Positions 1-64,000 of a stretch of DNA of 64,000 nucleotides are shown here, in pieces. Each line of letters begins with the position of its first letter. Positions within the stretch are counted from its first letter, which is position 1. The notes beneath the pieces were generated by a model, which was not told where the DNA came from, did not search any database, and saw only the letters and a list, made by a program, of their open reading frames with translations. The stretch is from an uncultured Stenotrophomonas sp. (GTDB lineage Bacteria > Pseudomonadota > Gammaproteobacteria > Xanthomonadales > Xanthomonadaceae): NCBI GenBank assembly GCA_913775725.1, contig CAJYNG010000006.1, positions 1-64,000 of the forward strand, written 5' to 3'. A program made the translations under genes and the position numbers.

Positions 1-2
1 TG

Positions 3-287
3 CACGGGGCGGGCCGCACCATGCAGGAGATCGTTGGTCAGGTCGGTCGGGTCAACGAGATCATGGCCGAGATCTCGGCCGCGTCACGCGAACAGTCGGC
101 CGGCATCGAGCAGGTCAACCAGACCGTGGTGCAGATGGACGAAACCACCCAGCAGAACGCCGCGCTGGTGGAAGAAGCCAGCGCCGCCGCGCGCGCGATG
201 GAAGAACAGGCCGAGCAGCTGGCAGTGGCGGTCTCGCGCTTCCGTTTGCAGGCCGAACCGGTAGCCGTGGCACGCCGCGCGGCCTGA
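3..287 (+). CDS. Methyl-accepting chemotaxis protein, C-terminal end (partial)
   Basis: This is the last 94 residues of a chemoreceptor whose start lies before the window. The reading frame is open from base 3. The heptad-rich text, including VNEIMAEISAASREQSAGIE and QMDETTQQNAALVEEASAAA, is the conserved helical hairpin return arm of the MCP signalling domain that binds CheA and CheW in the cytoplasm. The tail after it (about 20 residues) ends in RRAA and has no NWETF-like pentapeptide, so there is no visible tether for CheR or CheB. The sensing domain cannot be seen, so the ligand is unknown. A hairpin terminator follows within 25 nt, so this is the last gene of its transcript. Confidence 0.93.
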   Translation, partial: HGAGRTMQEIVGQVGRVNEIMAEISAASREQSAGIEQVNQTVVQMDETTQQNAALVEEASAAARAMEEQAEQLAVAVSRFRLQAEPVAVARRAA

Positions 288-308
288 AACCAGGCACGCG
301 TACATGAA

Positions 309-332
309 GACGCCCGGCCAAGGCCGGGCGTC
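309..332 (+). terminator. Hairpin terminator after the chemoreceptor gene
   Basis: There is an 11-bp perfect GC-rich stem (gacgcccggcc / ggccgggcgtc) with a 2-nt loop, followed by gtcgtttc, a weak T tract. It sits 21 nt after the stop codon. Confidence 0.7.
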
Positions 333-383
333 GTCGTTTCTGCTCATCGGTGCGCCGGAGTCAGGCCCGGTAACCGCAACGGC

Positions 384-770
384 TCAGAACATTCCTTCGA
401 AGGGGTTCCAGCTGGCCTTGCCCTTCACCTGTTCCAGGTAGTAGCTGTAGTTGGTGCTGGAGGCGACCAGGAAGTTCAAAGCGATGAACAGCGCGCGGGC
501 GACGATCTCCGGCAGGAACAGGGTGACGGCGGCCAGCACGATGTTGATGCCGATCACCACCAGCGCCTTGCGCCACATGCCCAGAATGAACAGGTAGATG
601 AAGCCGAAGAAGAAGGCGAAGAAGTTGATGTTGACCTTGAGGCGGTCGCCGAAGGACAGCGCCTTCCAGGCCTGCTTGAAACCCCGCTCCTTGGGCGCGC
701 CATGCTGCTGGAAGAAGTTGAAGCGGAACTGCCACTTCGGGCTGAAGCGGGAGAGGTCGACTGCATTCAT
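384..770 (-). CDS. DUF2628 family small membrane protein
   Basis: This is a 128-residue protein of unknown function. It has a soluble N-terminal stretch of about 45 residues rich in aromatic and basic residues, then two hydrophobic segments (about residues 48-66 and 70-95, containing FIYLFILGMW and the following VVIGINIVLAA), and a short polar tail ending in NPFEGMF. This layout fits DUF2628, a family of small inner-membrane proteins with no assigned role. The ATG at 770 begins MNAVDLSRFSPKW. It is transcribed toward the chemoreceptor gene. The family call rests on the hydrophobic pattern and recalled family features and was not checked by a search. Confidence 0.75.
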   Translation of the reverse strand: MNAVDLSRFSPKWQFRFNFFQQHGAPKERGFKQAWKALSFGDRLKVNINFFAFFFGFIYLFILGMWRKALVVIGINIVLAAVTLFLPEIVARALFIALNFLVASSTNYSYYLEQVKGKASWNPFEGMF

Positions 771-983
771 TGACGATTACGTCCTTGTAGGAAAACGGTT
801 ACATCTTATCGGGCGAGCGGGCTGCGGGGCCACCCTCCTGCGTCAAAAATGTGACGTTTGATCAGTGCGGCGCTGTGGCGGGGCCCGCACCGTCACCCAT
901 CCGCCTTGTTTTTAGGATAGGGTGCGCAGTCCGCTGCCGCCCCAGCTGAACCCGGGCGGCGGCGGGATGTCCATGGAGGTTGC

Positions 984-1154
984 ATGACCACACCTGCTAC
1001 ACCGGAAAACGCACCGGGACCGGTGCTCCTGCCGACACCTGAAGTGGTGCAGGCACAACAGCTGCTCGCACGCCAGCAACTGGCGGTGGCGATGGACCGT
1101 GCACGCACGGCCGCTACGCAGAACGCGGCCGCGGCCGCGCTGGAAAGCGAGTAA
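984..1154 (+). CDS. Small hypothetical protein, 56 residues
   Basis: An ATG at 984 is preceded by a good ribosome site (ggagg at 975-979) and opens a 56-residue frame. The first 20 residues are rich in proline and threonine (MTTPATPENAPGPVLLPTPE). The rest is a strongly helical, Ala/Gln/Arg-rich segment ending LESE. There is no signal peptide or membrane segment. The upstream 210 nt contain an AT-rich stretch (gtttttaggatag, around 907) that could be a promoter. A perfect 12-bp hairpin closes the unit 15 nt after the stop. The function is not recognised. The ribosome site, the terminator and the GC-biased third positions support it as a real gene. Confidence 0.5.
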   Translation: MTTPATPENAPGPVLLPTPEVVQAQQLLARQQLAVAMDRARTAATQNAAAAALESE

Positions 1155-1168
1155 TCCGCAACACCGCC

Positions 1169-1197
1169 GATCGCGCTGGCCTGTCGCCAGCGCGATC
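1169..1197. terminator. Perfect hairpin between convergent genes
   Basis: A 12-bp perfect inverted repeat (gatcgcgctggc / gccagcgcgatc) with loop ctgtc lies between the small gene (+) and the TonB receptor gene (-). It has no T tract on either side. It is probably a bidirectional terminator or an RNA-end stabiliser. Confidence 0.5.
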
Positions 1198-1214
1198 GCG
1201 GCGCGCGCCGCCGG

Positions 1215-3260
1215 TCAGAACCGTGCGGTCATGCTCAGGAAGTAGCTGCGCCCGGCCACGAAGTAGTCGGTGGAGCCTTCTGCATACAGCTTCTTGTCGA
1301 CCAGATTGCTGACGCCGCCGCGCAGGGTCAGCACCTCGTTGACGTTCCATGCCGCGGTCAGGTCATACAGGGTGTAGGCCTTGAGGAAGGTTGTGGCGGT
1401 GCCGGTCTGCTTGCCGGTGTACTGCGCCGACAGGCTGCTGGAAAACACCGCGTTGGGCGTCCAGTCCAGCGACGAGTAGCCGGAGAATTCCGGCGTATCG
1501 ATCAGGTTCCTGCCGGTGGTCAGGTTCTTGGCCTCCTTCATCCAGGTGGCCGAAGTGCGCCAGCGCCAGTGCTCACCGAAGCGGAAGTTGAGGTTGCCTT
1601 CCATGCCGCTGGTACGGGCGCGCTGCACGTTGCTCATGCGCGTCCACCAGATGCCGTTGAACCGGCCCAGCGGCGCGTACTCGATCTTGTTCCTGAAGTC
1701 GGTGTGGAAATAGGTCAGGCCCGCATCGACGAAGTCGTTGTCGAAGCTGATGCCGATCTCGCGGTTGGTGCTGGTTTCCGGATCCAGATCCGGGTTGCCG
1801 GCCATGTAGCAGCCACCGCGGGTATAGCCCAACGGGATCAGCGAGGTGCAGCCGCGGCCGCCGGACTGGGTGGCGGCGGTGGCAGAATTCTCGGTCAGGC
1901 TGGGCGCGCGGAAGCCTTTGGAAACGCCACCTCGGATCGTCCACTGCTCGGCCGGATGCCAGACCAGGTAGGCACGCGGGCTGACGTGGCCGCCGAACTT
2001 CTCGTGGTGGTCCAGGCGTGCGCCCAGAGTCAGCGCCAGGGTGCGGTGCAGCTTCAGCTCGTCCTCGACGAACAGCGCCCAGGTATCGACCTCCAGGTCC
2101 GAGCCACTGACCGCGTTGCCGGCATAGTCGATCGGCGCGCGGCCGATGGTGTCGGTGTTGGTCAGCTCCTGACGCTTCCACTGGCCGCCCACGGCGAACT
2201 GGTGTTCAACGCCGAGGGTGAACGGCGTGGTCAGGCTGCCTTCGATGATCGTATCGGTGGCTTCGGAGCGGCCGGTGGCACCGATGTCGTTCTTGTATTC
2301 GGTCCAGTACGCACTGATCTTCGAGTTGCCGAAGCTCCACTTGCCATCGTGGTTGAGTGACAGCGAGCTGCGCTTGAGTTCGCTGGCACCCCAGGCGCCT
2401 TCGTCCTGCTTCTCCAGCGACGCGTCGATGAAGGACTGCTGCACGCCGTGGCCCGCTTCCAGCGACAGTTCCTGCGCATCGCTGAGCTTCCACTGCAGCA
2501 GCGCGTCGACATTGCGGTCCTTCTCGCCGGCGTAGGCATTGCCATAGACACCGCCGTTGGAGCGGTCCGAGTCGCGGCGCATGCTGCTGGCGCCGATGCG
2601 CAGGCCGAAGCGCTCGCCGAGCGGGCCGGAGAACGTCGCGCCGATCTGCTGGGTATCCCCGCGCTTGCCATCACCCGGGCGGGTGTAGCTGTGGGTGGCA
2701 CTGCCGTTCCATTCGTCGCCGATGCGACGGGTGATGATGTTGATCACACCGCCCATGGCGTCGGAACCATACAGCGACGACATCGGGCCACGCACCACTT
2801 CGATGCGCTCGATCTGGTCGGGCGAGATCCAGTTCAGGTCCTGGCGGCCGAGGTCGGGGCGGTAGTTGGTGGAGGCTGAACTGCCCATGCGCTTGCCGTC
2901 CACCAGCACCAGCGTGTAGTTGGAGGGCATGCCGCGCAGCTTGATCTTGGACTGTTCGCCCGCTGCGCTGAGGCCACCGGTCACGCCCGGCACGCGGCTG
3001 AGCAGGGTGGCCAGGTCGTGCACCGGCTGGCGCTCGATGTCCTCGCGGCTGATCACGCTGATGCTGGCCGGCGCATCCTTGATCCATTGCTGGTTGCCCG
3101 AGGCGGTGACCACCACGGTATCCAGATCCTTGGTGGAGGCATCGGCGCTGGCCTCAGCGGCGGCCAGGCCGGGCAGGGCCAGCAGGCAGGCGGTGGCCAG
3201 GGCAGTGGCCAGGCGGGTACGCGGCAGGCGCGCGGAACGGGAACGGGACGGCAGGGACAT
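1215..3260 (-). CDS. TonB-dependent outer-membrane receptor (FepA/CirA type)
   Basis: This is a 681-residue TonB-dependent receptor. The start MSLPSRSRSARLPRTR at 3260 gives a classic signal peptide (basic n-region, hydrophobic core, cleavage after GLAAA). An in-frame ATG lies four codons upstream. After cleavage a TonB-box-like DLDTVVVTAS is followed by the plug domain (about residues 50-160, with IERIEVVRGPMSSLYG and GGVINIITRR). The 22-strand barrel comes next and ends in the usual aromatic strand (SYFLSMTARF). The GNPDLDPETSTNREIG motif is typical of catecholate-siderophore and colicin-I receptors, so iron-siderophore uptake is likely, but the substrate cannot be fixed. A Fur-box-like sequence lies upstream (3413-3431). 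The gene is divergent from opgH. Confidence 0.93.
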   Translation of the reverse strand: MSLPSRSRSARLPRTRLATALATACLLALPGLAAAEASADASTKDLDTVVVTASGNQQWIKDAPASISVISREDIERQPVHDLATLLSRVPGVTGGLSAAGEQSKIKLRGMPSNYTLVLVDGKRMGSSASTNYRPDLGRQDLNWISPDQIERIEVVRGPMSSLYGSDAMGGVINIITRRIGDEWNGSATHSYTRPGDGKRGDTQQIGATFSGPLGERFGLRIGASSMRRDSDRSNGGVYGNAYAGEKDRNVDALLQWKLSDAQELSLEAGHGVQQSFIDASLEKQDEGAWGASELKRSSLSLNHDGKWSFGNSKISAYWTEYKNDIGATGRSEATDTIIEGSLTTPFTLGVEHQFAVGGQWKRQELTNTDTIGRAPIDYAGNAVSGSDLEVDTWALFVEDELKLHRTLALTLGARLDHHEKFGGHVSPRAYLVWHPAEQWTIRGGVSKGFRAPSLTENSATAATQSGGRGCTSLIPLGYTRGGCYMAGNPDLDPETSTNREIGISFDNDFVDAGLTYFHTDFRNKIEYAPLGRFNGIWWTRMSNVQRARTSGMEGNLNFRFGEHWRWRTSATWMKEAKNLTTGRNLIDTPEFSGYSSLDWTPNAVFSSSLSAQYTGKQTGTATTFLKAYTLYDLTAAWNVNEVLTLRGGVSNLVDKKLYAEGSTDYFVAGRSYFLSMTARF

Positions 3261-3751
3261 GACGGCTTCCATGGGAGAAAGTAGGGACCCGGTGGAAGCA
3301 GCAGGCGCAGCGGACAGCAGGCAGCCCCTTCCATGGGTCGTCGGCGCGCGGTGTGGGCCGGCGCAGCTGGGTGGGTCTGTGCCGTGCGGAAGACGGCGAC
3401 CTGCCTGGTTAATGAAATGATAACCGTTCGCGTTTGTTACGATCCAGTACCCCCGGTGACAAAGTGACAGCCTCCGCCGCCGCCGCGGCACGCCTGCTGT
3501 TTGCTGAATGGGGACAAATGCCGGCGTAGACCTTCGCACGCGGCTTACATCCGGCGCCCTAGACTGAGCCGCATTTTCGATTCCGCCCCGTTGGAGATCG
3601 TGTGGGTTCCGGTAGTGACAGACATCGACTGTGTGGCCAAGCGCCGGCACAGCCAGGACAAGTGCGGGCGCCGGGAAGGCGCGCCGGGAACCTTCGTGCA
3701 TGCAGCCCGGCCGGGATGGCCGGCCGTGCCGACCGTGGGGAGTAAGCGCTG
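3261..3751. other. Intergenic region between the TonB receptor and opgH
   Basis: This is a 491-bp divergent promoter region. The half near the receptor holds an AT-rich segment around 3409-3440 with a Fur-box-like site. The half near opgH has no clear gene or repeat. The ribosome site of opgH (ggggag, 3737-3742) closes it. I see no convincing small open frame or structured RNA. Confidence 0.6.
3413..3431 (-). promoter_or_regulatory. Possible Fur box upstream of the TonB receptor
   Basis: The 13-bp core aatgataaccgtt (3416-3428) matches 11 of 13 positions of the Fur-box core AATGATAATCATT. The flanks match poorly. It lies about 150 bp upstream of the receptor start in the only AT-rich part of the region. 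It is plausible for an iron-regulated receptor but weak as a motif. Confidence 0.4.
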
Positions 3752-5677
3752 ATGGGGGGGCAAACCATCCACGCAGACGCTGAGGCACCCGGGCTCGACG
3801 CCGGCTGGGCGCTGCTGCCGGCCGAATCGCCGCTGCAGATGCCCGAGCAGACCCTGCGCGCAGGCGAACTGAAGGTCCGCCGTCACCGCACCTCGCCGCG
3901 ACTGATCGGCCTGCGCCGGTTATATATCTTCGGCGGCACGCTGGCGATGACCGCCATCGCCACCCGGATGATGTGGCGGGTGCTGTCGGCCAATGGCATC
4001 AGCGTGCTCGAAGCCTGCCTGCTGGTCCTGTTTGTCGGCCTGTTCGCCTGGATCGCGCTGTCTTTCGCCAGCGCCCTGGCCGGCTTCCTGACCGCTGTGT
4101 TCGATCGTGGCTACCGCCTCGGCATCGATCCGGACAAGCCGCTGCCGACTGTGCACAGCCGCACCGCGCTGCTGATGCCGACCTACAACGAAGACCCACG
4201 CCGCCTGTTGGCCGGCCTGCAGGCCATCTACGAATCAGTGGCCGCCACCGGCCAGTTGGAGCGCTTCGACTTCTTCGTGCTCAGCGACACCCGCCGTGAG
4301 GACATCGCGCGCGCCGAGGAACAGGTGTTCGCCGAGCTGCGCGATCGCGTGCCGGACGGCCGGGTGCGGCTGTTCTATCGCCGCCGTGGCGACAACAGCG
4401 GGCGCAAGGCCGGCAACATCGCCGACTGGGTACGCCGCTTCGGTGGGGCCTACCCGCAGATGCTGATCCTCGACGCCGACAGCCTGATGACCGGCGACAG
4501 CATCGTGCGCCTGGTGGCCGGCATGGAACACAACGCCGATGTCGGCCTGATCCAGACGCTGCCGTCGGTGATCGGCGGGCGCACCCTGTTCGCCCGCATG
4601 CAGCAGTTTGGCGGCCGCGTGTACGGGCCGGTGATCGCCCGCGGCGTGGCCTGGTGGCATGGCGCCGAGAGCAACTACTGGGGCCACAACGCCATCATCC
4701 GTACCCGCGCCTTCGCCGACCACGCCGGCCTGCCGGCGCTGCCGGGGCGCAAGCCGTTCGGCGGCCACGTACTCAGCCATGATTTCGTTGAAGCGGCACT
4801 GATGCGCCGTGGCGGCTGGGCCGCGCACATGGTGCCGTACCTGGGCGGCAGCTACGAGGAAGGGCCGCCGACCCTGACCGATCTGCTGGTGCGCGATCGC
4901 CGCTGGTGCCAGGGCAACCTGCAGCATGGCAAGGTGGTCGGCAGCCGTGGCCTGCACTGGATCAGCCGCACCCACATGCTGATTGGCATTGGTCATTACT
5001 TCACCGCGCCGATGTGGGCGATGCTGATGTTGATCGGCATCGCCATCCCGCTGTTCCAGGAAGGCATCGATTTCAATGCCCTGCTGCACCTGTCGCCGAG
5101 CGTGTACTGGCGCGCCCAGGACGAGGAGCAGGTGGTGCGCCTGTTCGCGGCGACCATGGCGGTGCTGCTGCTGCCCAAGGTGCTGGGCTACCTGGCGATG
5201 CTGCTGGACCCGGTCGACCGCCGCGGCTGCGGTGGTGCGATCCGCGCGTTCGTCTCGATGCTGGTGGAAACCGTACTGGCCGCGCTGATGGCGCCGGTGG
5301 TGATGTACGTACAGTCACGCGGCGTCGCCGAAGTGCTGTCCGGGCGCGACTCGGGCTGGGACGCGCAGCAGCGTGACGACGGTGGCATCTCGTGGTTGAC
5401 GCTGATCCGCGGCTATGGCGGTCTGGGTGTATTCGGTGCCTTCATGGGTATGCTGGCCTGGGCGGTATCGCCGTCGCTGGCCGCGTGGATGGCACCGGTG
5501 GTGATCGGCATGGTGCTGGCGGTGCCGGTGGTGGCGCTGACCTCCTCGCGTGGCCCGGGTGCCTTCCTGCACCGTCTTGGCCTGCTCGATATCCCCGAGG
5601 AGAACATTCCGCCGCCGGTGCTGGTGCGTGCGGCACAACTGCGCCGGGAAGCCGCCGAGCAACCGCCGCTGTACTGA
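3752..5677 (+). CDS. opgH: Glucans biosynthesis glucosyltransferase H (HrpM-like)
   Basis: This is an inner-membrane family 2 glycosyltransferase that polymerises glucose from UDP-glucose into osmoregulated periplasmic glucans. The 641 residues are shorter than the E. coli protein (about 847) but match the Xanthomonas HrpM length. Two membrane segments lie near residues 50-115. The cytosolic GT2 domain carries LMPTYNED, the metal-binding DADS (LILDADSLM) and the RRWCQGN (QxxRW-type) motif. At least four more membrane helices follow. The ribosome site ggggag is 9 nt before the ATG. No opgG or opgD partner is next to it, so the periplasmic branching partner must be encoded elsewhere. Confidence 0.93.
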
Positions 5678-5694
5678 TCCCCCTGCGCCAGCGG

Positions 5695-5700
5695 CATAAT
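5695..5700 (+). promoter_or_regulatory. Candidate -10 element of the carboxylesterase gene
   Basis: The hexamer cataat lies 27 nt before the ATG at 5728, directly after opgH. No convincing -35 was identified. Confidence 0.35.
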
Positions 5701-5727
5701 GCGGCTCGAACTTGAAGGAGCCGCATC

Positions 5728-6387
5728 ATGCTGCAAACGGTGGAACAGGAAACCGGCGCCTCGCCGCAGTGGTCGGTGATCTGGCTGCACGGCCTCGGTG
5801 CGGATGGCCATGACTTCGCGCCGATCGTGCCGGAACTGGTGCGCCCGCACTGGCCGGCGCTGCGCTTCGTGTTCCCGCATGCACCGGTGCGGCCGATCAC
5901 GATCAACAACGGCGTGCCGATGCGTGGCTGGTACGACATCGTCGGCATGGATTTCCGTTCGCGCGCCGACATGGCCGGCGTGCAGGAATCGGTGGTGCAG
6001 CTGGACGCGCTGATCGCGCGCGAGATCGAGCGTGGCATCGCACCGGAAAGGATCTTCCTGGCAGGCTTTTCGCAGGGCGGCGCGATCATCCTGACCGCCG
6101 CGCTGTCGCGCACAGCGCCGTTGGCTGGCCTGATCGCGCTGTCCACCTACCTGCCCGAAGCTGAAAGTGCCAAGCGCATTGACGGTGCGGTGCAGGTGCC
6201 GGTGTTCATGGCCCATGGCAGCAGCGATCCGGTGATTCCGCAGGCGGTGGCCGTACACAGCGCGCAGGCATTGCAGGCGCAGGGCCTGGAAGTGGAATGG
6301 CACAGCTACCCGATGGCCCACCAGGTCTGCGCCGAAGAGATCCAGGCGCTGGGTGACTGGCTGCAGGAACGGCTGGGCGCGGCCTGA
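5728..6387 (+). CDS. Carboxylesterase / phospholipase family alpha/beta hydrolase
   Basis: This is a 219-residue cytosolic serine hydrolase of the carboxylesterase type (abhydrolase_2, like Pseudomonas EstB and human acyl-protein thioesterase). It hydrolyses short-chain esters in that family. The oxyanion-hole motif HGLGADGHDF is at about residue 21. The nucleophile is Ser115 in GFSQGG, with Asp167 (SSDPVIP) and His198 (MAHQVC) completing the triad. There is no signal peptide. A good ribosome site (gaagga) precedes the ATG. The two-component pair follows with only 3 nt between, so they may share a transcript, though the esterase has no obvious link to signalling. Confidence 0.9.
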   Translation: MLQTVEQETGASPQWSVIWLHGLGADGHDFAPIVPELVRPHWPALRFVFPHAPVRPITINNGVPMRGWYDIVGMDFRSRADMAGVQESVVQLDALIAREIERGIAPERIFLAGFSQGGAIILTAALSRTAPLAGLIALSTYLPEAESAKRIDGAVQVPVFMAHGSSDPVIPQAVAVHSAQALQAQGLEVEWHSYPMAHQVCAEEIQALGDWLQERLGAA

Positions 6388-6390
6388 GCC

Positions 6391-7434
6391 ATGCCCCCGG
6401 CCAGCACGCCGCCATGGATGCCGGAACTGTGTCGCCTGCCGCGGCTGGCGGCGATGCTCGGCCTGGCCGAGCTGGTGGTGGTAGTGCTGGCGCTGGCGCC
6501 CGACGGTAGCCGTCACTGGACCTTTGGCGAACTGTTGTCGGCCAGTGGTTTCGCGTTGTGGCTTGCGCTGGCGGTGACCGCCAGCCTGTGCCTGCTGCGG
6601 CAGGCGCTGTCGAGGCTGCCGCAGGTGCTGGGGGCTGTCGCGGCCATCGCACTGGCGACGCTGATCGCGGTGGTCTGCGCGGGCATCGTGCATGCGCTGT
6701 ATGCAGTACTGGGGGACAACTTCGCCCGCGGCATCAGCTTCTGGCGCTTCACGCTGGGTAGCGCCGCGACGACGGCGCTGATCACCGCGCTGGCCCTGCG
6801 CTACTTCTACGTGAGTGACCGCTGGGCTGCGCAGGTGCAGGCCAATGCCCGTGCCCAGGCTGACGCGTTGCAGGCGCGGATCCGTCCGCATTTCCTGTTC
6901 AACAGCATGAACCTGATCGCCAGCCTGCTGCATCGCGATCCGGCGGTAGCCGAACGTGCGGTGCTCGATCTGTCCGATCTGTTCCGTGCCGCGCTGGGTG
7001 CAGGCGAGGGCGATTCCACCCTGCGCGACGAATGCGAGCTGGCCGAGCGCTACCTGTCGATCGAATCGCTGCGCCTGGGCGAGCGCCTGCAGGTGCGCTG
7101 GCGGCGCGACGAGCCGCTGCCGTGGGACCTGCCATTGCCGAGGCTGGTGCTGCAGCCGCTGGTGGAGAACGCCGTGCTGCACGGCATCTCGCGACTGCCC
7201 GAAGGCGGCACCATTGAATTGCAGCTGGTGCGTGAGGGCAACGAGCTGCAGATCCGCGTACGTAATCCTGCGCCCGATCCACAGGCCCCGGGGCTGGCCC
7301 TGGCGCGCGGTGCCGGCCATGCCCAGCACAGCATCGGCCATCGGCTGGCCTGGCGCTTTGGCAGCGCCGCACGGATGACGGCTGGCTGGAGCGAGGGCTA
7401 CTATGCCTGCCAGGTGACAGTGCCGATCCAGTGA
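6391..7434 (+). CDS. algZ: LytS/AlgZ-type membrane sensor histidine kinase
   Basis: This is a 347-residue kinase of the short LytS/AlgZ class. About four hydrophobic segments fill residues 20-140. A short linker leads to the His_kinase domain with the phosphoacceptor His167 in RIRPHFLFNSMNLI. The catalytic region has VLQPLVENAVLHGI as its N box, but the usual G box is loosely conserved (GHAQHSIGHRLAWRF). It starts 3 nt after the esterase stop and is 10 nt before the response regulator. In Pseudomonas, AlgZ (FimS) and AlgR control alginate and type IV pili, and the same order next to hemC is seen here. The symbol is inferred from architecture and order. Confidence 0.85.
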   Translation: MPPASTPPWMPELCRLPRLAAMLGLAELVVVVLALAPDGSRHWTFGELLSASGFALWLALAVTASLCLLRQALSRLPQVLGAVAAIALATLIAVVCAGIVHALYAVLGDNFARGISFWRFTLGSAATTALITALALRYFYVSDRWAAQVQANARAQADALQARIRPHFLFNSMNLIASLLHRDPAVAERAVLDLSDLFRAALGAGEGDSTLRDECELAERYLSIESLRLGERLQVRWRRDEPLPWDLPLPRLVLQPLVENAVLHGISRLPEGGTIELQLVREGNELQIRVRNPAPDPQAPGLALARGAGHAQHSIGHRLAWRFGSAARMTAGWSEGYYACQVTVPIQ

Positions 7435-7444
7435 GGGAACGATC

Positions 7445-8176
7445 GTGAGGGTAGTCATCGCCGATGACGAACCGCTGGCGCGTGAGCGCCTGCGCAGCCT
7501 GTTGGCCGCGCAGGACGGCGTGGATGTGGTGGCCGAGGCCGGCAACGGCGAACAGGCCCTGCACGCGTGCGCGGAGCTGCAGCCGGACCTGGTCCTGCTG
7601 GATATCGCCATGCCCGGGCTGGATGGCCTGGAAGCCGCCCGCCATCTGGCCAGCTTCGAGCCGCGCCCGGCGGTGGTGTTCTGCACGGCCTACGACGCGC
7701 ATGCACTGTCGGCGTTCGAGGCCGCAGCGATCGACTACCTGATGAAGCCGGTGCGCGCCGAACGCCTGGCAGCGGCGATTGCGCGTGCACGCACGTTCCT
7801 GGCTGGCCGCGACGGCCAGCCGCAGGAACACAGCGGGCAGCAGGCCCGCAGCATGCTGTGCGCGCGCCTGCGTGGCAGCCTGCGCCTGATTCCGCTGGAC
7901 GACATCCACTACCTGCAGGCCGAAGAGAAGTACGTGGTGGTGCACCACGCACGCGGCGAAGACCTGATCGAGGAGTCGCTGAAGTCGCTGGAGGAAGAGT
8001 TCGCCAGCCGCTTCATCCGCATCCATCGCAACTGCCTGGTGGCACGCCATGAGCTGGTGGAGCTGCGTCGAGGCACAGGCGGTCAGGTGCAGGCGATGCT
8101 GCGCCATGGCAAGCAGCCGCTGGAAGTCAGCCGCCGCTGCGTGGCGACGCTGAAGCAGGAACTGCGGCATCTGTGA
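7445..8176 (+). CDS. algR: LytTR response regulator, AlgR-like
   Basis: This is a 243-residue response regulator that begins at a GTG with a gaggga ribosome site overlapping the end of the kinase gene. The receiver domain (residues 1-120) has the acidic pocket ADDEP at 6-10 and the phosphoacceptor Asp53 (LLDIAMPG). It ends with the DYLMKPV switch motif. A linker of about 20 residues leads to a LytTR DNA-binding domain (about 140-240, IHYLQAEEKYVVVH and RIHRNCLVA). It is the cognate partner of the preceding kinase and probably controls surface or biofilm functions as AlgR does in Pseudomonas. The targets are not visible here. Confidence 0.9.
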   Translation: MRVVIADDEPLARERLRSLLAAQDGVDVVAEAGNGEQALHACAELQPDLVLLDIAMPGLDGLEAARHLASFEPRPAVVFCTAYDAHALSAFEAAAIDYLMKPVRAERLAAAIARARTFLAGRDGQPQEHSGQQARSMLCARLRGSLRLIPLDDIHYLQAEEKYVVVHHARGEDLIEESLKSLEEEFASRFIRIHRNCLVARHELVELRRGTGGQVQAMLRHGKQPLEVSRRCVATLKQELRHL

Positions 8177-8300
8177 GTGTTCCGCGCGGCCTGCGGCCGC
8201 GACTGCTTACGAGCAACGTCTGAAGCAACGGCAACTGCAACAGCGGGTCATGGCTCGGTGTTTCTACGTACTGGGTCGGGCCGGGATGAGGGCGCGAGAC

Positions 8301-8611
8301 ACGCCGTAAACCCATCCATGGGGGCTCGATGGCGCCATTCATGGCGCCAACGGTCCCGCGCCCCACCCCGGCCCAACCCTCTCGTTGTCCATCGCGTCGG
8401 ACAGCAAAGGCATTGTTGTTATCGGAGTGGAGAAATGTAGAGTCGAGCCATGCTCGACTCAGAGCGAAGCGACCCGCTGTTGCTCTGCTTTTCTTTTGAT
8501 CTTCCGTGGCTGGCGCACACGGAAACTGTCAAAGGCCGGGGCGGTGGGGTCAGGCGGGGTGTCCGCGGCATGGATGCCGCGGCCAAGCCCTCATGGATGG
8601 GTTCACGGCGT
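8301..8611. repeat. Inverted repeat pair (8301-8326 and 8586-8611)
   Basis: The arm at 8301-8326 (acgccgtaaacccatccatg then ggggct) is the reverse complement of the arm at 8586-8611, with 24 of 26 bases matching. The second arm lies inside the 104-bp hairpin element. The two look like oppositely oriented copies of part of one intergenic element. Confidence 0.65.
8437..8460 (+). repeat. Single GTAG-type (SMAG-like) REP
   Basis: GTAG at 8437-8440 is followed by an 8-bp stem gagtcgag / ctcgactc with loop ccatg. It has the form of the S. maltophilia GTAG repeats. Confidence 0.8.
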
Positions 8612-8637
8612 CCCCGCATGACCCCGCCGCCCCGGCC
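8534..8637. repeat. 104-bp hairpin element upstream of hemC
   Basis: The outer arms at 8534-8552 and 8619-8637 are 19 bp long and pair with one mismatch. Nested inside are further inverted words (ccgcggcatggatgccgcgg, 8563-8582). It resembles a non-coding palindromic mobile element and is not a gene. One of its inner words recurs inverted at 8301. Confidence 0.6.
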
Positions 8638-8709
8638 AAGCACGGCTTCTGCTTTGATAGCCCCAGCCACGAGGGGCTCCGCCGTTGGCCGTATCCACGC
8701 CGAAGGCGC

Positions 8710-8715
8710 GATAAT
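8710..8715 (+). promoter_or_regulatory. -10 element of hemC, implies a leaderless start
   Basis: The hexamer gataat ends 6 nt before the hemC ATG, which would place transcription initiation at or next to the A of the start codon. There is no recognisable ribosome site between them. Confidence 0.5.
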
Positions 8716-8721
8716 GACCGG

Positions 8722-9633
8722 ATGGAAACCGTCCGCATCGCCACCCGCAAGAGCCCGCTCGCCCTCTGGCAGAGCGAACACGTCGCCGACCGCCTGCGCC
8801 AGGCCCATCCCGGCCTGCATGTGGAACTGGTGCCGATGAGCACCCGCGGCGACGAGGTGCTCGACCGTTCGCTGGCCGCCATCGGTGGCAAGGGCCTGTT
8901 CCTGAAGGAGCTGGAGCTGGCCATGCTGCGTGGCGAGGCCGACTGCGCCGTGCATTCGCTGAAGGATGTGCCGATGGAACTGGACGCTCCGTTTGCGTTG
9001 CCGGCAATGCTGACCCGCCACGATCCCGCCGATGGCTTCGTTTCCAATCTGTACGCCTCGCTGGACGCGCTGCCGATCGGCGCGCGGGTGGGCACCTCGT
9101 CACTGCGTCGTCAGGCCCAGCTGCGCGCGCTGCGCCCGGACCTGGAGCTGCTGGACCTGCGTGGCAACGTCAACACCCGCCTGGCCAAGCTCGACAACGG
9201 TGGCTACGACGCCATCGTCCTGGCCGTAGCCGGTCTGGAGCGTCTGGGCCTGGGCGGGCGCATCGTCACGCGCCTGCAGCCGCCGCAGTGGCTGCCGGCC
9301 CCGGCGCAGGGCGCGGTGGCGGTGGAGTGTGATGGTGGCAATGCGCGCCTGATGGCGTTGTTCGCCCAGCTTGATGACACGGCCACGCGTGCCTGCGTTG
9401 AGGCCGAGCGAGCGATGAACCGTGCGTTGCATGGCAGCTGCCACGTGCCGGTGGCAGCCATCGCGCAGTGGCAGGGCGACGACCTGCACCTGCAAGGGCT
9501 GGTTGGCAGCGCCAGCGATGGCCGTGCGGTGCGTGCCGAGGCGGTGGGCCCGGCCAGTGACCCGGAAGTGCTGGGCCAGCGCGTGGCGAACATGCTGCTG
9601 GGTGCCGGTGCCGGCGAACTGCTGAACGTCTGA
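8722..9633 (+). CDS. hemC: Porphobilinogen deaminase (hydroxymethylbilane synthase)
   Basis: HemC joins four porphobilinogen units into hydroxymethylbilane in cytosolic tetrapyrrole (haem) synthesis. The 303 residues are the normal length. The N-terminal [13 protein letters not shown], the active-site text [10 protein letters not shown]-like [11 protein letters not shown], the HSLKDVPM motif, [11 protein letters not shown] and [10 protein letters not shown] are all present. Cys240 in [10 protein letters not shown] is the dipyrromethane-cofactor attachment site. The ATG at 8722 gives the standard start; there is no ribosome site and a -10-like gataat lies just upstream. hemC after algZ-algR is the same order as in Pseudomonas, but here a 545-bp repeat region separates them. 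Confidence 0.97.
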
Positions 9634-9644
9634 ACGATGCATCT

Positions 9645-9735
9645 GTAGAGTCGAGCCATGCTCGACTGCTCCTTTCGCAGAGGCGGGCCTGCTCGACGGG
9701 CCGGGCAACAGCAGTCGAGCATGGCTCGACTCTAC
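9645..9735. repeat. Inverted pair of GTAG REPs after hemC
   Basis: Two SMAG-like hairpins, at 9645-9670 (+) and 9710-9735 (-), are perfect 26-bp reverse complements of each other and are separated by 39 nt. GTAG lies at each outer end, the usual dimer arrangement of these repeats. Confidence 0.85.
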
Positions 9736-9742
9736 AAAAGGA

Positions 9743-9769
9743 AGAACGGGCGCCCTCGGCGCCCGTTCT
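9743..9769. terminator. Bidirectional terminator between hemC and the DUF481 gene
   Basis: A perfect 12-bp stem (agaacgggcgcc / ggcgcccgttct) with loop ctc lies 3 nt past the DUF481 stop. On the minus strand it is followed by tccttttg, so it fits the end of that gene and can also stop hemC transcription. Confidence 0.8.
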
Positions 9770-9771
9770 GC

Positions 9772-10548
9772 TTATTTGAACTTGTAGACCACGTTCATCG
9801 TGGTCAGCGTATCGGTCTTGCGCTTGTCCTCGGCCACGTCACTGTTGTAACGCGCCTGCCAGCCGGCCTTCAGCGCCAGATGTTCGTTCATGCTCACCGA
9901 AACACCGAAGTCGTTCTGGCCAAAGGTGTTGTAGGAACCCGATTCGACCAGCAGGGTGTTGACCAGGTCGGTGTTGTCGGTCAGCGAGTACTTCATGTCG
10001 AACAGGCCGCGGCCGATCATGCCGGTGCGGGTGCGGTCGTCCTCGGTGCTGTGGGTGCGGCGCACACCGGGGCCGATCTGCGCGTCGAACGAGAAGCGCT
10101 CGGTGTTCCACAGGCGGGTGCCGTAACCCAGACCGAACGAGCTCTGGCGGTCGTAGGTGGCGAAGTCGTCGCGTTCGGTACGCACCGTCGCGGTCAACTG
10201 GCGGTGCTCGCCCAGCTGCAGCGCGCTGCCAGCGCTGCCGGTGTAGCGGTTGGCGGTGGTGTTGTTGCGTCGGGTGGTGGTGCCGTCGTCGTTGGTCTCG
10301 GTCACCTTGGAGCTGGAGCGCAGGCCGAACAGATCCATGCTGTGCACCCAGTCGCCATCGGTGTAGCGCAGGCGCAGGCGGCCGTTGAAGCTCTCGGTGC
10401 TGCTGTTGCCACGTGCCGAGGCGAAACCGAGCTCGCCACCACTGCCGCTCCACGGCGAGGACATCGCCGCCAGTTCGGAGGCATCCTGCGCATACGCGAG
10501 CGGTGCGCACAGCAGCAGGGGGATCAGCAGGGACACGCGCAGGGACAT
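9772..10548 (-). CDS. DUF481 family outer-membrane protein (YdiY-like)
   Basis: This is a 258-residue exported protein. The signal peptide MSLRVSLLIPLLLCAPLAYA is cleaved before QDASELA. The mature part alternates polar and hydrophobic residues as in beta-strands, with ELGFASARGNSSTESFNGRL at the start and NVVYKFK at the end, the layout of DUF481 (E. coli YdiY) salt-induced barrels. The exact function is unknown; it is predicted to be an outer-membrane barrel. The gene is followed by a strong hairpin terminator and stands alone on its strand. Confidence 0.85.
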   Translation of the reverse strand: MSLRVSLLIPLLLCAPLAYAQDASELAAMSSPWSGSGGELGFASARGNSSTESFNGRLRLRYTDGDWVHSMDLFGLRSSSKVTETNDDGTTTRRNNTTANRYTGSAGSALQLGEHRQLTATVRTERDDFATYDRQSSFGLGYGTRLWNTERFSFDAQIGPGVRRTHSTEDDRTRTGMIGRGLFDMKYSLTDNTDLVNTLLVESGSYNTFGQNDFGVSVSMNEHLALKAGWQARYNSDVAEDKRKTDTLTTMNVVYKFK

Positions 10549-10654
10549 CGGGGCTTCTCCGAAGCGATTGACAGCCGGTGATGATACTGGAAGCGTGATG
10601 GCGGTCCGAATCGATCCAATGCGCGCTTCAGCGAACGTTGCCGCGATCGCCTAT

Positions 10655-11257
10655 TCAGGGCAGATCGACGCGCAATGCCGGGTCGTTGAAGCGCGAATAG
10701 CGCAGGCGCAGCTGGAAGCTGCGGCCATTGCTGCTGCCGCTGCGCACGATCTGCCGTGGCAGGCCCTGGGCGTCCACCCAGTATTCCAGGCGTTCGCCGG
10801 GCTGGGCGGCGCGCAACCGGTAGTGACGGGTTTCGACGCCATCCAGCGACTGGCTGCCCAGGTCTTCGGCCTGCAGGTCGGCGGGCAGGGCATCGGCCGG
10901 CAGCGGATTGCGCCACTGCTCGAGCAGGCCCGGCGGGGTCGGCACCTGGCGGACCGCACCCTCGGCCTGCAGGAACATGGTGTCGCCGATGATGGTCTGC
11001 GGCCCGGTCGGGGTCTGCACCCGGAAACGGTCGGGGGCGACGAAGTCCATGGCGCTGCGCACCGGCTGCGGCGCACCCAGCACCTCCAGTTCGGCGTGGA
11101 AGCTGCGCAGGGCCGAGAAGCGCTGGCTGGCGCCCAGCACGGCCTGCGCTGGATCCGCAGCCGGCACGGGCGCTCCGGTGCTGGCCGGCGCGGGCGCGCG
11201 ATCACAGGCGACCAGCAGCAGGCAGGCCAGCAGGGACAGGGCAGGCAACCGGCGCAT
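10655..11257 (-). CDS. LolA-like lipoprotein
   Basis: This is a 200-residue predicted lipoprotein. The start MRRLPALSLLACLLLVACDR gives a lipobox LVAC with the acylated cysteine at residue 18; Asp at +2 (CD) is the inner-membrane retention signal in enterobacteria. The mature domain begins with an Ala/Pro linker and then an unclosed-barrel-like fold with repeated strands (FHAELEVLG, MDFVAPDRFRVQTPTG, GDTMFLQAEG, RHYRLRA, SFQLRLRYSRFN). This resembles the LolA/LppX/DUF2092 superfamily of lipid-binding proteins. The role is unknown. It is divergent from the WYL regulator with about 80 nt between them. Confidence 0.7.
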   Translation of the reverse strand: MRRLPALSLLACLLLVACDRAPAPASTGAPVPAADPAQAVLGASQRFSALRSFHAELEVLGAPQPVRSAMDFVAPDRFRVQTPTGPQTIIGDTMFLQAEGAVRQVPTPPGLLEQWRNPLPADALPADLQAEDLGSQSLDGVETRHYRLRAAQPGERLEYWVDAQGLPRQIVRSGSSNGRSFQLRLRYSRFNDPALRVDLP

Positions 11258-11325
11258 CGGGTGTTCCAGAGGGGTGGGGGCGACCACGATAGCCCAAACG
11301 TCCCACACAAGACCCGCGACTCGGA

Positions 11326-11331
11326 CATAAT
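11326..11331 (+). promoter_or_regulatory. -10 element of the WYL regulator gene
   Basis: The hexamer cataat ends 7 nt before the ATG at 11339, so the transcript may start at the start codon. The spacer gggggt could alternatively be read as a poor ribosome site. Confidence 0.45.
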
Positions 11332-11338
11332 CGGGGGT

Positions 11339-12310
11339 ATGGACCGATACGAACGCATCACCGCCCTGCATCGTCTGCTCAAGTCCGCACGCTATCCGGT
11401 GACGGTGGCGACCCTGCAGGACAAGCTCGGTTGTTCCCGTGCCACTGTCTACCGCGACCTGGCCTTCCTGCGCGATGCGCTGATGGCACCGATCGAAGGC
11501 GACGGCGAGGCGGGCTTCCGCTACCAGGCTGATGAGAGCGACCGCTTCGAGCTGCCCGGCCTGTGGCTGAGTTCGGAGGAGCTGCATGCCCTGCTGGCCT
11601 CGCAGCACCTGCTGGCGCGGACCGGCGGCGGCGTGCTGTCGTCGGTGCTGGCACCGCTGCAGCAGCGCATCGAGAGCCTGCTGGCGGCCCAGGCTGGCGT
11701 CTCCAGCTGGCCGGTGGACCGCGTGCGGGTGATTCCGCACCGCGGTCGCAAGTTCGATGAAGGCAGCTTCCGCAGCGTGGCTTCAGCCGTGCTGGAGCGC
11801 CGCCAGCTGGCGTTCGAGTACCGCGCCCGTTCCACCGACGAGCCGACCAAGCGCACCGTTTCGCCACAGCGCCTGACCCACTACCGCGACAACTGGTACC
11901 TGGATGCCTGGGACCATGACCGCGAGGCGCTGCGCAGTTTTGCCGTGGATCGCATCCACAAGGCGCGGGTGATCGACAGCACTGCCCGCGATGTGGCCGA
12001 CAGCGAGCTGGACGAGCAGCTGGGGGCCAGCTACGGCATCTTCTCCGGCGCGCCGAAGGGCTGGGCGACCATCCTGTTCAGCGCCAAGGCCGCGCGCTGG
12101 GTGGCCGACGAGCACTGGCATTCCAAGCAGCAGGGCCGCTTCCTGGCCGATGGCCGCTATGAACTGAAGGTACCGTACAGCGTCTCGCGCGAGCTGCTGA
12201 TGGACGTGCTGCACTACGGCTCGGATGCCGAGATCGTCGAACCGGTGATGCTGCGCGAGCAGGCCAAGGCGCTGCTTGAGCTTGCCCTGAGCAACTACGA
12301 CAACTCCTGA
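11339..12310 (+). CDS. YafY-type HTH/WYL transcriptional regulator
   Basis: This is a 323-residue DNA-binding regulator. The N-terminal HTH_11 domain (residues 1-60, MDRYERITALHRLLKSARYP then LQDKLGCSRATVYRDLAFLRD) is followed by the WYL core (about 130-215, with the diagnostic RTVSPQRLTHYRDNWYLDAW and FAVDRIHKARV). A WCX extension ends in MLREQAKALLELALSNY. WYL domains sense ligands or nucleic acids and often control DNA damage or metabolic genes. It is divergent from the LolA-like lipoprotein gene and 26 nt upstream of metQ, either of which could be a target. The target and ligand are unknown. Confidence 0.9.
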   Translation: MDRYERITALHRLLKSARYPVTVATLQDKLGCSRATVYRDLAFLRDALMAPIEGDGEAGFRYQADESDRFELPGLWLSSEELHALLASQHLLARTGGGVLSSVLAPLQQRIESLLAAQAGVSSWPVDRVRVIPHRGRKFDEGSFRSVASAVLERRQLAFEYRARSTDEPTKRTVSPQRLTHYRDNWYLDAWDHDREALRSFAVDRIHKARVIDSTARDVADSELDEQLGASYGIFSGAPKGWATILFSAKAARWVADEHWHSKQQGRFLADGRYELKVPYSVSRELLMDVLHYGSDAEIVEPVMLREQAKALLELALSNYDNS

Positions 12311-12336
12311 CACTCCCCCCGAGAACCCTCCCGCCC

Positions 12337-13131
12337 ATGAAGAAGACCCTGTTGCTGCCCCTGCTCGCCGCTGCGCTGGCCCTGACCGCCTGCGGCAAGT
12401 CCGGCGAGCCCTCGCAGAAGCTGGTGGTGGCCGCCACGGCCGTGCCGCATGCCGAGATCCTTGAAGTGGTCAAGCCGATCCTCAAGCAGGAAGGCGTGGA
12501 CCTGGACGTGCGCGTGTTCAACGACTACGTGCAGCCCAACGACCAGCTGGTGCAGAAGCAGGTGGACGCCAACTACTTTCAGACCGAGCCGTACCTGGAT
12601 GCCTACAACCGCGACCGCAAGACCGATCTGGTGAAGGTGATCGGCGTGCACATCGAGCCGTTCGGTGCGTACTCGCGCAAGATCAAGTCGCTGGCCGAGC
12701 TGCGTGAAGGCGCCGACGTGGTGATCCCGAACGACCCCAGCAACAACAGCCGTGCGCTGATCCTGCTGCACAAGGCCGGCGTGATCGAGCTGAAGGATCC
12801 GACCAACGCGCTGTCGACCCAGCGTGACATCGCCGCCAACCCGAAGAACCTGAAGTTCCGCGAGCTGGACTCGGCGATGCTGCCGCGCGTGCTGGACCAG
12901 GTCGACCTGGCCCTGATCAACACCAACTACGCGCTGGACGCTGGCCTCAACCCGACCAAGGATGCACTGGCGATCGAGAGCAAGGATTCGCCGTATGTGA
13001 ACTTCCTGGTCGCGCGTCCGGACAACAAGGACGACGCCCGCGTGCAGAAGCTGGCCAAGGCGCTGACCAGCCCGCAGGTGAAGGCCTTCATCGAGACCAA
13101 GTACAAGGGCGCGGTGCTGCCGGCGTTCTGA
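12337..13131 (+). CDS. metQ: D-methionine-binding lipoprotein MetQ
   Basis: This is a 264-residue substrate-binding lipoprotein of the methionine ABC importer. The signal sequence ends in the lipobox LTAC (Cys19). The NlpA/MetQ signature PHAEILEVVKPILKQEGVDL and the following YVQPNDQLVQKQVDANYFQT region are clear, and the domain ends normally at GAVLPAF. It lies 26 nt downstream of the WYL regulator and apart from its transporter partners: metN and metI are about 43 kb away at 55888-57581. No methionine riboswitch is visible upstream. A REP pair follows the stop. Confidence 0.93.
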   Translation: MKKTLLLPLLAAALALTACGKSGEPSQKLVVAATAVPHAEILEVVKPILKQEGVDLDVRVFNDYVQPNDQLVQKQVDANYFQTEPYLDAYNRDRKTDLVKVIGVHIEPFGAYSRKIKSLAELREGADVVIPNDPSNNSRALILLHKAGVIELKDPTNALSTQRDIAANPKNLKFRELDSAMLPRVLDQVDLALINTNYALDAGLNPTKDALAIESKDSPYVNFLVARPDNKDDARVQKLAKALTSPQVKAFIETKYKGAVLPAF

Positions 13132-13156
13132 CCCTCGGACGCCGCCGCTTTTTCAT

Positions 13157-13231
13157 GTAGAGCCGAGCCCATGCTCGGCTCTGCTCTTTACGGCGTGCCG
13201 CCAACAGCAGCCGAGCATGGCTCGGCTCTAC
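13157..13231. repeat. Inverted pair of GTAG REPs between metQ and glpK
   Basis: Copies at 13157-13182 (+) and 13206-13231 (-) use the stem word gagccgagc / gctcggctc, a variant of the gagtcgag word found at other loci. The pair lies between two convergent genes, 25 nt after metQ and 5 nt from the glpK stop. Confidence 0.85.
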
Positions 13232-13235
13232 AGTT

Positions 13236-14756
<1,521 letters not shown>

Positions 14757-14780
14757 TCAGGGTAACTTACCTCTCTCTCT

Positions 14781-14841
14781 GTAGAGCCGAGCCAGGCTTG
14801 GCTGCATTTGCACAACGCAGCCGAGCATGGCTCGGCTCTAC
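14781..14841. repeat. Inverted pair of GTAG REPs between glpD and glpK
   Basis: Copies at 14781-14805 (+) and 14817-14841 (-) are separated by 11 nt. The minus-strand copy overlaps the end of glpD: the TAG of its GTAG head (14838-14840) is the glpD stop codon. Confidence 0.85.
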
Positions 14842-16322
14842 AGGGTGGGATTCTCCATCCACGCCTGCAGCCGGGCCACCTGCGCAGCATCCAGCCGCAA
14901 CCCCAGCTTGCTCCGCCGCCACAGCACGTCGTCGGCATCCAAGGCCCATTCGTGGTCGCGCAGGAAAGCCACTTCCCGCGCATGCAGGCCGCCGCCAAAG
15001 TTCTCACCAAGATCGTTCACACCCTGCAGGCCATGCAGCAGTTCCGCGCTGCGGCTGCCGTAGGCGCCCGCCCAGCGTCGCGCCATATCCGCAGGCAACC
15101 ACGGTGCCAGCGCCTGCAGGCGGGAGCGTGCCTGTGCAGCGTCACCCCAGTCGCTGCCCGGCAGCGGGTCTCCGCGTGCCGTCCAGGCCGGGCCCATCTG
15201 CGGCAGGCCCGGCCGCAGCAGCTCCAGCGCTTCCTCGGCCAGCACCCGGTAGGTGGTCAGCTTGCCGCCCAGCACATGCAGCGCCGGCGCCGGGTCGGAC
15301 TGCAGCTGAAGGCGGTAGTCGCGGCTCAGCTTTGCCGCGCGCGGGTCCGGGTCGGCCAGCAGTGGACGTACACCGGCGAACTGCCAGACCACATTATCTG
15401 CACTGATCGGTTCCCGCAGGTAGCGATTGGCTGCTTCGCACAGGTAGGCGACCTCGGAGGGCAGCACGCTGCAGCGTGCCGGATCGCCGTGATAATCGGT
15501 GTCGGTGGTGCCGACCAGTAGATAATCGTGGGCGAACGGCAGCAGGAACACCACGCGGCCATCGGGCTGCTGCAGCAGGCAGGCACTGTCATCGGGCCAG
15601 GCACGACGCAGCACGATGTGGCTGCCCTGCACCAGCCGTAGCGCGGGGCCGCCGCTACATGCCTCCATCTGTTCCAGCAGGCCACCGGCCCATGGGCCGG
15701 CCGCATTGGCGACGGCGCGCGCGGTCACATGCTGCTGGCCATCGGCGGATTCCAGTACGGCCTGCCAACGGCCCTGCACAGGTCGCAGTTCGATGCAGCG
15801 GCTGCGTACATGTACCTGCGCGCCACGCTGGGCAGCGTCCAGGGTGTTGAGCAGCACCAGGCGCGCGTCATCAACCTGCGCGTCGGCGTAGCTGAAGGCC
15901 TGCCGCAGATCCGGGGAGAGCCAGGGGCCGAGCGGATCACGCTGCAGATCCAGGGCGCGCGAGGCGGGAAACGCCGGGCTGCGCCGGCCCAGGTGGTCGT
16001 ACAGCCACAGTCCCACGCGCAGCATCCAGCGCGGACGCAGGTGGGGTTCCCACGGCAGTACGAAGCGCAACGGATGGACCAGATGGGGCGCCTGCCGGCG
16101 TACCACCTCGCGTTCGCCCAGCGCCTTGCGCACCAGGCCCAGCTCGCCCTGTTCCAGGTAGCGCAGACCGCCGTGGATCAGTTTGCTGCTGGCACTGGAG
16201 GTATGCGCGGCCAGGTCGTGCTGCTCGCACAACAGCACGCGCAGGCCACGACCGCTGGCGTCACGGGCGATGCCGGCACCGTTGATGCCGCCACCGATCA
16301 CCAGCAGGTCGACGTCGTGCAT
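14838..16322 (-). CDS. glpD: Aerobic glycerol-3-phosphate dehydrogenase
   Basis: GlpD is a membrane-associated FAD enzyme that oxidises glycerol-3-phosphate to dihydroxyacetone phosphate and feeds electrons to quinone. The 494 residues start with the FAD-binding Rossmann motif DLLVIGGGINGAGIARDASG. The family text SSKLIHGGLRYLEQGELGLV and the C-terminal region (HALDADDVLWRRSKLGLRL in the form WALDADDVLWRRSKLG) are intact. The last codons read through to CTG TAG, where TAG comes from the head of a GTAG REP, so the natural C terminus may have been set by repeat insertion. The length is slightly below the E. coli protein (501). It is transcribed ahead of glpK. Confidence 0.95.
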   Translation of the reverse strand: MHDVDLLVIGGGINGAGIARDASGRGLRVLLCEQHDLAAHTSSASSKLIHGGLRYLEQGELGLVRKALGEREVVRRQAPHLVHPLRFVLPWEPHLRPRWMLRVGLWLYDHLGRRSPAFPASRALDLQRDPLGPWLSPDLRQAFSYADAQVDDARLVLLNTLDAAQRGAQVHVRSRCIELRPVQGRWQAVLESADGQQHVTARAVANAAGPWAGGLLEQMEACSGGPALRLVQGSHIVLRRAWPDDSACLLQQPDGRVVFLLPFAHDYLLVGTTDTDYHGDPARCSVLPSEVAYLCEAANRYLREPISADNVVWQFAGVRPLLADPDPRAAKLSRDYRLQLQSDPAPALHVLGGKLTTYRVLAEEALELLRPGLPQMGPAWTARGDPLPGSDWGDAAQARSRLQALAPWLPADMARRWAGAYGSRSAELLHGLQGVNDLGENFGGGLHAREVAFLRDHEWALDADDVLWRRSKLGLRLDAAQVARLQAWMENPTL

Positions 16323-16346
16323 CGGGCCTCCGCATCCTGTGTGTGT

Positions 16347-16372
16347 GTAGAGTCGAGCAAGCTCGACTCTAC
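16347..16372. repeat. Single symmetrical GTAG REP upstream of glpD
   Basis: A 12-bp perfect stem (gtagagtcgagc / gctcgactctac) with loop aa carries GTAG at both ends. It lies 25 nt before the glpD start, in its leader or promoter. Confidence 0.8.
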
Positions 16373-16394
16373 AGAACGCGGGTGACGGAAACGA

Positions 16395-16418
16395 CGACGG
16401 GCCCCGAAGGGCCCGTCG
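16395..16418. terminator. Hairpin terminator after ompW
   Basis: A 10-bp stem (cgacgggccc / gggcccgtcg) with loop cgaa lies 32 nt past the ompW stop on the minus strand. The T tract is weak on both strands. Confidence 0.65.
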
Positions 16419-16449
16419 CGTTACATCAGTGAAGCAGGTGCAGCCTGGA

Positions 16450-17082
16450 TCAGAAGCGGGCGCCGATGCCGAAGCCGACGGTCCACGGATCCATCTTGGC
16501 TTCGCCGATCTTCTCGCCGCCGACCTTCACGTCCGGGCGGGCGCGCATGTAGCGGGCGTCAGCACGGGCGAACCAGGTGGAGTTGATGTTCATGTCCACG
16601 CCCACGGTGCCGATCACGCCCTTGGCGTCCTTCAGGCGGATGTCGGAGCTGCTGCCGTCGGCCAGCTTTTCGCTGCTGAAGCTCGACTGGTAGTAGCCCA
16701 CGCCCACGAACGGACGGAACACGTTGTCGGCCTGGCCGAAGTGGTACTGGCCGCTCAGGGCAACCGGCTGCTGCTCGACCGAGCCAACGCGGGCGTTGTT
16801 CGGGCCCTTGAACTTGTTGTCGAACTTGTCGGCGGCGCCCCACAGCTCAACGGCCCAGTTGTCGTTGACGTAGTAGCTGAAGCTGACGGTCGGCGCGGGG
16901 CCGCCATCGGTCTTCTTGATGCCGTCGATCGGATCATTCTTCGGCTGCAGCAGCGAGATGCCGCCAACAACGGCAAAATGCTTGCCCGAAGCGGTGTCGG
17001 TGCTGCTGTCCTGGGCGAAAGCAGCCGGCGCGAACGCGGCGGAGGTCAGCAGGGCGAGACTCAGGATACGGATGGAGCGCAT
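16450..17082 (-). CDS. ompW: OmpW family outer-membrane protein
   Basis: This is a 210-residue eight-stranded outer-membrane barrel of the OmpW family, thought to pass small hydrophobic molecules. The signal peptide MRSIRILSLALLTSAAFAPA ends at AFAQD. The mature part carries the typical OmpW text FAVVGGISLLQPKNDP, PTVSFSYYVNDNWAVELWGA, RPFVGVGYYQSSFSSE and ends WTVGFGIGARF. The start at 17082 is chosen because it has a strong ribosome site (aggag, 7 nt spacing); an upstream in-frame extension has no signal sequence. An AT-rich segment at about 17168-17200 probably holds the promoter. Confidence 0.92.
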   Translation of the reverse strand: MRSIRILSLALLTSAAFAPAAFAQDSSTDTASGKHFAVVGGISLLQPKNDPIDGIKKTDGGPAPTVSFSYYVNDNWAVELWGAADKFDNKFKGPNNARVGSVEQQPVALSGQYHFGQADNVFRPFVGVGYYQSSFSSEKLADGSSSDIRLKDAKGVIGTVGVDMNINSTWFARADARYMRARPDVKVGGEKIGEAKMDPWTVGFGIGARF

Positions 17083-17268
17083 GGGGGTATCTCCTAATGT
17101 TTCTTGTTTTGGGCCCCCGGTTGCGGGGCGAGCACACCGTAGTCGCCTCAACATGAATCGAATCCGACGCGCGTTAAAAAATAGTTTTCCTTGTTCAGCG
17201 ATCAGCGCGAAAAGCCTGTATTCATGGGGTTTTCGGTCATCGGTGACATTCATTCAGTTGGAGAAGAT

Positions 17269-17784
17269 GTGAGCGCGGCAACGATGTGCATCGGCCTGCA
17301 AGCGCAGGTGAACGTGGATTGCAGGGTGCTGCTGCTGGGCTCGATGCCGGGCGTGGCATCGCTGCAGGAGCAGCGTTACTACGCGCATCCGCGCAATCGT
17401 TTCTGGCCGCTGCTGGCGGATATCTGCGGATTCGACGTGGGTCTGCCCTATGCGCAGCGACTGCAGGCACTACAGGCGGCAGGTATCGGCCTGTGGGATG
17501 TGATCGGCCAGTGCGAGCGGCGTGGCAGCCTGGATGCCGACATCGTGCGTGGCACGGAAGTGCCCAATGCGCTGCCGGCATTGATCGCTTCGCTTCCTGA
17601 GCTGGAGCTGATCGGCTGCAACGGTGGCGCGTCGCTGCAGGCCTTCCAGCGTTGGGTGCTGCCCTGCCTGGAGACTCCGCCAAGGCTGCTGGCACTGCCG
17701 TCCACCAGCCCGGCCAATGCGGCCTGGTCGCTGCCGCGGCTGCGCCAGGCCTGGCAGCCGGTAGCCGACGCGCTGGCGACATGA
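17269..17784 (+). CDS. DNA-deoxyinosine (hypoxanthine) glycosylase, UDG superfamily
   Basis: This is a 171-residue base-excision repair enzyme. LLLGSMPGVASLQEQRYYAHPRNRFWPLL (split here as LLLGSMPGVASLQEQ and RYYAHPRNRFW) is the signature of the family 6 uracil-DNA glycosylase superfamily members that remove hypoxanthine from DNA. The second conserved motif near the C terminus is ALPSTSPANAAWS. The chosen start is a GTG at 17269 with ggag 5 nt upstream; an ATG further up would add 26 residues that do not match the family. It faces away from ompW. It is a single gene before pdhB. Confidence 0.85.
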   Translation: MSAATMCIGLQAQVNVDCRVLLLGSMPGVASLQEQRYYAHPRNRFWPLLADICGFDVGLPYAQRLQALQAAGIGLWDVIGQCERRGSLDADIVRGTEVPNALPALIASLPELELIGCNGGASLQAFQRWVLPCLETPPRLLALPSTSPANAAWSLPRLRQAWQPVADALAT

Positions 17785-17951
17785 AGCGGACATCGTCCGG
17801 ACAATACGCTACCGACTGGTTGCGGCCGCAACCCATGAGCAACAGCGTGTCCCGACTGCGTGAGTACTGAAAACACCTGTAACGGTTGGCGCTGGCCCCC
17901 GCTGGCCGCACAATAGACGTTTCCCTACACCAGATTGCCGGAGTTATCCCC

Positions 17952-19667
17952 ATGGCCGAAATCAAGGAAGCACTTGTCCCCGATATCGGTGACTACAGCG
18001 ATATCCCGGTAATCGAGGTGCTTGTCGCCGTCGGCGACACGGTCAGGAAGGACCAGGGCCTGGTGACGCTGGAAAGCGACAAGGCGACCATGGAAGTGCC
18101 GTCCTCGGTGGCTGGCGTGGTCAAGGAACTGAAGGTCAAGGTCGGCGACAGCCTGTCCGAAGGCAAGGTCGTGGCCCTGATCGAAGTGGCCGAAGGCGAA
18201 GCCGCCAAGCCGGCCGCTGCCGCTGCCGCTCCGGCACCGGCCAAGGCCGCTGCCCCGGCTGCCGCTACCCAGAGCGCGCCGGCCCCGGCCCCGGCCGCTG
18301 CTGCGCCGGCCGCCAGCGGTGGCGCGGTTGAGGCGCTGGTGCCGGATATCGGCGATTACTCCGGTATCCCGGTCATCGAAGTGCTGGTCGCCGTCGGCGA
18401 CACGGTCAAGAAGGACCAGGGCCTGGTCACGCTGGAAAGCGACAAGGCCACCATGGAAGTGCCGTCGTCGGTGGCCGGTGTGGTCAAGGAGATCAAGGTC
18501 AAGGTTGGCGACAATCTGTCGCAGGGCAATGTGGTCGCCATCATCGAAGCCGAGGGCGCTGCCGCACCGGCGCCGACCAAGGCTGCCGCAGCCGCCGCTC
18601 CGGCTGCCGCCGAGACCGCCACCAAGGTCGAGCCGGTCGCTGTGCCGGCGCAGCCGGACAAGCTGGCGGCCCGTGAGATCGCCTCGGCCGGCACCCCGTC
18701 CAGCCCGCCGGTGCAGTTCAACGCCGATGGCGTGCTGCCGGCCAAGGTGCCGTATGCCACCCCGGCGGTGCGTGTGTTCGCCCGCGAGCTGGGCGTGGAC
18801 CTGCTGCAGATCAACGGCACCGAGAAGGGGGGCCGCATCACCAAGGGTGACGTGCAGAAGTTCGTCAAGGCCGCACTCAGCGGTGGCGTGCCGGCTGCCG
18901 GCGGTGCTGCTGTTGCTGCCGGTGGTGGCCTGAACCTGCTGCCGTGGCCGAAGGTCGACTTCAGCAAGTTCGGCGAGACCGAAGTCCAGCCGCTGTCGCG
19001 CATCAAGAAGATCTCGGGTGCGAACCTGGCCCGCAACTGGGCCATGATCCCGCACGTCACCCAGTTCGAGCAGGCCGACATCACCGACCTGGAAGGCCTG
19101 CGCGTGGCACTGAACAAGGAAAACGAGAAGGCCGGCATCAAGCTGACCATGCTCGCCTTCCTGATCAAGGCCAGCGCCGCGGCGCTGAAGAAGTTCCCGG
19201 AATTCAACGCCTCGCTCGATGCCAGTGGTGAAAACCTGACCCTGAAGAAGTACTTCCACATCGGCTTTGCCGCCGACACGCCGAACGGCCTGGTCGTGCC
19301 GGTCATCCGCGACGTGGACAAGAAGGGTGTGGTGCAGATCGCGCAGGAAACCGGCGAACTGGCCAAGAAGGCACGTGACGGCAAGCTGGGCCCGGCTGAC
19401 ATGAGCGGCGGCTGCTTCTCGATCAGCTCGCTGGGTGGCATCGGCGGCACCGCGTTCACCCCGATCGTCAATGCACCGGAAGTGGCCATCCTCGGCGTCT
19501 CCAAGTCGTCCATCCAGCCAGTCTGGAACGGCAAGGAGTTCGCGCCGAAGCTGATGCTGCCGCTGTCGCTGAGCTACGACCACCGCGTCATCGACGGCGC
19601 TCTGGCTGCACGCTTCACCACGTACCTGTCGCAGGTACTGGCCGACATGCGCCGCGTGCTGCTGTAA
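17952..19667 (+). CDS. aceF: Pyruvate dehydrogenase E2, dihydrolipoyl acetyltransferase
   Basis: This is the E2 core of the pyruvate dehydrogenase complex, transferring the acetyl group to CoA. The 571 residues carry two lipoyl domains (about 1-80 and 125-203) with lipoyl-lysines Lys44 and Lys165 in ESDKATME, joined by long Ala/Pro linkers. A peripheral subunit-binding domain follows (about 267-305, VPYATPAVRVFARELGVDL). The catalytic domain ends with SYDHRVIDG, giving His544 and Asp548. It is followed at 106 nt by lpdA. The E1 gene (aceE) is not adjacent, so the complex is encoded at two or more loci. The two lipoyl domains are nearly identical. Confidence 0.96.
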   Translation: MAEIKEALVPDIGDYSDIPVIEVLVAVGDTVRKDQGLVTLESDKATMEVPSSVAGVVKELKVKVGDSLSEGKVVALIEVAEGEAAKPAAAAAAPAPAKAAAPAAATQSAPAPAPAAAAPAASGGAVEALVPDIGDYSGIPVIEVLVAVGDTVKKDQGLVTLESDKATMEVPSSVAGVVKEIKVKVGDNLSQGNVVAIIEAEGAAAPAPTKAAAAAAPAAAETATKVEPVAVPAQPDKLAAREIASAGTPSSPPVQFNADGVLPAKVPYATPAVRVFARELGVDLLQINGTEKGGRITKGDVQKFVKAALSGGVPAAGGAAVAAGGGLNLLPWPKVDFSKFGETEVQPLSRIKKISGANLARNWAMIPHVTQFEQADITDLEGLRVALNKENEKAGIKLTMLAFLIKASAAALKKFPEFNASLDASGENLTLKKYFHIGFAADTPNGLVVPVIRDVDKKGVVQIAQETGELAKKARDGKLGPADMSGGCFSISSLGGIGGTAFTPIVNAPEVAILGVSKSSIQPVWNGKEFAPKLMLPLSLSYDHRVIDGALAARFTTYLSQVLADMRRVLL

Positions 19668-19773
19668 GGACCGCTTCGCCCCCACCGTGCGGCCGCAGCC
19701 CCTGGCGCGGCCGCGTGAACAGATGCAGTGACAGCCCGCCGGCCATGCCCGGCGGGCACGAGGAAAACCCACC

Positions 19774-21582
19774 ATGGCCACGATTGAAGTCAAGGTTCCC
19801 GACATCGGCGATTACAGCGATGTGCCGGTGATCGAAGTGTTGGTCGCCGTCGGCGACACGGTGAAGAAGGATCAGGGTCTGGTGACCCTGGAATCGGACA
19901 AGGCGACCCTGGAAGTGCCGTCCTCGGCGGCCGGCGTGGTCAAGGAAATCAAGGTCAAGCTGGGCGACACCCTGTCCGAAGGCGCCGTGGTCGTGGTGCT
20001 GGACGCTGAAGGCGCCGCCGAAGCTCCGGCCAAGGCCGCTGCGCCGGCTCCGGCAACGGCCGCTCCGGCCAGCAAGCCGCCGGTGACCCCGTCGCACCGC
20101 GCCCCGGCTGAACCGGCTGCACCGAAGCCGGCGTTGTCCAGCGGCAAGCCGGCCGATATCGAATGCGAAATGGTCGTGCTGGGCTCTGGCCCGGGCGGCT
20201 ACACCGCCGCCTTCCGCGCCGCCGACGTCGGCCTGGATACGGTGCTGGTCGAGCGCTACGCCAGCCTCGGCGGCGTCTGCCTCAACGTGGGCTGCATTCC
20301 GTCCAAGGCGCTGCTGCACGCCGCGGCGGTGATCGACGAAGTGGCCCATGCCGGTGATTTCGGCGTCGAGTTCGGCAAGCCGACCATCACCCTGGACAAG
20401 CTGCGCCAGTACAAGGAAAAGGTCGTCAACCAGCTGACCAAGGGCCTGGCCGGCATGGCCAAGCAGCGCAAGGTCCGCAGCGTGCAGGGCGTGGGCAAGT
20501 TCGTTTCCGCCAACGAGCTGGAAATTACTGCCGCTGACGGCAGCACCCAGCTGCTGCGCTTCCAGAAGTGCATCATCGCGGCCGGGTCGCAGGCGGTGAA
20601 GCTGCCGAACTTCCCGTGGGACGACAAGCGCGTGATGGATTCCACCGACGCGCTGGAGCTGGCCGAAGTGCCGGGCTCGCTGCTGGTCGTCGGCGGCGGC
20701 ATCATCGGCCTGGAAATGGCCACCGTTTACGGTGCGCTGGGCAGCAAGGTCACCGTGGTCGAGTTCATGGACCAGCTGATGCCGGGCGCCGACAAGGACC
20801 TGGTCAAGCCGCTGGCCGACCGCCTGAAGAAGCAGGGCATCGACGTGCTCCTGAAGACCAAGGCCTCGGGCGTCACCGCCGATGCCAAGGGCATCACCGT
20901 GACCTTCGAAGCTGCCGAGGAAGGCCAGGCGCCTGCGCTGGCGCAGGGCACCTTCGACCGTGTGCTGGTGGCCGTGGGCCGCTCGCCGAACGGCAAGAAG
21001 ATCGATGCCGAAAAGGCCGGCGTGCAGGTCACCGACCGTGGTTTCATCCCGGTTGATCGCCAGATGCGCACCAACGTGCCGCACATCTTTGCCATCGGCG
21101 ACATCGTCGGCAACCCGATGCTGGCCCACAAGGCCACGCACGAGGGCAAGCTGGCCGCCGAAGTGGCTGCCGGCCACAAGAAGGAATGGGTCGCCCGCGT
21201 GATTCCGTCGGTGGCCTACACCAACCCGGAAATCGCCTGGGTCGGCGTCACCGAGACCGAAGCCAAGGCCAAGGGCCTGAAGGTCGGCGTGGCCAAGTTC
21301 CCGTGGGCCGCCAGTGGCCGCGCGATCGGCATCGGCCGCACCGAGGGCTTCACCAAGCTGATCTTCGACGAAGAGACCCACCGCATCATCGGTGGCGCCA
21401 TCGTTGGCGTGCATGCGGGTGACCTGCTGGCCGAGATCGGCCTGGCGATCGAGATGGGTGCTGAAGCCGAAGACATCGGCCACACCATCCACGCCCACCC
21501 GACGCTGAGCGAGTCGGTGGCGATGGCGTCGGAAATCTACGACGGCACGATCACCGATCTGTACATGCCGAAGAAGAAGTAA
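19774..21582 (+). CDS. lpdA: Dihydrolipoyl dehydrogenase with N-terminal lipoyl domain (E3)
   Basis: This FAD enzyme reoxidises dihydrolipoamide with NAD in the pyruvate dehydrogenase complex. At 602 residues it is about 125 longer than a standard E3, because a lipoyl domain is fused at the N terminus (residues 1-80, lipoyl Lys43 in LESDKATLEV). A Pro/Ala linker follows, then the FAD motif VVLGSGPGGYTAA, the redox disulfide GGVCLNVGCIPSKA and the NAD motif VVGGGIIGLEMA. The C-terminal dimer domain holds HAHPTLSE with the catalytic base. The lipoyl domain closely resembles those of the preceding E2 gene. The ribosome site is gagg before the ATG. Confidence 0.96.
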   Translation: MATIEVKVPDIGDYSDVPVIEVLVAVGDTVKKDQGLVTLESDKATLEVPSSAAGVVKEIKVKLGDTLSEGAVVVVLDAEGAAEAPAKAAAPAPATAAPASKPPVTPSHRAPAEPAAPKPALSSGKPADIECEMVVLGSGPGGYTAAFRAADVGLDTVLVERYASLGGVCLNVGCIPSKALLHAAAVIDEVAHAGDFGVEFGKPTITLDKLRQYKEKVVNQLTKGLAGMAKQRKVRSVQGVGKFVSANELEITAADGSTQLLRFQKCIIAAGSQAVKLPNFPWDDKRVMDSTDALELAEVPGSLLVVGGGIIGLEMATVYGALGSKVTVVEFMDQLMPGADKDLVKPLADRLKKQGIDVLLKTKASGVTADAKGITVTFEAAEEGQAPALAQGTFDRVLVAVGRSPNGKKIDAEKAGVQVTDRGFIPVDRQMRTNVPHIFAIGDIVGNPMLAHKATHEGKLAAEVAAGHKKEWVARVIPSVAYTNPEIAWVGVTETEAKAKGLKVGVAKFPWAASGRAIGIGRTEGFTKLIFDEETHRIIGGAIVGVHAGDLLAEIGLAIEMGAEAEDIGHTIHAHPTLSESVAMASEIYDGTITDLYMPKKK

Positions 21583-21604
21583 GGCGCCCGCGCCGCTCCG
21601 AACG

Positions 21605-21632
21605 AAAAGCCCTGGCATCTGCCGGGGCTTTT
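21605..21632 (+). terminator. Rho-independent terminator of lpdA
   Basis: The stem aaaagccc.ggca / tgcc.gggctttt with loop tc is followed by a T run (tttttgttg). It sits about 23 nt after the lpdA stop. Confidence 0.85.
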
Positions 21633-21669
21633 TGTTGAGCTTCGATCACTCTCGTTGCGAGCGTTCGGG

Positions 21670-21773
21670 CCGCTGCGCGGGTGGCAGGCGTTCGGACAAA
21701 TGTCCCCCGCCGTCCGCCTGCGGCGGTCGCCTCCTCCTTTACTTTGTCCAAACGCCTGCCACCCGCGCAGCGG
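21670..21773. repeat. Long imperfect hairpin with 31-bp arms
   Basis: The arm at 21670-21700 pairs with the arm at 21743-21773 with about 2 mismatches, leaving a 42-nt loop that itself holds an inverted cgccgtccgcctgcggcgg-type word. It is a palindromic element of unknown family, distinct from the GTAG repeats. Confidence 0.6.
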
Positions 21774-21981
21774 CTCGGCTTGCGGACGGAGCAGCCACAG
21801 CCGGCTGTTCTGCCACGGCCGCCTGGATGCCTGATACGCGGAGGGAGCGGGGGTTGTGTGCGAAGTAAAGGAGGAGGCGTCGGCCTCAGGCCGGCGCCGG
21901 GAGAGATTCGCACCCAGCCCCGCTCTACCTCTGGCGCTCGACCAACCCGCTTCTGCTCTTCTGACAGGAACCCACAAAAAA

Positions 21982-22010
21982 GCGCGGCCCCGATGTTCCG
22001 GAGGCCGCGC
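21982..22010 (-). terminator. Rho-independent terminator of the barrel gene
   Basis: An 8-bp stem (gcgcggcc / ggccgcgc) is followed on the minus strand by cttttttg. It lies 34 nt beyond the stop codon at 22044. Confidence 0.8.
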
Positions 22011-22043
22011 CAGGAGAGAGAGTGCCGTGGAAGGGGCGGGGGA

Positions 22044-22862
22044 TCAGAACACGAAGCTGATACCGGCCACCGGGCCCTTGAATTCCTGCTTCAGGCCGAC
22101 AGTACCGTCGCTGCCCTTCTTGTCCACGTCCAGCTTGAACCAGTCGTAGCCGGCGAACACACCGAAGTTCTTGGTGAAGCGGTAATCGACGATGGCATTG
22201 GCGCGGCTCAGGTCGCCCTTGTAGTCATCGAAGCTGCCCCAGCGCGTGTTCAGGTATTGGCCCTGCAGCGTGATCATCCAGCGCTCGCCCGGGTTGAATG
22301 TCATGCGCGCACCCACCACCGGTGCGATGCCGTCGGCCTTCTCGTTGAGGAACTGGCCCTCGTACACGGTGCCCAGGTCGGCGTAGCCCTTGGTGCTGAC
22401 CTTGGCGTACTCACCACCGATCTGCAGGCCAAGATCGAAGGTGTCGGTATCAACGACCGAGTAGTCGTAGACCAGGCTGGCCACCTGGTACTTCAGTTCA
22501 CCCTTCACGAAGCTGCCGGCCGGCACGTTCTCACCGCCGAAGGAAATGCCCTGGTCCAGGGTCTCGCGGCGGTCCTTGTCGTACTTGAAGTAATTGAACA
22601 GCAGGCGCTGGCGGTTGCTGATGCGGAACATGCCGTCGATGCGCGGTTCCCATTCCTTGCCACCCAGCTTGAAGTCCTGGTTCAGGGAGACATCCTGGCC
22701 AGCCACGTTGGTCTTGCCGCGGATCGTGTTGTCCGAGTCGATGTTCATCGCACCCAGGCGGATGGCGAAGCGGTCATCGCCTTCGGCGGCGTGGGCGGCA
22801 GTGGCGAACGAGGCGCCGGCGGCGAGCAGGGAGAGGGCGAGCAGGGTGGGTACGGAGCGCAT
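22044..22862 (-). CDS. Outer-membrane beta-barrel protein, function unknown
   Basis: This is a 272-residue exported protein with a signal peptide (MRSVPTLLALSLLAAGASFA, cleaved near AHAAEG). The mature part has alternating strands, for example FAIRLGAMNIDSDN, RQRLLFNYFKYDKDRRE, YQVASLVYDYSVVDTDTF, WMITLQGQYLNTRWG, and a C-terminal aromatic strand GISFVF, which is the usual outer-membrane insertion signal. It looks like the OmpA/OmpX-like beta-barrel domain class. No substrate can be proposed. The start at 22862 has aagga 8 nt upstream. The gene stands alone with its own terminator. Confidence 0.8.
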   Translation of the reverse strand: MRSVPTLLALSLLAAGASFATAAHAAEGDDRFAIRLGAMNIDSDNTIRGKTNVAGQDVSLNQDFKLGGKEWEPRIDGMFRISNRQRLLFNYFKYDKDRRETLDQGISFGGENVPAGSFVKGELKYQVASLVYDYSVVDTDTFDLGLQIGGEYAKVSTKGYADLGTVYEGQFLNEKADGIAPVVGARMTFNPGERWMITLQGQYLNTRWGSFDDYKGDLSRANAIVDYRFTKNFGVFAGYDWFKLDVDKKGSDGTVGLKQEFKGPVAGISFVF

Positions 22863-22978
22863 CGAAGAGTCCTTGCAGTGGTTCATCAGAATGAAAACCA
22901 CTGTGCCGGACAGGCCCGTCCACCATCCGTGAACGTATGGTCCATGGCATGTGTACGGTTCAGTGCTGTCGCGACGAT

Positions 22979-23180
22979 GCAAAAAGATGGCCCCGGAGCC
23001 GGGCTTCGGGGCCATCGTGGGACCTGCGGGGCGGAGCGTCGACGAGGTTGCTGCAGGCAGGTCGAAAGATCTGACCGGCGCATTCGGCGAAAGTTCCGCA
23101 GCCTGCGACCAAAGTTCAATACTGCGGTGCAGCATCACGCGGACGTCATTGTCCCCTGGGTGGCACGCAAAAATGTAACC
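22979..23180 (-). ncRNA. Candidate small RNA upstream of atpI (boundaries uncertain)
   Basis: On the minus strand a 10-bp perfect stem (gatggccccg / cggggccatc) followed by tctttttgc forms a textbook Rho-independent terminator. No gene ends in front of it: the barrel gene starts after it and atpI faces away. A transcript ending here must begin in the intergenic space, which is the signature of a small RNA. The 5' end is not defined; an AT-rich word (ttacatttttgcg) at about 23167-23180 may be part of the promoter. The loop region is C-rich. The family is not recognised. Confidence 0.35.
22986..23016 (-). terminator. Orphan Rho-independent terminator on the minus strand
   Basis: Arms 22986-22995 and 23007-23016 pair perfectly over 10 bp with an 11-nt loop. 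The minus-strand downstream sequence is tctttttgc. It serves no annotated gene. Confidence 0.7.
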
Positions 23181-23221
23181 GTTACCGCAACTTGCGGCTT
23201 CCCGGGATGAACAGGGAGCGG

Positions 23222-23251
23222 TTGTCTCGCAAATTGTCCCATTGCTATAAT
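23222..23251 (+). promoter_or_regulatory. Sigma70 promoter of the atp operon
   Basis: TTGTCT (23222-23227), an 18-bp spacer and a perfect TATAAT (23246-23251) precede atpI by about 70 nt. It is the clearest housekeeping promoter in the window. Confidence 0.75.
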
Positions 23252-23321
23252 TTGGCGGCTCGATGAGGCCCCCCTGCTGTAGCCGCCTCAGCCCTCCACT
23301 TGCAACCACGCGGGACGTCCT

Positions 23322-23687
23322 GTGCTGAACTCCGTTGATGCGGGTCGGCGACTGATGCTGCGCGCCGCGGTCTACCCGCTGGCCGCGGTGGCTGTCCTGG
23401 CCCTGGCCTTCCTGCTGGTAGGTCCGAAATATGCCCTCGGCGCGCTGGCGTCCGGTGTGGCCATTTCGGCCGGTGGCTGGGTCGCGGCGCGGATGGCACT
23501 GGGCGGTGGGGCACTGGCCGCAGGATCGGCGATGGCTCGCCTGATCATTGCGATCGTGGCCAAGTGGGTCGTGGTTTTCGGCGTCCTGCTGGTGGGGTTC
23601 CTGGTCTTCAAGCTGCCTGCGTTGGCGCTGTTGGCCGGTATCGCCGTCGGCTTGATGTTCCAGGTCCTGGCGATGGCCAGGCGTTGA
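23322..23687 (+). CDS. atpI: ATP synthase subunit I (assembly protein)
   Basis: This is a 121-residue membrane protein with four hydrophobic segments (about 16-34, 38-56, 70-92, 97-115) in the position of atpI, the first gene of bacterial atp operons. AtpI helps assemble the c-ring and is poorly conserved in sequence. The frame opens at a GTG (23322); an ATG at 23355 would remove 11 residues. It is followed at 30 nt by atpB. The sequence alone would not name it, but the place and topology do. Confidence 0.82.
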   Translation: MLNSVDAGRRLMLRAAVYPLAAVAVLALAFLLVGPKYALGALASGVAISAGGWVAARMALGGGALAAGSAMARLIIAIVAKWVVVFGVLLVGFLVFKLPALALLAGIAVGLMFQVLAMARR

Positions 23688-23717
23688 CAGAATTCAATTA
23701 ACTAAGGTTCCGGACAC

Positions 23718-24518
23718 ATGGCGGGCGAGGCTCTAACCCCTACCAGCTACATCCAGCATCACTTGCAGAACCTGACCGCTCCGGTCGGCAAGGGCGAGGG
23801 TATGTTCTGGCATATCCACGTCGATACCTTCCTCACCGCGGTCCTGATGGGCCTGGTGATCGTGGTCGCATTCTGGCTGGGCACCCGCAAGGCCACCGCC
23901 GGCGTGCCGGGCAAGTGGCAGGCCTTCGTGGAAATCTGCCTGGAGTTCGTTGACCGCCAGGCCAAGGACACCTACCACGGCAAGAGCAAGCTGGTCACGC
24001 CGATCGCCATCACCATCTTCTTCTGGATTCTGTTGATGAATCTGCTGAAGATGATCCCGGCCGATTTCATCGCCAAGCCGCTGGAATGGGCGGGCGTGCA
24101 CTACTGGAAGCCGGTGCCTACCGCTGACGTCAATGCCACTCTGGGCATGGCCATCAGCGTGTTCTTCCTGATGCTGTTCTTCGCGCTCAAGTCCAAGGGC
24201 CTGGGCGGCTTCATCAAGGAATTCCTGACGGCGCCGTTCGGCAAGTGGATGATGCCGTTCAACCTGATCCTCAACATCGTCGAGTGGCTGAGCAAGCCGA
24301 TCTCGCTGGCGATGCGACTGTTCGGCAACATGTTCGGCGGCGAAATCGTGTTCCTGCTGATCTGGGTGCTGGGTGGTGCCGGTTTCTTCGGTGCCATTGC
24401 CGGTGGTGTGTTCGGCCTCGGCTGGATGCTGTTCCACCTGCTGGTGATCCCGCTGCAGGCCTTCATCTTCATGATGCTGTCGATCGTGTACCTGAGCCTG
24501 TCGGAAGACGCTCACTGA
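23718..24518 (+). CDS. atpB: ATP synthase F0 subunit a
   Basis: Subunit a forms the proton half-channels of F0 in the inner membrane. The 266 residues have at least five membrane helices. The essential arginine is in the conserved ISLAMRLFGNMFGGE segment of the fourth helix, and the final helix carries LQAFIFMMLSIVYLSLSEDAH with the usual conserved Gln. It lies between atpI and atpE in the standard order. Confidence 0.97.
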   Translation: MAGEALTPTSYIQHHLQNLTAPVGKGEGMFWHIHVDTFLTAVLMGLVIVVAFWLGTRKATAGVPGKWQAFVEICLEFVDRQAKDTYHGKSKLVTPIAITIFFWILLMNLLKMIPADFIAKPLEWAGVHYWKPVPTADVNATLGMAISVFFLMLFFALKSKGLGGFIKEFLTAPFGKWMMPFNLILNIVEWLSKPISLAMRLFGNMFGGEIVFLLIWVLGGAGFFGAIAGGVFGLGWMLFHLLVIPLQAFIFMMLSIVYLSLSEDAH

Positions 24519-24567
24519 GTTTCAAGCTTCAACGCGTTTCAACCTTCATCCGTTTCATCACCCTTAG

Positions 24568-24897
<330 letters not shown>

Positions 24898-25003
24898 TAC
24901 AGCGGTTTGAGACGACCGGGTGCTGATGCACCCGGTTTCGGATGAAGGCCGGATGTGCCGCTTCGGCGGCACGTCCACCCCGAAACCAGCGATCGAGCTA
25001 ACC

Positions 25004-25474
25004 ATGAATATCAATTTCACCCTTCTTGCGCAGGCGCTCGCCTTCGCTGGTCTGATCTGGATCATCGCGACCAAGATCTGGCCGCCGCTGATGAACGCGA
25101 TCGAAGAGCGCCAGCAGAAGATTGCTGAAGGCCTCGCTGCTGCCGACCGCAGCCAGAAAGATCTGGCCCAGGCGCAGGAGAAGGTCAACGAAGCGCTGAA
25201 GGAAGCACGCACCAAGGCCAACGAGATCATCGATCAGGCCCACGCACGTGCCAACCAGATCGTTGATGCTGCCCGTAACGAAGCGATCACCGAAGCCACC
25301 CGTCAGAAGGAACTGGCCCAGGCTGAAATCGACGCCGCCGCCAACCGTGCCCGTGAAGATCTGCGCAAGCAGGTGTCCGCGCTGGCCGTGACCGGTGCCG
25401 AAAAGCTGCTCAAGCGCGAAATCGACGCCAACGCCCACAAGGCGCTGCTCGACGAGCTGGCCTCGGAGATCTAA
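25004..25474 (+). CDS. atpF: ATP synthase F0 subunit b
   Basis: Subunit b is the peripheral stator that joins F0 to F1. Starting at [19 protein letters not shown] the protein is 156 residues, the same as E. coli. One N-terminal membrane helix (about 5-27) leads into a long charged helix that dimerises as a coiled coil. A frame open further upstream would add a non-conserved N terminus and is rejected. It abuts atpH with 2 nt between stop and start. Confidence 0.96.
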
Positions 25475-25476
25475 GG

Positions 25477-26004
25477 ATGAGCCAGGCCCTCACGCTTGCC
25501 CGCCCGTACGCCCGCGCCGCGTTCGCGACCGCGCGCGACGAAGGCGCGTTCGCGCCGTGGTCGGACGCCCTGGCGTTCTCCGCCCACGTCGCCGCCGATC
25601 CGCGCGTGGCGGCCCTGCTCGCCAACCCGGAGCTGGGTCGTGACGACGCCGTCGCCCTGCTGGCGCCGGTGTCCCACGGCGAGACCTACTCGCGCTTCCT
25701 GGCCATCCTGGCCGAATCGCATCGTCTGCCGCTGCTGCCGGAAATCTCCGGCATGTTCGACGCGCTGCGCGCCGAAGCCGAGCACGTGGTCAAGGCCACG
25801 GTGACCTCGGCTTCCGAGCTTTCGGCCGGAGAGCTGGACGCGATCAAGGTTGCGCTGCGCAAGCGCTTCAACCGCGAGGTCGAAGTGACCACCGCGGTCG
25901 ATGCTTCGCTGATCGGCGGCGCCGTGATCGACGCCGGCGACGTGGTCATCGATGGTTCGCTGAAGGGCAAGCTGGCCCGTCTGCAGACCGCGCTCGCTAA
26001 CTGA
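25477..26004 (+). CDS. atpH: ATP synthase F1 subunit delta
   Basis: Subunit delta caps F1 and binds subunit b. The 175 residues match the family, with LARPYARAAFATARDEGAF at the N terminus and the conserved C-terminal LIGGAVIDAGDVVIDGSLKG. Its start is 2 nt after the atpF stop, so translation is probably coupled. Confidence 0.96.
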   Translation: MSQALTLARPYARAAFATARDEGAFAPWSDALAFSAHVAADPRVAALLANPELGRDDAVALLAPVSHGETYSRFLAILAESHRLPLLPEISGMFDALRAEAEHVVKATVTSASELSAGELDAIKVALRKRFNREVEVTTAVDASLIGGAVIDAGDVVIDGSLKGKLARLQTALAN

Positions 26005-26048
26005 ATTCATTTAACGTCCGGCCCCGCTGCCGGCACTAGGACTTGACG

Positions 26049-27596
26049 ATGGCAACCACGCTCAACCCCTCCGAAATCAGCGAACTGATCAAGAACCGCA
26101 TCGAGAAGGTCAAGCTGGCCGCGGAATCGCGCAACGAAGGCACCGTGACCAGCGTGTCCGACGGCATCGTGCGCATCTTCGGTCTGGCCGACGTGATGCA
26201 GGGCGAAATGATCGAACTGCCGAACAACACCTTTGCCCTGGCCCTGAACCTGGAGCGCGACTCGGTCGGCGCCGTGGTCCTGGGTGACTACGAAAACCTG
26301 CGCGAAGGCGATGTCGCCAAGACCACCGGCCGCATCCTGGAAGTGCCGGTGGGTCCGGAACTGCTGGGCCGCGTCGTGAACGCGCTGGGCGAGCCGATCG
26401 ACGGCAAGGGCCCGCTGGGCACCGACCTGACCGCTCCGGTGGAGCGCGTTGCGCCGGGCGTGATCTGGCGCAAGTCGGTCGACCAGCCGGTGCAGACCGG
26501 TTACAAGTCGGTCGACTCGATGATCCCGATCGGCCGTGGCCAGCGCGAGCTGATCATCGGTGACCGCCAGACCGGCAAGACCGCGATGGCGATCGATGCG
26601 GTGATCAACCAGAAGGGCACCGGCATCAAGTGCGTGTACGTTGCGATCGGCCAGAAGGCTTCGACCATCGCCAACATCGTGCGCAAGCTGGAAGAGAACG
26701 GCGCCCTGGCCCACACCATCGTGGTGGCCGCGACCGCTTCCGAATCGGCTGCCATGCAGTACATCAGCGCCTACTCGGGCTGCACCATGGGTGAGTACTT
26801 CATGGACCGCGGCGAAGACGCGCTGATCGTGTACGACGATCTGTCCAAGCAGGCCGTCGCCTACCGCCAGATCTCGCTGCTGCTGAAGCGCCCGCCGGGC
26901 CGTGAAGCCTACCCGGGTGACGTGTTCTACCTGCACTCCCGTCTGCTCGAGCGCGCTGCCCGCGTGTCCGAGGAGTACGTCGAGAAGTTCACCGAAGGCA
27001 AGGTCACCGGCAAGACCGGTTCGCTGACCGCGCTGCCGATCATCGAAACCCAGGCCGGCGACGTGTCCGCCTTCGTTCCGACCAACGTGATCTCGATCAC
27101 CGACGGCCAGATCTTCCTGGAAACCGACCTGTTCAACGCCGGCATCCGCCCGGCCGTGAACGCCGGTATCTCGGTGTCGCGCGTCGGTGGCTCGGCCCAG
27201 ACCAAGATCATCAAGAAGCTGTCGGGTGGCATCCGTATCTCGCTGGCCCAGTACCGCGAGCTGGCTGCGTTCGCGCAGTTCGCCTCGGACCTGGACGAAG
27301 CGACCCGCAAGCAGCTGGAGCGTGGCCAGCGCGTCACCGAGCTGATGAAGCAGAAGCAGTACGCGCCGATGTCGATCGCCAACCAGGCGCTGTCGATCTA
27401 CGCCGTCAACGAGGGTTACCTCGACGACGTGCCGGTCAACAAGCTGCTGGCGTTCGAAGAAGGCCTGCACGCCCACTTCGCCAACACCCAGGGCGAGCTG
27501 ATCAGCAAGGTCAACGCCACTGGCGGTTGGGACAACGACATCGAAGGTGCCTTCAAGAAGGGCATCGCCGAGTTCAAGACCACCGGCAGCTGGTAA
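26049..27596 (+). CDS. atpA: ATP synthase F1 subunit alpha
   Basis: Subunit alpha is the regulatory, non-catalytic nucleotide-binding F1 subunit. The 515 residues carry the Walker A GDRQTGKT (about residue 170), the [16 protein letters not shown] Walker B region and the [20 protein letters not shown] signature. The ATG at 26049 is preferred to a TTG two codons upstream. A GTAG hairpin follows the stop, before atpG. Confidence 0.98.
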
Positions 27597-27606
27597 TCGC
27601 GGTCCT

Positions 27607-27631
27607 GTAGAGCGGAGCCGCCGGCTCCGCT
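27607..27631 (+). repeat. GTAG REP inside the atp operon, between atpA and atpG
   Basis: GTAG at 27607-27610 is followed by a 10-bp perfect stem agcggagccg / cggctccgct with a 1-nt loop, 10 nt after the atpA stop. It is a divergent member of the GTAG repeats. It may stabilise or attenuate the operon mRNA. Confidence 0.75.
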
Positions 27632-27693
27632 GGACCAGATGACAAACGGTTGAACAACGCGGGGCAACAGCCCCGCGCCACGGGAAACAAGAG

Positions 27694-30002
<2,309 letters not shown>

Positions 30003-30115
30003 TCCGGGACGGGCGGGAGCGATCCTGCCCGACCTGACGCCGGCGCCGGGCAACCGCCCGCGCCGGTGGACCCCCACGGTGGCATTGCGCCGCCGCGAAC
30101 AGCGAAGAGATTTGC

Positions 30116-30538
30116 ATGAGCACGATCCGTTGCGACATCGTCAGCGCCGAGCAGGAAATCTTCCGTGGCGAAGCGACCCTGGTCGTGGCCACCGGTGAGC
30201 TGGGCGAACTGGGCATCGCGCCCAAGCACGCGCCGCTGATCACCCGCCTGAAGCCGGGCAAGGTGGTGGTGACCACGCCGAACGGCGAGCAGCTGGATTT
30301 CGCCATTTCCGGCGGCATCCTGGAAGTGCAGCCGCAGGTGGTGACCGTGCTGGCCGACACCGCGATCCGCGCGCAGGACATCGACGAAGCCTCGGTCCGC
30401 AAGGCCAAGGAAGAAGCCGAGCGCATCCTGGCCAACCGCGGCGAAGCGATGGAAGTGGCCGAAGCCCAGCAGAAGCTGGCCGAAGCCGTCGTCCAGCTGC
30501 AGGCGCTGGAGCGCCTGCGCAAGAATCTCAAGCACTGA
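30116..30538 (+). CDS. atpC: ATP synthase F1 subunit epsilon
   Basis: Subunit epsilon is the regulatory stalk subunit. The 140 residues have the N-terminal beta-sandwich ([33 protein letters not shown]) and the C-terminal helical hairpin ([20 protein letters not shown]). It is the last gene of the operon, 113 nt after atpD, and is followed by a strong terminator. Confidence 0.96.
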
Positions 30539-30559
30539 GGTTCGCGCTGCACCCACGAG

Positions 30560-30586
30560 AACGCCGGCCCTGTGCCGGCGTTTTTG
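30560..30586 (+). terminator. Rho-independent terminator of the atp operon
   Basis: An 8-bp stem acgccggc / gccggcgt with loop cctgt is followed by ttttgtttg. It lies 22 nt after the atpC stop. Confidence 0.9.
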
Positions 30587-30620
30587 TTTGCGCGGGACTT
30601 TCACGATCTGATGGAAGAAC

Positions 30621-30643
30621 CGTCGACTGACAGTCGACGCTAC
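30621..30643 (-). repeat. GTAG-type hairpin between atpC and the GtrA gene
   Basis: On the minus strand GTAG is followed by cgtcgactgtcagtcgacg, a hairpin with an 8-bp stem. It lies 22 nt after the GtrA stop codon. Confidence 0.7.
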
Positions 30644-30665
30644 CAATCCAGATCCCGACGTCGTG

Positions 30666-31055
30666 TCAGCGGTACACCACGTAGCGCATCAACAGGAACG
30701 ACACGCCCGCCAGCCCGCCTTCCACCAGCGGCTTGGCCAGCCACGTGTACTGCAGTCCCAGCGCGTGGTCGACCAGGCTCACCAGCAGTGTGCTTGCCGC
30801 GGTCAGCAGCAGCCACAGCCCGAAGAAGCGTGCAAAGCGCTTCCATCCCAGCTTGCGGGTGCCGGCCTCGGCAAAGGTGTAGCGGCCGTTGAGCCAGAAG
30901 CCCAGCAGCATGCCGGCCAGGCGGCCGGCGATGTTGGCCGGCACCACGGGCATGCCCAGCGCGGTGGCAACCACGAACACCAGCCAATCGACCAGCAGCT
31001 GCACGAGCCCGATCACGAGGTAGGCGCTTCCCTGGCGGACGAGGCTCATCGGCAT
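30666..31055 (-). CDS. GtrA family membrane protein
   Basis: This is a 129-residue protein with four predicted membrane helices (about 10-30, 36-55, 75-95, 105-122). The text FWLNGRYTFAEAGTRK between the second and third helices is the GtrA signature (NxxxTF). GtrA-type proteins are thought to flip lipid-linked sugars. No GtrB glycosyltransferase or sugar gene is beside it, so the substrate is unknown. It is convergent with the atp operon and divergent from glmU. Confidence 0.85.
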   Translation of the reverse strand: MPMSLVRQGSAYLVIGLVQLLVDWLVFVVATALGMPVVPANIAGRLAGMLLGFWLNGRYTFAEAGTRKLGWKRFARFFGLWLLLTAASTLLVSLVDHALGLQYTWLAKPLVEGGLAGVSFLLMRYVVYR

Positions 31056-31132
31056 GGTGAAGGAGGAGGGATGCCCATGTTAACGGCCCACGCTCTAGAA
31101 TCACCGGCAACGAACCACGGACTGCCGCTCCC

Positions 31133-32500
31133 ATGACCCAAGCCCTGCACGTCATCATCCTCGCCGCCGGCGCTGGCAAGCGCATGAAGTCGGTGCTGCC
31201 GAAGGTGCTGCAGCCGATCGCCGGCCAACCGATGCTGGCGCACGTGATCGATGCCGCCCGCGAGCTGCAGCCGGCCGCGATCCACGTGGTCTACGGCCAT
31301 GGTGGCGAGGCGGTGCGTCAGTACTTCGCCGACCAGCCCGATCTGCAATGGGCCGAGCAGGCACAGCAACTCGGTACCGGGCACGCCGTCGCGCAGGCGA
31401 TGCCGCAGGTGCCCGACGCCGCGCAGGTGCTGGTGCTGTACGGCGACGTACCGCTGATCCGCGCGCAGACCCTGCGCGACCTGCTGGCACAGCCGGGACG
31501 GCTGGCGGTGCTGGTCGCCGATGTCGATGACCCGACCGGTTACGGCCGCGTGCTGCGGGATGCCGAAGGCAAGGTCGGTTCGATTGTCGAACAGAAGGAC
31601 GCTACCGACGACCAGCTGCGCGTGCGCACGATCAACACCGGCATCATTGCCGCCGAGTCGACCGCGCTGCGCCGCTGGCTGTCGCAGCTGTCCAACAGCA
31701 ACGCGCAGGGCGAGTACTACCTGACCGACGTGTTCGCGTTCGCCGCCCATGAGTACACCCCGGCCGAAATGGCGCTGGTCGCCGATGCACAGGAGGCCGA
31801 GGGAGCGAATGATCCGTGGCAGCTGTCGCAGCTGGAGCGCGCCTGGCAGCGGCGTGCGGTGCGTGCGTTGTGCGCACAGGGCGCGCGCGTGCGTGACCCG
31901 GCACGCCTGGACATCCGTGGCACCGTCACCGTGGGCAGCGACGTGCTGATCGATGTCGACGTCGTTCTGGAAGGCAACATCGTGCTCGGTGACGGCGTCA
32001 CCGTGGGCCCGTTCAACCGGCTGAAGGACGTCAATCTTGGCCCGGGCACCGAAGTGCGCGCGCACTGCGATCTGGAAGGCGTGGTCACCGAAGGCGCGGC
32101 GCTGGTCGGTCCGTTCGCGCGCCTGCGCCCGGGTACCGTGCTCGCCGATGGCGTGCATGTCGGCAACTTCGTCGAGACCAAGAAGGTCACCCTCGGTGTC
32201 GGCAGCAAGGCCAACCACCTCACCTATCTTGGCGATGCGGTGATCGGCAGCAAGGTGAACATCGGTGCCGGCACCATCACCTGCAACTACGACGGCGTGA
32301 ACAAGTCGACCACCACCATCGGCGACAATGCGTTCATCGGCTCCAACAGCTCTCTGGTGGCGCCGCTGACGATCGGCGAAGGCGCGACCATCGCCGCCGG
32401 CTCGGTCATCACCCGAACCGCACCGGACGGCAAGTTGACACTGGCACGTGCACGACAGGAAACCATCGATGGCTGGAAGCGCCCGGTCAAGAAGTCCTGA
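31133..32500 (+). CDS. glmU: Bifunctional GlmU (UDP-GlcNAc pyrophosphorylase / acetyltransferase)
   Basis: GlmU makes UDP-N-acetylglucosamine for peptidoglycan and lipopolysaccharide. The 455 residues have an N-terminal uridylyltransferase domain ([20 protein letters not shown], then VLYGDVPLI) and a C-terminal left-handed beta-helix acetyltransferase domain ([39 protein letters not shown]). It is full length. A -10-like tagaat lies about 40 nt upstream. glmS, the first enzyme of the same pathway, is 8 kb away on the same strand. Confidence 0.98.
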
Positions 32501-33002
32501 GCCCCGTCTCCCGCGCGCCGACGAGCTCGGCGTGCTGCCGGCGATCGAACGGCGTGCCGGTGAACTGCTGAAGGGCCACGAAGCCTACCCGGTGTTCGCC
32601 GGCCATGGCCTGGACCTGCCAACGCTGCAGGACGGCCTTCAGCGTGGCCAGTTGTGGGTGGTGGATGCGGCTGACGGTGGCATCGCGGGCTACCTGCTGG
32701 CAGGCGAGCTGAGCGGCGATTTCCATGTCCTGCAGATGGACGTGGATCCGGCACATGCGCGTCGCGGCCATGGCCGAGCGCTGCTGCGCCATGCATTGGC
32801 GCAGGCGAGGGCGCATGGCCATGCGGCTGCGGTGCTGACCACGTTGTCCGACGTACCGTGGAATGCGGCCTTCTACGCCAGCGAAGGGTTCGAGGTAGTG
32901 CCCGAGGCGCAGTGGAGCGCTGGCCTGCGCACGGTGATGGCCGAAGAGGCCGCGCTGGGATTTCCAATGCATCTGCGCGTGGCGATGCGGCAGGTTTGGT
33001 AG
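32469..33002 (+). CDS. GNAT family N-acetyltransferase
   Basis: This is a 177-residue predicted acetyl-CoA-dependent acyltransferase. The acetyl-CoA-binding signature is [19 protein letters not shown] (R-x-x-G-x-G type), preceded by the strand FHVLQMDV; a later [13 protein letters not shown] is the typical GNAT strand-helix. The ATG at 32469 lies inside the end of glmU, an overlap of 32 nt in another frame, so its translation is probably coupled. The TAG stop (33000-33002) is part of a GTAG repeat. The substrate is unknown. Confidence 0.82.
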
Positions 33003-33041
33003 GGGCCGACCTTGGTCGACACATCCACGCATGGCGTGGAT
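32999..33041 (+). repeat. GTAG-headed repeat overlapping the GNAT stop codon
   Basis: GTAG at 32999-33002 leads into a gccgacc / ggtcgac hairpin, and then an 8-bp stem atccacgc / gcgtggat at about 33023-33041. The TAG of GTAG is the GNAT stop codon. Confidence 0.7.
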
Positions 33042-33058
33042 CTATTCGCTGGGCCGGC

Positions 33059-34411
33059 TCAACCCACCGGCAACAGAATCGACACGCACAACCCGCCATC
33101 ACCACGGTTCTGCAACGACACCCGCCCACCGTGCGCTTCCACGATCTCGCGGGTCAGCGCCAAACCCAATCCAGTGCCATTGCGCTTGGTCGAATAGAAC
33201 GGCATCAGTGCGTTCTGCAGCACCTGCTCGTTCATGCCCTTGCCGCGGTCAAGCACGTCCAGGCGCAGCCACTGCGGCAGCCGCGCAAGGTGCACCTGTA
33301 CGTCATCGTTGGGCGGATCAGCTTCGGCGCAGGCTTCATGCGCGTTCTTCAGAAGATTCAACAACGCCTGCCCGAACTGGGCGATGTCGATGCGGCTGCT
33401 CAGCTCCTCGTCCGGTTCGCGATCCATGGTGAACGGGATCTGCTGGCGCAGGCTGGACAGGAAGGGGGCCCAGTGCACGGTCTGCAGCTGCGGCTGCGGC
33501 AGCTTGGCAAAGCGTGCGTAGCCCCGGATGAAGCCTTCCAGATGGCGCGCACGGTCTTCGATGGTGGTGAAGATCTCCGGCAGCCTGTCGAAGCGCTCGC
33601 GCTGCACCAGCACGCCACCGGAATGCGCCAGCGATGCGATCGGTGCCAGCGAATTGTTGAGCTCGTGGCTGATCACCCGGATCACCTTCTTCCAGGTCTG
33701 CACTTCCTGACGGCGCAGTTCGGCGGTCAGCAGGCGCACCAGCAGCAGGTCGTGCGGGCGGCCATTGAGCTGGAACGCGCGGCGCGACAGGTGGTAGACC
33801 TGCTCGTCATCCTCATCGCCGTCTTCGCCTTCCGCATGCACCGCGAACAGGCTGTCACCGCCACGGGCGATGGCATCGCGCAGCTCCACCGGCACCTGCT
33901 CCAGCACCTCTTCCAGACGCTGGCCTTCCAGCTTCCAGCCGCCATGCAGCAGCTTGCGCGCGGCCAGGTTGGAGAACACCACGCGGGCGATGCCGTCGCC
34001 GCCGGATGCGATCAGCAGCATCGCCACCGGCGTGTTCTGCACCATGGTGTCCAGCAGCAGCTCGCGCTGCACCAGGCCCTGCCGCTGCGCACGCAGCACG
34101 TCACCCAGTTCGCGGTGCGCCTGCACCAGGTCGCCCAGTTCGTCGTTGCCGGGCCAGTGCACGCCGAAGTTGTATTCACCGTCGCGGTAGCTGCTGGTGG
34201 TCCCCGACAGCGCACGCATCAGTGAACGCACCGGTGCGGTGGCACGGCGCAGGGTCCACCACATCAGCGACAGCAGGATCAACGCCGACACCGTGGTGAC
34301 TACCCAGCCATGGTCCATCCAGTACGCCAGCAGCCACGGCAACGCCGCAGCCAGCGCCAGCACCGGCAGCAGGCGCAGGAACAGGCGGAAGGTGAACGAG
34401 CGACGTTTCAT
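33059..34411 (-). CDS. Membrane sensor histidine kinase, partner of the NtrC-type regulator
   Basis: This is a 450-residue kinase. Two membrane segments close together (about 10-30 and 38-54) leave almost no periplasmic loop, so it probably senses in the membrane or cytosol. A short linker and a PAS-like segment (about 120-225) lead to the dimerisation domain with His249 in RVISHELNNSLAPI. The ATPase core has LLNLLKNAHEAC (N box), VLDRGKGM (G1) and GTGLGLALTREIVEAHGG (G2). The NtrY/NtrB-like H box matches a sigma54 response-regulator partner. Its ATG overlaps the regulator stop by 4 nt (ATGA), so the two are translated together. Confidence 0.92.
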   Translation of the reverse strand: MKRRSFTFRLFLRLLPVLALAAALPWLLAYWMDHGWVVTTVSALILLSLMWWTLRRATAPVRSLMRALSGTTSSYRDGEYNFGVHWPGNDELGDLVQAHRELGDVLRAQRQGLVQRELLLDTMVQNTPVAMLLIASGGDGIARVVFSNLAARKLLHGGWKLEGQRLEEVLEQVPVELRDAIARGGDSLFAVHAEGEDGDEDDEQVYHLSRRAFQLNGRPHDLLLVRLLTAELRRQEVQTWKKVIRVISHELNNSLAPIASLAHSGGVLVQRERFDRLPEIFTTIEDRARHLEGFIRGYARFAKLPQPQLQTVHWAPFLSSLRQQIPFTMDREPDEELSSRIDIAQFGQALLNLLKNAHEACAEADPPNDDVQVHLARLPQWLRLDVLDRGKGMNEQVLQNALMPFYSTKRNGTGLGLALTREIVEAHGGRVSLQNRGDGGLCVSILLPVG

Positions 34412-35754
34412 TCGCGTGGGATGCCGTGCCGATCCATGCGCCGGTACAGCGCCTGGCGGCTTAGACCGAGTTCGGCGGCGGCCTGTGCGATGACGCCGTG
34501 GTTGCGCGCCAGCACATCCTCGATGCGCGCTCGGTCGGGATCATTGCCGGCACTGGCCACCGCGCGTGGTGCGGGGGCAGCACGAGGCAGGTTGAGATCG
34601 GTCACTTCGATGCGGTTGCCGGTGGCCAGCAGCTCGGCGCGCTGGATCACGTTGCGCAGCTCGCGCACGTTGCCTGGCCAGGGGTGCCGCTGCAAGGCCG
34701 CGGTGGCCGCAGTGGACAACGGCTTGCCAGCGGTCAGGAAACGCTCGGCCAGTGGCACGATGTCGCCCGGGCGTTCGGCCAGCGGCGGCAGCACCAGCTC
34801 CACGGTGTTGAGCCGGTAATAGAGGTCTTCGCGGAAGGTACCGTCGCGGATCATGGCCGGCAGGTCAGCGTTGGTGGCGCTGACCACGCGCACCTTCACC
34901 TGGCGTTCGCGGTTGGAACCCAGGCGTTCGAAGCGGCCGGTTTCCAGTACGCGCAGCAGTTTCATCTGGCCGCCCAGCGACAGGTTGCCGATCTCATCCA
35001 GGAACAGGGTGCCGCCATCGGCGGCTTCGAACTTGCCTTCGCGTGCCTTGTTGGCACCGGTGTAGGCGCCGGCATCGGCACCGAACAGTTCGGCTTCGAT
35101 CAGCTCCGACGGCAGTGCGCCGCAGTTGACCGTGATGAACGGCCCCTTGGCCACCAGCGAGTTGGCCTGGATGATCTGCGCGATCTTTTCCTTGCCCGCA
35201 CCATTGGGGCCGGTGATCAATACCGGCAGCTCGGAGCGCGCGACCTGGCAGGCCAGCGCGATCACGCGCTCGCTGGCGGGGTCGGCGAAGACCGCGCCGC
35301 ACAGGTCGTACTTCTCTTCCAGCGCGTTGCGCTGGCGCAGCTCACGGCTGCGGCGCCGGTCCAGTTCGCGGCGCGCCTCGGACAGTTCCAGCAGGTTGTT
35401 GACCGTGGTCATCAGCTTGCGATCGTCCCACGGCTTGGCCAGGTAGTCGGCCGCACCGGCCTTGACCAGATCCACCGCGCTGCTGAGGTGGGTCCAGGCC
35501 GTCAGCAGGATCACCGGCAGATCGGGATGGCGCGCGCGGATCTGCGCGAACAGGGCCTCGCCCTCTTCGCCGGAGGTGGTGTCTTCGCTGAAGTTCATGT
35601 CCTGGATCACCAGGTCGACCGGCTGTGACTCCAGCAGGGCCAGCCCTTCGGACGGGCTCTGCGCCTGCAGGGTGTCGATGTCGTGCAGGGAGAACAGCAC
35701 GTCCAGTGCGGTGCCCACACTGGCGTTGTCGTCGATGATCAGGATTGCAGGCAT
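34408..35754 (-). CDS. NtrC-type sigma54-activator response regulator
   Basis: This is a 448-residue activator. The receiver (1-120) has the acidic pair DD at 8-9, phosphoacceptor Asp52 (VIQDMNF) and Lys in DYLAKPW. The AAA+ domain (about 150-370) has Walker A GPNGAGKE, the sigma54-contact loop GAYTGA (normally GAFTGA) and Walker B GTLFLDEIGN. The C-terminal Fis-type HTH is AAAELGLSRQALYRRMDRHG. The start at 35754 is the usual MPAILIIDDN; an upstream GTG extension is not conserved-looking. It lies 165 nt after the exporter permease, with a hairpin (35878-35903) between, so it may have its own promoter or be transcribed by read-through. The exporter upstream carries a sigma54 promoter. Confidence 0.93.
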   Translation of the reverse strand: MPAILIIDDNASVGTALDVLFSLHDIDTLQAQSPSEGLALLESQPVDLVIQDMNFSEDTTSGEEGEALFAQIRARHPDLPVILLTAWTHLSSAVDLVKAGAADYLAKPWDDRKLMTTVNNLLELSEARRELDRRRSRELRQRNALEEKYDLCGAVFADPASERVIALACQVARSELPVLITGPNGAGKEKIAQIIQANSLVAKGPFITVNCGALPSELIEAELFGADAGAYTGANKAREGKFEAADGGTLFLDEIGNLSLGGQMKLLRVLETGRFERLGSNRERQVKVRVVSATNADLPAMIRDGTFREDLYYRLNTVELVLPPLAERPGDIVPLAERFLTAGKPLSTAATAALQRHPWPGNVRELRNVIQRAELLATGNRIEVTDLNLPRAAPAPRAVASAGNDPDRARIEDVLARNHGVIAQAAAELGLSRQALYRRMDRHGIPRE

Positions 35755-35877
35755 CACATGGTTCTGCAGAAAGGGATGGGCGGCGCCGATGGAGCCGTTC
35801 GTGTCCATGTACCGGGAGAGCCCGGCGCCACCCATCAAGCATAGCCAAACCCGTGGCGCCACAGGGGCACCATCGGA

Positions 35878-35903
35878 GGCCGGGCCGTCGACGCAGCCCG
35901 GCC
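35878..35903 (-). terminator. Hairpin between the exporter permease and the regulator
   Basis: An 8-bp stem (ggccgggc / gcccggcc) with a 10-nt loop lies 17 nt after the permease stop. There is no T tract, so it is probably a weak attenuator or an RNA-end stabiliser rather than a full terminator. Confidence 0.45.
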
Positions 35904-35919
35904 CGTGTGGTGCGGGGCC

Positions 35920-37134
35920 TCAGGTACCCCGGGTGGCGACCGCCGGGGGGACAGCTGCAGCGCGGCGGGCCGGGCCGAACACGGCGATCTGGCCCAGCGC
36001 CCACAGCAGCAGTGCACCCAGCGGCAGGTACAGCAGCGGCATGCGTGGCAGCTCGTACATGTTCATCAGGGCCAGGTTGATCGCATAGGCGGCGAGCATG
36101 CCCAGCACGATACCCAGCGTGGCCAGCAGGAAGTTCTCGGTCTGGAAATAGCGCAGGATCTGCCCACGGGTGGCACCGAGTGCGCGGCGGATGCCGATCT
36201 GCTTGCTGCGCTGCTGCACCCAGAAGCTGGCCAGGCCGATGATGCCCAGTGCGGTGACCACCAGCAACGAGATGCAGACGGTGATCAGCAGGCCAACCAT
36301 CGCACGATCGTTCTTGAAGTAATCCTTGCGCTGATCCTCGTAGGTCTCCTTCTCGCGCACCAGCCGATTGGGGTCATTGCGTTCAAGCGCAGCGATCGCG
36401 CCCTTGAGCACTTCCTCGCGCCGTTCCGGGGCGGTACGCAGCACATATGGGCCCTGGGTGAAGTCGGTTCGCACCGGCAGGACCATCGACAGCGTCGTGT
36501 TGTTGTTGTAGTCGGTGGGAGTCGCCAGCGCGGCGACGATGCCGACCACGTGCAGCGGCTGCTTGCCCATGTAGAACGTCTTGCCCAGTGCACTCTCGCC
36601 CGGGTACAGCTTGTCGGCGAGGGTGCGGCTGATGATCACCGAGGACGCCGTATTGGATGAGGCGTTCTTCTGTGCGTCCTCGAAATTGCTGTACTCGCTG
36701 GACTGGAAGTCACGGCCGGCGGTCAGCTGCAGCCCGAGCGTGGGCAGCCCGCCTTCGCCGAACATGTACATGGTGACGAAGGCGGTTGGCCGCTCCTGTT
36801 CCTGTTTAAGCGAAACGCTGGTGTTGGAGGAGTTCGGGCGGAACGGCAGCTGGTTGACCTTGGCTGCGGCAGTCACGCCGGGCACCGCGCGCAGGGCCGA
36901 CAGGTCTTCCTGGGTGCGGGACTGACCGTTGGTCTGCTTGCCGATGCCACTGACCCGGACGAACACCAGTTCGTTCTCGGCCAGGCCGCTGGTCTGGCTG
37001 ATCCGTTCCACGCGCTGGGTGACCAGGAACAGGGCATTGCAGACGATGGCGCAGGTCAGGGCAACTTCCAGCACGATCAGGGCGGCGGCCGTCTTGTGCC
37101 GGCGCAGGGTGCTGAGGATGGGGCGGATATCCAT
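35920..37134 (-). CDS. MacB/FtsX-type ABC exporter permease (second permease)
   Basis: This is a 404-residue FtsX-like permease. A first membrane helix (about 15-40) is followed by a large periplasmic MacB-PCD-type domain (about 45-270) and three C-terminal helices (about 280-300, 330-355, 365-390). The conserved QQRSKQIGIRRALGATRGQI before the second helix contacts the ATPase. It shares the fold but little sequence with the upstream permease gene, so the two may form a heterodimer. Its last residues (ATRGT) end 165 nt before the regulator gene. The substrate is unknown. Confidence 0.88.
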   Translation of the reverse strand: MDIRPILSTLRRHKTAAALIVLEVALTCAIVCNALFLVTQRVERISQTSGLAENELVFVRVSGIGKQTNGQSRTQEDLSALRAVPGVTAAAKVNQLPFRPNSSNTSVSLKQEQERPTAFVTMYMFGEGGLPTLGLQLTAGRDFQSSEYSNFEDAQKNASSNTASSVIISRTLADKLYPGESALGKTFYMGKQPLHVVGIVAALATPTDYNNNTTLSMVLPVRTDFTQGPYVLRTAPERREEVLKGAIAALERNDPNRLVREKETYEDQRKDYFKNDRAMVGLLITVCISLLVVTALGIIGLASFWVQQRSKQIGIRRALGATRGQILRYFQTENFLLATLGIVLGMLAAYAINLALMNMYELPRMPLLYLPLGALLLWALGQIAVFGPARRAAAVPPAVATRGT

Positions 37135-37155
37135 GGGAGGTCCTCGTACTCGTGC

Positions 37156-38457
37156 TTACTGCGACTTGAGCTGGATGGCCGGGGTGACCTGCATCGCGCG
37201 CCAGGCGGGCAGGAAACCGGCGGCGAGGCTGGCGAACAGGGTCAGGCCGATGGCCAGCAGCAGCATGCTGCCGTCCAGGTGGGCCAGATCCGCGTAGTCC
37301 ACGGGTTGCTGGCGTACCGCGTACAGGCCAAGCAGCGCCAGGCCGATGCCAAGCACACCGCCGGCAACGCCGATTGCACCGGCTTCAACCAGACACTGCA
37401 GGAAGATCTGCCCACGGCTGGCACCGAGGGCGCGACGCACGCCGATCTCGCCGCTGCGGCGCAGGAACTTGGCCAGCAGCAGGCCAACCGTATTGACCAG
37501 GCAGACGCCGAGGAAGCCCAGTGCCAGCCACATCTGCAGGCGCACGTCGCTGGGCACGGCGTTCTTGAAGGTCAACCACTCCATCACCGGGCGCAGCCGC
37601 ACGTTGGTGGGGCGCTCGAAACGCCCCGCTGCACGCTGCTGGTCCGAGTAGTTGACCAGGTAGCTGCGGTAGTCCTCAACCTTGGCCGGGTCCAGCTCTA
37701 CCCAGTACTGGATCCAGCTGCACGGCGCGCTGATCGAGTTGCTGCTGCCATCCGGATTCTCGCCGAAGCAGTTCATGTTGCCGTTGCTGCCGAACTCCAG
37801 GTCCATCGCAGTGGAGAACGGTGCCAGCAGGTCTTCATCCTTGCCGTAGTTGCCGGTGGTCAGATCGAAGAAGTGGGGTTCGGGGCTCCACTCCTTCATC
37901 ACGCCGATCACCCGAAGCGAGTGGCCGTTGAGACGGATCTCGCGCCCCGTGCTGTCGGCGCCCTGGAACAGCTTGTCGTTGATCGCCTTCGACAGTACCA
38001 CCACGCGGCTGCGGTTGTCATCGTCGCTGCTGCTCCAGGCACGCCCGTACTGCATGGGCACGTCGAACATCGGGAAGAAATCAGCCGACGTCCAGCGCGT
38101 ATCCACCGAGAAGGGCTTGAGCGTGCTGAGCTCCGGCTCCACCGTGCCACCGCCCGCACTCATCATCGCCTGGCGGACGCCGCGCTTCTCGCGCAGCAGG
38201 GTCTCGGCGTCGCGCCGGGTCATCTGCTCTTCGGGCTCCTCGCCGGGGGTATAGCCCCCCCGCGGGCGTGGATCGACCTGCACATAGAACAGGCGGTCGC
38301 TCTTGCCTGGAATCGGGTCACCGGAGAGCACGTGGAACACGGTCAGCGTGGTCATCGAGGCACCAATGCCCAGCGCGATGGCGACCACCATCAGCGCGGT
38401 CAGTATCTTGTTGCGGTGGAAGCTGCGCACCGCCAGTCGGGCGTAGTAGGCGAACAT
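37156..38457 (-). CDS. MacB/FtsX-type ABC exporter permease (first permease)
   Basis: This is a 433-residue permease with the MacB layout. An N-terminal membrane helix (about 17-40, ALMVVAIALGIGASMTTLTV) is followed by a long periplasmic domain with conserved cysteines (NCFGENPDGS and the following PCSW). Three C-terminal helices follow, with GEIGVRRALGASRGQIFLQ at the ATPase contact. The gene is 10 nt after the ATPase gene and 21 nt before the second permease. A substrate such as an antibiotic, siderophore or peptide is possible but cannot be assigned. Confidence 0.9.
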   Translation of the reverse strand: MFAYYARLAVRSFHRNKILTALMVVAIALGIGASMTTLTVFHVLSGDPIPGKSDRLFYVQVDPRPRGGYTPGEEPEEQMTRRDAETLLREKRGVRQAMMSAGGGTVEPELSTLKPFSVDTRWTSADFFPMFDVPMQYGRAWSSSDDDNRSRVVVLSKAINDKLFQGADSTGREIRLNGHSLRVIGVMKEWSPEPHFFDLTTGNYGKDEDLLAPFSTAMDLEFGSNGNMNCFGENPDGSSNSISAPCSWIQYWVELDPAKVEDYRSYLVNYSDQQRAAGRFERPTNVRLRPVMEWLTFKNAVPSDVRLQMWLALGFLGVCLVNTVGLLLAKFLRRSGEIGVRRALGASRGQIFLQCLVEAGAIGVAGGVLGIGLALLGLYAVRQQPVDYADLAHLDGSMLLLAIGLTLFASLAAGFLPAWRAMQVTPAIQLKSQ

Positions 38458-38467
38458 GGTCGAACCC

Positions 38468-39193
38468 TCACTCGTTGACGGCGACGATGTGGCGCGGCGG
38501 AGTGGCCAGCACCGGCTCGCGGACCAGGTCGGTCACCTGACCATCGACGATGTGCACGTTGCGCTGCGCGCGCGCGGCCAGTTCCGGGTCGTGGGTGACC
38601 ATCACGATGGTGGTGCCGGCGGCGTTGATCTCCTCCAGCAGCTCCATCACGCCGCGGGCCATCTGCGTGTCCAGGTTGCCGGTCGGTTCGTCGGCCAGCA
38701 GCAGGCGCGGGCTGCCGGCCAGGGCACGCGCGATGGCCGCGCGCTGCTGCTGGCCACCGGACAGTTCATTCGGGTAGTGCTTCATGCGCGAGCCGAGACC
38801 GACCTGGCTCAGCGCCTTCTCGATACGCTCGCGGCGCTCGTTGGCGCTCATCTTCCGATAGCGCAGCGGCACGTCCACGTTGTCGAACAGGTTCAGGTCG
38901 GGGATCAGGTTGAAGCCCTGGAAGATGAAGCCGATCTTCTGGTTGCGCAGGCGGCTGCGGGCGTCGTCACCCAGCGTGCTCACATCCTGGCCGTCCAGCA
39001 TGTAGGTGCCGCTGGTGAAGGTTTCCAGCAGGCCGGCGATGTTGAGGAAGGTGGTCTTGCCGGAGCCTGACGGGCCGGTGACGGCGACGAACTCACCTTC
39101 CTTGACCTGCAGTTCCAGCGAGCGCAGTGCGTGGGTTTCCACCTGTTCGGTGCGGAAGACCTTGGCGACCGAACGCATTTCGAGCATGTACAT
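38468..39193 (-). CDS. ABC exporter ATPase (MacB/LolD type)
   Basis: This is a 241-residue cytosolic ATP-binding subunit. It has Walker A GPSGSGKTT (40-48), the Q loop text GFIFQGFNLIPDLNLFDNV, the ABC signature LSGGQ (144-148), Walker B LLLADEPTGN (about 165-174) and the H loop VTHDPELA. This is the LolD/MacB subfamily that powers FtsX-type permeases. The gene is 10 nt upstream of the first permease and 35 nt downstream of the membrane-fusion gene. Confidence 0.95.
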   Translation of the reverse strand: MYMLEMRSVAKVFRTEQVETHALRSLELQVKEGEFVAVTGPSGSGKTTFLNIAGLLETFTSGTYMLDGQDVSTLGDDARSRLRNQKIGFIFQGFNLIPDLNLFDNVDVPLRYRKMSANERRERIEKALSQVGLGSRMKHYPNELSGGQQQRAAIARALAGSPRLLLADEPTGNLDTQMARGVMELLEEINAAGTTIVMVTHDPELAARAQRNVHIVDGQVTDLVREPVLATPPRHIVAVNE

Positions 39194-39228
39194 GGTGTGT
39201 CCTCTCTCCAGGATTCAGGTATCAGGTA

Positions 39229-40506
39229 TCAGTTGACGGAGACGCGTTCGGCGTCCTTGAACAGGTCGCTGCCGGAGACCACGATGCGGTCGCCCGGCTG
39301 CACACCCGACTTGATTTCCACTTCGCCCAGGCTGCTGACGCCCAGTTCCACCGGACGCCGCACCGCGGTACGGCCATCCATCACGTAGGCCATGCCGTTG
39401 CCCTGTTCGACGAACGGACCACGCTCGACCTTCAGCACGTCCTTGCGGGTGTCGAGCAGCACGCGCACCGACATCCGCTGGCTCTGGCGCAGGCCTTCCG
39501 GCTGCGCGCTGGCGAAGCGCACGCGGGCATTGACCTCGCCGTTGACCACTTCCGGCGACACCGCGCTGATCTCGCCCGGGAACGGCTGGCCGTTGCCGCC
39601 GGTCAGCTGTGCGGGCATGCCGATTGCCAGGTCACGGGCGAAGCTTTCCGGCACCTTGATCTCGACCACGAACTTGGACAGGTCGACCACGCCCAGCACC
39701 GGCGCATTGGCGGCCAGGTTGGTGGACTGGACGGCCTGCACCTGGCCGACCTGGCCATCGAACGGTGCACGCAGGGTGAGCGCATCGACCTGGCGCTGTA
39801 CTTCAGCCACCACGGCCTTCTGGCGGTCGGCCAGCAGGCGCTTGTTGCGGGCATCCAGATCGGCGCCCTGGCTCTGCAGGCGGGCATCGGTGGTGGCGTT
39901 GGCCAGGGTGATGTCGGCCTTCTTCAGCGAGTCCTTGGCCTTGGCCAGATCGATCTGCGGCACCGCACCGCCGTCGTAACCGCGCTGGTAGCGCTGCAGG
40001 TCGCGGTCGGCGGCCTGTCGTTCGATGGTGGCCTGGTCGGTTTCCTTGCGCGACTTGGCGCGGGCCAGGGTGGCGTCCAGCGCGGCGCGGCTGGCCTCGG
40101 CTTCCAGACCGGCCAGGGTAGCCTGCTCCTGGGCCAGCTTGCTGCGCAGTTCCGGGCTGTCGATGACCGCCAGCTCCTGGTCCTTCTTGACCACGTCGCC
40201 GGCGACCACCTTCAGGTCTACGGTGCCGGCCGAGATGGCGTACAGGATCGGGCTGTTGGCGGCGATCACGCGGCCGTCAGCGGCGATGTCGCGGACCAGG
40301 TCGCCGCGCTTCACTTCGGCGATGCGCACGCGGCTGCTGTCGAAAGAGCGGCTGGCATTGGACCAGGCGTGCACGGCCCAGCCGATGCCGGCGAGCAGCA
40401 CGATGGCGCCCAGTGCCGGCCAGCGGTAGCGCTGCCAGTTGGCGCGGGTGGTGCCGGCCGGGGCGGAGGAAACGATCTGGTCCTGTGCGGAAGTGTCGCG
40501 GATCAT
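39229..40506 (-). CDS. Membrane-fusion (HlyD/MacA-like) protein of the exporter
   Basis: This is a 425-residue periplasmic adaptor. A short cytosolic tail leads to one membrane helix (about residues 30-46, ALGAIVLLAGIGWAVHAW). A lipoyl-like barrel then flanks a long alpha-helical hairpin (about 110-240), followed by a beta-barrel and a membrane-proximal domain ending GDRIVVSGSDLF. It connects the permeases with an outer-membrane factor; no TolC gene lies here. The start at 40506 is preferred; the frame upstream is not protein-like. It is the first gene of the exporter operon, 22 nt from the predicted transcription start of a sigma54 promoter. Confidence 0.9.
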   Translation of the reverse strand: MIRDTSAQDQIVSSAPAGTTRANWQRYRWPALGAIVLLAGIGWAVHAWSNASRSFDSSRVRIAEVKRGDLVRDIAADGRVIAANSPILYAISAGTVDLKVVAGDVVKKDQELAVIDSPELRSKLAQEQATLAGLEAEASRAALDATLARAKSRKETDQATIERQAADRDLQRYQRGYDGGAVPQIDLAKAKDSLKKADITLANATTDARLQSQGADLDARNKRLLADRQKAVVAEVQRQVDALTLRAPFDGQVGQVQAVQSTNLAANAPVLGVVDLSKFVVEIKVPESFARDLAIGMPAQLTGGNGQPFPGEISAVSPEVVNGEVNARVRFASAQPEGLRQSQRMSVRVLLDTRKDVLKVERGPFVEQGNGMAYVMDGRTAVRRPVELGVSSLGEVEIKSGVQPGDRIVVSGSDLFKDAERVSVN

Positions 40507-40540
40507 CGGATGCGTGCCTGACGGTGGTAGCCAATACCAA

Positions 40541-40556
40541 GCACGTAGCGTGCCAA
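40541..40556 (-). promoter_or_regulatory. Sigma54 (-24/-12) promoter of the exporter operon
   Basis: On the minus strand the sequence TTGGCACGCTACGTGCTT has GG at 40554-40553 and GC at 40542-40541 with exactly 10 nt between. It agrees with the consensus TTGGCACGnnnnTTGCT at all specified positions except one (T to G). The expected transcription start is about 40529, giving a 22-nt leader. The ten-nt GG/GC spacing is what sigma54 requires. Confidence 0.75.
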
Positions 40557-40596
40557 CTTTATTTCCTTTCAGGTCAACAGGTTGGGAGGCGTGCTG

Positions 40597-40667
40597 AAGT
40601 GTCCGGGTGTCCGCGGACACCTTTCCGGACACTTTCATTAAGCGGACAGGAGGGGGAAGCCGGACAC
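40597..40667. promoter_or_regulatory. TGTCCG/CGGACA half-site array (predicted activator-binding UAS)
   Basis: Six half-sites lie in 68 bp, TGTCCG at 40600 and 40608 and CGGACA at 40614, 40626, 40643 and 40662. The inner pair makes a perfect 16-bp palindrome (ggtgtccgcggacacc, 40606-40621) nested in 10-bp outer arms (aagtgtccgg / ccggacactt, 40597-40606 and 40625-40634). Its centre is about 84 bp upstream of the predicted exporter start, the usual distance for a sigma54-activator enhancer. It also overlaps the divergent glmS promoter region. Confidence 0.65.
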
Positions 40668-40673
40668 GCAGGC

Positions 40674-40679
40674 TAGAAT
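40674..40679 (+). promoter_or_regulatory. Candidate -10 element of glmS
   Basis: The hexamer tagaat lies 30 nt before the glmS ATG. Two CGGACA half-sites (40643-40648 and 40662-40667) sit in its -35/-10 window, so the exporter activator could interfere with or affect glmS. Confidence 0.4.
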
Positions 40680-40709
40680 GCGCCGATCGTCTTCAAGGAA
40701 ACGCGTGAC

Positions 40710-42548
<1,839 letters not shown>

Positions 42549-42994
42549 GGCGCCCGGATCCGTTGGGAGCTGCATGCGAAGGGGCCCCACGTGGGCCCCT
42601 TTCGTTTGTGTCGGAGTCCGTGCGAAGTGGGACAGCTGCCGGGTGTTCCGTCCGCCGTCGGCAGCAGGCAATCAATCTTTAATGCGCGATGCCGCCTGTA
42701 TTCAGCGGCGGTTTCAGCCGCGGTGCCATTCTCTGGATCGTCAGTTGGTTCCCACGACGAACTGTCCTATCGATGCCGGTAGTGACCGATGGTCGCAGTC
42801 GTAGAATCGATTTGACCGAGGTCCGGGTTGAGCGGTTGAGCCCACCTCGTTCGCGTTGCAGCACATCGTCTGCCGATCCATTCCAAGCGGCCGCCGGGTG
42901 CGCCAGACGTGCGCTGAAAGGTCTGTTCCCGGGGAGGGGGCGTATCGGAAGAGCACACTTTTTTGACTTCAGTGACCTGCACCAGGAAACAAGA
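42549..42994. other. Intergenic region between glmS and the CBS gene
   Basis: Beyond the glmS terminator this 446-bp gap has a -10-like tagaat at 42802-42807 and short inverted words (gccgcctgtattcagcggcgg at about 42690-42712 region), but no repeats of the GTAG type and no convincing gene. It is the long leader or promoter region of the CBS gene. No tRNA-like cloverleaf is visible. Confidence 0.5.
42580..42600 (+). terminator. Rho-independent terminator of glmS
   Basis: The stem aggggccc / gggcccct with loop cacgt is followed by ttcgtttg. It lies 31 nt after the glmS stop. Confidence 0.8.
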
Positions 42995-43426
42995 ATGAAC
43001 GTCCGCGAACTCCTGCAATCCAAGAAAGAAGCTGTCATCACCATCGACGCCGAAGACACCATCGGTGCCGCCGCCCACAAGATGAGCGCGAACAAGATCG
43101 CTGCGCTGGTGGTGATGAAGGACGATGCCCCGGTCGGCATCATTTCCGAGAAGGACATCGTGCGTACCTTGGCCGACGACGGCCCGCAGGCCGGCCGCCG
43201 GGTGATCTCCAGCCTGCCGTCCACCGGTCTGGAAGGCATTGCGCCGGAAGCGACCCTGAAGCAGGCCATGTCGTTGATGACGTACTCGCGGCGCCGTCAT
43301 CTGATGGTCACCGAAGGCGCCCGCCTGGTCGGCATCCTCAGCCTGGGCGACATCGTGAAGAACCTGCTGGGCGAGCTGGAACTGGAAAAGGCCGTGCTGC
43401 AGGACATCTACATGGCCGCCCACTGA
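42995..43426 (+). CDS. CBS-pair domain protein
   Basis: This is a 143-residue cytosolic protein that is almost only a CBS pair (Bateman module). The two repeats occupy about 8-58 (AVITIDAEDTIGAAAHKMSA, ALVVMKDDAPVGIISEKDI) and 70-125 (GIAPEATLKQAMSLMTYSRR, LMVTEGARLVGILSLGDIV). Such modules bind adenine nucleotides. It ends with a short helix ELELEKAVLQDIYMAAH. There is no enzyme domain, so its partner is unknown. The ATG at 42995 has agga upstream. Confidence 0.9.
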   Translation: MNVRELLQSKKEAVITIDAEDTIGAAAHKMSANKIAALVVMKDDAPVGIISEKDIVRTLADDGPQAGRRVISSLPSTGLEGIAPEATLKQAMSLMTYSRRRHLMVTEGARLVGILSLGDIVKNLLGELELEKAVLQDIYMAAH

Positions 43427-43448
43427 GGGCTGGACCATTGGACGCAGA

Positions 43449-43471
43449 GAAGCCGGGCATTGCCCGGCTTC
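43449..43471. terminator. Hairpin terminator after the CBS gene
   Basis: A stem of at least 9 bp (gaagccggg / cccggcttc) with loop cattg is followed on the plus strand by ttcgttc. It lies between convergent genes. Confidence 0.75.
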
Positions 43472-43493
43472 TTCGTTCACGGCTTCGGTGATA

Positions 43494-43922
43494 TCAGAAA
43501 GTGACCTTCACCGAATCGGCGCTGTAGTTCGCCGGGCCGTGGTAGACCACCTCGATGTTGTTGCCATCCGGATCGAGCACGAAGGCGCCGTAGTAGCCCG
43601 GATGGTAGGGGCGTTCGCCCGGTGCACCGTTGTCCGTACCACCGGCGGCGATGGCTGCAGTGTGGAAGGCATCGACGGTGGCGCTGTCGCGTGCCTGGAA
43701 GGCCAGATGGTGGCGGCCGGTCAGCTGGCCGGCGGCGGCCTTGCTGCTGGCGCTGGAAATGAACAGCTCGTCGGCCCAGAAGTAGTCATCGCCTTCGCCG
43801 GCGATCGGGATGCCGATCGTATCGAACACCGCCTGATAGAAGCGGCGGCTGGCGGCCAGGTCACGCACCACCAGCTGCAGGTGGTCGATCAGGCGGCCGC
43901 GGTGCAGTTCCATCGTTTCCAT
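43494..43922 (-). CDS. VOC family protein (glyoxalase/bleomycin-resistance fold)
   Basis: This is a 142-residue protein of the vicinal oxygen chelate superfamily. The two beta-alpha-beta-beta-beta modules are seen as DHLQLVVRDLAASRRFYQAVF and RHHLAFQARDSATVDAFHTAA, with metal-ligand candidates His in DHLQL and RHHLAF and Glu in NNIEVVYHG. It is a possible glyoxalase, dioxygenase or resistance protein; the substrate is unknown. The start at 43922 has gagg 5 nt upstream. A frame opening 17 residues earlier reads through a palindromic repeat and is rejected. Confidence 0.85.
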   Translation of the reverse strand: METMELHRGRLIDHLQLVVRDLAASRRFYQAVFDTIGIPIAGEGDDYFWADELFISSASSKAAAGQLTGRHHLAFQARDSATVDAFHTAAIAAGGTDNGAPGERPYHPGYYGAFVLDPDGNNIEVVYHGPANYSADSVKVTF

Positions 43923-43936
43923 ACGAACCTCGCAAA

Positions 43937-44010
43937 AAAGGGGACGGAGGGGATTAAGTCGCTTCCAGCTCAATAGTGCCAGAAACGGCTTAATCCCCTC
44001 CGTCCCCTTT
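43937..44010. repeat. Palindromic element with GGGGACGGAGGGGATTAAG arms
   Basis: The arms aaaggggacggaggggatta(ag) at 43937-43958 and its reverse complement at 43989-44010 are 22 bp and perfect, around a 30-nt loop. A second, uninterrupted member is at 48482-48547. The element lies between two VOC genes and reads through in frame upstream of one of them. Confidence 0.75.
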
Positions 44011-44015
44011 ACGGG

Positions 44016-44534
44016 TCAGACGTTGGAGATGATCTCGACCCAGTAGCCGTCCGGGTCCTTGATGAAGGCCAGGTTCTTCATGCGGCCGTCGGTCAGGCGC
44101 TTCTGGAAGGTCACGCCCAGATCCTCGAAGCGCTGGCAGGCCGCCTCGATGTCCGGCACCGACACGCAGATGTGGCCGAAGCCGCGCGGGTCGCTGTTGC
44201 CGTCGTGGTAGACCGCGCCGTCCTGGCTTTCGGTGCCGTGGTTGTGGGTCAGTTCCAGCACGCCCGGCAGGCCAGCCATCCACACGCGGCGCTGGGAGTC
44301 GTCTTCCGGCACCACCGCGCCGGCCGGTACGTAGGCCAGGAAGTACAGGCTGAACTGGGCGTCCGGGAAGTCGCGCTTGTCGATCAGCTGGTAGCCGAGC
44401 ACGCGGGTATAGAAGTCCAGCGAGGCGGTGATGTCCTTCACCCGCAGCATGGTGTGGTTGAACACGAAGCCGGTGGTTTCGGCCGGGGCCTGGGCGGCGA
44501 CGCCGGGAACATCGCGCAGGGCGGGAATGGTCAT
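44016..44534 (-). CDS. gloA: Lactoylglutathione lyase (glyoxalase I)
   Basis: This is a 172-residue glyoxalase I that isomerises the hemithioacetal of methylglyoxal and glutathione. The extended N terminus before the first module leads to FNHTMLRVKDITASLDFYT, KRDFPDAQFSLYFLAY, LELTHNHGTE and GHICVSVPDIEAACQRFEDL, with the metal ligands His in FNHTML, Glu in LELTHN, His in GFGHIC and Glu in WVEIIS. It is homologous in fold only to the neighbouring VOC gene, which it precedes in transcription. Confidence 0.93.
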   Translation of the reverse strand: MTIPALRDVPGVAAQAPAETTGFVFNHTMLRVKDITASLDFYTRVLGYQLIDKRDFPDAQFSLYFLAYVPAGAVVPEDDSQRRVWMAGLPGVLELTHNHGTESQDGAVYHDGNSDPRGFGHICVSVPDIEAACQRFEDLGVTFQKRLTDGRMKNLAFIKDPDGYWVEIISNV

Positions 44535-44612
44535 GGGGGAGGTCCTTCAGACAGGGCCGTTGCTGGCCGGATGGGGTCATTCTACCGGCCGTCACCTGAC
44601 AGCACCGCGACG

Positions 44613-44618
44613 TACAAT
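44613..44618 (+). promoter_or_regulatory. Candidate -10 of the PLP enzyme gene
   Basis: The hexamer tacaat lies 38 nt before the ATG at 44657. Confidence 0.35.
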
Positions 44619-44656
44619 GGACGGATCGCACCGTTCCGTTCTGAGCATTGCCCGCC

Positions 44657-45769
44657 ATGTCGCAGCGTGAATGGGTGGCCGCTGCCATCCGCAAGATCGA
44701 AGCCGATTTCAACCGTTCCGCCGATACCCACCTGATCCCGCTTGCACTGCCCGGGTTCGAGGGCATCGACCTGTACCTGAAGGATGAATCGAGCCATCCC
44801 ACTGGCAGCCTCAAGCACCGGTTGGCGCGCTCGCTGTTCCTGTACGCGCTGACCAACGGCTGGTTGCGCGAAGGGCGACCGGTGATCGAGGCGTCCAGTG
44901 GCTCGACCGCGGTGTCCGAAGCTTACTTCGCGCGCCTGCTCGGCCTGCCGTTCATTGCGGTGATCCCGGCCACGACCTCGCCGGAGAAGATTGCCGCCAT
45001 CGAGTTCCACGGGGGCCGCTGCCACCTGGTCGAGCGCGCCTGCGAACTCAACGGTGAATCGGAGAAGCTGGCCCGCGAAACCGGTGGTCACTTCATGGAC
45101 CAGTTCACCTACGCCGAGCGCGCTACCGACTGGCGGGCCAACAACAACATCGCCGAGTCCATCTTCAAGCAGATGGCCGAGGAGCCCAGCCCGGTTCCGG
45201 AATGGATCGTGTGCAGCCCCGGTACCGGCGGTACTGCAGCGACGCTGGGCCGCTATGTCAGCTACCGCCGGCACGACACCCGCATTCTCTGCGCGGACCC
45301 GGAAGTGTCGGTGTTCTTCGACGGTTACCAGGCCGCCGTGGCTGGTGAGCCCGACTGGCGTGGCCTGACCTGCAGCGGCGGTTCGCGCGTGGAAGGCATC
45401 GGCCGGCCGCGTGTGGAACCGAGCTTCATCCCGACCAGTGTGGATGCGATGGTGAAGGTGCCCGACGCGCTGAGCCTGGCCGCCATGCGCCATGTCAGCC
45501 GCCAGCTCGGCCGTCGTGTCGGTGGCTCCACCGGCACCAATTTCATCGGCGTGCTGCAGGCCGCGCAGTGGATGCGTGAGGCCGGCCACCAGGGCAGCAT
45601 CGTCAGCATCCTGTGCGACAGCGGCGAGCGCTACGCGCAGAGCTATTACGACCCGGCGTGGTACGCGCGCCAGGGCATCGATGTCGACGGCGCCGATGCG
45701 CAGCTGGTGGCGGCAGTGGCCGGGCAGGGGCTGCCGGAGCTGCCGTGGTGCAGCCTGGAAGCGCTGTAA
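44657..45769 (+). CDS. PLP-dependent cysteine synthase-family enzyme
   Basis: This is a 370-residue fold-type II PLP enzyme related to cysteine synthase and the actinobacterial cysteine desulfhydrase Cds1. The PLP lysine is in [17 protein letters not shown]. The phosphate-binding loop is [12 protein letters not shown] and the substrate loop is [14 protein letters not shown]. It has an N-terminal extension (about 30 residues) and a C-terminal extension relative to CysK. The reaction may be cysteine breakdown or another beta-elimination; the sequence does not decide. The ATG at 44657 is favoured over a TTG nine nt upstream. There is no SD. Confidence 0.85.
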
Positions 45770-45776
45770 CGCCCTT

Positions 45777-45865
45777 GTAGCGTCGAGCGATGCTCGACTG
45801 CTTTCGCTCCGGATGCCTGACCCGGTGGCAAGCGCCAAGAGCCGTCGAGCATGGCTCCACGCTGC
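45777..45865. repeat. Inverted GTAG REP pair, one arm decayed
   Basis: The copy at 45777-45800 has gtag and the word gtcgagc.gatgctcgac. The partner at 45841-45865 (minus strand) carries substitutions at the outer end. The pair lies 5 nt before the stop of the small minus-strand gene. Confidence 0.7.
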
Positions 45866-45869
45866 AGAT

Positions 45870-46274
45870 TCAATACCCCGCTGCGGTGAACGCGTCCAGC
45901 ACCGCATCGCGCAGCGCATCGGGCAATGCCTCGATATCCATCGCGCGATCATCCAGATGCAGGCTCGGGTCCAGGATGCTGGCGCGTCCCTGGGCCAGCG
46001 CCTGCAGCCACAGCAGCACGCAGATCACGAACTCGCGCTCGTGGCCCAGCTGCAGCTGGCTGGCGCCGCGTTCGATCACCTCGAACGGGTACCACTCCTG
46101 GGCATCGTTGAACGTGCCGCCCTGCTGCAACACTGCCTGCAGCTGATGCAGGTGACGCGGGGCGTCGTCGCCGGCATCGCACAATGCGGCGATCCAGGTC
46201 AGTTCGGCCGGGCTGGCGGACAATGCCAGTGACCGGGCCGGTGAGGTGGATGCAACTGCAGCCAGACCTTCCAT
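45870..46274 (-). CDS. Hypothetical protein, 134 residues
   Basis: This is a small soluble protein with no recognised domain. The start MEGLAAVAST at 46274 is chosen because the frame further upstream lacks protein character. The middle contains NDAQEWYPFEVIERGASQLQ and the following FVICVLLWLQAL, which hints at a helical repeat; the end is helical and acidic (DIEALPDALRDAVLDAF). It is followed by a decayed REP pair. It may be conserved in related species but I cannot name it. It is convergent with the PLP enzyme. Confidence 0.6.
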   Translation of the reverse strand: MEGLAAVASTSPARSLALSASPAELTWIAALCDAGDDAPRHLHQLQAVLQQGGTFNDAQEWYPFEVIERGASQLQLGHEREFVICVLLWLQALAQGRASILDPSLHLDDRAMDIEALPDALRDAVLDAFTAAGY

Positions 46275-46444
46275 GTAGGGCCTCGTTCGGTGCGTACCGC
46301 TGCGGACTCCCCCGCAGGCAGAGCTTCGAACCGCGACCGTAAGGCCGACGTGAATGCCGGGCCGCGCCCCCTTGTCAGCCCCGCCTGCCAGCGCCATATC
46401 CTGCATGCTGCCCGCCTGTCGGGCCCGTATCCTGGAGATCTGCC

Positions 46445-48475
46445 GTGACCGTTGCCAACCCCCTGCTCGATTTTTCCGGCCTGCCGCGCTTCGAGGCCAT
46501 CCGCCCAGAGCACGTGGCGCCGGCGCTGGACGTGCTGCTGGCCGAAGCCGAAGCCGCCGTCAGCACGGCCGAGCAGGTGCAGCCGGTTCGCTGGGAGACC
46601 TTCGTTGCCCCGCTGGACGATGCCACCGAGCGGCTGTGGCGCGCCTGGGGCCTGGTCGGTCACCTGCAGGGCGTGGTCAACACCCCGGAACTGCGTGAGG
46701 CCTACAACAGCAACCTGCCGCGGGTGACCCGCTTCGCCAGCGCGCTGGGCCAGAACCTGGCGTTGTACCGGCAGTACCAGACGCTGGCCACCAGCGCCGA
46801 GGCGGCACGCTTCGACGAGGCCCAGCGCAAGGTGCTGGACAACACCCTGCGCGATTTCCGCCTCGGTGGTGCCGAGCTGGCGCCCGAGGCGCAGCAGCGC
46901 TTCGCGGCGATCAAGGAGGAGCTGTCGGCGCTGTCAGCGAAGTTCTCGCAGAACGTGCTCGACGCCACCGACGCATGGTCGCTGATCATCGAGGACGAAG
47001 CGCGACTGAAGGGCGTGCCGGAAGACGTGAAGGCCGCTGCGCATGCCGCAGCACAGAAGGACGGCAAGGCCGGCTGGAAACTGACCCTGCAGATGCCGTG
47101 CTACCTGCCGGTGCAGACCTGGGGCGAGGAACGCGACCTGCGCGAGATCCTGTATCGCGCCAGTGCGCAGCGTGCGTCCGAATTCGGCGACGACGCGCTG
47201 GACAACAGCGGCAACATCGACCACATCCTGGCCCTGCGCGCGGAACTGGCCGCGCTGCTCGGCTTCGGTTCGTATGGTGATTACTCGGTAGCAACCAAGA
47301 TGGCGCAGGACCCGGCCGAGGTGCTCGGTTTCCTGCGTGACCTCGCCACGCGCGCCAAGCCGTTCGCCGCCAAGGACCGCGCCGAGCTGGAGCAGTTCGC
47401 GCGCGATGAGCTCGGCATCGACAGCCTGCAGGCATGGGACCTGGCCTTTGCCGCCGACCGCCTGAAGCAGGCGCGCTACAGCTATTCCGAGCAGGAAGTG
47501 AAGCAGTACTTCACCGAACCGAAGGTGCTGGGCGGCCTGTTCTCGGTCATCGAGCAGCTGTACGGCCTGCGCGTGCAGGAGGACCGCGCGCCGGTCTGGC
47601 ATGAAGACGTGCGCTTCTTCCGTCTGGTCGATGCGCAGGGCGCGCTGGTGGGCCAGTTCTACCTGGACCTGTACGCACGCGAAGGCAAGCGTGGTGGCGC
47701 GTGGATGGACGATTGCCGCAATCGCCGCGTGCGTGCCGATGGCAGCGTGCAGACGCCGCTGGTCTACCTGGTGTGCAACTTCGGCCGCGGTGCCAATGGC
47801 AAGCCGGCTACGTTCAGCCACAACGAAGTGACCACCCTGTTCCATGAAATGGGCCACGGCCTGCACCAGCTGCTGACCCGCATCGGTGAGCTGGGCGTGG
47901 CTGGCATCAACGGCGTGGAGTGGGATGCGGTGGAGTTGCCCAGCCAGTTCATGGAGAACTTCTGCTGGGAATGGGACCACCTGCAGGCGATGACCGCACA
48001 CGTGGACAGTGGCGAGCCGCTGCCACGCGCGCTGTACGAGCGCATGCTGGCTGCACGCAACTTCCACAGCGGCATGGCGACCGTGCGCCAGCTTGAGTTC
48101 GGCCTGTTCGACATGCTGCTGCACAGCCAGTTCGAACCGGCGCAGGACAGCGTGCTGGCGCTGCTCGATCGCGTGCGTGCGGAAGTGGCGGTGAACCACC
48201 CGCCGGTCTGGAACCGCTTCCCGCACCAGTTCAGCCACATCTTCGCCGGCGGGTATGCGGCCGGTTACTACAGCTACAAGTGGGCTGAAGTGCTCAGTGC
48301 CGATGCCTACGCCGCGTTCGAGGAAGCGCCGCAGGCACTGGCTGAAACCGGTGCACGCTTCCGCGATGAGATCCTGTCGCGCGGTGGCAGCCGACCGGCG
48401 GCGGAGAACTTCAAGGCCTTCCGTGGGCGCGCGCCGCAGATCGATGCGCTGCTGCGCCATTCGGGCATGGCGTAA
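46445..48475 (+). CDS. prlC: Oligopeptidase A (M3 family metallopeptidase)
   Basis: This is a 676-residue zinc oligopeptidase of the thimet family, acting on signal-peptide fragments and short peptides in the cytosol. The zinc motif FHEMGHGLHQ (HExxH at about residues 467-471) is present, and the third ligand Glu and catalytic context lie in GVEWDAVELPSQFMENFCWE. The C terminus GRAPQIDALLRHSGMA is typical. The sequence is full length with no signal peptide. A 66-bp perfect palindrome starts 6 nt after the stop. Confidence 0.95.
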   Translation: MTVANPLLDFSGLPRFEAIRPEHVAPALDVLLAEAEAAVSTAEQVQPVRWETFVAPLDDATERLWRAWGLVGHLQGVVNTPELREAYNSNLPRVTRFASALGQNLALYRQYQTLATSAEAARFDEAQRKVLDNTLRDFRLGGAELAPEAQQRFAAIKEELSALSAKFSQNVLDATDAWSLIIEDEARLKGVPEDVKAAAHAAAQKDGKAGWKLTLQMPCYLPVQTWGEERDLREILYRASAQRASEFGDDALDNSGNIDHILALRAELAALLGFGSYGDYSVATKMAQDPAEVLGFLRDLATRAKPFAAKDRAELEQFARDELGIDSLQAWDLAFAADRLKQARYSYSEQEVKQYFTEPKVLGGLFSVIEQLYGLRVQEDRAPVWHEDVRFFRLVDAQGALVGQFYLDLYAREGKRGGAWMDDCRNRRVRADGSVQTPLVYLVCNFGRGANGKPATFSHNEVTTLFHEMGHGLHQLLTRIGELGVAGINGVEWDAVELPSQFMENFCWEWDHLQAMTAHVDSGEPLPRALYERMLAARNFHSGMATVRQLEFGLFDMLLHSQFEPAQDSVLALLDRVRAEVAVNHPPVWNRFPHQFSHIFAGGYAAGYYSYKWAEVLSADAYAAFEEAPQALAETGARFRDEILSRGGSRPAAENFKAFRGRAPQIDALLRHSGMA

Positions 48476-48481
48476 ACGCAA

Positions 48482-48547
48482 AAAAAGGGGACGGAGGGGA
48501 TTAAGTCGTTTGTGCACAAACGACTTAATCCCCTCCGTCCCCTTTTT
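48482..48547. repeat. Perfect 66-bp palindrome, likely bidirectional terminator
   Basis: Every base from 48482 to 48547 pairs with its mirror: aaaaaggggacggaggggat at one end and its complement at the other, centred on gtgcac. It has A/T runs at both ends, so each strand gives a hairpin followed by a T run. It lies exactly between the prlC stop and the SDR stop. It belongs to the same family as 43937-44010. Confidence 0.9.
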
Positions 48548-49351
48548 CTATTCGGCGTAGATCATCTTCCGGGTCATGCCGCCATCCACGATGAAATCCT
48601 GGCCGGTGCTGAAACCGGACAGCGACGACAGCAGGTACACCGCCAGCGCACCGATGTCTTCGGGGCGACCGACCCGGCCGACCGGGTGTTGCGCCTGGTC
48701 GATGGCCGAGTATTCCGGCTCGTGGCGCTTTGAGGGTGCCTGCCACGCAGTGGTGCCGACCCAGCCGGGACTGATGCTGTTGACCCGCACCGCCGGGCCG
48801 GCGCTGATCGCCAGCGCATGGGTGAAGGCCACCAGCCCACCCTTGGCCACCGCATAGGCCTCGCTGTGCGCTTCGGATTGCCAGGCGCGGGTGGAGGCGA
48901 TGTTGATGATCGCGCCCGCAGCGCTGGCGGTCAGCGCTGGCAGCACGTGCTTGCTGCACAGGAACGCACCATGCAGCGACGACAGACGACGCTGCCACTC
49001 GTCCCAGTCCATGTCCTGCAGCCGTGTGCCGTGTGGCCCGGCGATGCCGGCATTGTTGACCAGGCCATCAATGCGCCCGAAGCGCTGCAGGGCCGCGCTG
49101 ATGCAGTCGCGTACGCTGGCTTCATCGGTGATGTCCAGGCGCTGGAACGCGGCATCCTCACCGTGCTGCCATTCGTCCAGGCAGGCCTGCCCGGCTTCGA
49201 CGTCCAGATCGCCGATCAGCACGCGTCCACCAGCGCCGAGCACGGCCTGGGCGATGCCACGACCGATGCCGTTGGCGCCGCCGGTGACCAGCACGACCTT
49301 GCCCGACAGTGGCGCGGCCGGCCATGCGGCAATCGGCGGCACCGTGCTCAC
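48548..49351 (-). CDS. Short-chain dehydrogenase/reductase
   Basis: This is a 267-residue classical SDR. The cofactor motif is VVLVTGGANGIGRG (17-30), NNAG is at about 98-101, the active-site Tyr-Lys is in AYAVAKGG and the Ser/Thr partner is in NIASTRA. Asp in GDLDVEAG after the second strand suggests NAD. The C-terminal DFIVDGGMTRKMIYAE is standard. The start is a GTG (49351) that overlaps the DUF1415 stop by 4 nt, so the two are translationally coupled. The substrate is unknown. Confidence 0.9.
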   Translation of the reverse strand: MSTVPPIAAWPAAPLSGKVVLVTGGANGIGRGIAQAVLGAGGRVLIGDLDVEAGQACLDEWQHGEDAAFQRLDITDEASVRDCISAALQRFGRIDGLVNNAGIAGPHGTRLQDMDWDEWQRRLSSLHGAFLCSKHVLPALTASAAGAIINIASTRAWQSEAHSEAYAVAKGGLVAFTHALAISAGPAVRVNSISPGWVGTTAWQAPSKRHEPEYSAIDQAQHPVGRVGRPEDIGALAVYLLSSLSGFSTGQDFIVDGGMTRKMIYAE

Positions 49352-49914
49352 GTCAGGTCTTCGCCGCGCAGGCGGCGGTGCCAGCCGTCCACACCGATGC
49401 GGTCCAGGGTCTGGATGTTGCGCTCGACGATCACGTCCGGGTCCGGATAGACATCCACCGCACGCGCCACGCTGTCTTCGCGCAGCAGGTGCAGGGTGGG
49501 GAAGGGCGCGCGATTGGTGTAGTTGCTGGCATCGTCTGCGGCCACGCCGTCGAACTGGTAGTCCGGGTGGAAGCTGGCCACCTGCAGGATGCCCTGCAGG
49601 TCCAGCGCTTCGATGGCCGCGTCGGCGTTGTCGAGGAAATCGTTGTAGTCGAGGAAATCGGTCAGCACCTGCGGATGCACGATCAGCGTGGTGTCGATCT
49701 GCTCGGCCGGCGTATCGCGCAGCAGCACCAGCTCCTCGGCCAGCTGTTCAACCAGCGCTTCCGGCGTGGTCGCATCGCTGAGCACGATGCGGACCTGGTC
49801 CTTCACGTACACCGCCTTGGCGAACGGGCACAGGTTCAGGCCGATGACGATGCGCTCCAGCCACCGGCGGGTGGCGGCGATCGGGTCATCGGTGGGCAGG
49901 TGGGAATCGGTCAT
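49348..49914 (-). CDS. DUF1415 family protein
   Basis: This is a 188-residue cytosolic protein of unknown role. The N terminus has ATRRWLERIVIGLNLCPFAK with an invariant-looking cysteine, and the C-terminal half has FHPDYQFDGVAADDASNYTN and RAPFPTLHLLREDSVARAVD, the usual DUF1415 blocks. The start at 49914 is the first ATG that gives this pattern. It lies upstream of and overlaps the SDR gene by 4 nt. No catalytic function has been assigned to the family. Confidence 0.85.
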   Translation of the reverse strand: MTDSHLPTDDPIAATRRWLERIVIGLNLCPFAKAVYVKDQVRIVLSDATTPEALVEQLAEELVLLRDTPAEQIDTTLIVHPQVLTDFLDYNDFLDNADAAIEALDLQGILQVASFHPDYQFDGVAADDASNYTNRAPFPTLHLLREDSVARAVDVYPDPDVIVERNIQTLDRIGVDGWHRRLRGEDLT

Positions 49915-49968
49915 GGCGGGCACGTCGGCTGGCGGGGCCGCCATTGTAGGCAGTGTGCCGGTGCTGCG

Positions 49969-49994
49969 CTGTCCACTGTGCAGGAACTGGACAG
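49969..49994 (+). promoter_or_regulatory. Inverted repeat upstream of the aldehyde dehydrogenase gene
   Basis: The 7-bp arms ctgtcca (49969-49975) and tggacag (49988-49994) are separated by 12 nt in the 193-bp gap between DUF1415 and the dehydrogenase. It could be an operator for the regulator encoded downstream. No sigma54-type -24/-12 pair is visible nearby. Confidence 0.35.
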
Positions 49995-50107
49995 TGGCGA
50001 AGCTGGAAATCCCTGACGATTCAATCCGTTGCGCGCTCCCGATGGATGGCCGATTGCCAGCCAGGGGCGACGGGCGTGGAATGGATGCACGACACAGGAG
50101 GACACCC

Positions 50108-51574
50108 ATGACTGCATCTTCCCCGTGGCTGCCGGACGCCCTCTGGGCCGGCGCCTTCTTTGATGGCCACTGGCAGGCTGCCCCACAACGGCACCCGGTG
50201 ATTGAACCGGCCACCGGCCAGCAGCTCGGCGAGATCGGCCTAGCCGACCCGGCGCAGGTCGCGCGTTCGTCCGCCGCCGCCGCGCAGGCCCAGCAGGCGT
50301 GGGCGGCGGCGCCCTATGAACAGCGTGCCGACGTGCTGCGCAAGGCTGCGCGTCTGGCCGAAGAAAACATCGACACCCTGGTCGAGTGGCTGGTGCGCGA
50401 AAGCGGTTCGACCCGCCTCAAGGCCGGCTTCGAAGCCAAGGTGACCATCAAGGCACTGCATGAAGCTGCGGCGCTGCCGTCGCGCAGCACGGGTGAGATT
50501 CTGCCATCCGAACCGGGCAAGCTGAACCTGGCGCGCCGACGCCCGCTGGGCGTGGTCGGGGTCATCTCGCCGTTCAATTTCCCACTCTACCTGGCGATGC
50601 GCGCGGTGGCCCCGGCAATTGCGCTGGGCAACGCCGTGGTCCTCAAGCCGGACCCGCGTACGGCGGTATGCGGCGGCGCGGTGATCGCACGCTTGTTCGA
50701 GCAGGCGGGCCTGCCGGCAGGCGTGCTGCACATGCTGCCCGGCGATGGCGCGGCCGGGGCCGCACTGACCAGTGACCCGCACGTGGCGATGATCCAGTTC
50801 ACCGGTTCCACCGCCGCTGGCCGCAAGGTCGGAGAGGCGGCCGGCAGGCATCTGAAGAAGGTCTCGCTGGAACTGGGCGGCAAGAATTCGTTGATCATCC
50901 TTGATGATGCAGACCTGGACCTGGCGGTGGCCAACACCGCGTGGGGCGTCTACCTGCACCAGGGCCAGATCTGCATGGCGACCGGCCGCGTGCTGGTGCA
51001 CCGGAAGATCCACGACACGTTCCTGCAGAAACTGGTGGCCAAGGCCAAGGCGCTGAAGGTGGGCGACCCGGCACGTGAGGACGTGGCGATCGGCCCGCTG
51101 ATCAATGCCGGCCAGCGCGACCATGCCGCACGCGTGGTCGAGCAGGCCGTGCAGGCAGGTGCCACGCTGGAAGCGGGAGGCACGCACCGGGACCTGTTCT
51201 TCGCACCCACCGTGCTCGGCAATGTTGCGGCCGACAATCCGGCCTTCAGCGAGGAGATCTTTGCGCCGGTAGCGGTGGTGGTGCCGTTCGATGATGACGA
51301 CCACGCCGTGCAGCTGGCCAACGACAGCGAGTACGGCCTGTCGATGGCGATCGTGTCCAGCAACGTCGGCCGCGCGCTGAAACTGGGCGAGCGCCTGCGC
51401 ACCGGCCTGCTGCACATCAACGACCAGACCGTGAATGACGAGGTGATCAATCCCTTCGGCGGCGTCGGTGCGTCCGGCAACGGCACCAGCATCGGCGGCC
51501 CGGCCAACTGGGAAGAGTTCACCCAGTGGCAGTGGCTGACCGTCAAGGGCGAAGCGCCCGCCTACCCAATCTGA
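50108..51574 (+). CDS. Benzaldehyde dehydrogenase (aldehyde dehydrogenase family)
   Basis: This is a 488-residue NAD(P)-dependent aldehyde dehydrogenase. The nucleophile region is HQGQICMATGRV and the general-base motif is LELGGKNSLIILDDADLD. The phrase SPFNFPLYLAMRAVAPAIAL and the FTGSTAAGRKVGEAAG motif match the benzaldehyde/vanillin dehydrogenase subfamily. Its neighbour is an aryl-alcohol dehydrogenase, so benzaldehyde to benzoate is the likely reaction. A strong ribosome site (aggagg, 7 nt spacing) precedes the ATG. Confidence 0.88.
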   Translation: MTASSPWLPDALWAGAFFDGHWQAAPQRHPVIEPATGQQLGEIGLADPAQVARSSAAAAQAQQAWAAAPYEQRADVLRKAARLAEENIDTLVEWLVRESGSTRLKAGFEAKVTIKALHEAAALPSRSTGEILPSEPGKLNLARRRPLGVVGVISPFNFPLYLAMRAVAPAIALGNAVVLKPDPRTAVCGGAVIARLFEQAGLPAGVLHMLPGDGAAGAALTSDPHVAMIQFTGSTAAGRKVGEAAGRHLKKVSLELGGKNSLIILDDADLDLAVANTAWGVYLHQGQICMATGRVLVHRKIHDTFLQKLVAKAKALKVGDPAREDVAIGPLINAGQRDHAARVVEQAVQAGATLEAGGTHRDLFFAPTVLGNVAADNPAFSEEIFAPVAVVVPFDDDDHAVQLANDSEYGLSMAIVSSNVGRALKLGERLRTGLLHINDQTVNDEVINPFGGVGASGNGTSIGGPANWEEFTQWQWLTVKGEAPAYPI

Positions 51575-51591
51575 TCGAAGGAACCATCACG

Positions 51592-52719
51592 ATGAACGAC
51601 AACACCGCAACGCGTGAGATCACCGCCGCCGTGGTCCGCGGCAAGGAACAGCCCTTCGTCATCGAGCAGGCGCGGCTGCGCGGCCCGCAGGACGACGAGG
51701 TGCTGGTGAAGGTGGTGGCCACCGGCCTGTGCCATACCGATCTGATCGCGCGCGACCAGTACTACCCGGTGCCGCTGCCGGCGGTGCTCGGCCATGAAGG
51801 CGCGGGCATCGTTGAAGCGGTGGGCCCGAACGTGCGCGACCTGAAGGTGGGCGACCACGTGGTGCTGACCTACGGCGCCTGCGGCCACTGCAATCCCTGC
51901 CGCGGCGGCCACGGTGCCTACTGCAAGGATTTCTTCGGGCTCAACTTCGGTGGCGATGATGGCCACGGCCACACCGCCATCACCGATGCACAGGGCCAGC
52001 CGCTGCACGATCATTTCTTCGCGCAGTCCTCGTTCGCCACCTTCGCCATCGCGCGCGAGATCAACGCGATCAAGGTGCCTGATGACGCACCACTGGAATT
52101 GCTGGGCCCGCTGGGGTGCGGCATCCAGACCGGTGCCGGTGCGGTGCTCAACTCGCTGCAGGTGCGGTCCGGCAGCAGCTTTGCAAGCTATGGTGCCGGT
52201 GCGGTGGGCCTGAGTGCGGTGATGGCGGCCAAGGTGGCCGGCGCCACCACCATCATCGCCATCGACGTGGTGCCTTCGCGCCTGGAGCTTGCGCTGGAGC
52301 TGGGGGCCACCCACGTAGTCAACAGCCGGGAGACCGATGTGGTCGAGGCGGTGCGCGCGATCACCGGTGGCGGTGCTGACTTCGCGCTGGAATCGACCGG
52401 CCGTCCGGACGTGCTGTCCGCCGGCATCGAGGCGCTGGGTGGGCTGGGCATGATGGGCGTGGTCGGTGCGCCGAAGCTGGGCACCACCGCCAGTTTCGAT
52501 GTGAACAACCTGCTGCTCGGCGGGCGCAGCATCCGCGGCATCGTCGAGGGTGACAGCGTGCCGCAGGTGTTCATTCCGCAGCTGGTGACCCTGTTCCAGC
52601 AGGGACGCTTTCCGTTCGACAAGCTGGTGAAGTTCTATCCGCTGGAACAGATCAACCAGGCGGCCGAAGACAGCACGAAGGGAATCACGCTCAAGCCGGT
52701 GCTGCGGATCGCGGCGTAA
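51592..52719 (+). CDS. Zinc-dependent aryl-alcohol dehydrogenase
   Basis: This is a 375-residue medium-chain alcohol dehydrogenase. The catalytic zinc region is GLCHTDLIARD and GHEGAGIVEAVG; the structural zinc site is the cysteine cluster CGHCNPCRGGHGAYC. The NAD-binding motif is GAGAVGLSAVMAAKVAGAT. It lies 17 nt after the benzaldehyde dehydrogenase gene with gaagga before its ATG, so the pair forms an operon like xylB-xylC for benzyl alcohol oxidation. The start at 51592 is the first with this context. Confidence 0.92.
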   Translation: MNDNTATREITAAVVRGKEQPFVIEQARLRGPQDDEVLVKVVATGLCHTDLIARDQYYPVPLPAVLGHEGAGIVEAVGPNVRDLKVGDHVVLTYGACGHCNPCRGGHGAYCKDFFGLNFGGDDGHGHTAITDAQGQPLHDHFFAQSSFATFAIAREINAIKVPDDAPLELLGPLGCGIQTGAGAVLNSLQVRSGSSFASYGAGAVGLSAVMAAKVAGATTIIAIDVVPSRLELALELGATHVVNSRETDVVEAVRAITGGGADFALESTGRPDVLSAGIEALGGLGMMGVVGAPKLGTTASFDVNNLLLGGRSIRGIVEGDSVPQVFIPQLVTLFQQGRFPFDKLVKFYPLEQINQAAEDSTKGITLKPVLRIAA

Positions 52720-52733
52720 GGGTGGGGTGGGTT

Positions 52734-52752
52734 TGCAGGGCTGCGCCCTGCA
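52734..52752 (+). terminator. Hairpin after the alcohol dehydrogenase
   Basis: An 8-bp perfect stem tgcagggc / gccctgca with loop tgc lies 15 nt after the stop. There is no T tract. Confidence 0.45.
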
Positions 52753-52837
52753 CCCGCCGAAGCAATGGCAGCCGCCAGAGCAACAGCAGAAGCTGGATTC
52801 CTGAGGTTGGCGGGGTGGGTCCGGTTGCTGTTGGTGG

Positions 52838-52896
52838 GTGCCGACCGTTGGTCGGCACGCGGTCGGAGCCGTTCTCCAGAGTAAAACGGCTCTGAC
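52838..52896. repeat. Two adjacent hairpins with repeat words
   Basis: At 52838-52858 a 9-bp stem gtgccgacc / ggtcggcac with loop gtt resembles the GTAG-type gccgacc word but has no GTAG head. At 52862-52896 the arms gtcggagccgtt and aacggctctgac pair 11 of 12 and belong to the GTCAGA / TCTGAC family seen at 55697 and 62274. Confidence 0.6.
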
Positions 52897-52920
52897 CCCT
52901 TGTTTGAACCGCTGGCGGAA

Positions 52921-52940
52921 ACATTCCGTTGTCGGAACGT
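52921..52940 (+). promoter_or_regulatory. Inverted repeat upstream of the GAF-Fis regulator
   Basis: The sequence acattccgttgtcggaacgt is a near-perfect inverted repeat (8-bp arms with one mismatch) 38 nt before the regulator ATG. It is a candidate autoregulatory operator. Confidence 0.4.
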
Positions 52941-52977
52941 AACGTGGCGTTGCCGCAGACGGGTGTACGCTGCCTCC

Positions 52978-54075
52978 ATGATGGCCACGACAGTCGGGCA
53001 GCAGCAGTTGGTGGCGGCACGTGCCGCTTTCGCCGAGGGCGATGTGCGCTCATTGGGCGTGTTGCCGCTGCCGCTGCAGCAGTCATGGCTGCGTTCGCGC
53101 GCGGCGGGCCTGCAACCGGGGCAGGAGCCGGACTATCGGCCGCTGCTGGGGGGCGGACAGCGTCTCCCGCATCCCGACGACCGGCGCCTGGCACGTTGCG
53201 TGCAGCCGGAGCTGGAGCAGCTCTGGGCGGCCTTCGGTGGGCGTGGCTGGACGATGTTCTGCGCCAACCGCGACGGCATGGTGATCGCGCAGCAGGCCCA
53301 CGGCCTGGAAGATGCTCCCTTGCTGCGGCCGATCCAGGTCGGGCGACAGCTGGGCGAGACGGAGATCGGCACCACCGCGCCAGCGGTCAGTCTGGCCGAC
53401 GATGTGCCGGCACTGGTGCGAGGCAACGAACATTACCTGCAGCGGTTCGCGCCGGTGTTCTGCCTGAGCGAGCCACTGCACGATCTCGACGGTCGGGTCT
53501 GCGGGGTGATCGACATCACCGGTCTTGGCGAGCGCGATCCCGCCCTGCTGCAGGGCTATTTCCGGCAGGCTGCGCTGGCCAGCGAAAATCGCTTGTTCCA
53601 CAGCCTCACCGACGTGCATCTGCTGGCCGTGCAACATGATCCGCGCTGGCTGGCGTCACCGCTGCAGGGACTGCTGGCGGTGCAGGAGGATGGCCAGCTG
53701 CGTGCAGCCAACCGCGTTGCACGGCGCCTGCTGGGCCTGCCACGGCGGGGGCCGTTGCCGCTGCTGGATCTGGAGGCGCTGTTTGCTGGCGCCAGTGCGG
53801 CGCAACGGCGTCGCCTGCTGCAACCGGGCGCAGCGCATCGGGTCCGGTTGGGCGAGGGCAGCGCGGTCTACCTGCAGCGTCTGCAGGGGCCGCGGGGCGG
53901 GGCGCATCGGCCTACTCAGCGGAGCACCCCGGCAGATCCGGTCGCGCCGCTGCTGCGTGACCAGCGGCGTGAGGCCGCGCGCCGCGCGGCCCAGGCCGCT
54001 GACGGCAACCTCAGCCTGGCCGCACGCCAGCTGGGGATCTCGCGCACCACGCTGTACAAGCTGCTGCGCGATTGA
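52978..54075 (+). CDS. GAF-domain regulator with Fis-type HTH, lacking the sigma54 AAA+ domain
   Basis: This is a 365-residue AcoR/DhaR-like transcriptional regulator without its ATPase. The N terminus is a GAF-type sensory domain with RPIQVGRQLGETEIGTTAPA, typical of AcoR-type activators. A segment of about 130 residues replaces the AAA+ domain, and no Walker A, GAFTGA or Walker B is present. The C-terminal HTH_8 is LAARQLGISRTTLYKLLRD. It should bind DNA but not drive sigma54. It lies downstream of and in line with the aldehyde and alcohol dehydrogenase genes, so it is their likely regulator. The start MMATTV at 52978 is uncertain. Confidence 0.85.
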   Translation: MMATTVGQQQLVAARAAFAEGDVRSLGVLPLPLQQSWLRSRAAGLQPGQEPDYRPLLGGGQRLPHPDDRRLARCVQPELEQLWAAFGGRGWTMFCANRDGMVIAQQAHGLEDAPLLRPIQVGRQLGETEIGTTAPAVSLADDVPALVRGNEHYLQRFAPVFCLSEPLHDLDGRVCGVIDITGLGERDPALLQGYFRQAALASENRLFHSLTDVHLLAVQHDPRWLASPLQGLLAVQEDGQLRAANRVARRLLGLPRRGPLPLLDLEALFAGASAAQRRRLLQPGAAHRVRLGEGSAVYLQRLQGPRGGAHRPTQRSTPADPVAPLLRDQRREAARRAAQAADGNLSLAARQLGISRTTLYKLLRD

Positions 54076-54087
54076 CCGCGTAGTCCA

Positions 54088-54102
54088 CCGGGCATGGCCC
54101 GG
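54088..54102. terminator. Short hairpin between convergent regulator and yajQ
   Basis: A 6-bp stem ccgggc / gcccgg with a 3-nt loop lies 12 nt past the regulator stop and just before the yajQ stop. It is weak. Confidence 0.35.
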
Positions 54103-54111
54103 CGGAATCCA

Positions 54112-54594
54112 TCAGTCGCGGAAGTTGTTGAACTGCAGCGGCAGCTCGAACTTGCCGGCCTTGAGTACGGCAATGGCGTCCTGCAGGTCGTCGCGCTTCT
54201 TGCCCTGCACGCGCAGCTTGTCGCCGTTGATCTGGCTTTCCACCTTCAGCTTGGCGTCCTTCAGTGCCGCCGCGATCTTCTTGGCGATCTTCTGCTCGAT
54301 GCCCTGCTTGACGGTGATCTTCTGCCGGGCCTGGGCCAGGTTGGTCTCGATGTCGCCGAACTCCAGGCTGAGCACGTCGATGCCGCGCGCGGCCAAGCGG
54401 GCACGCAGGATGTCGTTCATCTGCTTGAGCTGGAACTCGGTCGGCGCAGTCTGGTTGATGACATCGCCATCTCGCTCGAACTTGGCGTCCACGCCCTTGA
54501 AGTCGAAGCGGGTGGCCAGTTCGCGGTTGGCCTGGTCGATGGCGTTGGTCAGCTCGTGGGTGTCGACTTCGGACACGACGTCGAAGGAAGGCAT
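54112..54594 (-). CDS. YajQ family c-di-GMP-binding protein
   Basis: This is a 160-residue cytosolic protein of the YajQ family. The N-terminal MPSFDVVSEVDTHELTNAID and the C-terminal GKKRDDLQDAIAVLKAGKFE are characteristic. In Xanthomonas campestris a YajQ homologue binds cyclic di-GMP and interacts with a LysR regulator to control virulence genes; the same role is inferred here by homology. The start at 54594 begins MPSFD, the conserved start. It is followed by a compact run of GTAG repeats upstream of its promoter side. Confidence 0.95.
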   Translation of the reverse strand: MPSFDVVSEVDTHELTNAIDQANRELATRFDFKGVDAKFERDGDVINQTAPTEFQLKQMNDILRARLAARGIDVLSLEFGDIETNLAQARQKITVKQGIEQKIAKKIAAALKDAKLKVESQINGDKLRVQGKKRDDLQDAIAVLKAGKFELPLQFNNFRD

Positions 54595-54658
54595 GGGCGG
54601 TGCTCCGCAGAATTCAGTGGTGGTCATTCTATCGCGCCGGCCCGCATGCCCGCTTTGT

Positions 54659-54752
54659 GTAGAGTCGAGCCATGCCCGACTGCCGCCCTTCTGTAGAGCC
54701 GAGCCATGCTCGGCTGCTTTGTGAAGAGCAGTCGAGCATGGCTCGACTCTAC
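54659..54752. repeat. Cluster of three GTAG REPs between yajQ and the EamA gene
   Basis: Copies at 54659-54683 (+), 54693-54718 (+) and 54727-54752 (-) lie within 94 nt. The first two are direct repeats and use different stem words (gtcgag, ccgagc type); the last is inverted. This is the densest REP cluster in the window. Confidence 0.85.
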
Positions 54753-54769
54753 AATCCGGTGCGGTCGGC

Positions 54770-54775
54770 GATAAT
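54770..54775 (+). promoter_or_regulatory. -10 element of the EamA gene, leaderless start
   Basis: The hexamer gataat ends 5 nt before the ATG at 54781, so the mRNA would start at the start codon. Confidence 0.5.
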
Positions 54776-54780
54776 GAGCC

Positions 54781-55677
54781 ATGAACCTGCAACGCTCCCC
54801 TTCGCGCGCGGTGGCCTGGATGGTCGCTGCGGTCGCCTGTTTCTCGCTGATGGACGCCGGCATGAAGCAGCTGTCGGCCAGCTATCCCACGCTGGAAGTG
54901 ACTTTCCTGCGTGGTGCGGCCTCGTTGCCGTTCGTGCTGGTCTGGGTGCTGGTCAGCGCTGGCCCGCGATCGCTGATCCCGCGCCGCTGGGGCCTGCACC
55001 TGCTGCGTGGTGGGCTGGGCATGGCGATGATCGGCTGCTTCGTGTTCGCCCTGCGCGATCTGCCGTTGTCCACCGCCTACACCATCTATTTCGTTGCCCC
55101 ACTGCTGATCGCCGCGCTGTCGGTGCCGTTGCTGGGCGAGCGGGTTGGGCCGCGGCGCTGGGTCGCCATCGGCATCGGCCTGGTGGGCGTGCTGGTGGTG
55201 CTGCGGCCGGGTGTGGACGGCTTCATTTCGGTGCCCGGCCTGATGGTGCTGGCGGCGGCAACGGCCTATGCCGTGGCGGCGATCACGGTCAGCCTGCTGA
55301 CCCGCACCGATACCTCGCAGTCGATGGTGGTCTGGTTCCTGGTGATCATGGCCATCGGCGCCGGCCTGCTGGCCATGCCCGGCTGGGTACCGCTGCAGCT
55401 GGCACATGCGCCTTTGATTGCCGGCATGGGCCTGGCCGGGGCGCTGGGCCAGATCGCCCTGACCAAGGCCTTCCAGCTGGGCGAGGCCTCGATGATCGCG
55501 CCGTTGGAGTACAGCGGCCTGGTCTGGGTGATCGGCTGGGATCTGGCCTTCTGGGGCCAGCTGCCGGATAGCTATACCTGGGTGGGTGCGGCGATCATCG
55601 TCGCCTCGGGCCTGTACCTGCTGCATCGCGAGCGCCTGAACCGGGTGCAGCCGCCGAAGCCGCTGGATCATCCCTGA
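54781..55677 (+). CDS. EamA family (DMT) transporter
   Basis: This is a 298-residue inner-membrane protein with ten hydrophobic helices in two five-helix EamA repeats. The first repeat begins VAWMVAAVACFSLMDAGMKQ and the second begins LMVLAAATAYAVAAITVSLL; each repeat has the typical terminal GxGL. Substrates of the family include amino acids, sugars and drugs; none can be assigned. It starts with ATG at 54781 just after a -10-like gataat, without a ribosome site. Confidence 0.9.
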   Translation: MNLQRSPSRAVAWMVAAVACFSLMDAGMKQLSASYPTLEVTFLRGAASLPFVLVWVLVSAGPRSLIPRRWGLHLLRGGLGMAMIGCFVFALRDLPLSTAYTIYFVAPLLIAALSVPLLGERVGPRRWVAIGIGLVGVLVVLRPGVDGFISVPGLMVLAAATAYAVAAITVSLLTRTDTSQSMVVWFLVIMAIGAGLLAMPGWVPLQLAHAPLIAGMGLAGALGQIALTKAFQLGEASMIAPLEYSGLVWVIGWDLAFWGQLPDSYTWVGAAIIVASGLYLLHRERLNRVQPPKPLDHP

Positions 55678-55696
55678 GCCGGTTGGGCCAGGGAAT

Positions 55697-55758
55697 GGAG
55701 TCAGAGCCCCTGCGGGGATCCGACCCCGGGGTCGGATCCCCGCAGGGGCTCTGACTCC
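55697..55758. repeat. Perfect 62-bp palindrome after the EamA gene
   Basis: The 31-nt arms 55697-55727 and 55728-55758 are exact reverse complements (ggagtcagagcccctgcggg then gatccgacccc). It lies 20 nt past the EamA stop and 130 nt before metN, and could act as a terminator. It shares the tcagag / ctctga words with 52862-52896 and with 62274-62311. Confidence 0.9.
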
Positions 55759-55887
55759 AGCCAATGCGCCGGCGCGGGCGGCTTAGAATCAAAAGGAATA
55801 ACATTCTGGCCCATGGCGCGGGCGCGCGACCGCCTGCGCTGGTAGGCTGCACGCCCCCTTCCGTCACCCAGCCGGTGAGCCACGCCC

Positions 55888-56895
55888 GTGATCGAGTTCC
55901 AGCGCCTGCACAAATCCTATGCCGTTGCCGGCCGCGCAGTCAGCGCGCTGCAACCGCTGGACCTGACCATCGAGGCCGGTGAGGTATTCGGCATCATCGG
56001 CCATTCCGGCGCCGGCAAATCGACCCTGATCCGCATGATCAACCGCCTGGAAGAGCCCAGCGGTGGCCGTCTGCTGATCGGTGGCGAGGATGTCACCGCA
56101 CTGGATGCGGACGGCCTGCGCGTGCTGCGCCGGCGCATCGGCATGATCTTCCAGCACTTCAACCTGCTGTCTTCGCGCACGGTGGCCGGCAATGTCGCCT
56201 TCCCGCTGGAGCTGGCCGGCACGCCGAAGGCGGAGATCGACGCACGCGTAGCCGAACTGCTGCAGACCGTGGGCCTGGAGGCACACGCGCAGAAGTACCC
56301 GGCACAGCTGTCCGGTGGCCAGAAGCAGCGCGTCGGCATCGCCCGTGCACTGGCGACCCGGCCGCAGATCCTGCTGTGCGATGAGGCCACCAGTGCGCTC
56401 GACCCGCAGACCACCGCCTCGGTGCTGTCGCTGCTGTCGAAGATCAACCGCGAGCTGGGCCTGACCATCGTGCTGATCACCCACGAGATGGATGTGATCC
56501 GCCGCGTCTGCGACCGCGTCGCCGTCCTGGATGCCGGCCAGATGGTCGAGACCGGACCGGTCACCCGCGTGTTCCTGCACCCGCAGCACCCGACCACGCG
56601 CCGTTTCGTCAGTGAATCGGAGCAGGTGGACGAAGGTGCGCTGCACCGCGATTTCGATGCCGTCGGTGGCCGCATCGTGCGGCTGACCTTCCTTGGCGGA
56701 GACACCTACGAACCCCTGCTCGGCAGCGTCGCGCGGCAGACCGGGGTCGACTACAACATCCTGTCCGGCCGCATCGACCGGATCAAGGACACCCCGTATG
56801 GCCAGCTGGTGGTCGCCCTGGTGGGCGGTGACCAGTCCGCCGCGCAGGCCGCGTTCGTGGCCGCCGGCGTGCACGTTGAGGAACTGCGTCGATGA
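55888..56895 (+). CDS. metN: Methionine ABC transporter ATPase MetN
   Basis: This is a 335-residue cytosolic ATPase of the D-/L-methionine importer. It has Walker [10 protein letters not shown] (38-46), the Q loop text [30 protein letters not shown], and Walker [16 protein letters not shown]. The C-terminal NIL domain (about 260-335) is the methionine-sensing inhibitory part. It starts at GTG 55888. A tagaat hexamer lies about 100 nt upstream. It overlaps metI by 4 nt. metQ is at 12337, far away. Binding of methionine to the NIL domain would control uptake. Confidence 0.95.
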
Positions 56896-57581
56896 TCATC
56901 GCCACTGCCGGCGGATTCTTCCGCCACCTGGATGCGGGCAAGTGGGCCGATATCGGCCAGGCCACCATCGATACCCTGCTGATGCTGCTCGGTTCGCTGC
57001 CGCTGACCCTGGCCATCGGCCTGCCCCTGGGCGTGCTGCTGTACCTGTTCGGCGCACCACAGATGAAGCGCCGGCCGTTCGCCTATGGCGTGCTGGCGCT
57101 GGTGGTGAACCTGCTGCGCTCGGTGCCTTTCATCATCCTGATGATCGTGCTGATCCCGGTCACGCTGTTCCTGATGGGGACGTCGCTGGGTGTACGCGGT
57201 GCGATCGTGCCGTTGGTGATCGGTGCCGCACCGTTCTACGCACGCCTGGTCGAGACCGCGCTGCGCGAAGTGGACCGTGGCGTGATCGAAGCGACCCAGT
57301 CGATGGGTGCCACCACCTGGCAGCTGGTCACCCGCGTGCTGCTGCCGGAGGCGCGTCCGGGCCTGATCGCTGGCGCAACGGTCACCACCGTGGCGCTGAT
57401 CGGCTTCACCGCGATGGGCGGTGCGATCGGTTCCGGTGGCCTCGGTGACCTGGCCTTCCGCGACGGCTACCAGCGCTCGCACACCGACGTGGCCCTGGTC
57501 ACCGTGGTCCTGCTGCTGGTCCTTGTGCAACTGCTGCAGATGCTCGGCGACCGCCTGGTCGCGCATTACAGCCGCAAATAG
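56892..57581 (+). CDS. metI: Methionine ABC transporter permease MetI
   Basis: This is a 229-residue permease with five membrane helices (about 28-50, 64-86, 95-118, 150-172, 195-215). The EAA-loop text is [29 protein letters not shown], shown by the shorter [14 protein letters not shown], at about residues 135-165. It starts at ATG 56892, overlapping the metN stop. It works with MetN and the distant lipoprotein MetQ. Confidence 0.95.
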
Positions 57582-57595
57582 CAGAATGCCGGGCG

Positions 57596-57660
57596 GTAGC
57601 CGGCCAGCGGCCGGCTCTACCCCATTGTCTGGAAACGGTAGTGCCGGCCGCTGGCCGGCA
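57596..57660. repeat. Two GTAG REPs after metI
   Basis: Copies at 57596-57620 (gtagccggccagcggccggc) and 57638-57660 (gtagtgccggccgctggccg) are direct GTAG-headed hairpins of a GC-rich subtype. They lie between metI and the lipocalin stop and share the gccggcc word with 60941-61012. Confidence 0.8.
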
Positions 57661-57673
57661 ATTCCACGTGCGG

Positions 57674-58276
57674 TCAGCGAACGTTCGGTACTTCGTAGCC
57701 CAGCTTGCCGACCTGCTCAGGGTGCTGCGGCACGCGCTTGAGCTTGTCGGTGTTCACCCCGTACTCGTCACGCAGGCGCTCGGCCAGCTCCTTGTACAGG
57801 GTTTTGTCCATGTCCGGCGTACGCGAGAAGATCCAGGCCATTTCGCGGCCCGGGTAGCCGATCAGCGCCCACGAGTAGTCCGGCGCCACTTCCAGCACCC
57901 TCGAATGCGTAGGCACGACGCGGTAGAACCAGGTGCGCCAGCCGTGGTTGCCGCTGTCCGGATCGACGCTGGCGCGCGCGCGGACTTCCTGCAGCGGTTC
58001 GCCGAAGCCATCGCGATAGCGGTAGGTGATGCCGACCTTGTGCGCGTCGCGGAGTTCATACTCGTTGACGCTGGCCACATGACCCCGTTCGATGAAGTTC
58101 GGTACGCGGCCGATCACATACCAGGTGCCCATGAAGCGCTTCAGGTCGATCGGCGCATCCGGGTCGGCGGCACGCGGAGCGCTGGCACGGGGCGACGGCG
58201 GCTCACTGGCGGCCACGGCGGGGCCCGCCAGGGACAGGGCCAGCAGCACGGCGCAGAGCGGGCGGATCGAAGTCAT
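57674..58276 (-). CDS. Lipocalin family protein (Blc-like), periplasmic
   Basis: This is a 200-residue lipocalin with the structurally conserved GTWY motif RFMGTWYVIGRVPNF (about residues 48-62). A signal peptide MTSIRPLCAVLLALSLAGPA is cleaved near AVAAS; there is no lipobox cysteine in the mature start, so unlike E. coli Blc it is probably a soluble periplasmic protein. The strand pattern YELRDAHKVGITYRYRDGFG, RVLEVAPDYSWALIGYPGRE fits bacterial lipocalins that bind phospholipid. The start at 58276 is the first ATG giving a signal. It is transcribed alone. Confidence 0.9.
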   Translation of the reverse strand: MTSIRPLCAVLLALSLAGPAVAASEPPSPRASAPRAADPDAPIDLKRFMGTWYVIGRVPNFIERGHVASVNEYELRDAHKVGITYRYRDGFGEPLQEVRARASVDPDSGNHGWRTWFYRVVPTHSRVLEVAPDYSWALIGYPGREMAWIFSRTPDMDKTLYKELAERLRDEYGVNTDKLKRVPQHPEQVGKLGYEVPNVR

Positions 58277-58403
58277 GCGGGAGCGGGCTCCAGTGGGCTT
58301 GCACGCGCATGGTCGACTGTGTGCACGCGATCCGTCAATGGTGTCGCACCCTGTGAGAAGGGCCTTGCCCAAGCTGTGTTGCATTGTCCACCGGAGAAGC
58401 CCC

Positions 58404-58730
58404 ATGAATGCACGTTCCGTCCGACGCCCTGCAACTGAACGCGTCATCATTGAACGCGCCGATCCACGCCTGCTGCGCAGCGTGCGACAGGTGGCGCTGG
58501 CCGGTGTGGCATTGGTGCTGGTCTGGCCAGCCGCGCGCGGCAGCAACGCCTGGCTGGGCTGGCTGCCGATGTGGCTGGTCGGCATGCCGCTGATGTCCTG
58601 GTGGGCGCTGCTGCGCTTCCCGCTGCCTGGACTGTCGTGGCTGCGGCTGGCCCGGCGTACCGGTGGACAGGCCCGTCGTCGCGCCGGCGGCACGACCCGT
58701 AGCCGGCGCAGCCCCGCGGCCACGGCCTGA
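58404..58730 (+). CDS. Small membrane protein, 108 residues, unknown function
   Basis: This is a small protein with a basic N terminus (MNARSVRRPATERVIIERAD) and two hydrophobic helices (about 30-47 and 49-72). The second is followed by an Arg/Thr-rich, likely cytosolic tail (ARRTGGQARRRAGGTTRSRR). A ribosome site (ggagaag) precedes the ATG. No family is recognised. It lies 69 nt before the S9 peptidase gene on the same strand and may be cotranscribed. Confidence 0.65.
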   Translation: MNARSVRRPATERVIIERADPRLLRSVRQVALAGVALVLVWPAARGSNAWLGWLPMWLVGMPLMSWWALLRFPLPGLSWLRLARRTGGQARRRAGGTTRSRRSPAATA

Positions 58731-58799
58731 CCTTCGACACGGGGGCGGCCGCGACATTCCGTGCTAGCGTTCCACGGCTTATGACTGCCTGGAGCTGCA

Positions 58800-60896
58800 A
58801 TGTCACGACTCGCTTCCGCCTGCCTGCTGGCTGGCATGATGACCGCTGCCTCGGTGGGGACCGCCGTGGCCGCTGAAGACACCGACCGTTACGCCTGGCT
58901 CGAAGACGTCACCGGCGACAAGCCGCTGACCTGGGTCAAGGAACAGAACGCCAAGTCCGAGGCGCGCCTGGCGCAGAGCCCGGCCTTCAAGCAGATGGAG
59001 GCCAGCATCCGCGAGGTGCTCGACTCCGATGCAAAGATTCCCGCCGTGCAGAAGATCGGCGACTACTACTACAACTTCTGGAAGGACCAGCAGCACGAGC
59101 GCGGCCTGTGGCGCCGCACCACGCTGGCCGAATACCGCAAGGCCTCACCGCAGTGGGAGACCGTGCTCGATCTGGATGCGCTGAACAAGGCCGAGGGTGA
59201 GAACTGGGTCTGGCACGGTGCCGACTGCCTGCGCCCGGACTACAGCCGCTGCCTGATCGCGCTGTCGCGTGGCGGTGCGGATGCCGACGTCACCCGCGAA
59301 TTCGATCTGTCCAACAAGACCTGGATCAAGGACGGCTTCTTCCGTCCCGAGTCGAAGGGTGGCCTCAACTGGATCGATCGCGACACCGTGTTCGTCTACA
59401 CCGACTTCGGTGCCGGCACGATGACCACGTCGGGCTATCCGCGCGTGGCCAAGCTGTGGAAGCGCGGCACGCCGATGGCCTCGGCCACCGTGGTGTATGA
59501 AGGCAAGCCGGAAGACATGTACATCGCGGCGATGCACGATGACACCCCGGGCTTCGAGCGCAACCTGGTCAGCCGCACGCTGGCGTTCTACAACAACGAG
59601 ATCTACCTGCGTGGCGACGACGGCACGCTGACCAAGATCGACGCGCCGAACTCGGCCGAGAAGAGTCTGCACAAGCAGTGGCTGACCCTGGAGTTGCGCG
59701 ACCCGTGGACTGTGGGTGGCAAGACCTATGCCTCCGGTTCGCTGCTGGCCACCAAGCTGGATGACTTCCTGGCCGGCAAGCGCGACTTCGAGGTGCTGTT
59801 CACCCCGACCGCGACCACCTCGCTGGCCAGCGCCACCTGGACCAGGAGTCATCTGGTGCTGAACGTGCTGGACGACGTCAAGAACCGCCTGTCGGTGCTG
59901 ACCCCGGGCGCCGATGGCTGGCAGACCAGCCGCTTCGTCGGCGCGCCTGCCTTCGGCACGCTGGGCGTGGCCGCGGTGGACAGCAACGACAGCGACGCTG
60001 TTTGGCTGACCGCCACCGACTACCTGACCCCGACCACGCTGGCACTGGCCGAGATCGGCCAGGCGCCGGAAACGCTGAAGACCATGCCGGCCTTCTTCGA
60101 TGCCAAGGGCAAGGTGATCGAGCAGCACTTCGCCACCAGCAAGGACGGCACCCGCGTGCCGTACTTCGTGGTGCACGACAAGGCGATGAAGCTGGACGGC
60201 TCCAACCCGACCCTGCTGTATGGCTACGGTGGTTTCGAGATCTCGCTGACGCCGAACTACTCCGGTGGCATGGGCCGCGCCTGGCTGGAGAAGGGCGGTG
60301 TGTACGTGGTCGCCAACATCCGTGGTGGCGGCGAGTACGGCCCGCGCTGGCACCAGGCAGCGCTGAAGCAGAACCGTCACAAGGCCTATGAAGACATGGC
60401 CGCAGTGGCACGCGATCTGGTCAAGCGCAAGATCACCACCGCCAAGCACCTGGGCGTGCAGGGCGGCAGCAACGGTGGCCTGCTGACCGGCAACATGCTG
60501 ACCCAGTACCCGGAACTGTTCGGTGCAGTGGTCGTGCAGGTGCCGCTGCTGGACATGAAGCGCTACAGCCACCTGCTGGCCGGCGCTTCGTGGATGGCCG
60601 AGTACGGCAACCCGGACACCAGCGACTGGGACTTCATCAAGACCTTCTCGCCGTACCACCTGTTCGACGCGAAGAAGACCTACCCGCCGGTGCTGTTCAC
60701 CACCTCCACCCGCGATGACCGCGTGCATCCGGGCCATGCCCGCAAGATGGCGGCGAAGATGATCGATGCCGGCAAGGACGTGACCTACTACGAGAACATC
60801 GAAGGTGGCCACGGCGGTGCAGCCAACAACGCGCAGGCCGCACACATGTCGGCGCTGGCCTACAGCTTCCTGTGGGAGCGGTTGGGCGGTAAATAA
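58800..60896 (+). CDS. Exported prolyl oligopeptidase family peptidase (S9)
   Basis: This is a 698-residue serine peptidase with a signal peptide (MSRLASACLLAGMMTAASVG, cleavage near AVAAED). The N-terminal region is a seven-bladed propeller, and the C-terminal catalytic domain carries Ser in GVQGGSNGGLLTG, Asp in STRDDRVHPGHA and His in IEGGHGGAANN. It should cleave proline-containing peptides in the periplasm or outside. The length fits prolyl endopeptidases. A terminator follows, and another S9 peptidase is 1.5 kb downstream. Confidence 0.92.
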   Translation: MSRLASACLLAGMMTAASVGTAVAAEDTDRYAWLEDVTGDKPLTWVKEQNAKSEARLAQSPAFKQMEASIREVLDSDAKIPAVQKIGDYYYNFWKDQQHERGLWRRTTLAEYRKASPQWETVLDLDALNKAEGENWVWHGADCLRPDYSRCLIALSRGGADADVTREFDLSNKTWIKDGFFRPESKGGLNWIDRDTVFVYTDFGAGTMTTSGYPRVAKLWKRGTPMASATVVYEGKPEDMYIAAMHDDTPGFERNLVSRTLAFYNNEIYLRGDDGTLTKIDAPNSAEKSLHKQWLTLELRDPWTVGGKTYASGSLLATKLDDFLAGKRDFEVLFTPTATTSLASATWTRSHLVLNVLDDVKNRLSVLTPGADGWQTSRFVGAPAFGTLGVAAVDSNDSDAVWLTATDYLTPTTLALAEIGQAPETLKTMPAFFDAKGKVIEQHFATSKDGTRVPYFVVHDKAMKLDGSNPTLLYGYGGFEISLTPNYSGGMGRAWLEKGGVYVVANIRGGGEYGPRWHQAALKQNRHKAYEDMAAVARDLVKRKITTAKHLGVQGGSNGGLLTGNMLTQYPELFGAVVVQVPLLDMKRYSHLLAGASWMAEYGNPDTSDWDFIKTFSPYHLFDAKKTYPPVLFTTSTRDDRVHPGHARKMAAKMIDAGKDVTYYENIEGGHGGAANNAQAAHMSALAYSFLWERLGGK

Positions 60897-60905
60897 GCAG
60901 AACGG

Positions 60906-60931
60906 AAAACGCCGCCCCAGGGCGGCGTTTT
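60906..60931 (+). terminator. Rho-independent terminator of the S9 peptidase gene
   Basis: A 11-bp stem aaaacgccgcc / ggcggcgtttt with loop ccag is followed by ttcttta. It starts 10 nt after the stop. Confidence 0.9.
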
Positions 60932-60940
60932 TCTTTACCG

Positions 60941-61012
60941 GTAGTGCCGGCCGCTGGCCCGCAACTGCATCATTCACGCATTCCCGGGTTACCGGCCAGC
61001 GGCCGGCACTAC
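60941..61012. repeat. Inverted pair of GC-rich GTAG REPs
   Basis: Copies at 60941-60963 (gtagtgccggccgctggccc) and 60991-61012 (minus strand, gtagtgccggccgctggccg) lie between the S9 peptidase terminator and the aminotransferase stop, 2 nt from that stop codon. Confidence 0.85.
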
Positions 61013-61014
61013 CG

Positions 61015-62208
61015 TCAGCGTGATCCCTGCCAGCGCTTCAATCCCCGCGCGATCCGCTCCACTGCCTCCTGCAACCGCGGCACTTCCTGGGTATAGGCCA
61101 GGCGCACATGCTGGTTGGCGCGATGGAAGCCGAAATCCAGCCCGGGGGTGAACGCCACGTGCTCGGTTTCCAGGAAGTGCGCGCAGAACGCCTGCGCGTC
61201 GTCGGTGAATGCGCTGACATCGGCGTACAGGTAGAACGCGCCCTGCGGTTCGACTTCGATGCGGAAACCCAGCTCGCGCAGCGCGGGCAACAGGAAGTCG
61301 CGGCGCTGGCGGAACGCGTCGCGGCGCTGCTCGAAGATCGCCATCGACTCCTTGCTGAAGCAGGCCAGTGCGGCGTGCTGGGCAATGCTCGACGCGCTGA
61401 TGTACAGGTTCTGTGCCAGCTTCTCCAGGTCCGGCACCGCGGCCGGCGGTGCCACCAGCCAGCCCAGCCGCCAGCCGGTCATGCCGAAGTACTTGGAAAA
61501 ACTGTTCAGCACGAACGCGCTGTCATCCACCTGCAGCACGCTGGGTGCATCCAGGCCATAGGTGAGGCCGTGGTAGATCTCGTCCACCACCAGGTGACCA
61601 CCGCGCGCGTGCAGGGTCTGCGACAGGGCGGCCAGTTCGTCGGCGGAGAGCACGGTGCCGGTCGGGTTGGCCGGCGATGCAACCAGTGCGCCCACGCTGT
61701 CGGCATTCCAGTGCTGTTCCACCAGCGACGGGGTCAGCTGGTAGGCGGTGTCCGGCCCGACCGGCACCAGCTGTGCGCCGCCTTCAACGAGGCGCAGGAA
61801 ATGGCGGTTGCACGGATAACCGGGGTCGGCCAGCAGCCAGTGGCGACCGGGATCGACCAGCAGGCTGCTGGCCAGCAGCAGCGCACCGGAGCCGCCGGGG
61901 GTGACCAAGATGCGTTCGGGATCGATATCCAGCCCGTAATGGCTGCGATAGAAGCCGCTGATCGCCTGGCGCAGGGCCGGCAGGCCACGCGCGGCGGTGT
62001 AGCGGGTATGGCCGGCGGCCAGTGCGGCCTGGCCGGCACGCACGACCGGTTCGGCCGTGGTGAAGTCCGGCTCACCGATCTCCAGGTGGATCACATCGTG
62101 GCCGGCCTGCTCCAGCGCCTGCGCGCGGGCCAGCAGGGACATCACGTGGAACGGGGCAATTTCATGGCTGCGCCGGCTGTAGCCCGGCGTGTGGGGCAGG
62201 GTGCTCAT
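61015..62208 (-). CDS. Class I/II PLP-dependent aminotransferase
   Basis: This is a 397-residue fold-type I aminotransferase. The PLP-lysine is in NSFSKYFGMTGWRLGW, the aspartate that pairs with the pyridine nitrogen is in VVDEIYHGLTY, and SPANPTGTVL is the substrate-side loop. The N-terminal text SRRSHEIAPFHVMSLLARAQ and HVIHLEIGEPDF (as DVIHLEIGEPDF) resembles the alanine/aspartate-type branch. The substrate is not settled. It is convergent with the first S9 peptidase and divergent from the second. Confidence 0.9.
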   Translation of the reverse strand: MSTLPHTPGYSRRSHEIAPFHVMSLLARAQALEQAGHDVIHLEIGEPDFTTAEPVVRAGQAALAAGHTRYTAARGLPALRQAISGFYRSHYGLDIDPERILVTPGGSGALLLASSLLVDPGRHWLLADPGYPCNRHFLRLVEGGAQLVPVGPDTAYQLTPSLVEQHWNADSVGALVASPANPTGTVLSADELAALSQTLHARGGHLVVDEIYHGLTYGLDAPSVLQVDDSAFVLNSFSKYFGMTGWRLGWLVAPPAAVPDLEKLAQNLYISASSIAQHAALACFSKESMAIFEQRRDAFRQRRDFLLPALRELGFRIEVEPQGAFYLYADVSAFTDDAQAFCAHFLETEHVAFTPGLDFGFHRANQHVRLAYTQEVPRLQEAVERIARGLKRWQGSR

Positions 62209-62273
62209 GTGCCCATGGTACGCCGGCCGGTACGACCCATGACGATCCGCAGGGTTGCCGCATTGCCGGGATT

Positions 62274-62311
62274 GGGGTCAGATCCCTTTTCGGGAAAAGG
62301 GATCTGACCCC
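62274..62311. repeat. 38-bp palindrome between aminotransferase and the second S9 peptidase
   Basis: The 18-bp arms ggggtcagatcccttttc (62274-62291) and gaaaagggatctgacccc (62294-62311) are perfect with loop gg. It belongs to the GTCAGA / TCTGAC palindromes. It lies in the divergent promoter region, so it may affect promoter use. Confidence 0.85.
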
Positions 62312-62351
62312 GCCGAAGACCATTGCATTGATGCGCCTGGAGCCTTATCTC

Positions 62352-64000
62352 ATGAAATCCACTCTCTGCCTGTTGCTCGCGAGCCTGATGACCACGACCG
62401 CTACCGCCGCCACGCCGCCTGTTCCGCCGGATGCCGCCAAGCACCCGCATGTGGTCAAGGCGCCGTTCGGCGCGATCCGTAACGATGACTATTACTGGCT
62501 GCGCGACGACAAGCGCGAGAACAAGGACATGCTGGCCTACCTGCAGGCCGAGAATGCCTACGCCGACCAGCTGCTGGCACCGCTGAAGCCGCTGGAAGAC
62601 ACCCTGTACAAGGAGATCGTCGGCCGCATCAAGCAGGACGATTCCAGCGTGCCGGCGCGCGAGCGCGGCTACTGGTACTACAGCCGTTTCGAGACCGGCC
62701 AGGACTACCCGATCCACGCGCGTCGCAAGGGCAGCATGGACGCGGCCGAAGAGATCCTGCTGGACGTCAACACGATGGCCGCTGGCAAGGGTTACTTCAG
62801 CGTCGGCTCGATGGAAGTCAGCCAGGACAACCAGCTGCTGGCCTGGGCCGATGATGATGTGGGCCGCCGCCAGTACAAGATCCGCTTCAAGGACCTGGCC
62901 ACCGGCAAGGTGCTGCCCGATGTGATCACCGGCAGCTCCGGCGATCTGGTCTGGGCCGACGACAACCGCACCGTGCTGTATGTCGAGAACGATCCGGAAA
63001 CGCTGCTGACCGTGCGCGTGAAGAAGCACGTGCTGGGCACGCCGGCCAGCGCTGACATCGTCGTCTACGAAGAGAAGGACGACAGCTTCTACATGGGCAT
63101 CGGCCGTACCCGCGACGATCGCTTCATCACCATCGGTGTGCACAGCACCGTGTCTTCGGAAGAGCGCTACGCGCCGGCCAGCGACCCGACGAACTTCACC
63201 GTACTGGCCCCGCGCCAGCGCGATGTCGAGTACGACGCCGACCACTACGATGGCCGCTGGGTGATCCGCACCAACGACGGTGCGAAGAACTTCAAGCTGG
63301 TCACCGCACCGACCGATGCCACCTCGCGCGTGCAGTGGAAGGACTGGATCGCACACGACGATGCAGTGTTCATCGAAGGCTTCGAACTGTTCGATGGCTA
63401 CACCGCCATCGCCGAACGTTCCGAAGGCCTGGAGCGCATCCGCCTGCTGTTCAAGGATGGCCGCAGCGACTACGTGAAGGCCGACGAGCCGGCGTATTCA
63501 ATGGGCCTGGGTGACAACACCGAGGCCGATACGCCGTGGCTGCGCTACGTCTATACCTCGATGACCACCCCGACCACCGTGTTCGAACTGAACACCGCCA
63601 CCGGTGAGCGCCGCCAGCTGAAGGTGCAGCCGGTGATCGGCTATGATGCGTCGAAGTACGAAACCGACCGCGTCTGGATCACCGCGCGCGATGGCGTGAA
63701 GGTGCCGGTGTCGCTGGTCTACCGCAAGGGCTACCAGAAGGATGGCAAGGGCGCGCTGTTCCAGTACGCCTATGGCAGCTATGGCATGTCGATGGATCCG
63801 TACTTCAACCAGACCGCGGTGAGCCTGCTCGACCGTGGCGTGGTGTATGCCATCGCCCACATCCGCGGTGGCCAGGAAATGGGCCGCGACTGGTATGAAA
63901 ACGGCAAGCTGCTGCACAAGCAGAACACCTTCAACGACTTCATCGACGTCACCCGTGGCCTGGTGGCGCAGGGCTGGGCGGCGAAGGATCGCGTCGCCGC
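62352..64000 (+). CDS. ptrB: Exported oligopeptidase B family peptidase (S9A), partial
   Basis: The gene runs off the window after about 549 residues, so the catalytic region is mostly missing. The start MKSTLCLLLASLMTTTATAA gives a signal peptide, unusual for oligopeptidase B, which is cytosolic in E. coli. The N-terminal block PFGAIRNDDYYWLRDDKREN and the propeller repeats identify the family; the sequence YAYGSYGMSMDPYFNQTAVS and IAHIRGGQEMGRDWYENGKL at the end is the start of the catalytic domain. The nucleophile is not yet reached. An upstream ATG at 62331 would add seven residues. ggag lies about 10 nt before 62352. Confidence 0.9.
   Translation, partial: MKSTLCLLLASLMTTTATAATPPVPPDAAKHPHVVKAPFGAIRNDDYYWLRDDKRENKDMLAYLQAENAYADQLLAPLKPLEDTLYKEIVGRIKQDDSSVPARERGYWYYSRFETGQDYPIHARRKGSMDAAEEILLDVNTMAAGKGYFSVGSMEVSQDNQLLAWADDDVGRRQYKIRFKDLATGKVLPDVITGSSGDLVWADDNRTVLYVENDPETLLTVRVKKHVLGTPASADIVVYEEKDDSFYMGIGRTRDDRFITIGVHSTVSSEERYAPASDPTNFTVLAPRQRDVEYDADHYDGRWVIRTNDGAKNFKLVTAPTDATSRVQWKDWIAHDDAVFIEGFELFDGYTAIAERSEGLERIRLLFKDGRSDYVKADEPAYSMGLGDNTEADTPWLRYVYTSMTTPTTVFELNTATGERRQLKVQPVIGYDASKYETDRVWITARDGVKVPVSLVYRKGYQKDGKGALFQYAYGSYGMSMDPYFNQTAVSLLDRGVVYAIAHIRGGQEMGRDWYENGKLLHKQNTFNDFIDVTRGLVAQGWAAKDRVA

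Follow-up and report, generated by a model that had tools for sequence, protein, structure and literature searches.

Sequence comparison strongly supports the conclusion that the tripartite ABC exporter encoded in the window (the whole stretch of 64,000 nucleotides from an uncultured Stenotrophomonas sp. that was analysed) has its own σ54 promoter and its own pair of regulators. The promoter, an array of TGTCCG/CGGACA half-sites behind it and the recognition helix of the response regulator are conserved together, in distant gammaproteobacteria as well as in Xanthomonadaceae. The promoter and array code is also found upstream of a gene not linked to the operon, which encodes a repeat protein of the secreted type.

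Gene order, the common minus-strand orientation and the Pfam and NCBIfam matches bear out the exporter operon with an NtrC-type regulator pair that a sequence-only reading of this DNA had proposed. The combination of MacB_PCD and FtsX domains, an ATPase and an adaptor, with domain scores above the Pfam cut-offs, identifies a MacB-class (type VII) ABC exporter; the adaptor also exceeds the cut-off of NCBIfam RND_mfp. The top NCBIfam model of the ATPase is DarD (258.7 bits; cut-off 375), and LolD and FtsE models are close. As every match to DarB, DarC and DarD stays below the equivalog cut-off, the system does not classify as a darobactin exporter. It shares with MacAB and DarBCD, whose models are matched, the architecture of adaptor plus MacB-class ATPase and permease, but differs from both in its scores below the equivalog cut-offs, its separate ATPase, its permease pair and its σ54 control. 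The number of permease pairs per operon varies from one to at least five. In much of the Xanthomonadaceae the operon lies beside glmS (in strain D457 at about 4.13 Mb). SmaCDEF (Smlt1651-4) is described as a four-gene ABC-type efflux system of S. maltophilia (PMC11356428, PMC12189255), that is, of the same species group; identity with the operon was set aside by locus numbering only, since the tag numbers place SmaCDEF elsewhere than the glmS neighbourhood.

Table. Features of the exporter locus and its upstream region (positions in the window).
Feature	Position	Strand	Basis
HlyD/RND-type periplasmic adaptor (membrane-fusion protein)	40506-39229	minus	Pfam HlyD_3, HlyD_D23; operon gene 1
ABC ATPase, LolD/MacB/DarD type	39193-38468	minus	Pfam ABC_tran
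Permease 1	38457-37156	minus	Pfam MacB_PCD and FtsX; N-terminal half of ADOP model, under cut-off
Permease 1 periplasmic domain, allele-variable	about 37600-38400	minus	allele classes
Permease 2	37134-35920	minus	Pfam MacB_PCD and FtsX; C-terminal half of ADOP model, under cut-off
Permease 2 periplasmic domain, allele-variable	about 36400-37000	minus	allele classes
NtrC-type response regulator	35751-34408	minus	Pfam Response_reg, Sigma54_activat, HTH_8
Histidine kinase	34411-33059	minus	Pfam HATPase_c; HELNNSLAPI H-box
σ54 promoter TGGCACGCTACGTGCT	40555-40540	minus	one consensus mismatch; 49 nt upstream of adaptor start codon
Array of six TGTCCG/CGGACA half-sites	40600..40666		presumed enhancer for the NtrC-type regulator
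16-bp palindrome GGTGTCCGCGGACACC at the core of the array	40606-40621		sequence read

The promoter agrees with TGGCAC-N5-TTGC at the exact GG-N10-GC spacing (GG at 40554/40553, GC at 40542/40541), just as had been stated earlier. Promoter-like sites with up to three mismatches are not rare in the window (109 versus 146 expected), and the promoter match alone was therefore dropped as evidence. Two sites have a single mismatch, the operon promoter included; the other (53155-53203) is accompanied by one half-site and overlaps predicted frames. All six half-sites that had been described behind the promoter were found (40600, 40608, 40614, 40626, 40643 and 40661), as was the perfect palindrome among them. 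The half-site total of the window is ordinary (49 versus 48 expected); six within 72 bp are exceptional, since clusters reached three at most when the window was simulated 300 times with a Markov model. The short palindrome TGTCCGN0-2CGGACA is not enriched in the own genome (two places versus three for the reversed control), and in several G+C-rich relatives reversed-control matches are as numerous as the palindrome. Given these ordinary window and genome numbers, neither half-site count nor short palindrome alone was retained as evidence. Of the two places in the own genome, the other one (G000:C13:241205) is immediately upstream of a frame that we take to be helicase-like. Among 16 stretches around palindromes in other genomes, four have extra half-sites and a σ54 score of at least 20 of 23, one of them being the operon of G213; the remaining 12 were set aside as chance. 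TGTCCGCGGACA recurs in many Xanthomonadaceae and in several distant orthologous operons. As a text string, the palindrome gave only an unrelated match in the literature.

Absence of promoter and array from related genomes had been named in advance as grounds for giving up the proposal. The opposite was found: TGGCAY-N6-TGC is kept in all 63 counted Xanthomonadaceae intergenic regions and at least three exact half-sites in 61 of them (window included), while none of 200 shuffled regions had the promoter or at least three half-sites. Outside the family, all 16 orthologous operons read have the promoter and at least two half-sites, with a weakened -12 element in four. A conserved -10-like element of glmS is also seen. 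Control of glmS by the array is not claimed because the nearest half-site (40661) is missing from several loci of the S. maltophilia complex. Searches of literature text with guessed Smlt locus tags, assumed to denote operon orthologues, found nothing, and those with guessed XAC/XCC tags, likewise assuming orthology, found XAC3643 in a list as the only mention.

The view of the exporter as self-contained proved wrong, because the same code precedes the unlinked gene for the secreted-type repeat protein. This protein is a member of the XAC0231 family (NCBIfam NF052303; 167.5 bits, cut-off 140), which exists as a name without a described function; neither XAC0231 nor three repeat strings of the protein were found in literature text. 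The σ54 site lies about 163 nt upstream of its start codon; in the own genome this second array is at about G000:C11:205645-205700. A strict search pattern of two facing half-sites plus a σ54 site, with the reversed pattern as control, recovered both the operon and the gene of the secreted protein in five of five same-genus genomes, the control matching twice in all 23 genomes of that search. Among 18 further genomes, reached via named loci, the gene of the secreted protein was recovered in 10 (reversed control: one). The site is present at 19 of 22 secreted-protein genes and, in an overlapping set, at 24 of 27. Strict-pattern matches not assigned to the secreted protein occur once each in G094, G302 and G525; in the matching stretches of L241 and L242, which were read, the gene is absent. 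In a sample of genomes from the order, 20 of the 31 with a match to the secreted protein exceed the NF052303 cut-off, and 30 of the 31 also carry the regulator (Fisher 8e-12, a figure inflated by the relatedness of the genomes). YtrA-type control of the secreted-protein leader may be taken as a lead only.

Within the S. maltophilia complex the periplasmic domains of the permeases fall into at least four swapped allele classes, which neither the rest of the operon nor the secreted protein follows. Loci L009 and L016 are 98% identical in the permeases versus 92% in the backbone, and L009 and L011 83% versus 95%. Positive selection on the ectodomains was rejected, dN/dS being below 1 in every pair tested, ectodomains too; diversifying selection is for this reason only suggested by the allele structure, not proven. 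Swappable outward-facing parts of an exporter point to defence against changing toxic molecules. Compared with the secreted protein that goes with the window (permease class A), those of three strains linked to loci of class C through an identical promoter stretch show 98.1, 99.4 and 93.7% identity; the values are 96.2% for strain D457, which is of class A, and 91.8% for class D. Since these identities do not track the permease classes, the secreted protein is disfavoured as a specificity-matched substrate.

Regulator and kinase had also been called a signal-sensing pair. The pair stands, but this description calls for revision: by hydropathy, a crude measure that partly merged segments, the kinases of the window and of 19 orthologues (L120 carrying an N-terminal extension) have two N-terminal helices with a very short loop and no periplasmic domain. 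The signal would thus probably arrive through the membrane or the permeases. In the Bce modules of Firmicutes (PMC7828314), an ABC transporter whose permease carries a large extracytoplasmic domain is associated with a response regulator and with a kinase that lacks a sensing domain outside the cell. The present operon resembles BceAB-BceRS in that such an ABC transporter is tied to a two-helix kinase without extracytoplasmic domain and to a response regulator. Response regulators of Bce modules are of the OmpR type; that of the operon has σ54-activator domains, and the operon was not filed as a Bce module for this reason. Further differences are the tripartite Gram-negative exporter with adaptor and two permeases and the unlinked secreted-type protein, and sensing through the transporter is here a proposal only. 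Enrichment of σ54 promoters at antimicrobial-peptide permeases (COG0577) has been reported for gammaproteobacteria, Opitutia and Bacteroidia (PMC12316311, 2025). In the portion consulted, that link is statistical and at the COG level, and the enhancer code, the secreted protein and allele exchange are absent; words beginning with "Xanthomonad" or "Stenotrophomonas" do not occur in its main text.

On balance, we lean towards the operon being an inducible envelope-defence module, a σ54-driven Gram-negative counterpart of Bce-type modules. The compound recognised by the paired permeases would be envelope-active, probably an antimicrobial peptide or a lipid-like toxin, and the engaged exporter would activate the kinase in the membrane, the transporter acting as sensor as in Bce modules. 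Phosphorylated regulator would then bind the array and open the σ54 promoters of exporter and secreted protein; firing of the operon promoter would raise the regulator itself (positive feedback), and the secreted protein may counter the same stress at a site beyond the inner membrane. Quite tentatively, this could be extended to a new class of Gram-negative chemical immunity, in which paired permeases with recombining, hypervariable periplasmic domains serve as receptors, a sensorless kinase reads the occupied exporter, and the σ54 regulator fires the exporter together with a secreted protein, different from lineage to lineage, by which the toxic compound is neutralised or bound outside the cell.

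It is unlikely that the system is instead a dedicated secretion or signalling unit, with the repeat protein of the XAC0231 family, or peptides cleaved out of its repeats, as the natural substrate of the exporter. The tight co-regulation and co-occurrence of exporter and repeat protein would fit such a unit, as would the tandem TLxxVQVRPSAEQ repeats of the protein and its start, which by eye resembles a signal peptide, the use of the code in some other lineages for a different secreted or envelope protein, and the resemblance, below cut-off, of adaptor and ATPase to the darobactin peptide exporter. Against it speak the independence of the secreted protein from the permease allele classes and the retention of the regulator in many genomes where the secreted protein has no match (64 of the 94 regulator-bearing genomes of the order sample); nor was a processing enzyme noticed in passing beside the repeat-protein gene. 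A housekeeping Lol- or FtsEX-like machine for moving lipoproteins or lipids or for transmitting force, induced by general envelope damage without a specific toxic ligand, appears similarly unlikely: swapped ectodomain alleles and a variable number of permease pairs are not expected of housekeeping complexes, even though the ATPase is near the LolD and FtsE models, the permeases are of the FtsX type, the operon commonly adjoins glmS, and one distant target under the code weakly resembles LiaG.

In the defence module that we favour, the response regulator would act on the array. An intact receiver, an AAA+ σ54-activator domain with GAYTGA and a Fis-type helix-turn-helix place it in the NtrC family. 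The receiver motif DMN, GAYTGA and the recognition helix SRQALYRR were compared over 24 orthologues: GA(F/Y)TGA is kept in 20, the exceptions being GAYTGL (L124, L129) and GAFTSA (L131, L135), and the helix is nearly unchanged, including outside Xanthomonadaceae. From the conserved helix and half-site we infer that the regulator reads the array. That another regulator does so, the operon's own working elsewhere, is most improbable, because the array accompanies the orthologous regulator even in distant gammaproteobacteria, where the recognition helix is hardly altered, although binding is predicted from sequence and the own genome holds further σ54-activator relatives (five strong, one weaker).

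An exporter that occurs in several families of gammaproteobacteria can now be assigned its regulator, its DNA code and a regulon of two parts, and a testable role is given to a protein family hitherto known by a locus tag alone. If the permeases are sensors, the transporter-as-sensor logic of Firmicutes exists in Gram-negative bacteria with a different transcription machinery. The swapped periplasmic domains would serve as a natural library for the compounds met by these bacteria.

The σ54 promoter predicted directly before the adaptor gene by the sequence-only reading was confirmed (exact GG-N10-GC, one mismatch), as was the array of TGTCCG/CGGACA half-sites behind it. Six half-sites lie within 72 bp, compared with three in the largest cluster of 300 simulations; the window totals of σ54 sites and of half-sites were at chance level. 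Among the best 80 of 517 orthologous loci, the region before the adaptor was readable in 63; the other 17 were excluded, as their fetched sequence stopped short of the adaptor start. With the window this gave 64 regions, of which 63 were counted (the 68-bp region of locus L044 was left out). Both elements were found to be retained upstream of the same operon in relatives: TGGCAY-N6-TGC was present in all counted regions, and at least three exact half-sites in 61. In an alignment of 37 counted regions the elements were constant and four spacer bases and the flanks variable. Promoter and array of the exporter operon are real. A TAGAAT/TAAAAT element before glmS, which adjoins the operon in the window, is conserved in most aligned regions; as distal half-sites lie beside it in some genomes, the array might also affect glmS expression.

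Coordinates of the operon and associated features
Feature	Location	Strand	Remark
HlyD/RND-type adaptor	window 40506-39229	minus	
ABC ATPase	window 39193-38468	minus	
Permease 1	window 38457-37156	minus	MacB_PCD/FtsX
Permease 2	window 37134-35920	minus	MacB_PCD/FtsX
Response regulator	window 35751-34408	minus	NtrC-type
Kinase	window 34411-33059	minus	
Element before glmS	window 40674-40679		TAGAAT/TAAAAT
Repeat-protein gene	G000:C11:205908-206381		158 aa
GGTG-N16-CACC element	G000:C11:205854-205877		L264
Near match to its longer form	G000:C20:262310-262333		L265
PDZ-like gene	L014:7486-8000		
PDZ-like gene	L009:7499-8000		
PDZ-like gene	L011:7440-8000		
Regulator orthologue	G485:C324:11863-13170		one in-frame TGA
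G000, genome of the window; other G, genomes searched; C, contigs; L, fetched loci.

Neither a σ70-like promoter nor a terminator was found within 32900-36100, the stretch scanned. The closest records to the window locus, among the matches listed, were Stenotrophomonas maltophilia-complex genomes. In three loci read from this complex, a gene for a secreted-type protein of 123-130 aa, which we take by eye to be PDZ-like, lies between permease 2 and the regulator; it is absent from the window (35752-35919), and gaps of similar size occur in other loci.

Regulator orthologues were distinct across 398 genomes of the window's phylum, with 23 matches of at least 416 bits and the next at 330. Nineteen regulator regions were fetched; 17 contained the adaptor start, and 15 of these came from outside the family. 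In each of the 15 operons TGG occupies the -24 position, and two or more exact TGTCC/GGACA lie upstream of it (three or more in 14). GG-N10-GC was kept in 11, the last C being A or T in L124, L128, L131 and L135. A sixteenth outside operon, its start read from a further stretch, had a perfect promoter and five half-sites. When 24 orthologues were compared, the recognition helix of the regulator, SRQALYRR, was exact in 20 of the 22 with a readable C-terminus (unreadable in L025 and L135) and carried one substitution in L126 and L129. The promoter-array design is old.

Further targets were sought, with the reversed pattern as control, by a pattern requiring a σ54 site after two facing half-sites. 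In 23 genomes it gave 22 rows, distributed over nine genomes, versus two reversed-pattern matches; one match in G362 falls inside a frame. The operon and an unlinked repeat-protein gene were recovered in all five same-genus genomes, two of which had one additional match each. The pattern is strict, since 14 of the 23 genomes gave no match despite visible operon arrays. In a second set of 18 genomes reached via named loci (at least one of them, G519, appears to be the assembly G284 again), 16 had matches, versus one reversed-pattern match. In 10 of the 18 the second place precedes the repeat-protein gene, each one read; at three further matches (two read) no repeat protein was shown.

The repeat protein is of secreted type, with a signal-peptide-like start (by eye); it carries TLxxVQVRPSAEQ repeats and is a member of the XAC0231 family (NCBIfam NF052303). 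Searches of the accessible literature by this name and by three repeat strings found no paper on it. It was matched in 22 of 119 family genomes, and 19 of these genes combine one or more half-sites with a σ54 site 161-173 nt ahead of the start codon, a combination missing in L184, L190 and L191. In a second set of 30 loci, overlapping in part with the 22, 24 of 27 with a readable frame had the σ54 site; L285 and L286 keep half-sites with three and four promoter mismatches, and L295 has neither. The XAC0231 family was matched in 31 of 220 genomes of the order (20 exceeding the family cut-off) and in none of 14 control genomes. The regulator, present in 94 of the 220, accompanies 30 of the 31 matches; the exception, G606, is weak (21 bits). 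The leader contains GGTG-N16-CACC, presumably a YtrA/GntR-type motif, over a σ70-like stretch, conserved in 24 of 27 loci. Elsewhere in the genome a single site comes near the longer form of this motif, and it lies before a gene we assume to be efflux-adaptor-like. In G485, a 330-contig assembly in which the regulator orthologue contains an in-frame TGA, two half-sites are retained before the repeat-protein gene (L269), whose promoter has two mismatches.

Array and σ54 site precede different genes in some other lineages: in G362 a 94-aa secreted-type protein (by eye) and a LiaG-like protein (23 bits, far below cut-off); in G213 a 68-aa membrane- or secreted-type frame (by eye), directly before what we take to be a trmL-like gene, also the repeat protein's neighbour in Stenotrophomonas; in G397 a secreted-type protein (by eye); and in G154 a lipoprotein-like, presumably DUF885-type protein. 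These lineages combine one regulator and one exporter with a changing envelope or secreted protein.

Across 16 S. maltophilia-complex loci, adaptor, ATPase, regulator and kinase DNA was 88-98% identical to the window. Outside class A, identity was 72-85% in the periplasmic stretch of permease 1 (37601-38200) and 62-80% in that of permease 2 (36401-37000), and higher in the membrane parts; the short permease 2-regulator stretch was also variable (62-85%). Four ectodomain classes were distinguished: A (window, L014, L019), B (L009, L016, L021, L024), C (L010-L013, L015, L017, L018, L020) and D (L022, L026). Both permeases change class together, against the backbone. Ectodomain protein identity between the window and other classes was 70-81% (permease 1) and 57-69% (permease 2). 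Between classes, ectodomain dN was 0.12-0.20 and 0.19-0.34, compared with 0.03-0.07 for the remainder; dN/dS was below 1 in every pair tested. Identity comparison revealed no agreement between repeat protein and permease classes. In 82 complete operons, two permease genes were detected between ATPase and regulator in 63, three in 10, four in eight and eight in one; one of 17 incomplete loci shows 10. Single operons with tandem permease pairs occur in L123 (at least five) and L136 (at least four), the pairs differing widely in identity to that of the window.

By crude hydropathy, the kinases of the window and 19 listed orthologues lack a periplasmic domain and have two adjacent hydrophobic stretches joined by a very short loop; L120 has an extra N-terminal stretch. 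No kinase was matched in the G397 region. In Bce systems such a topology is termed intramembrane-sensing (PMC7828314).

At COG level, a connection between σ54 and this class of permeases has already been published for gammaproteobacteria (PMC12316311). The regulatory part of the model proposed here is well supported: the σ54 regulon would comprise the exporter and the secreted-type repeat protein. For sensing and ligand we infer an exporter that responds to toxins, with the variable permease domains as its receptors and the signal being passed to the kinase within the membrane; any part played in this by the secreted-type protein is likewise an inference.
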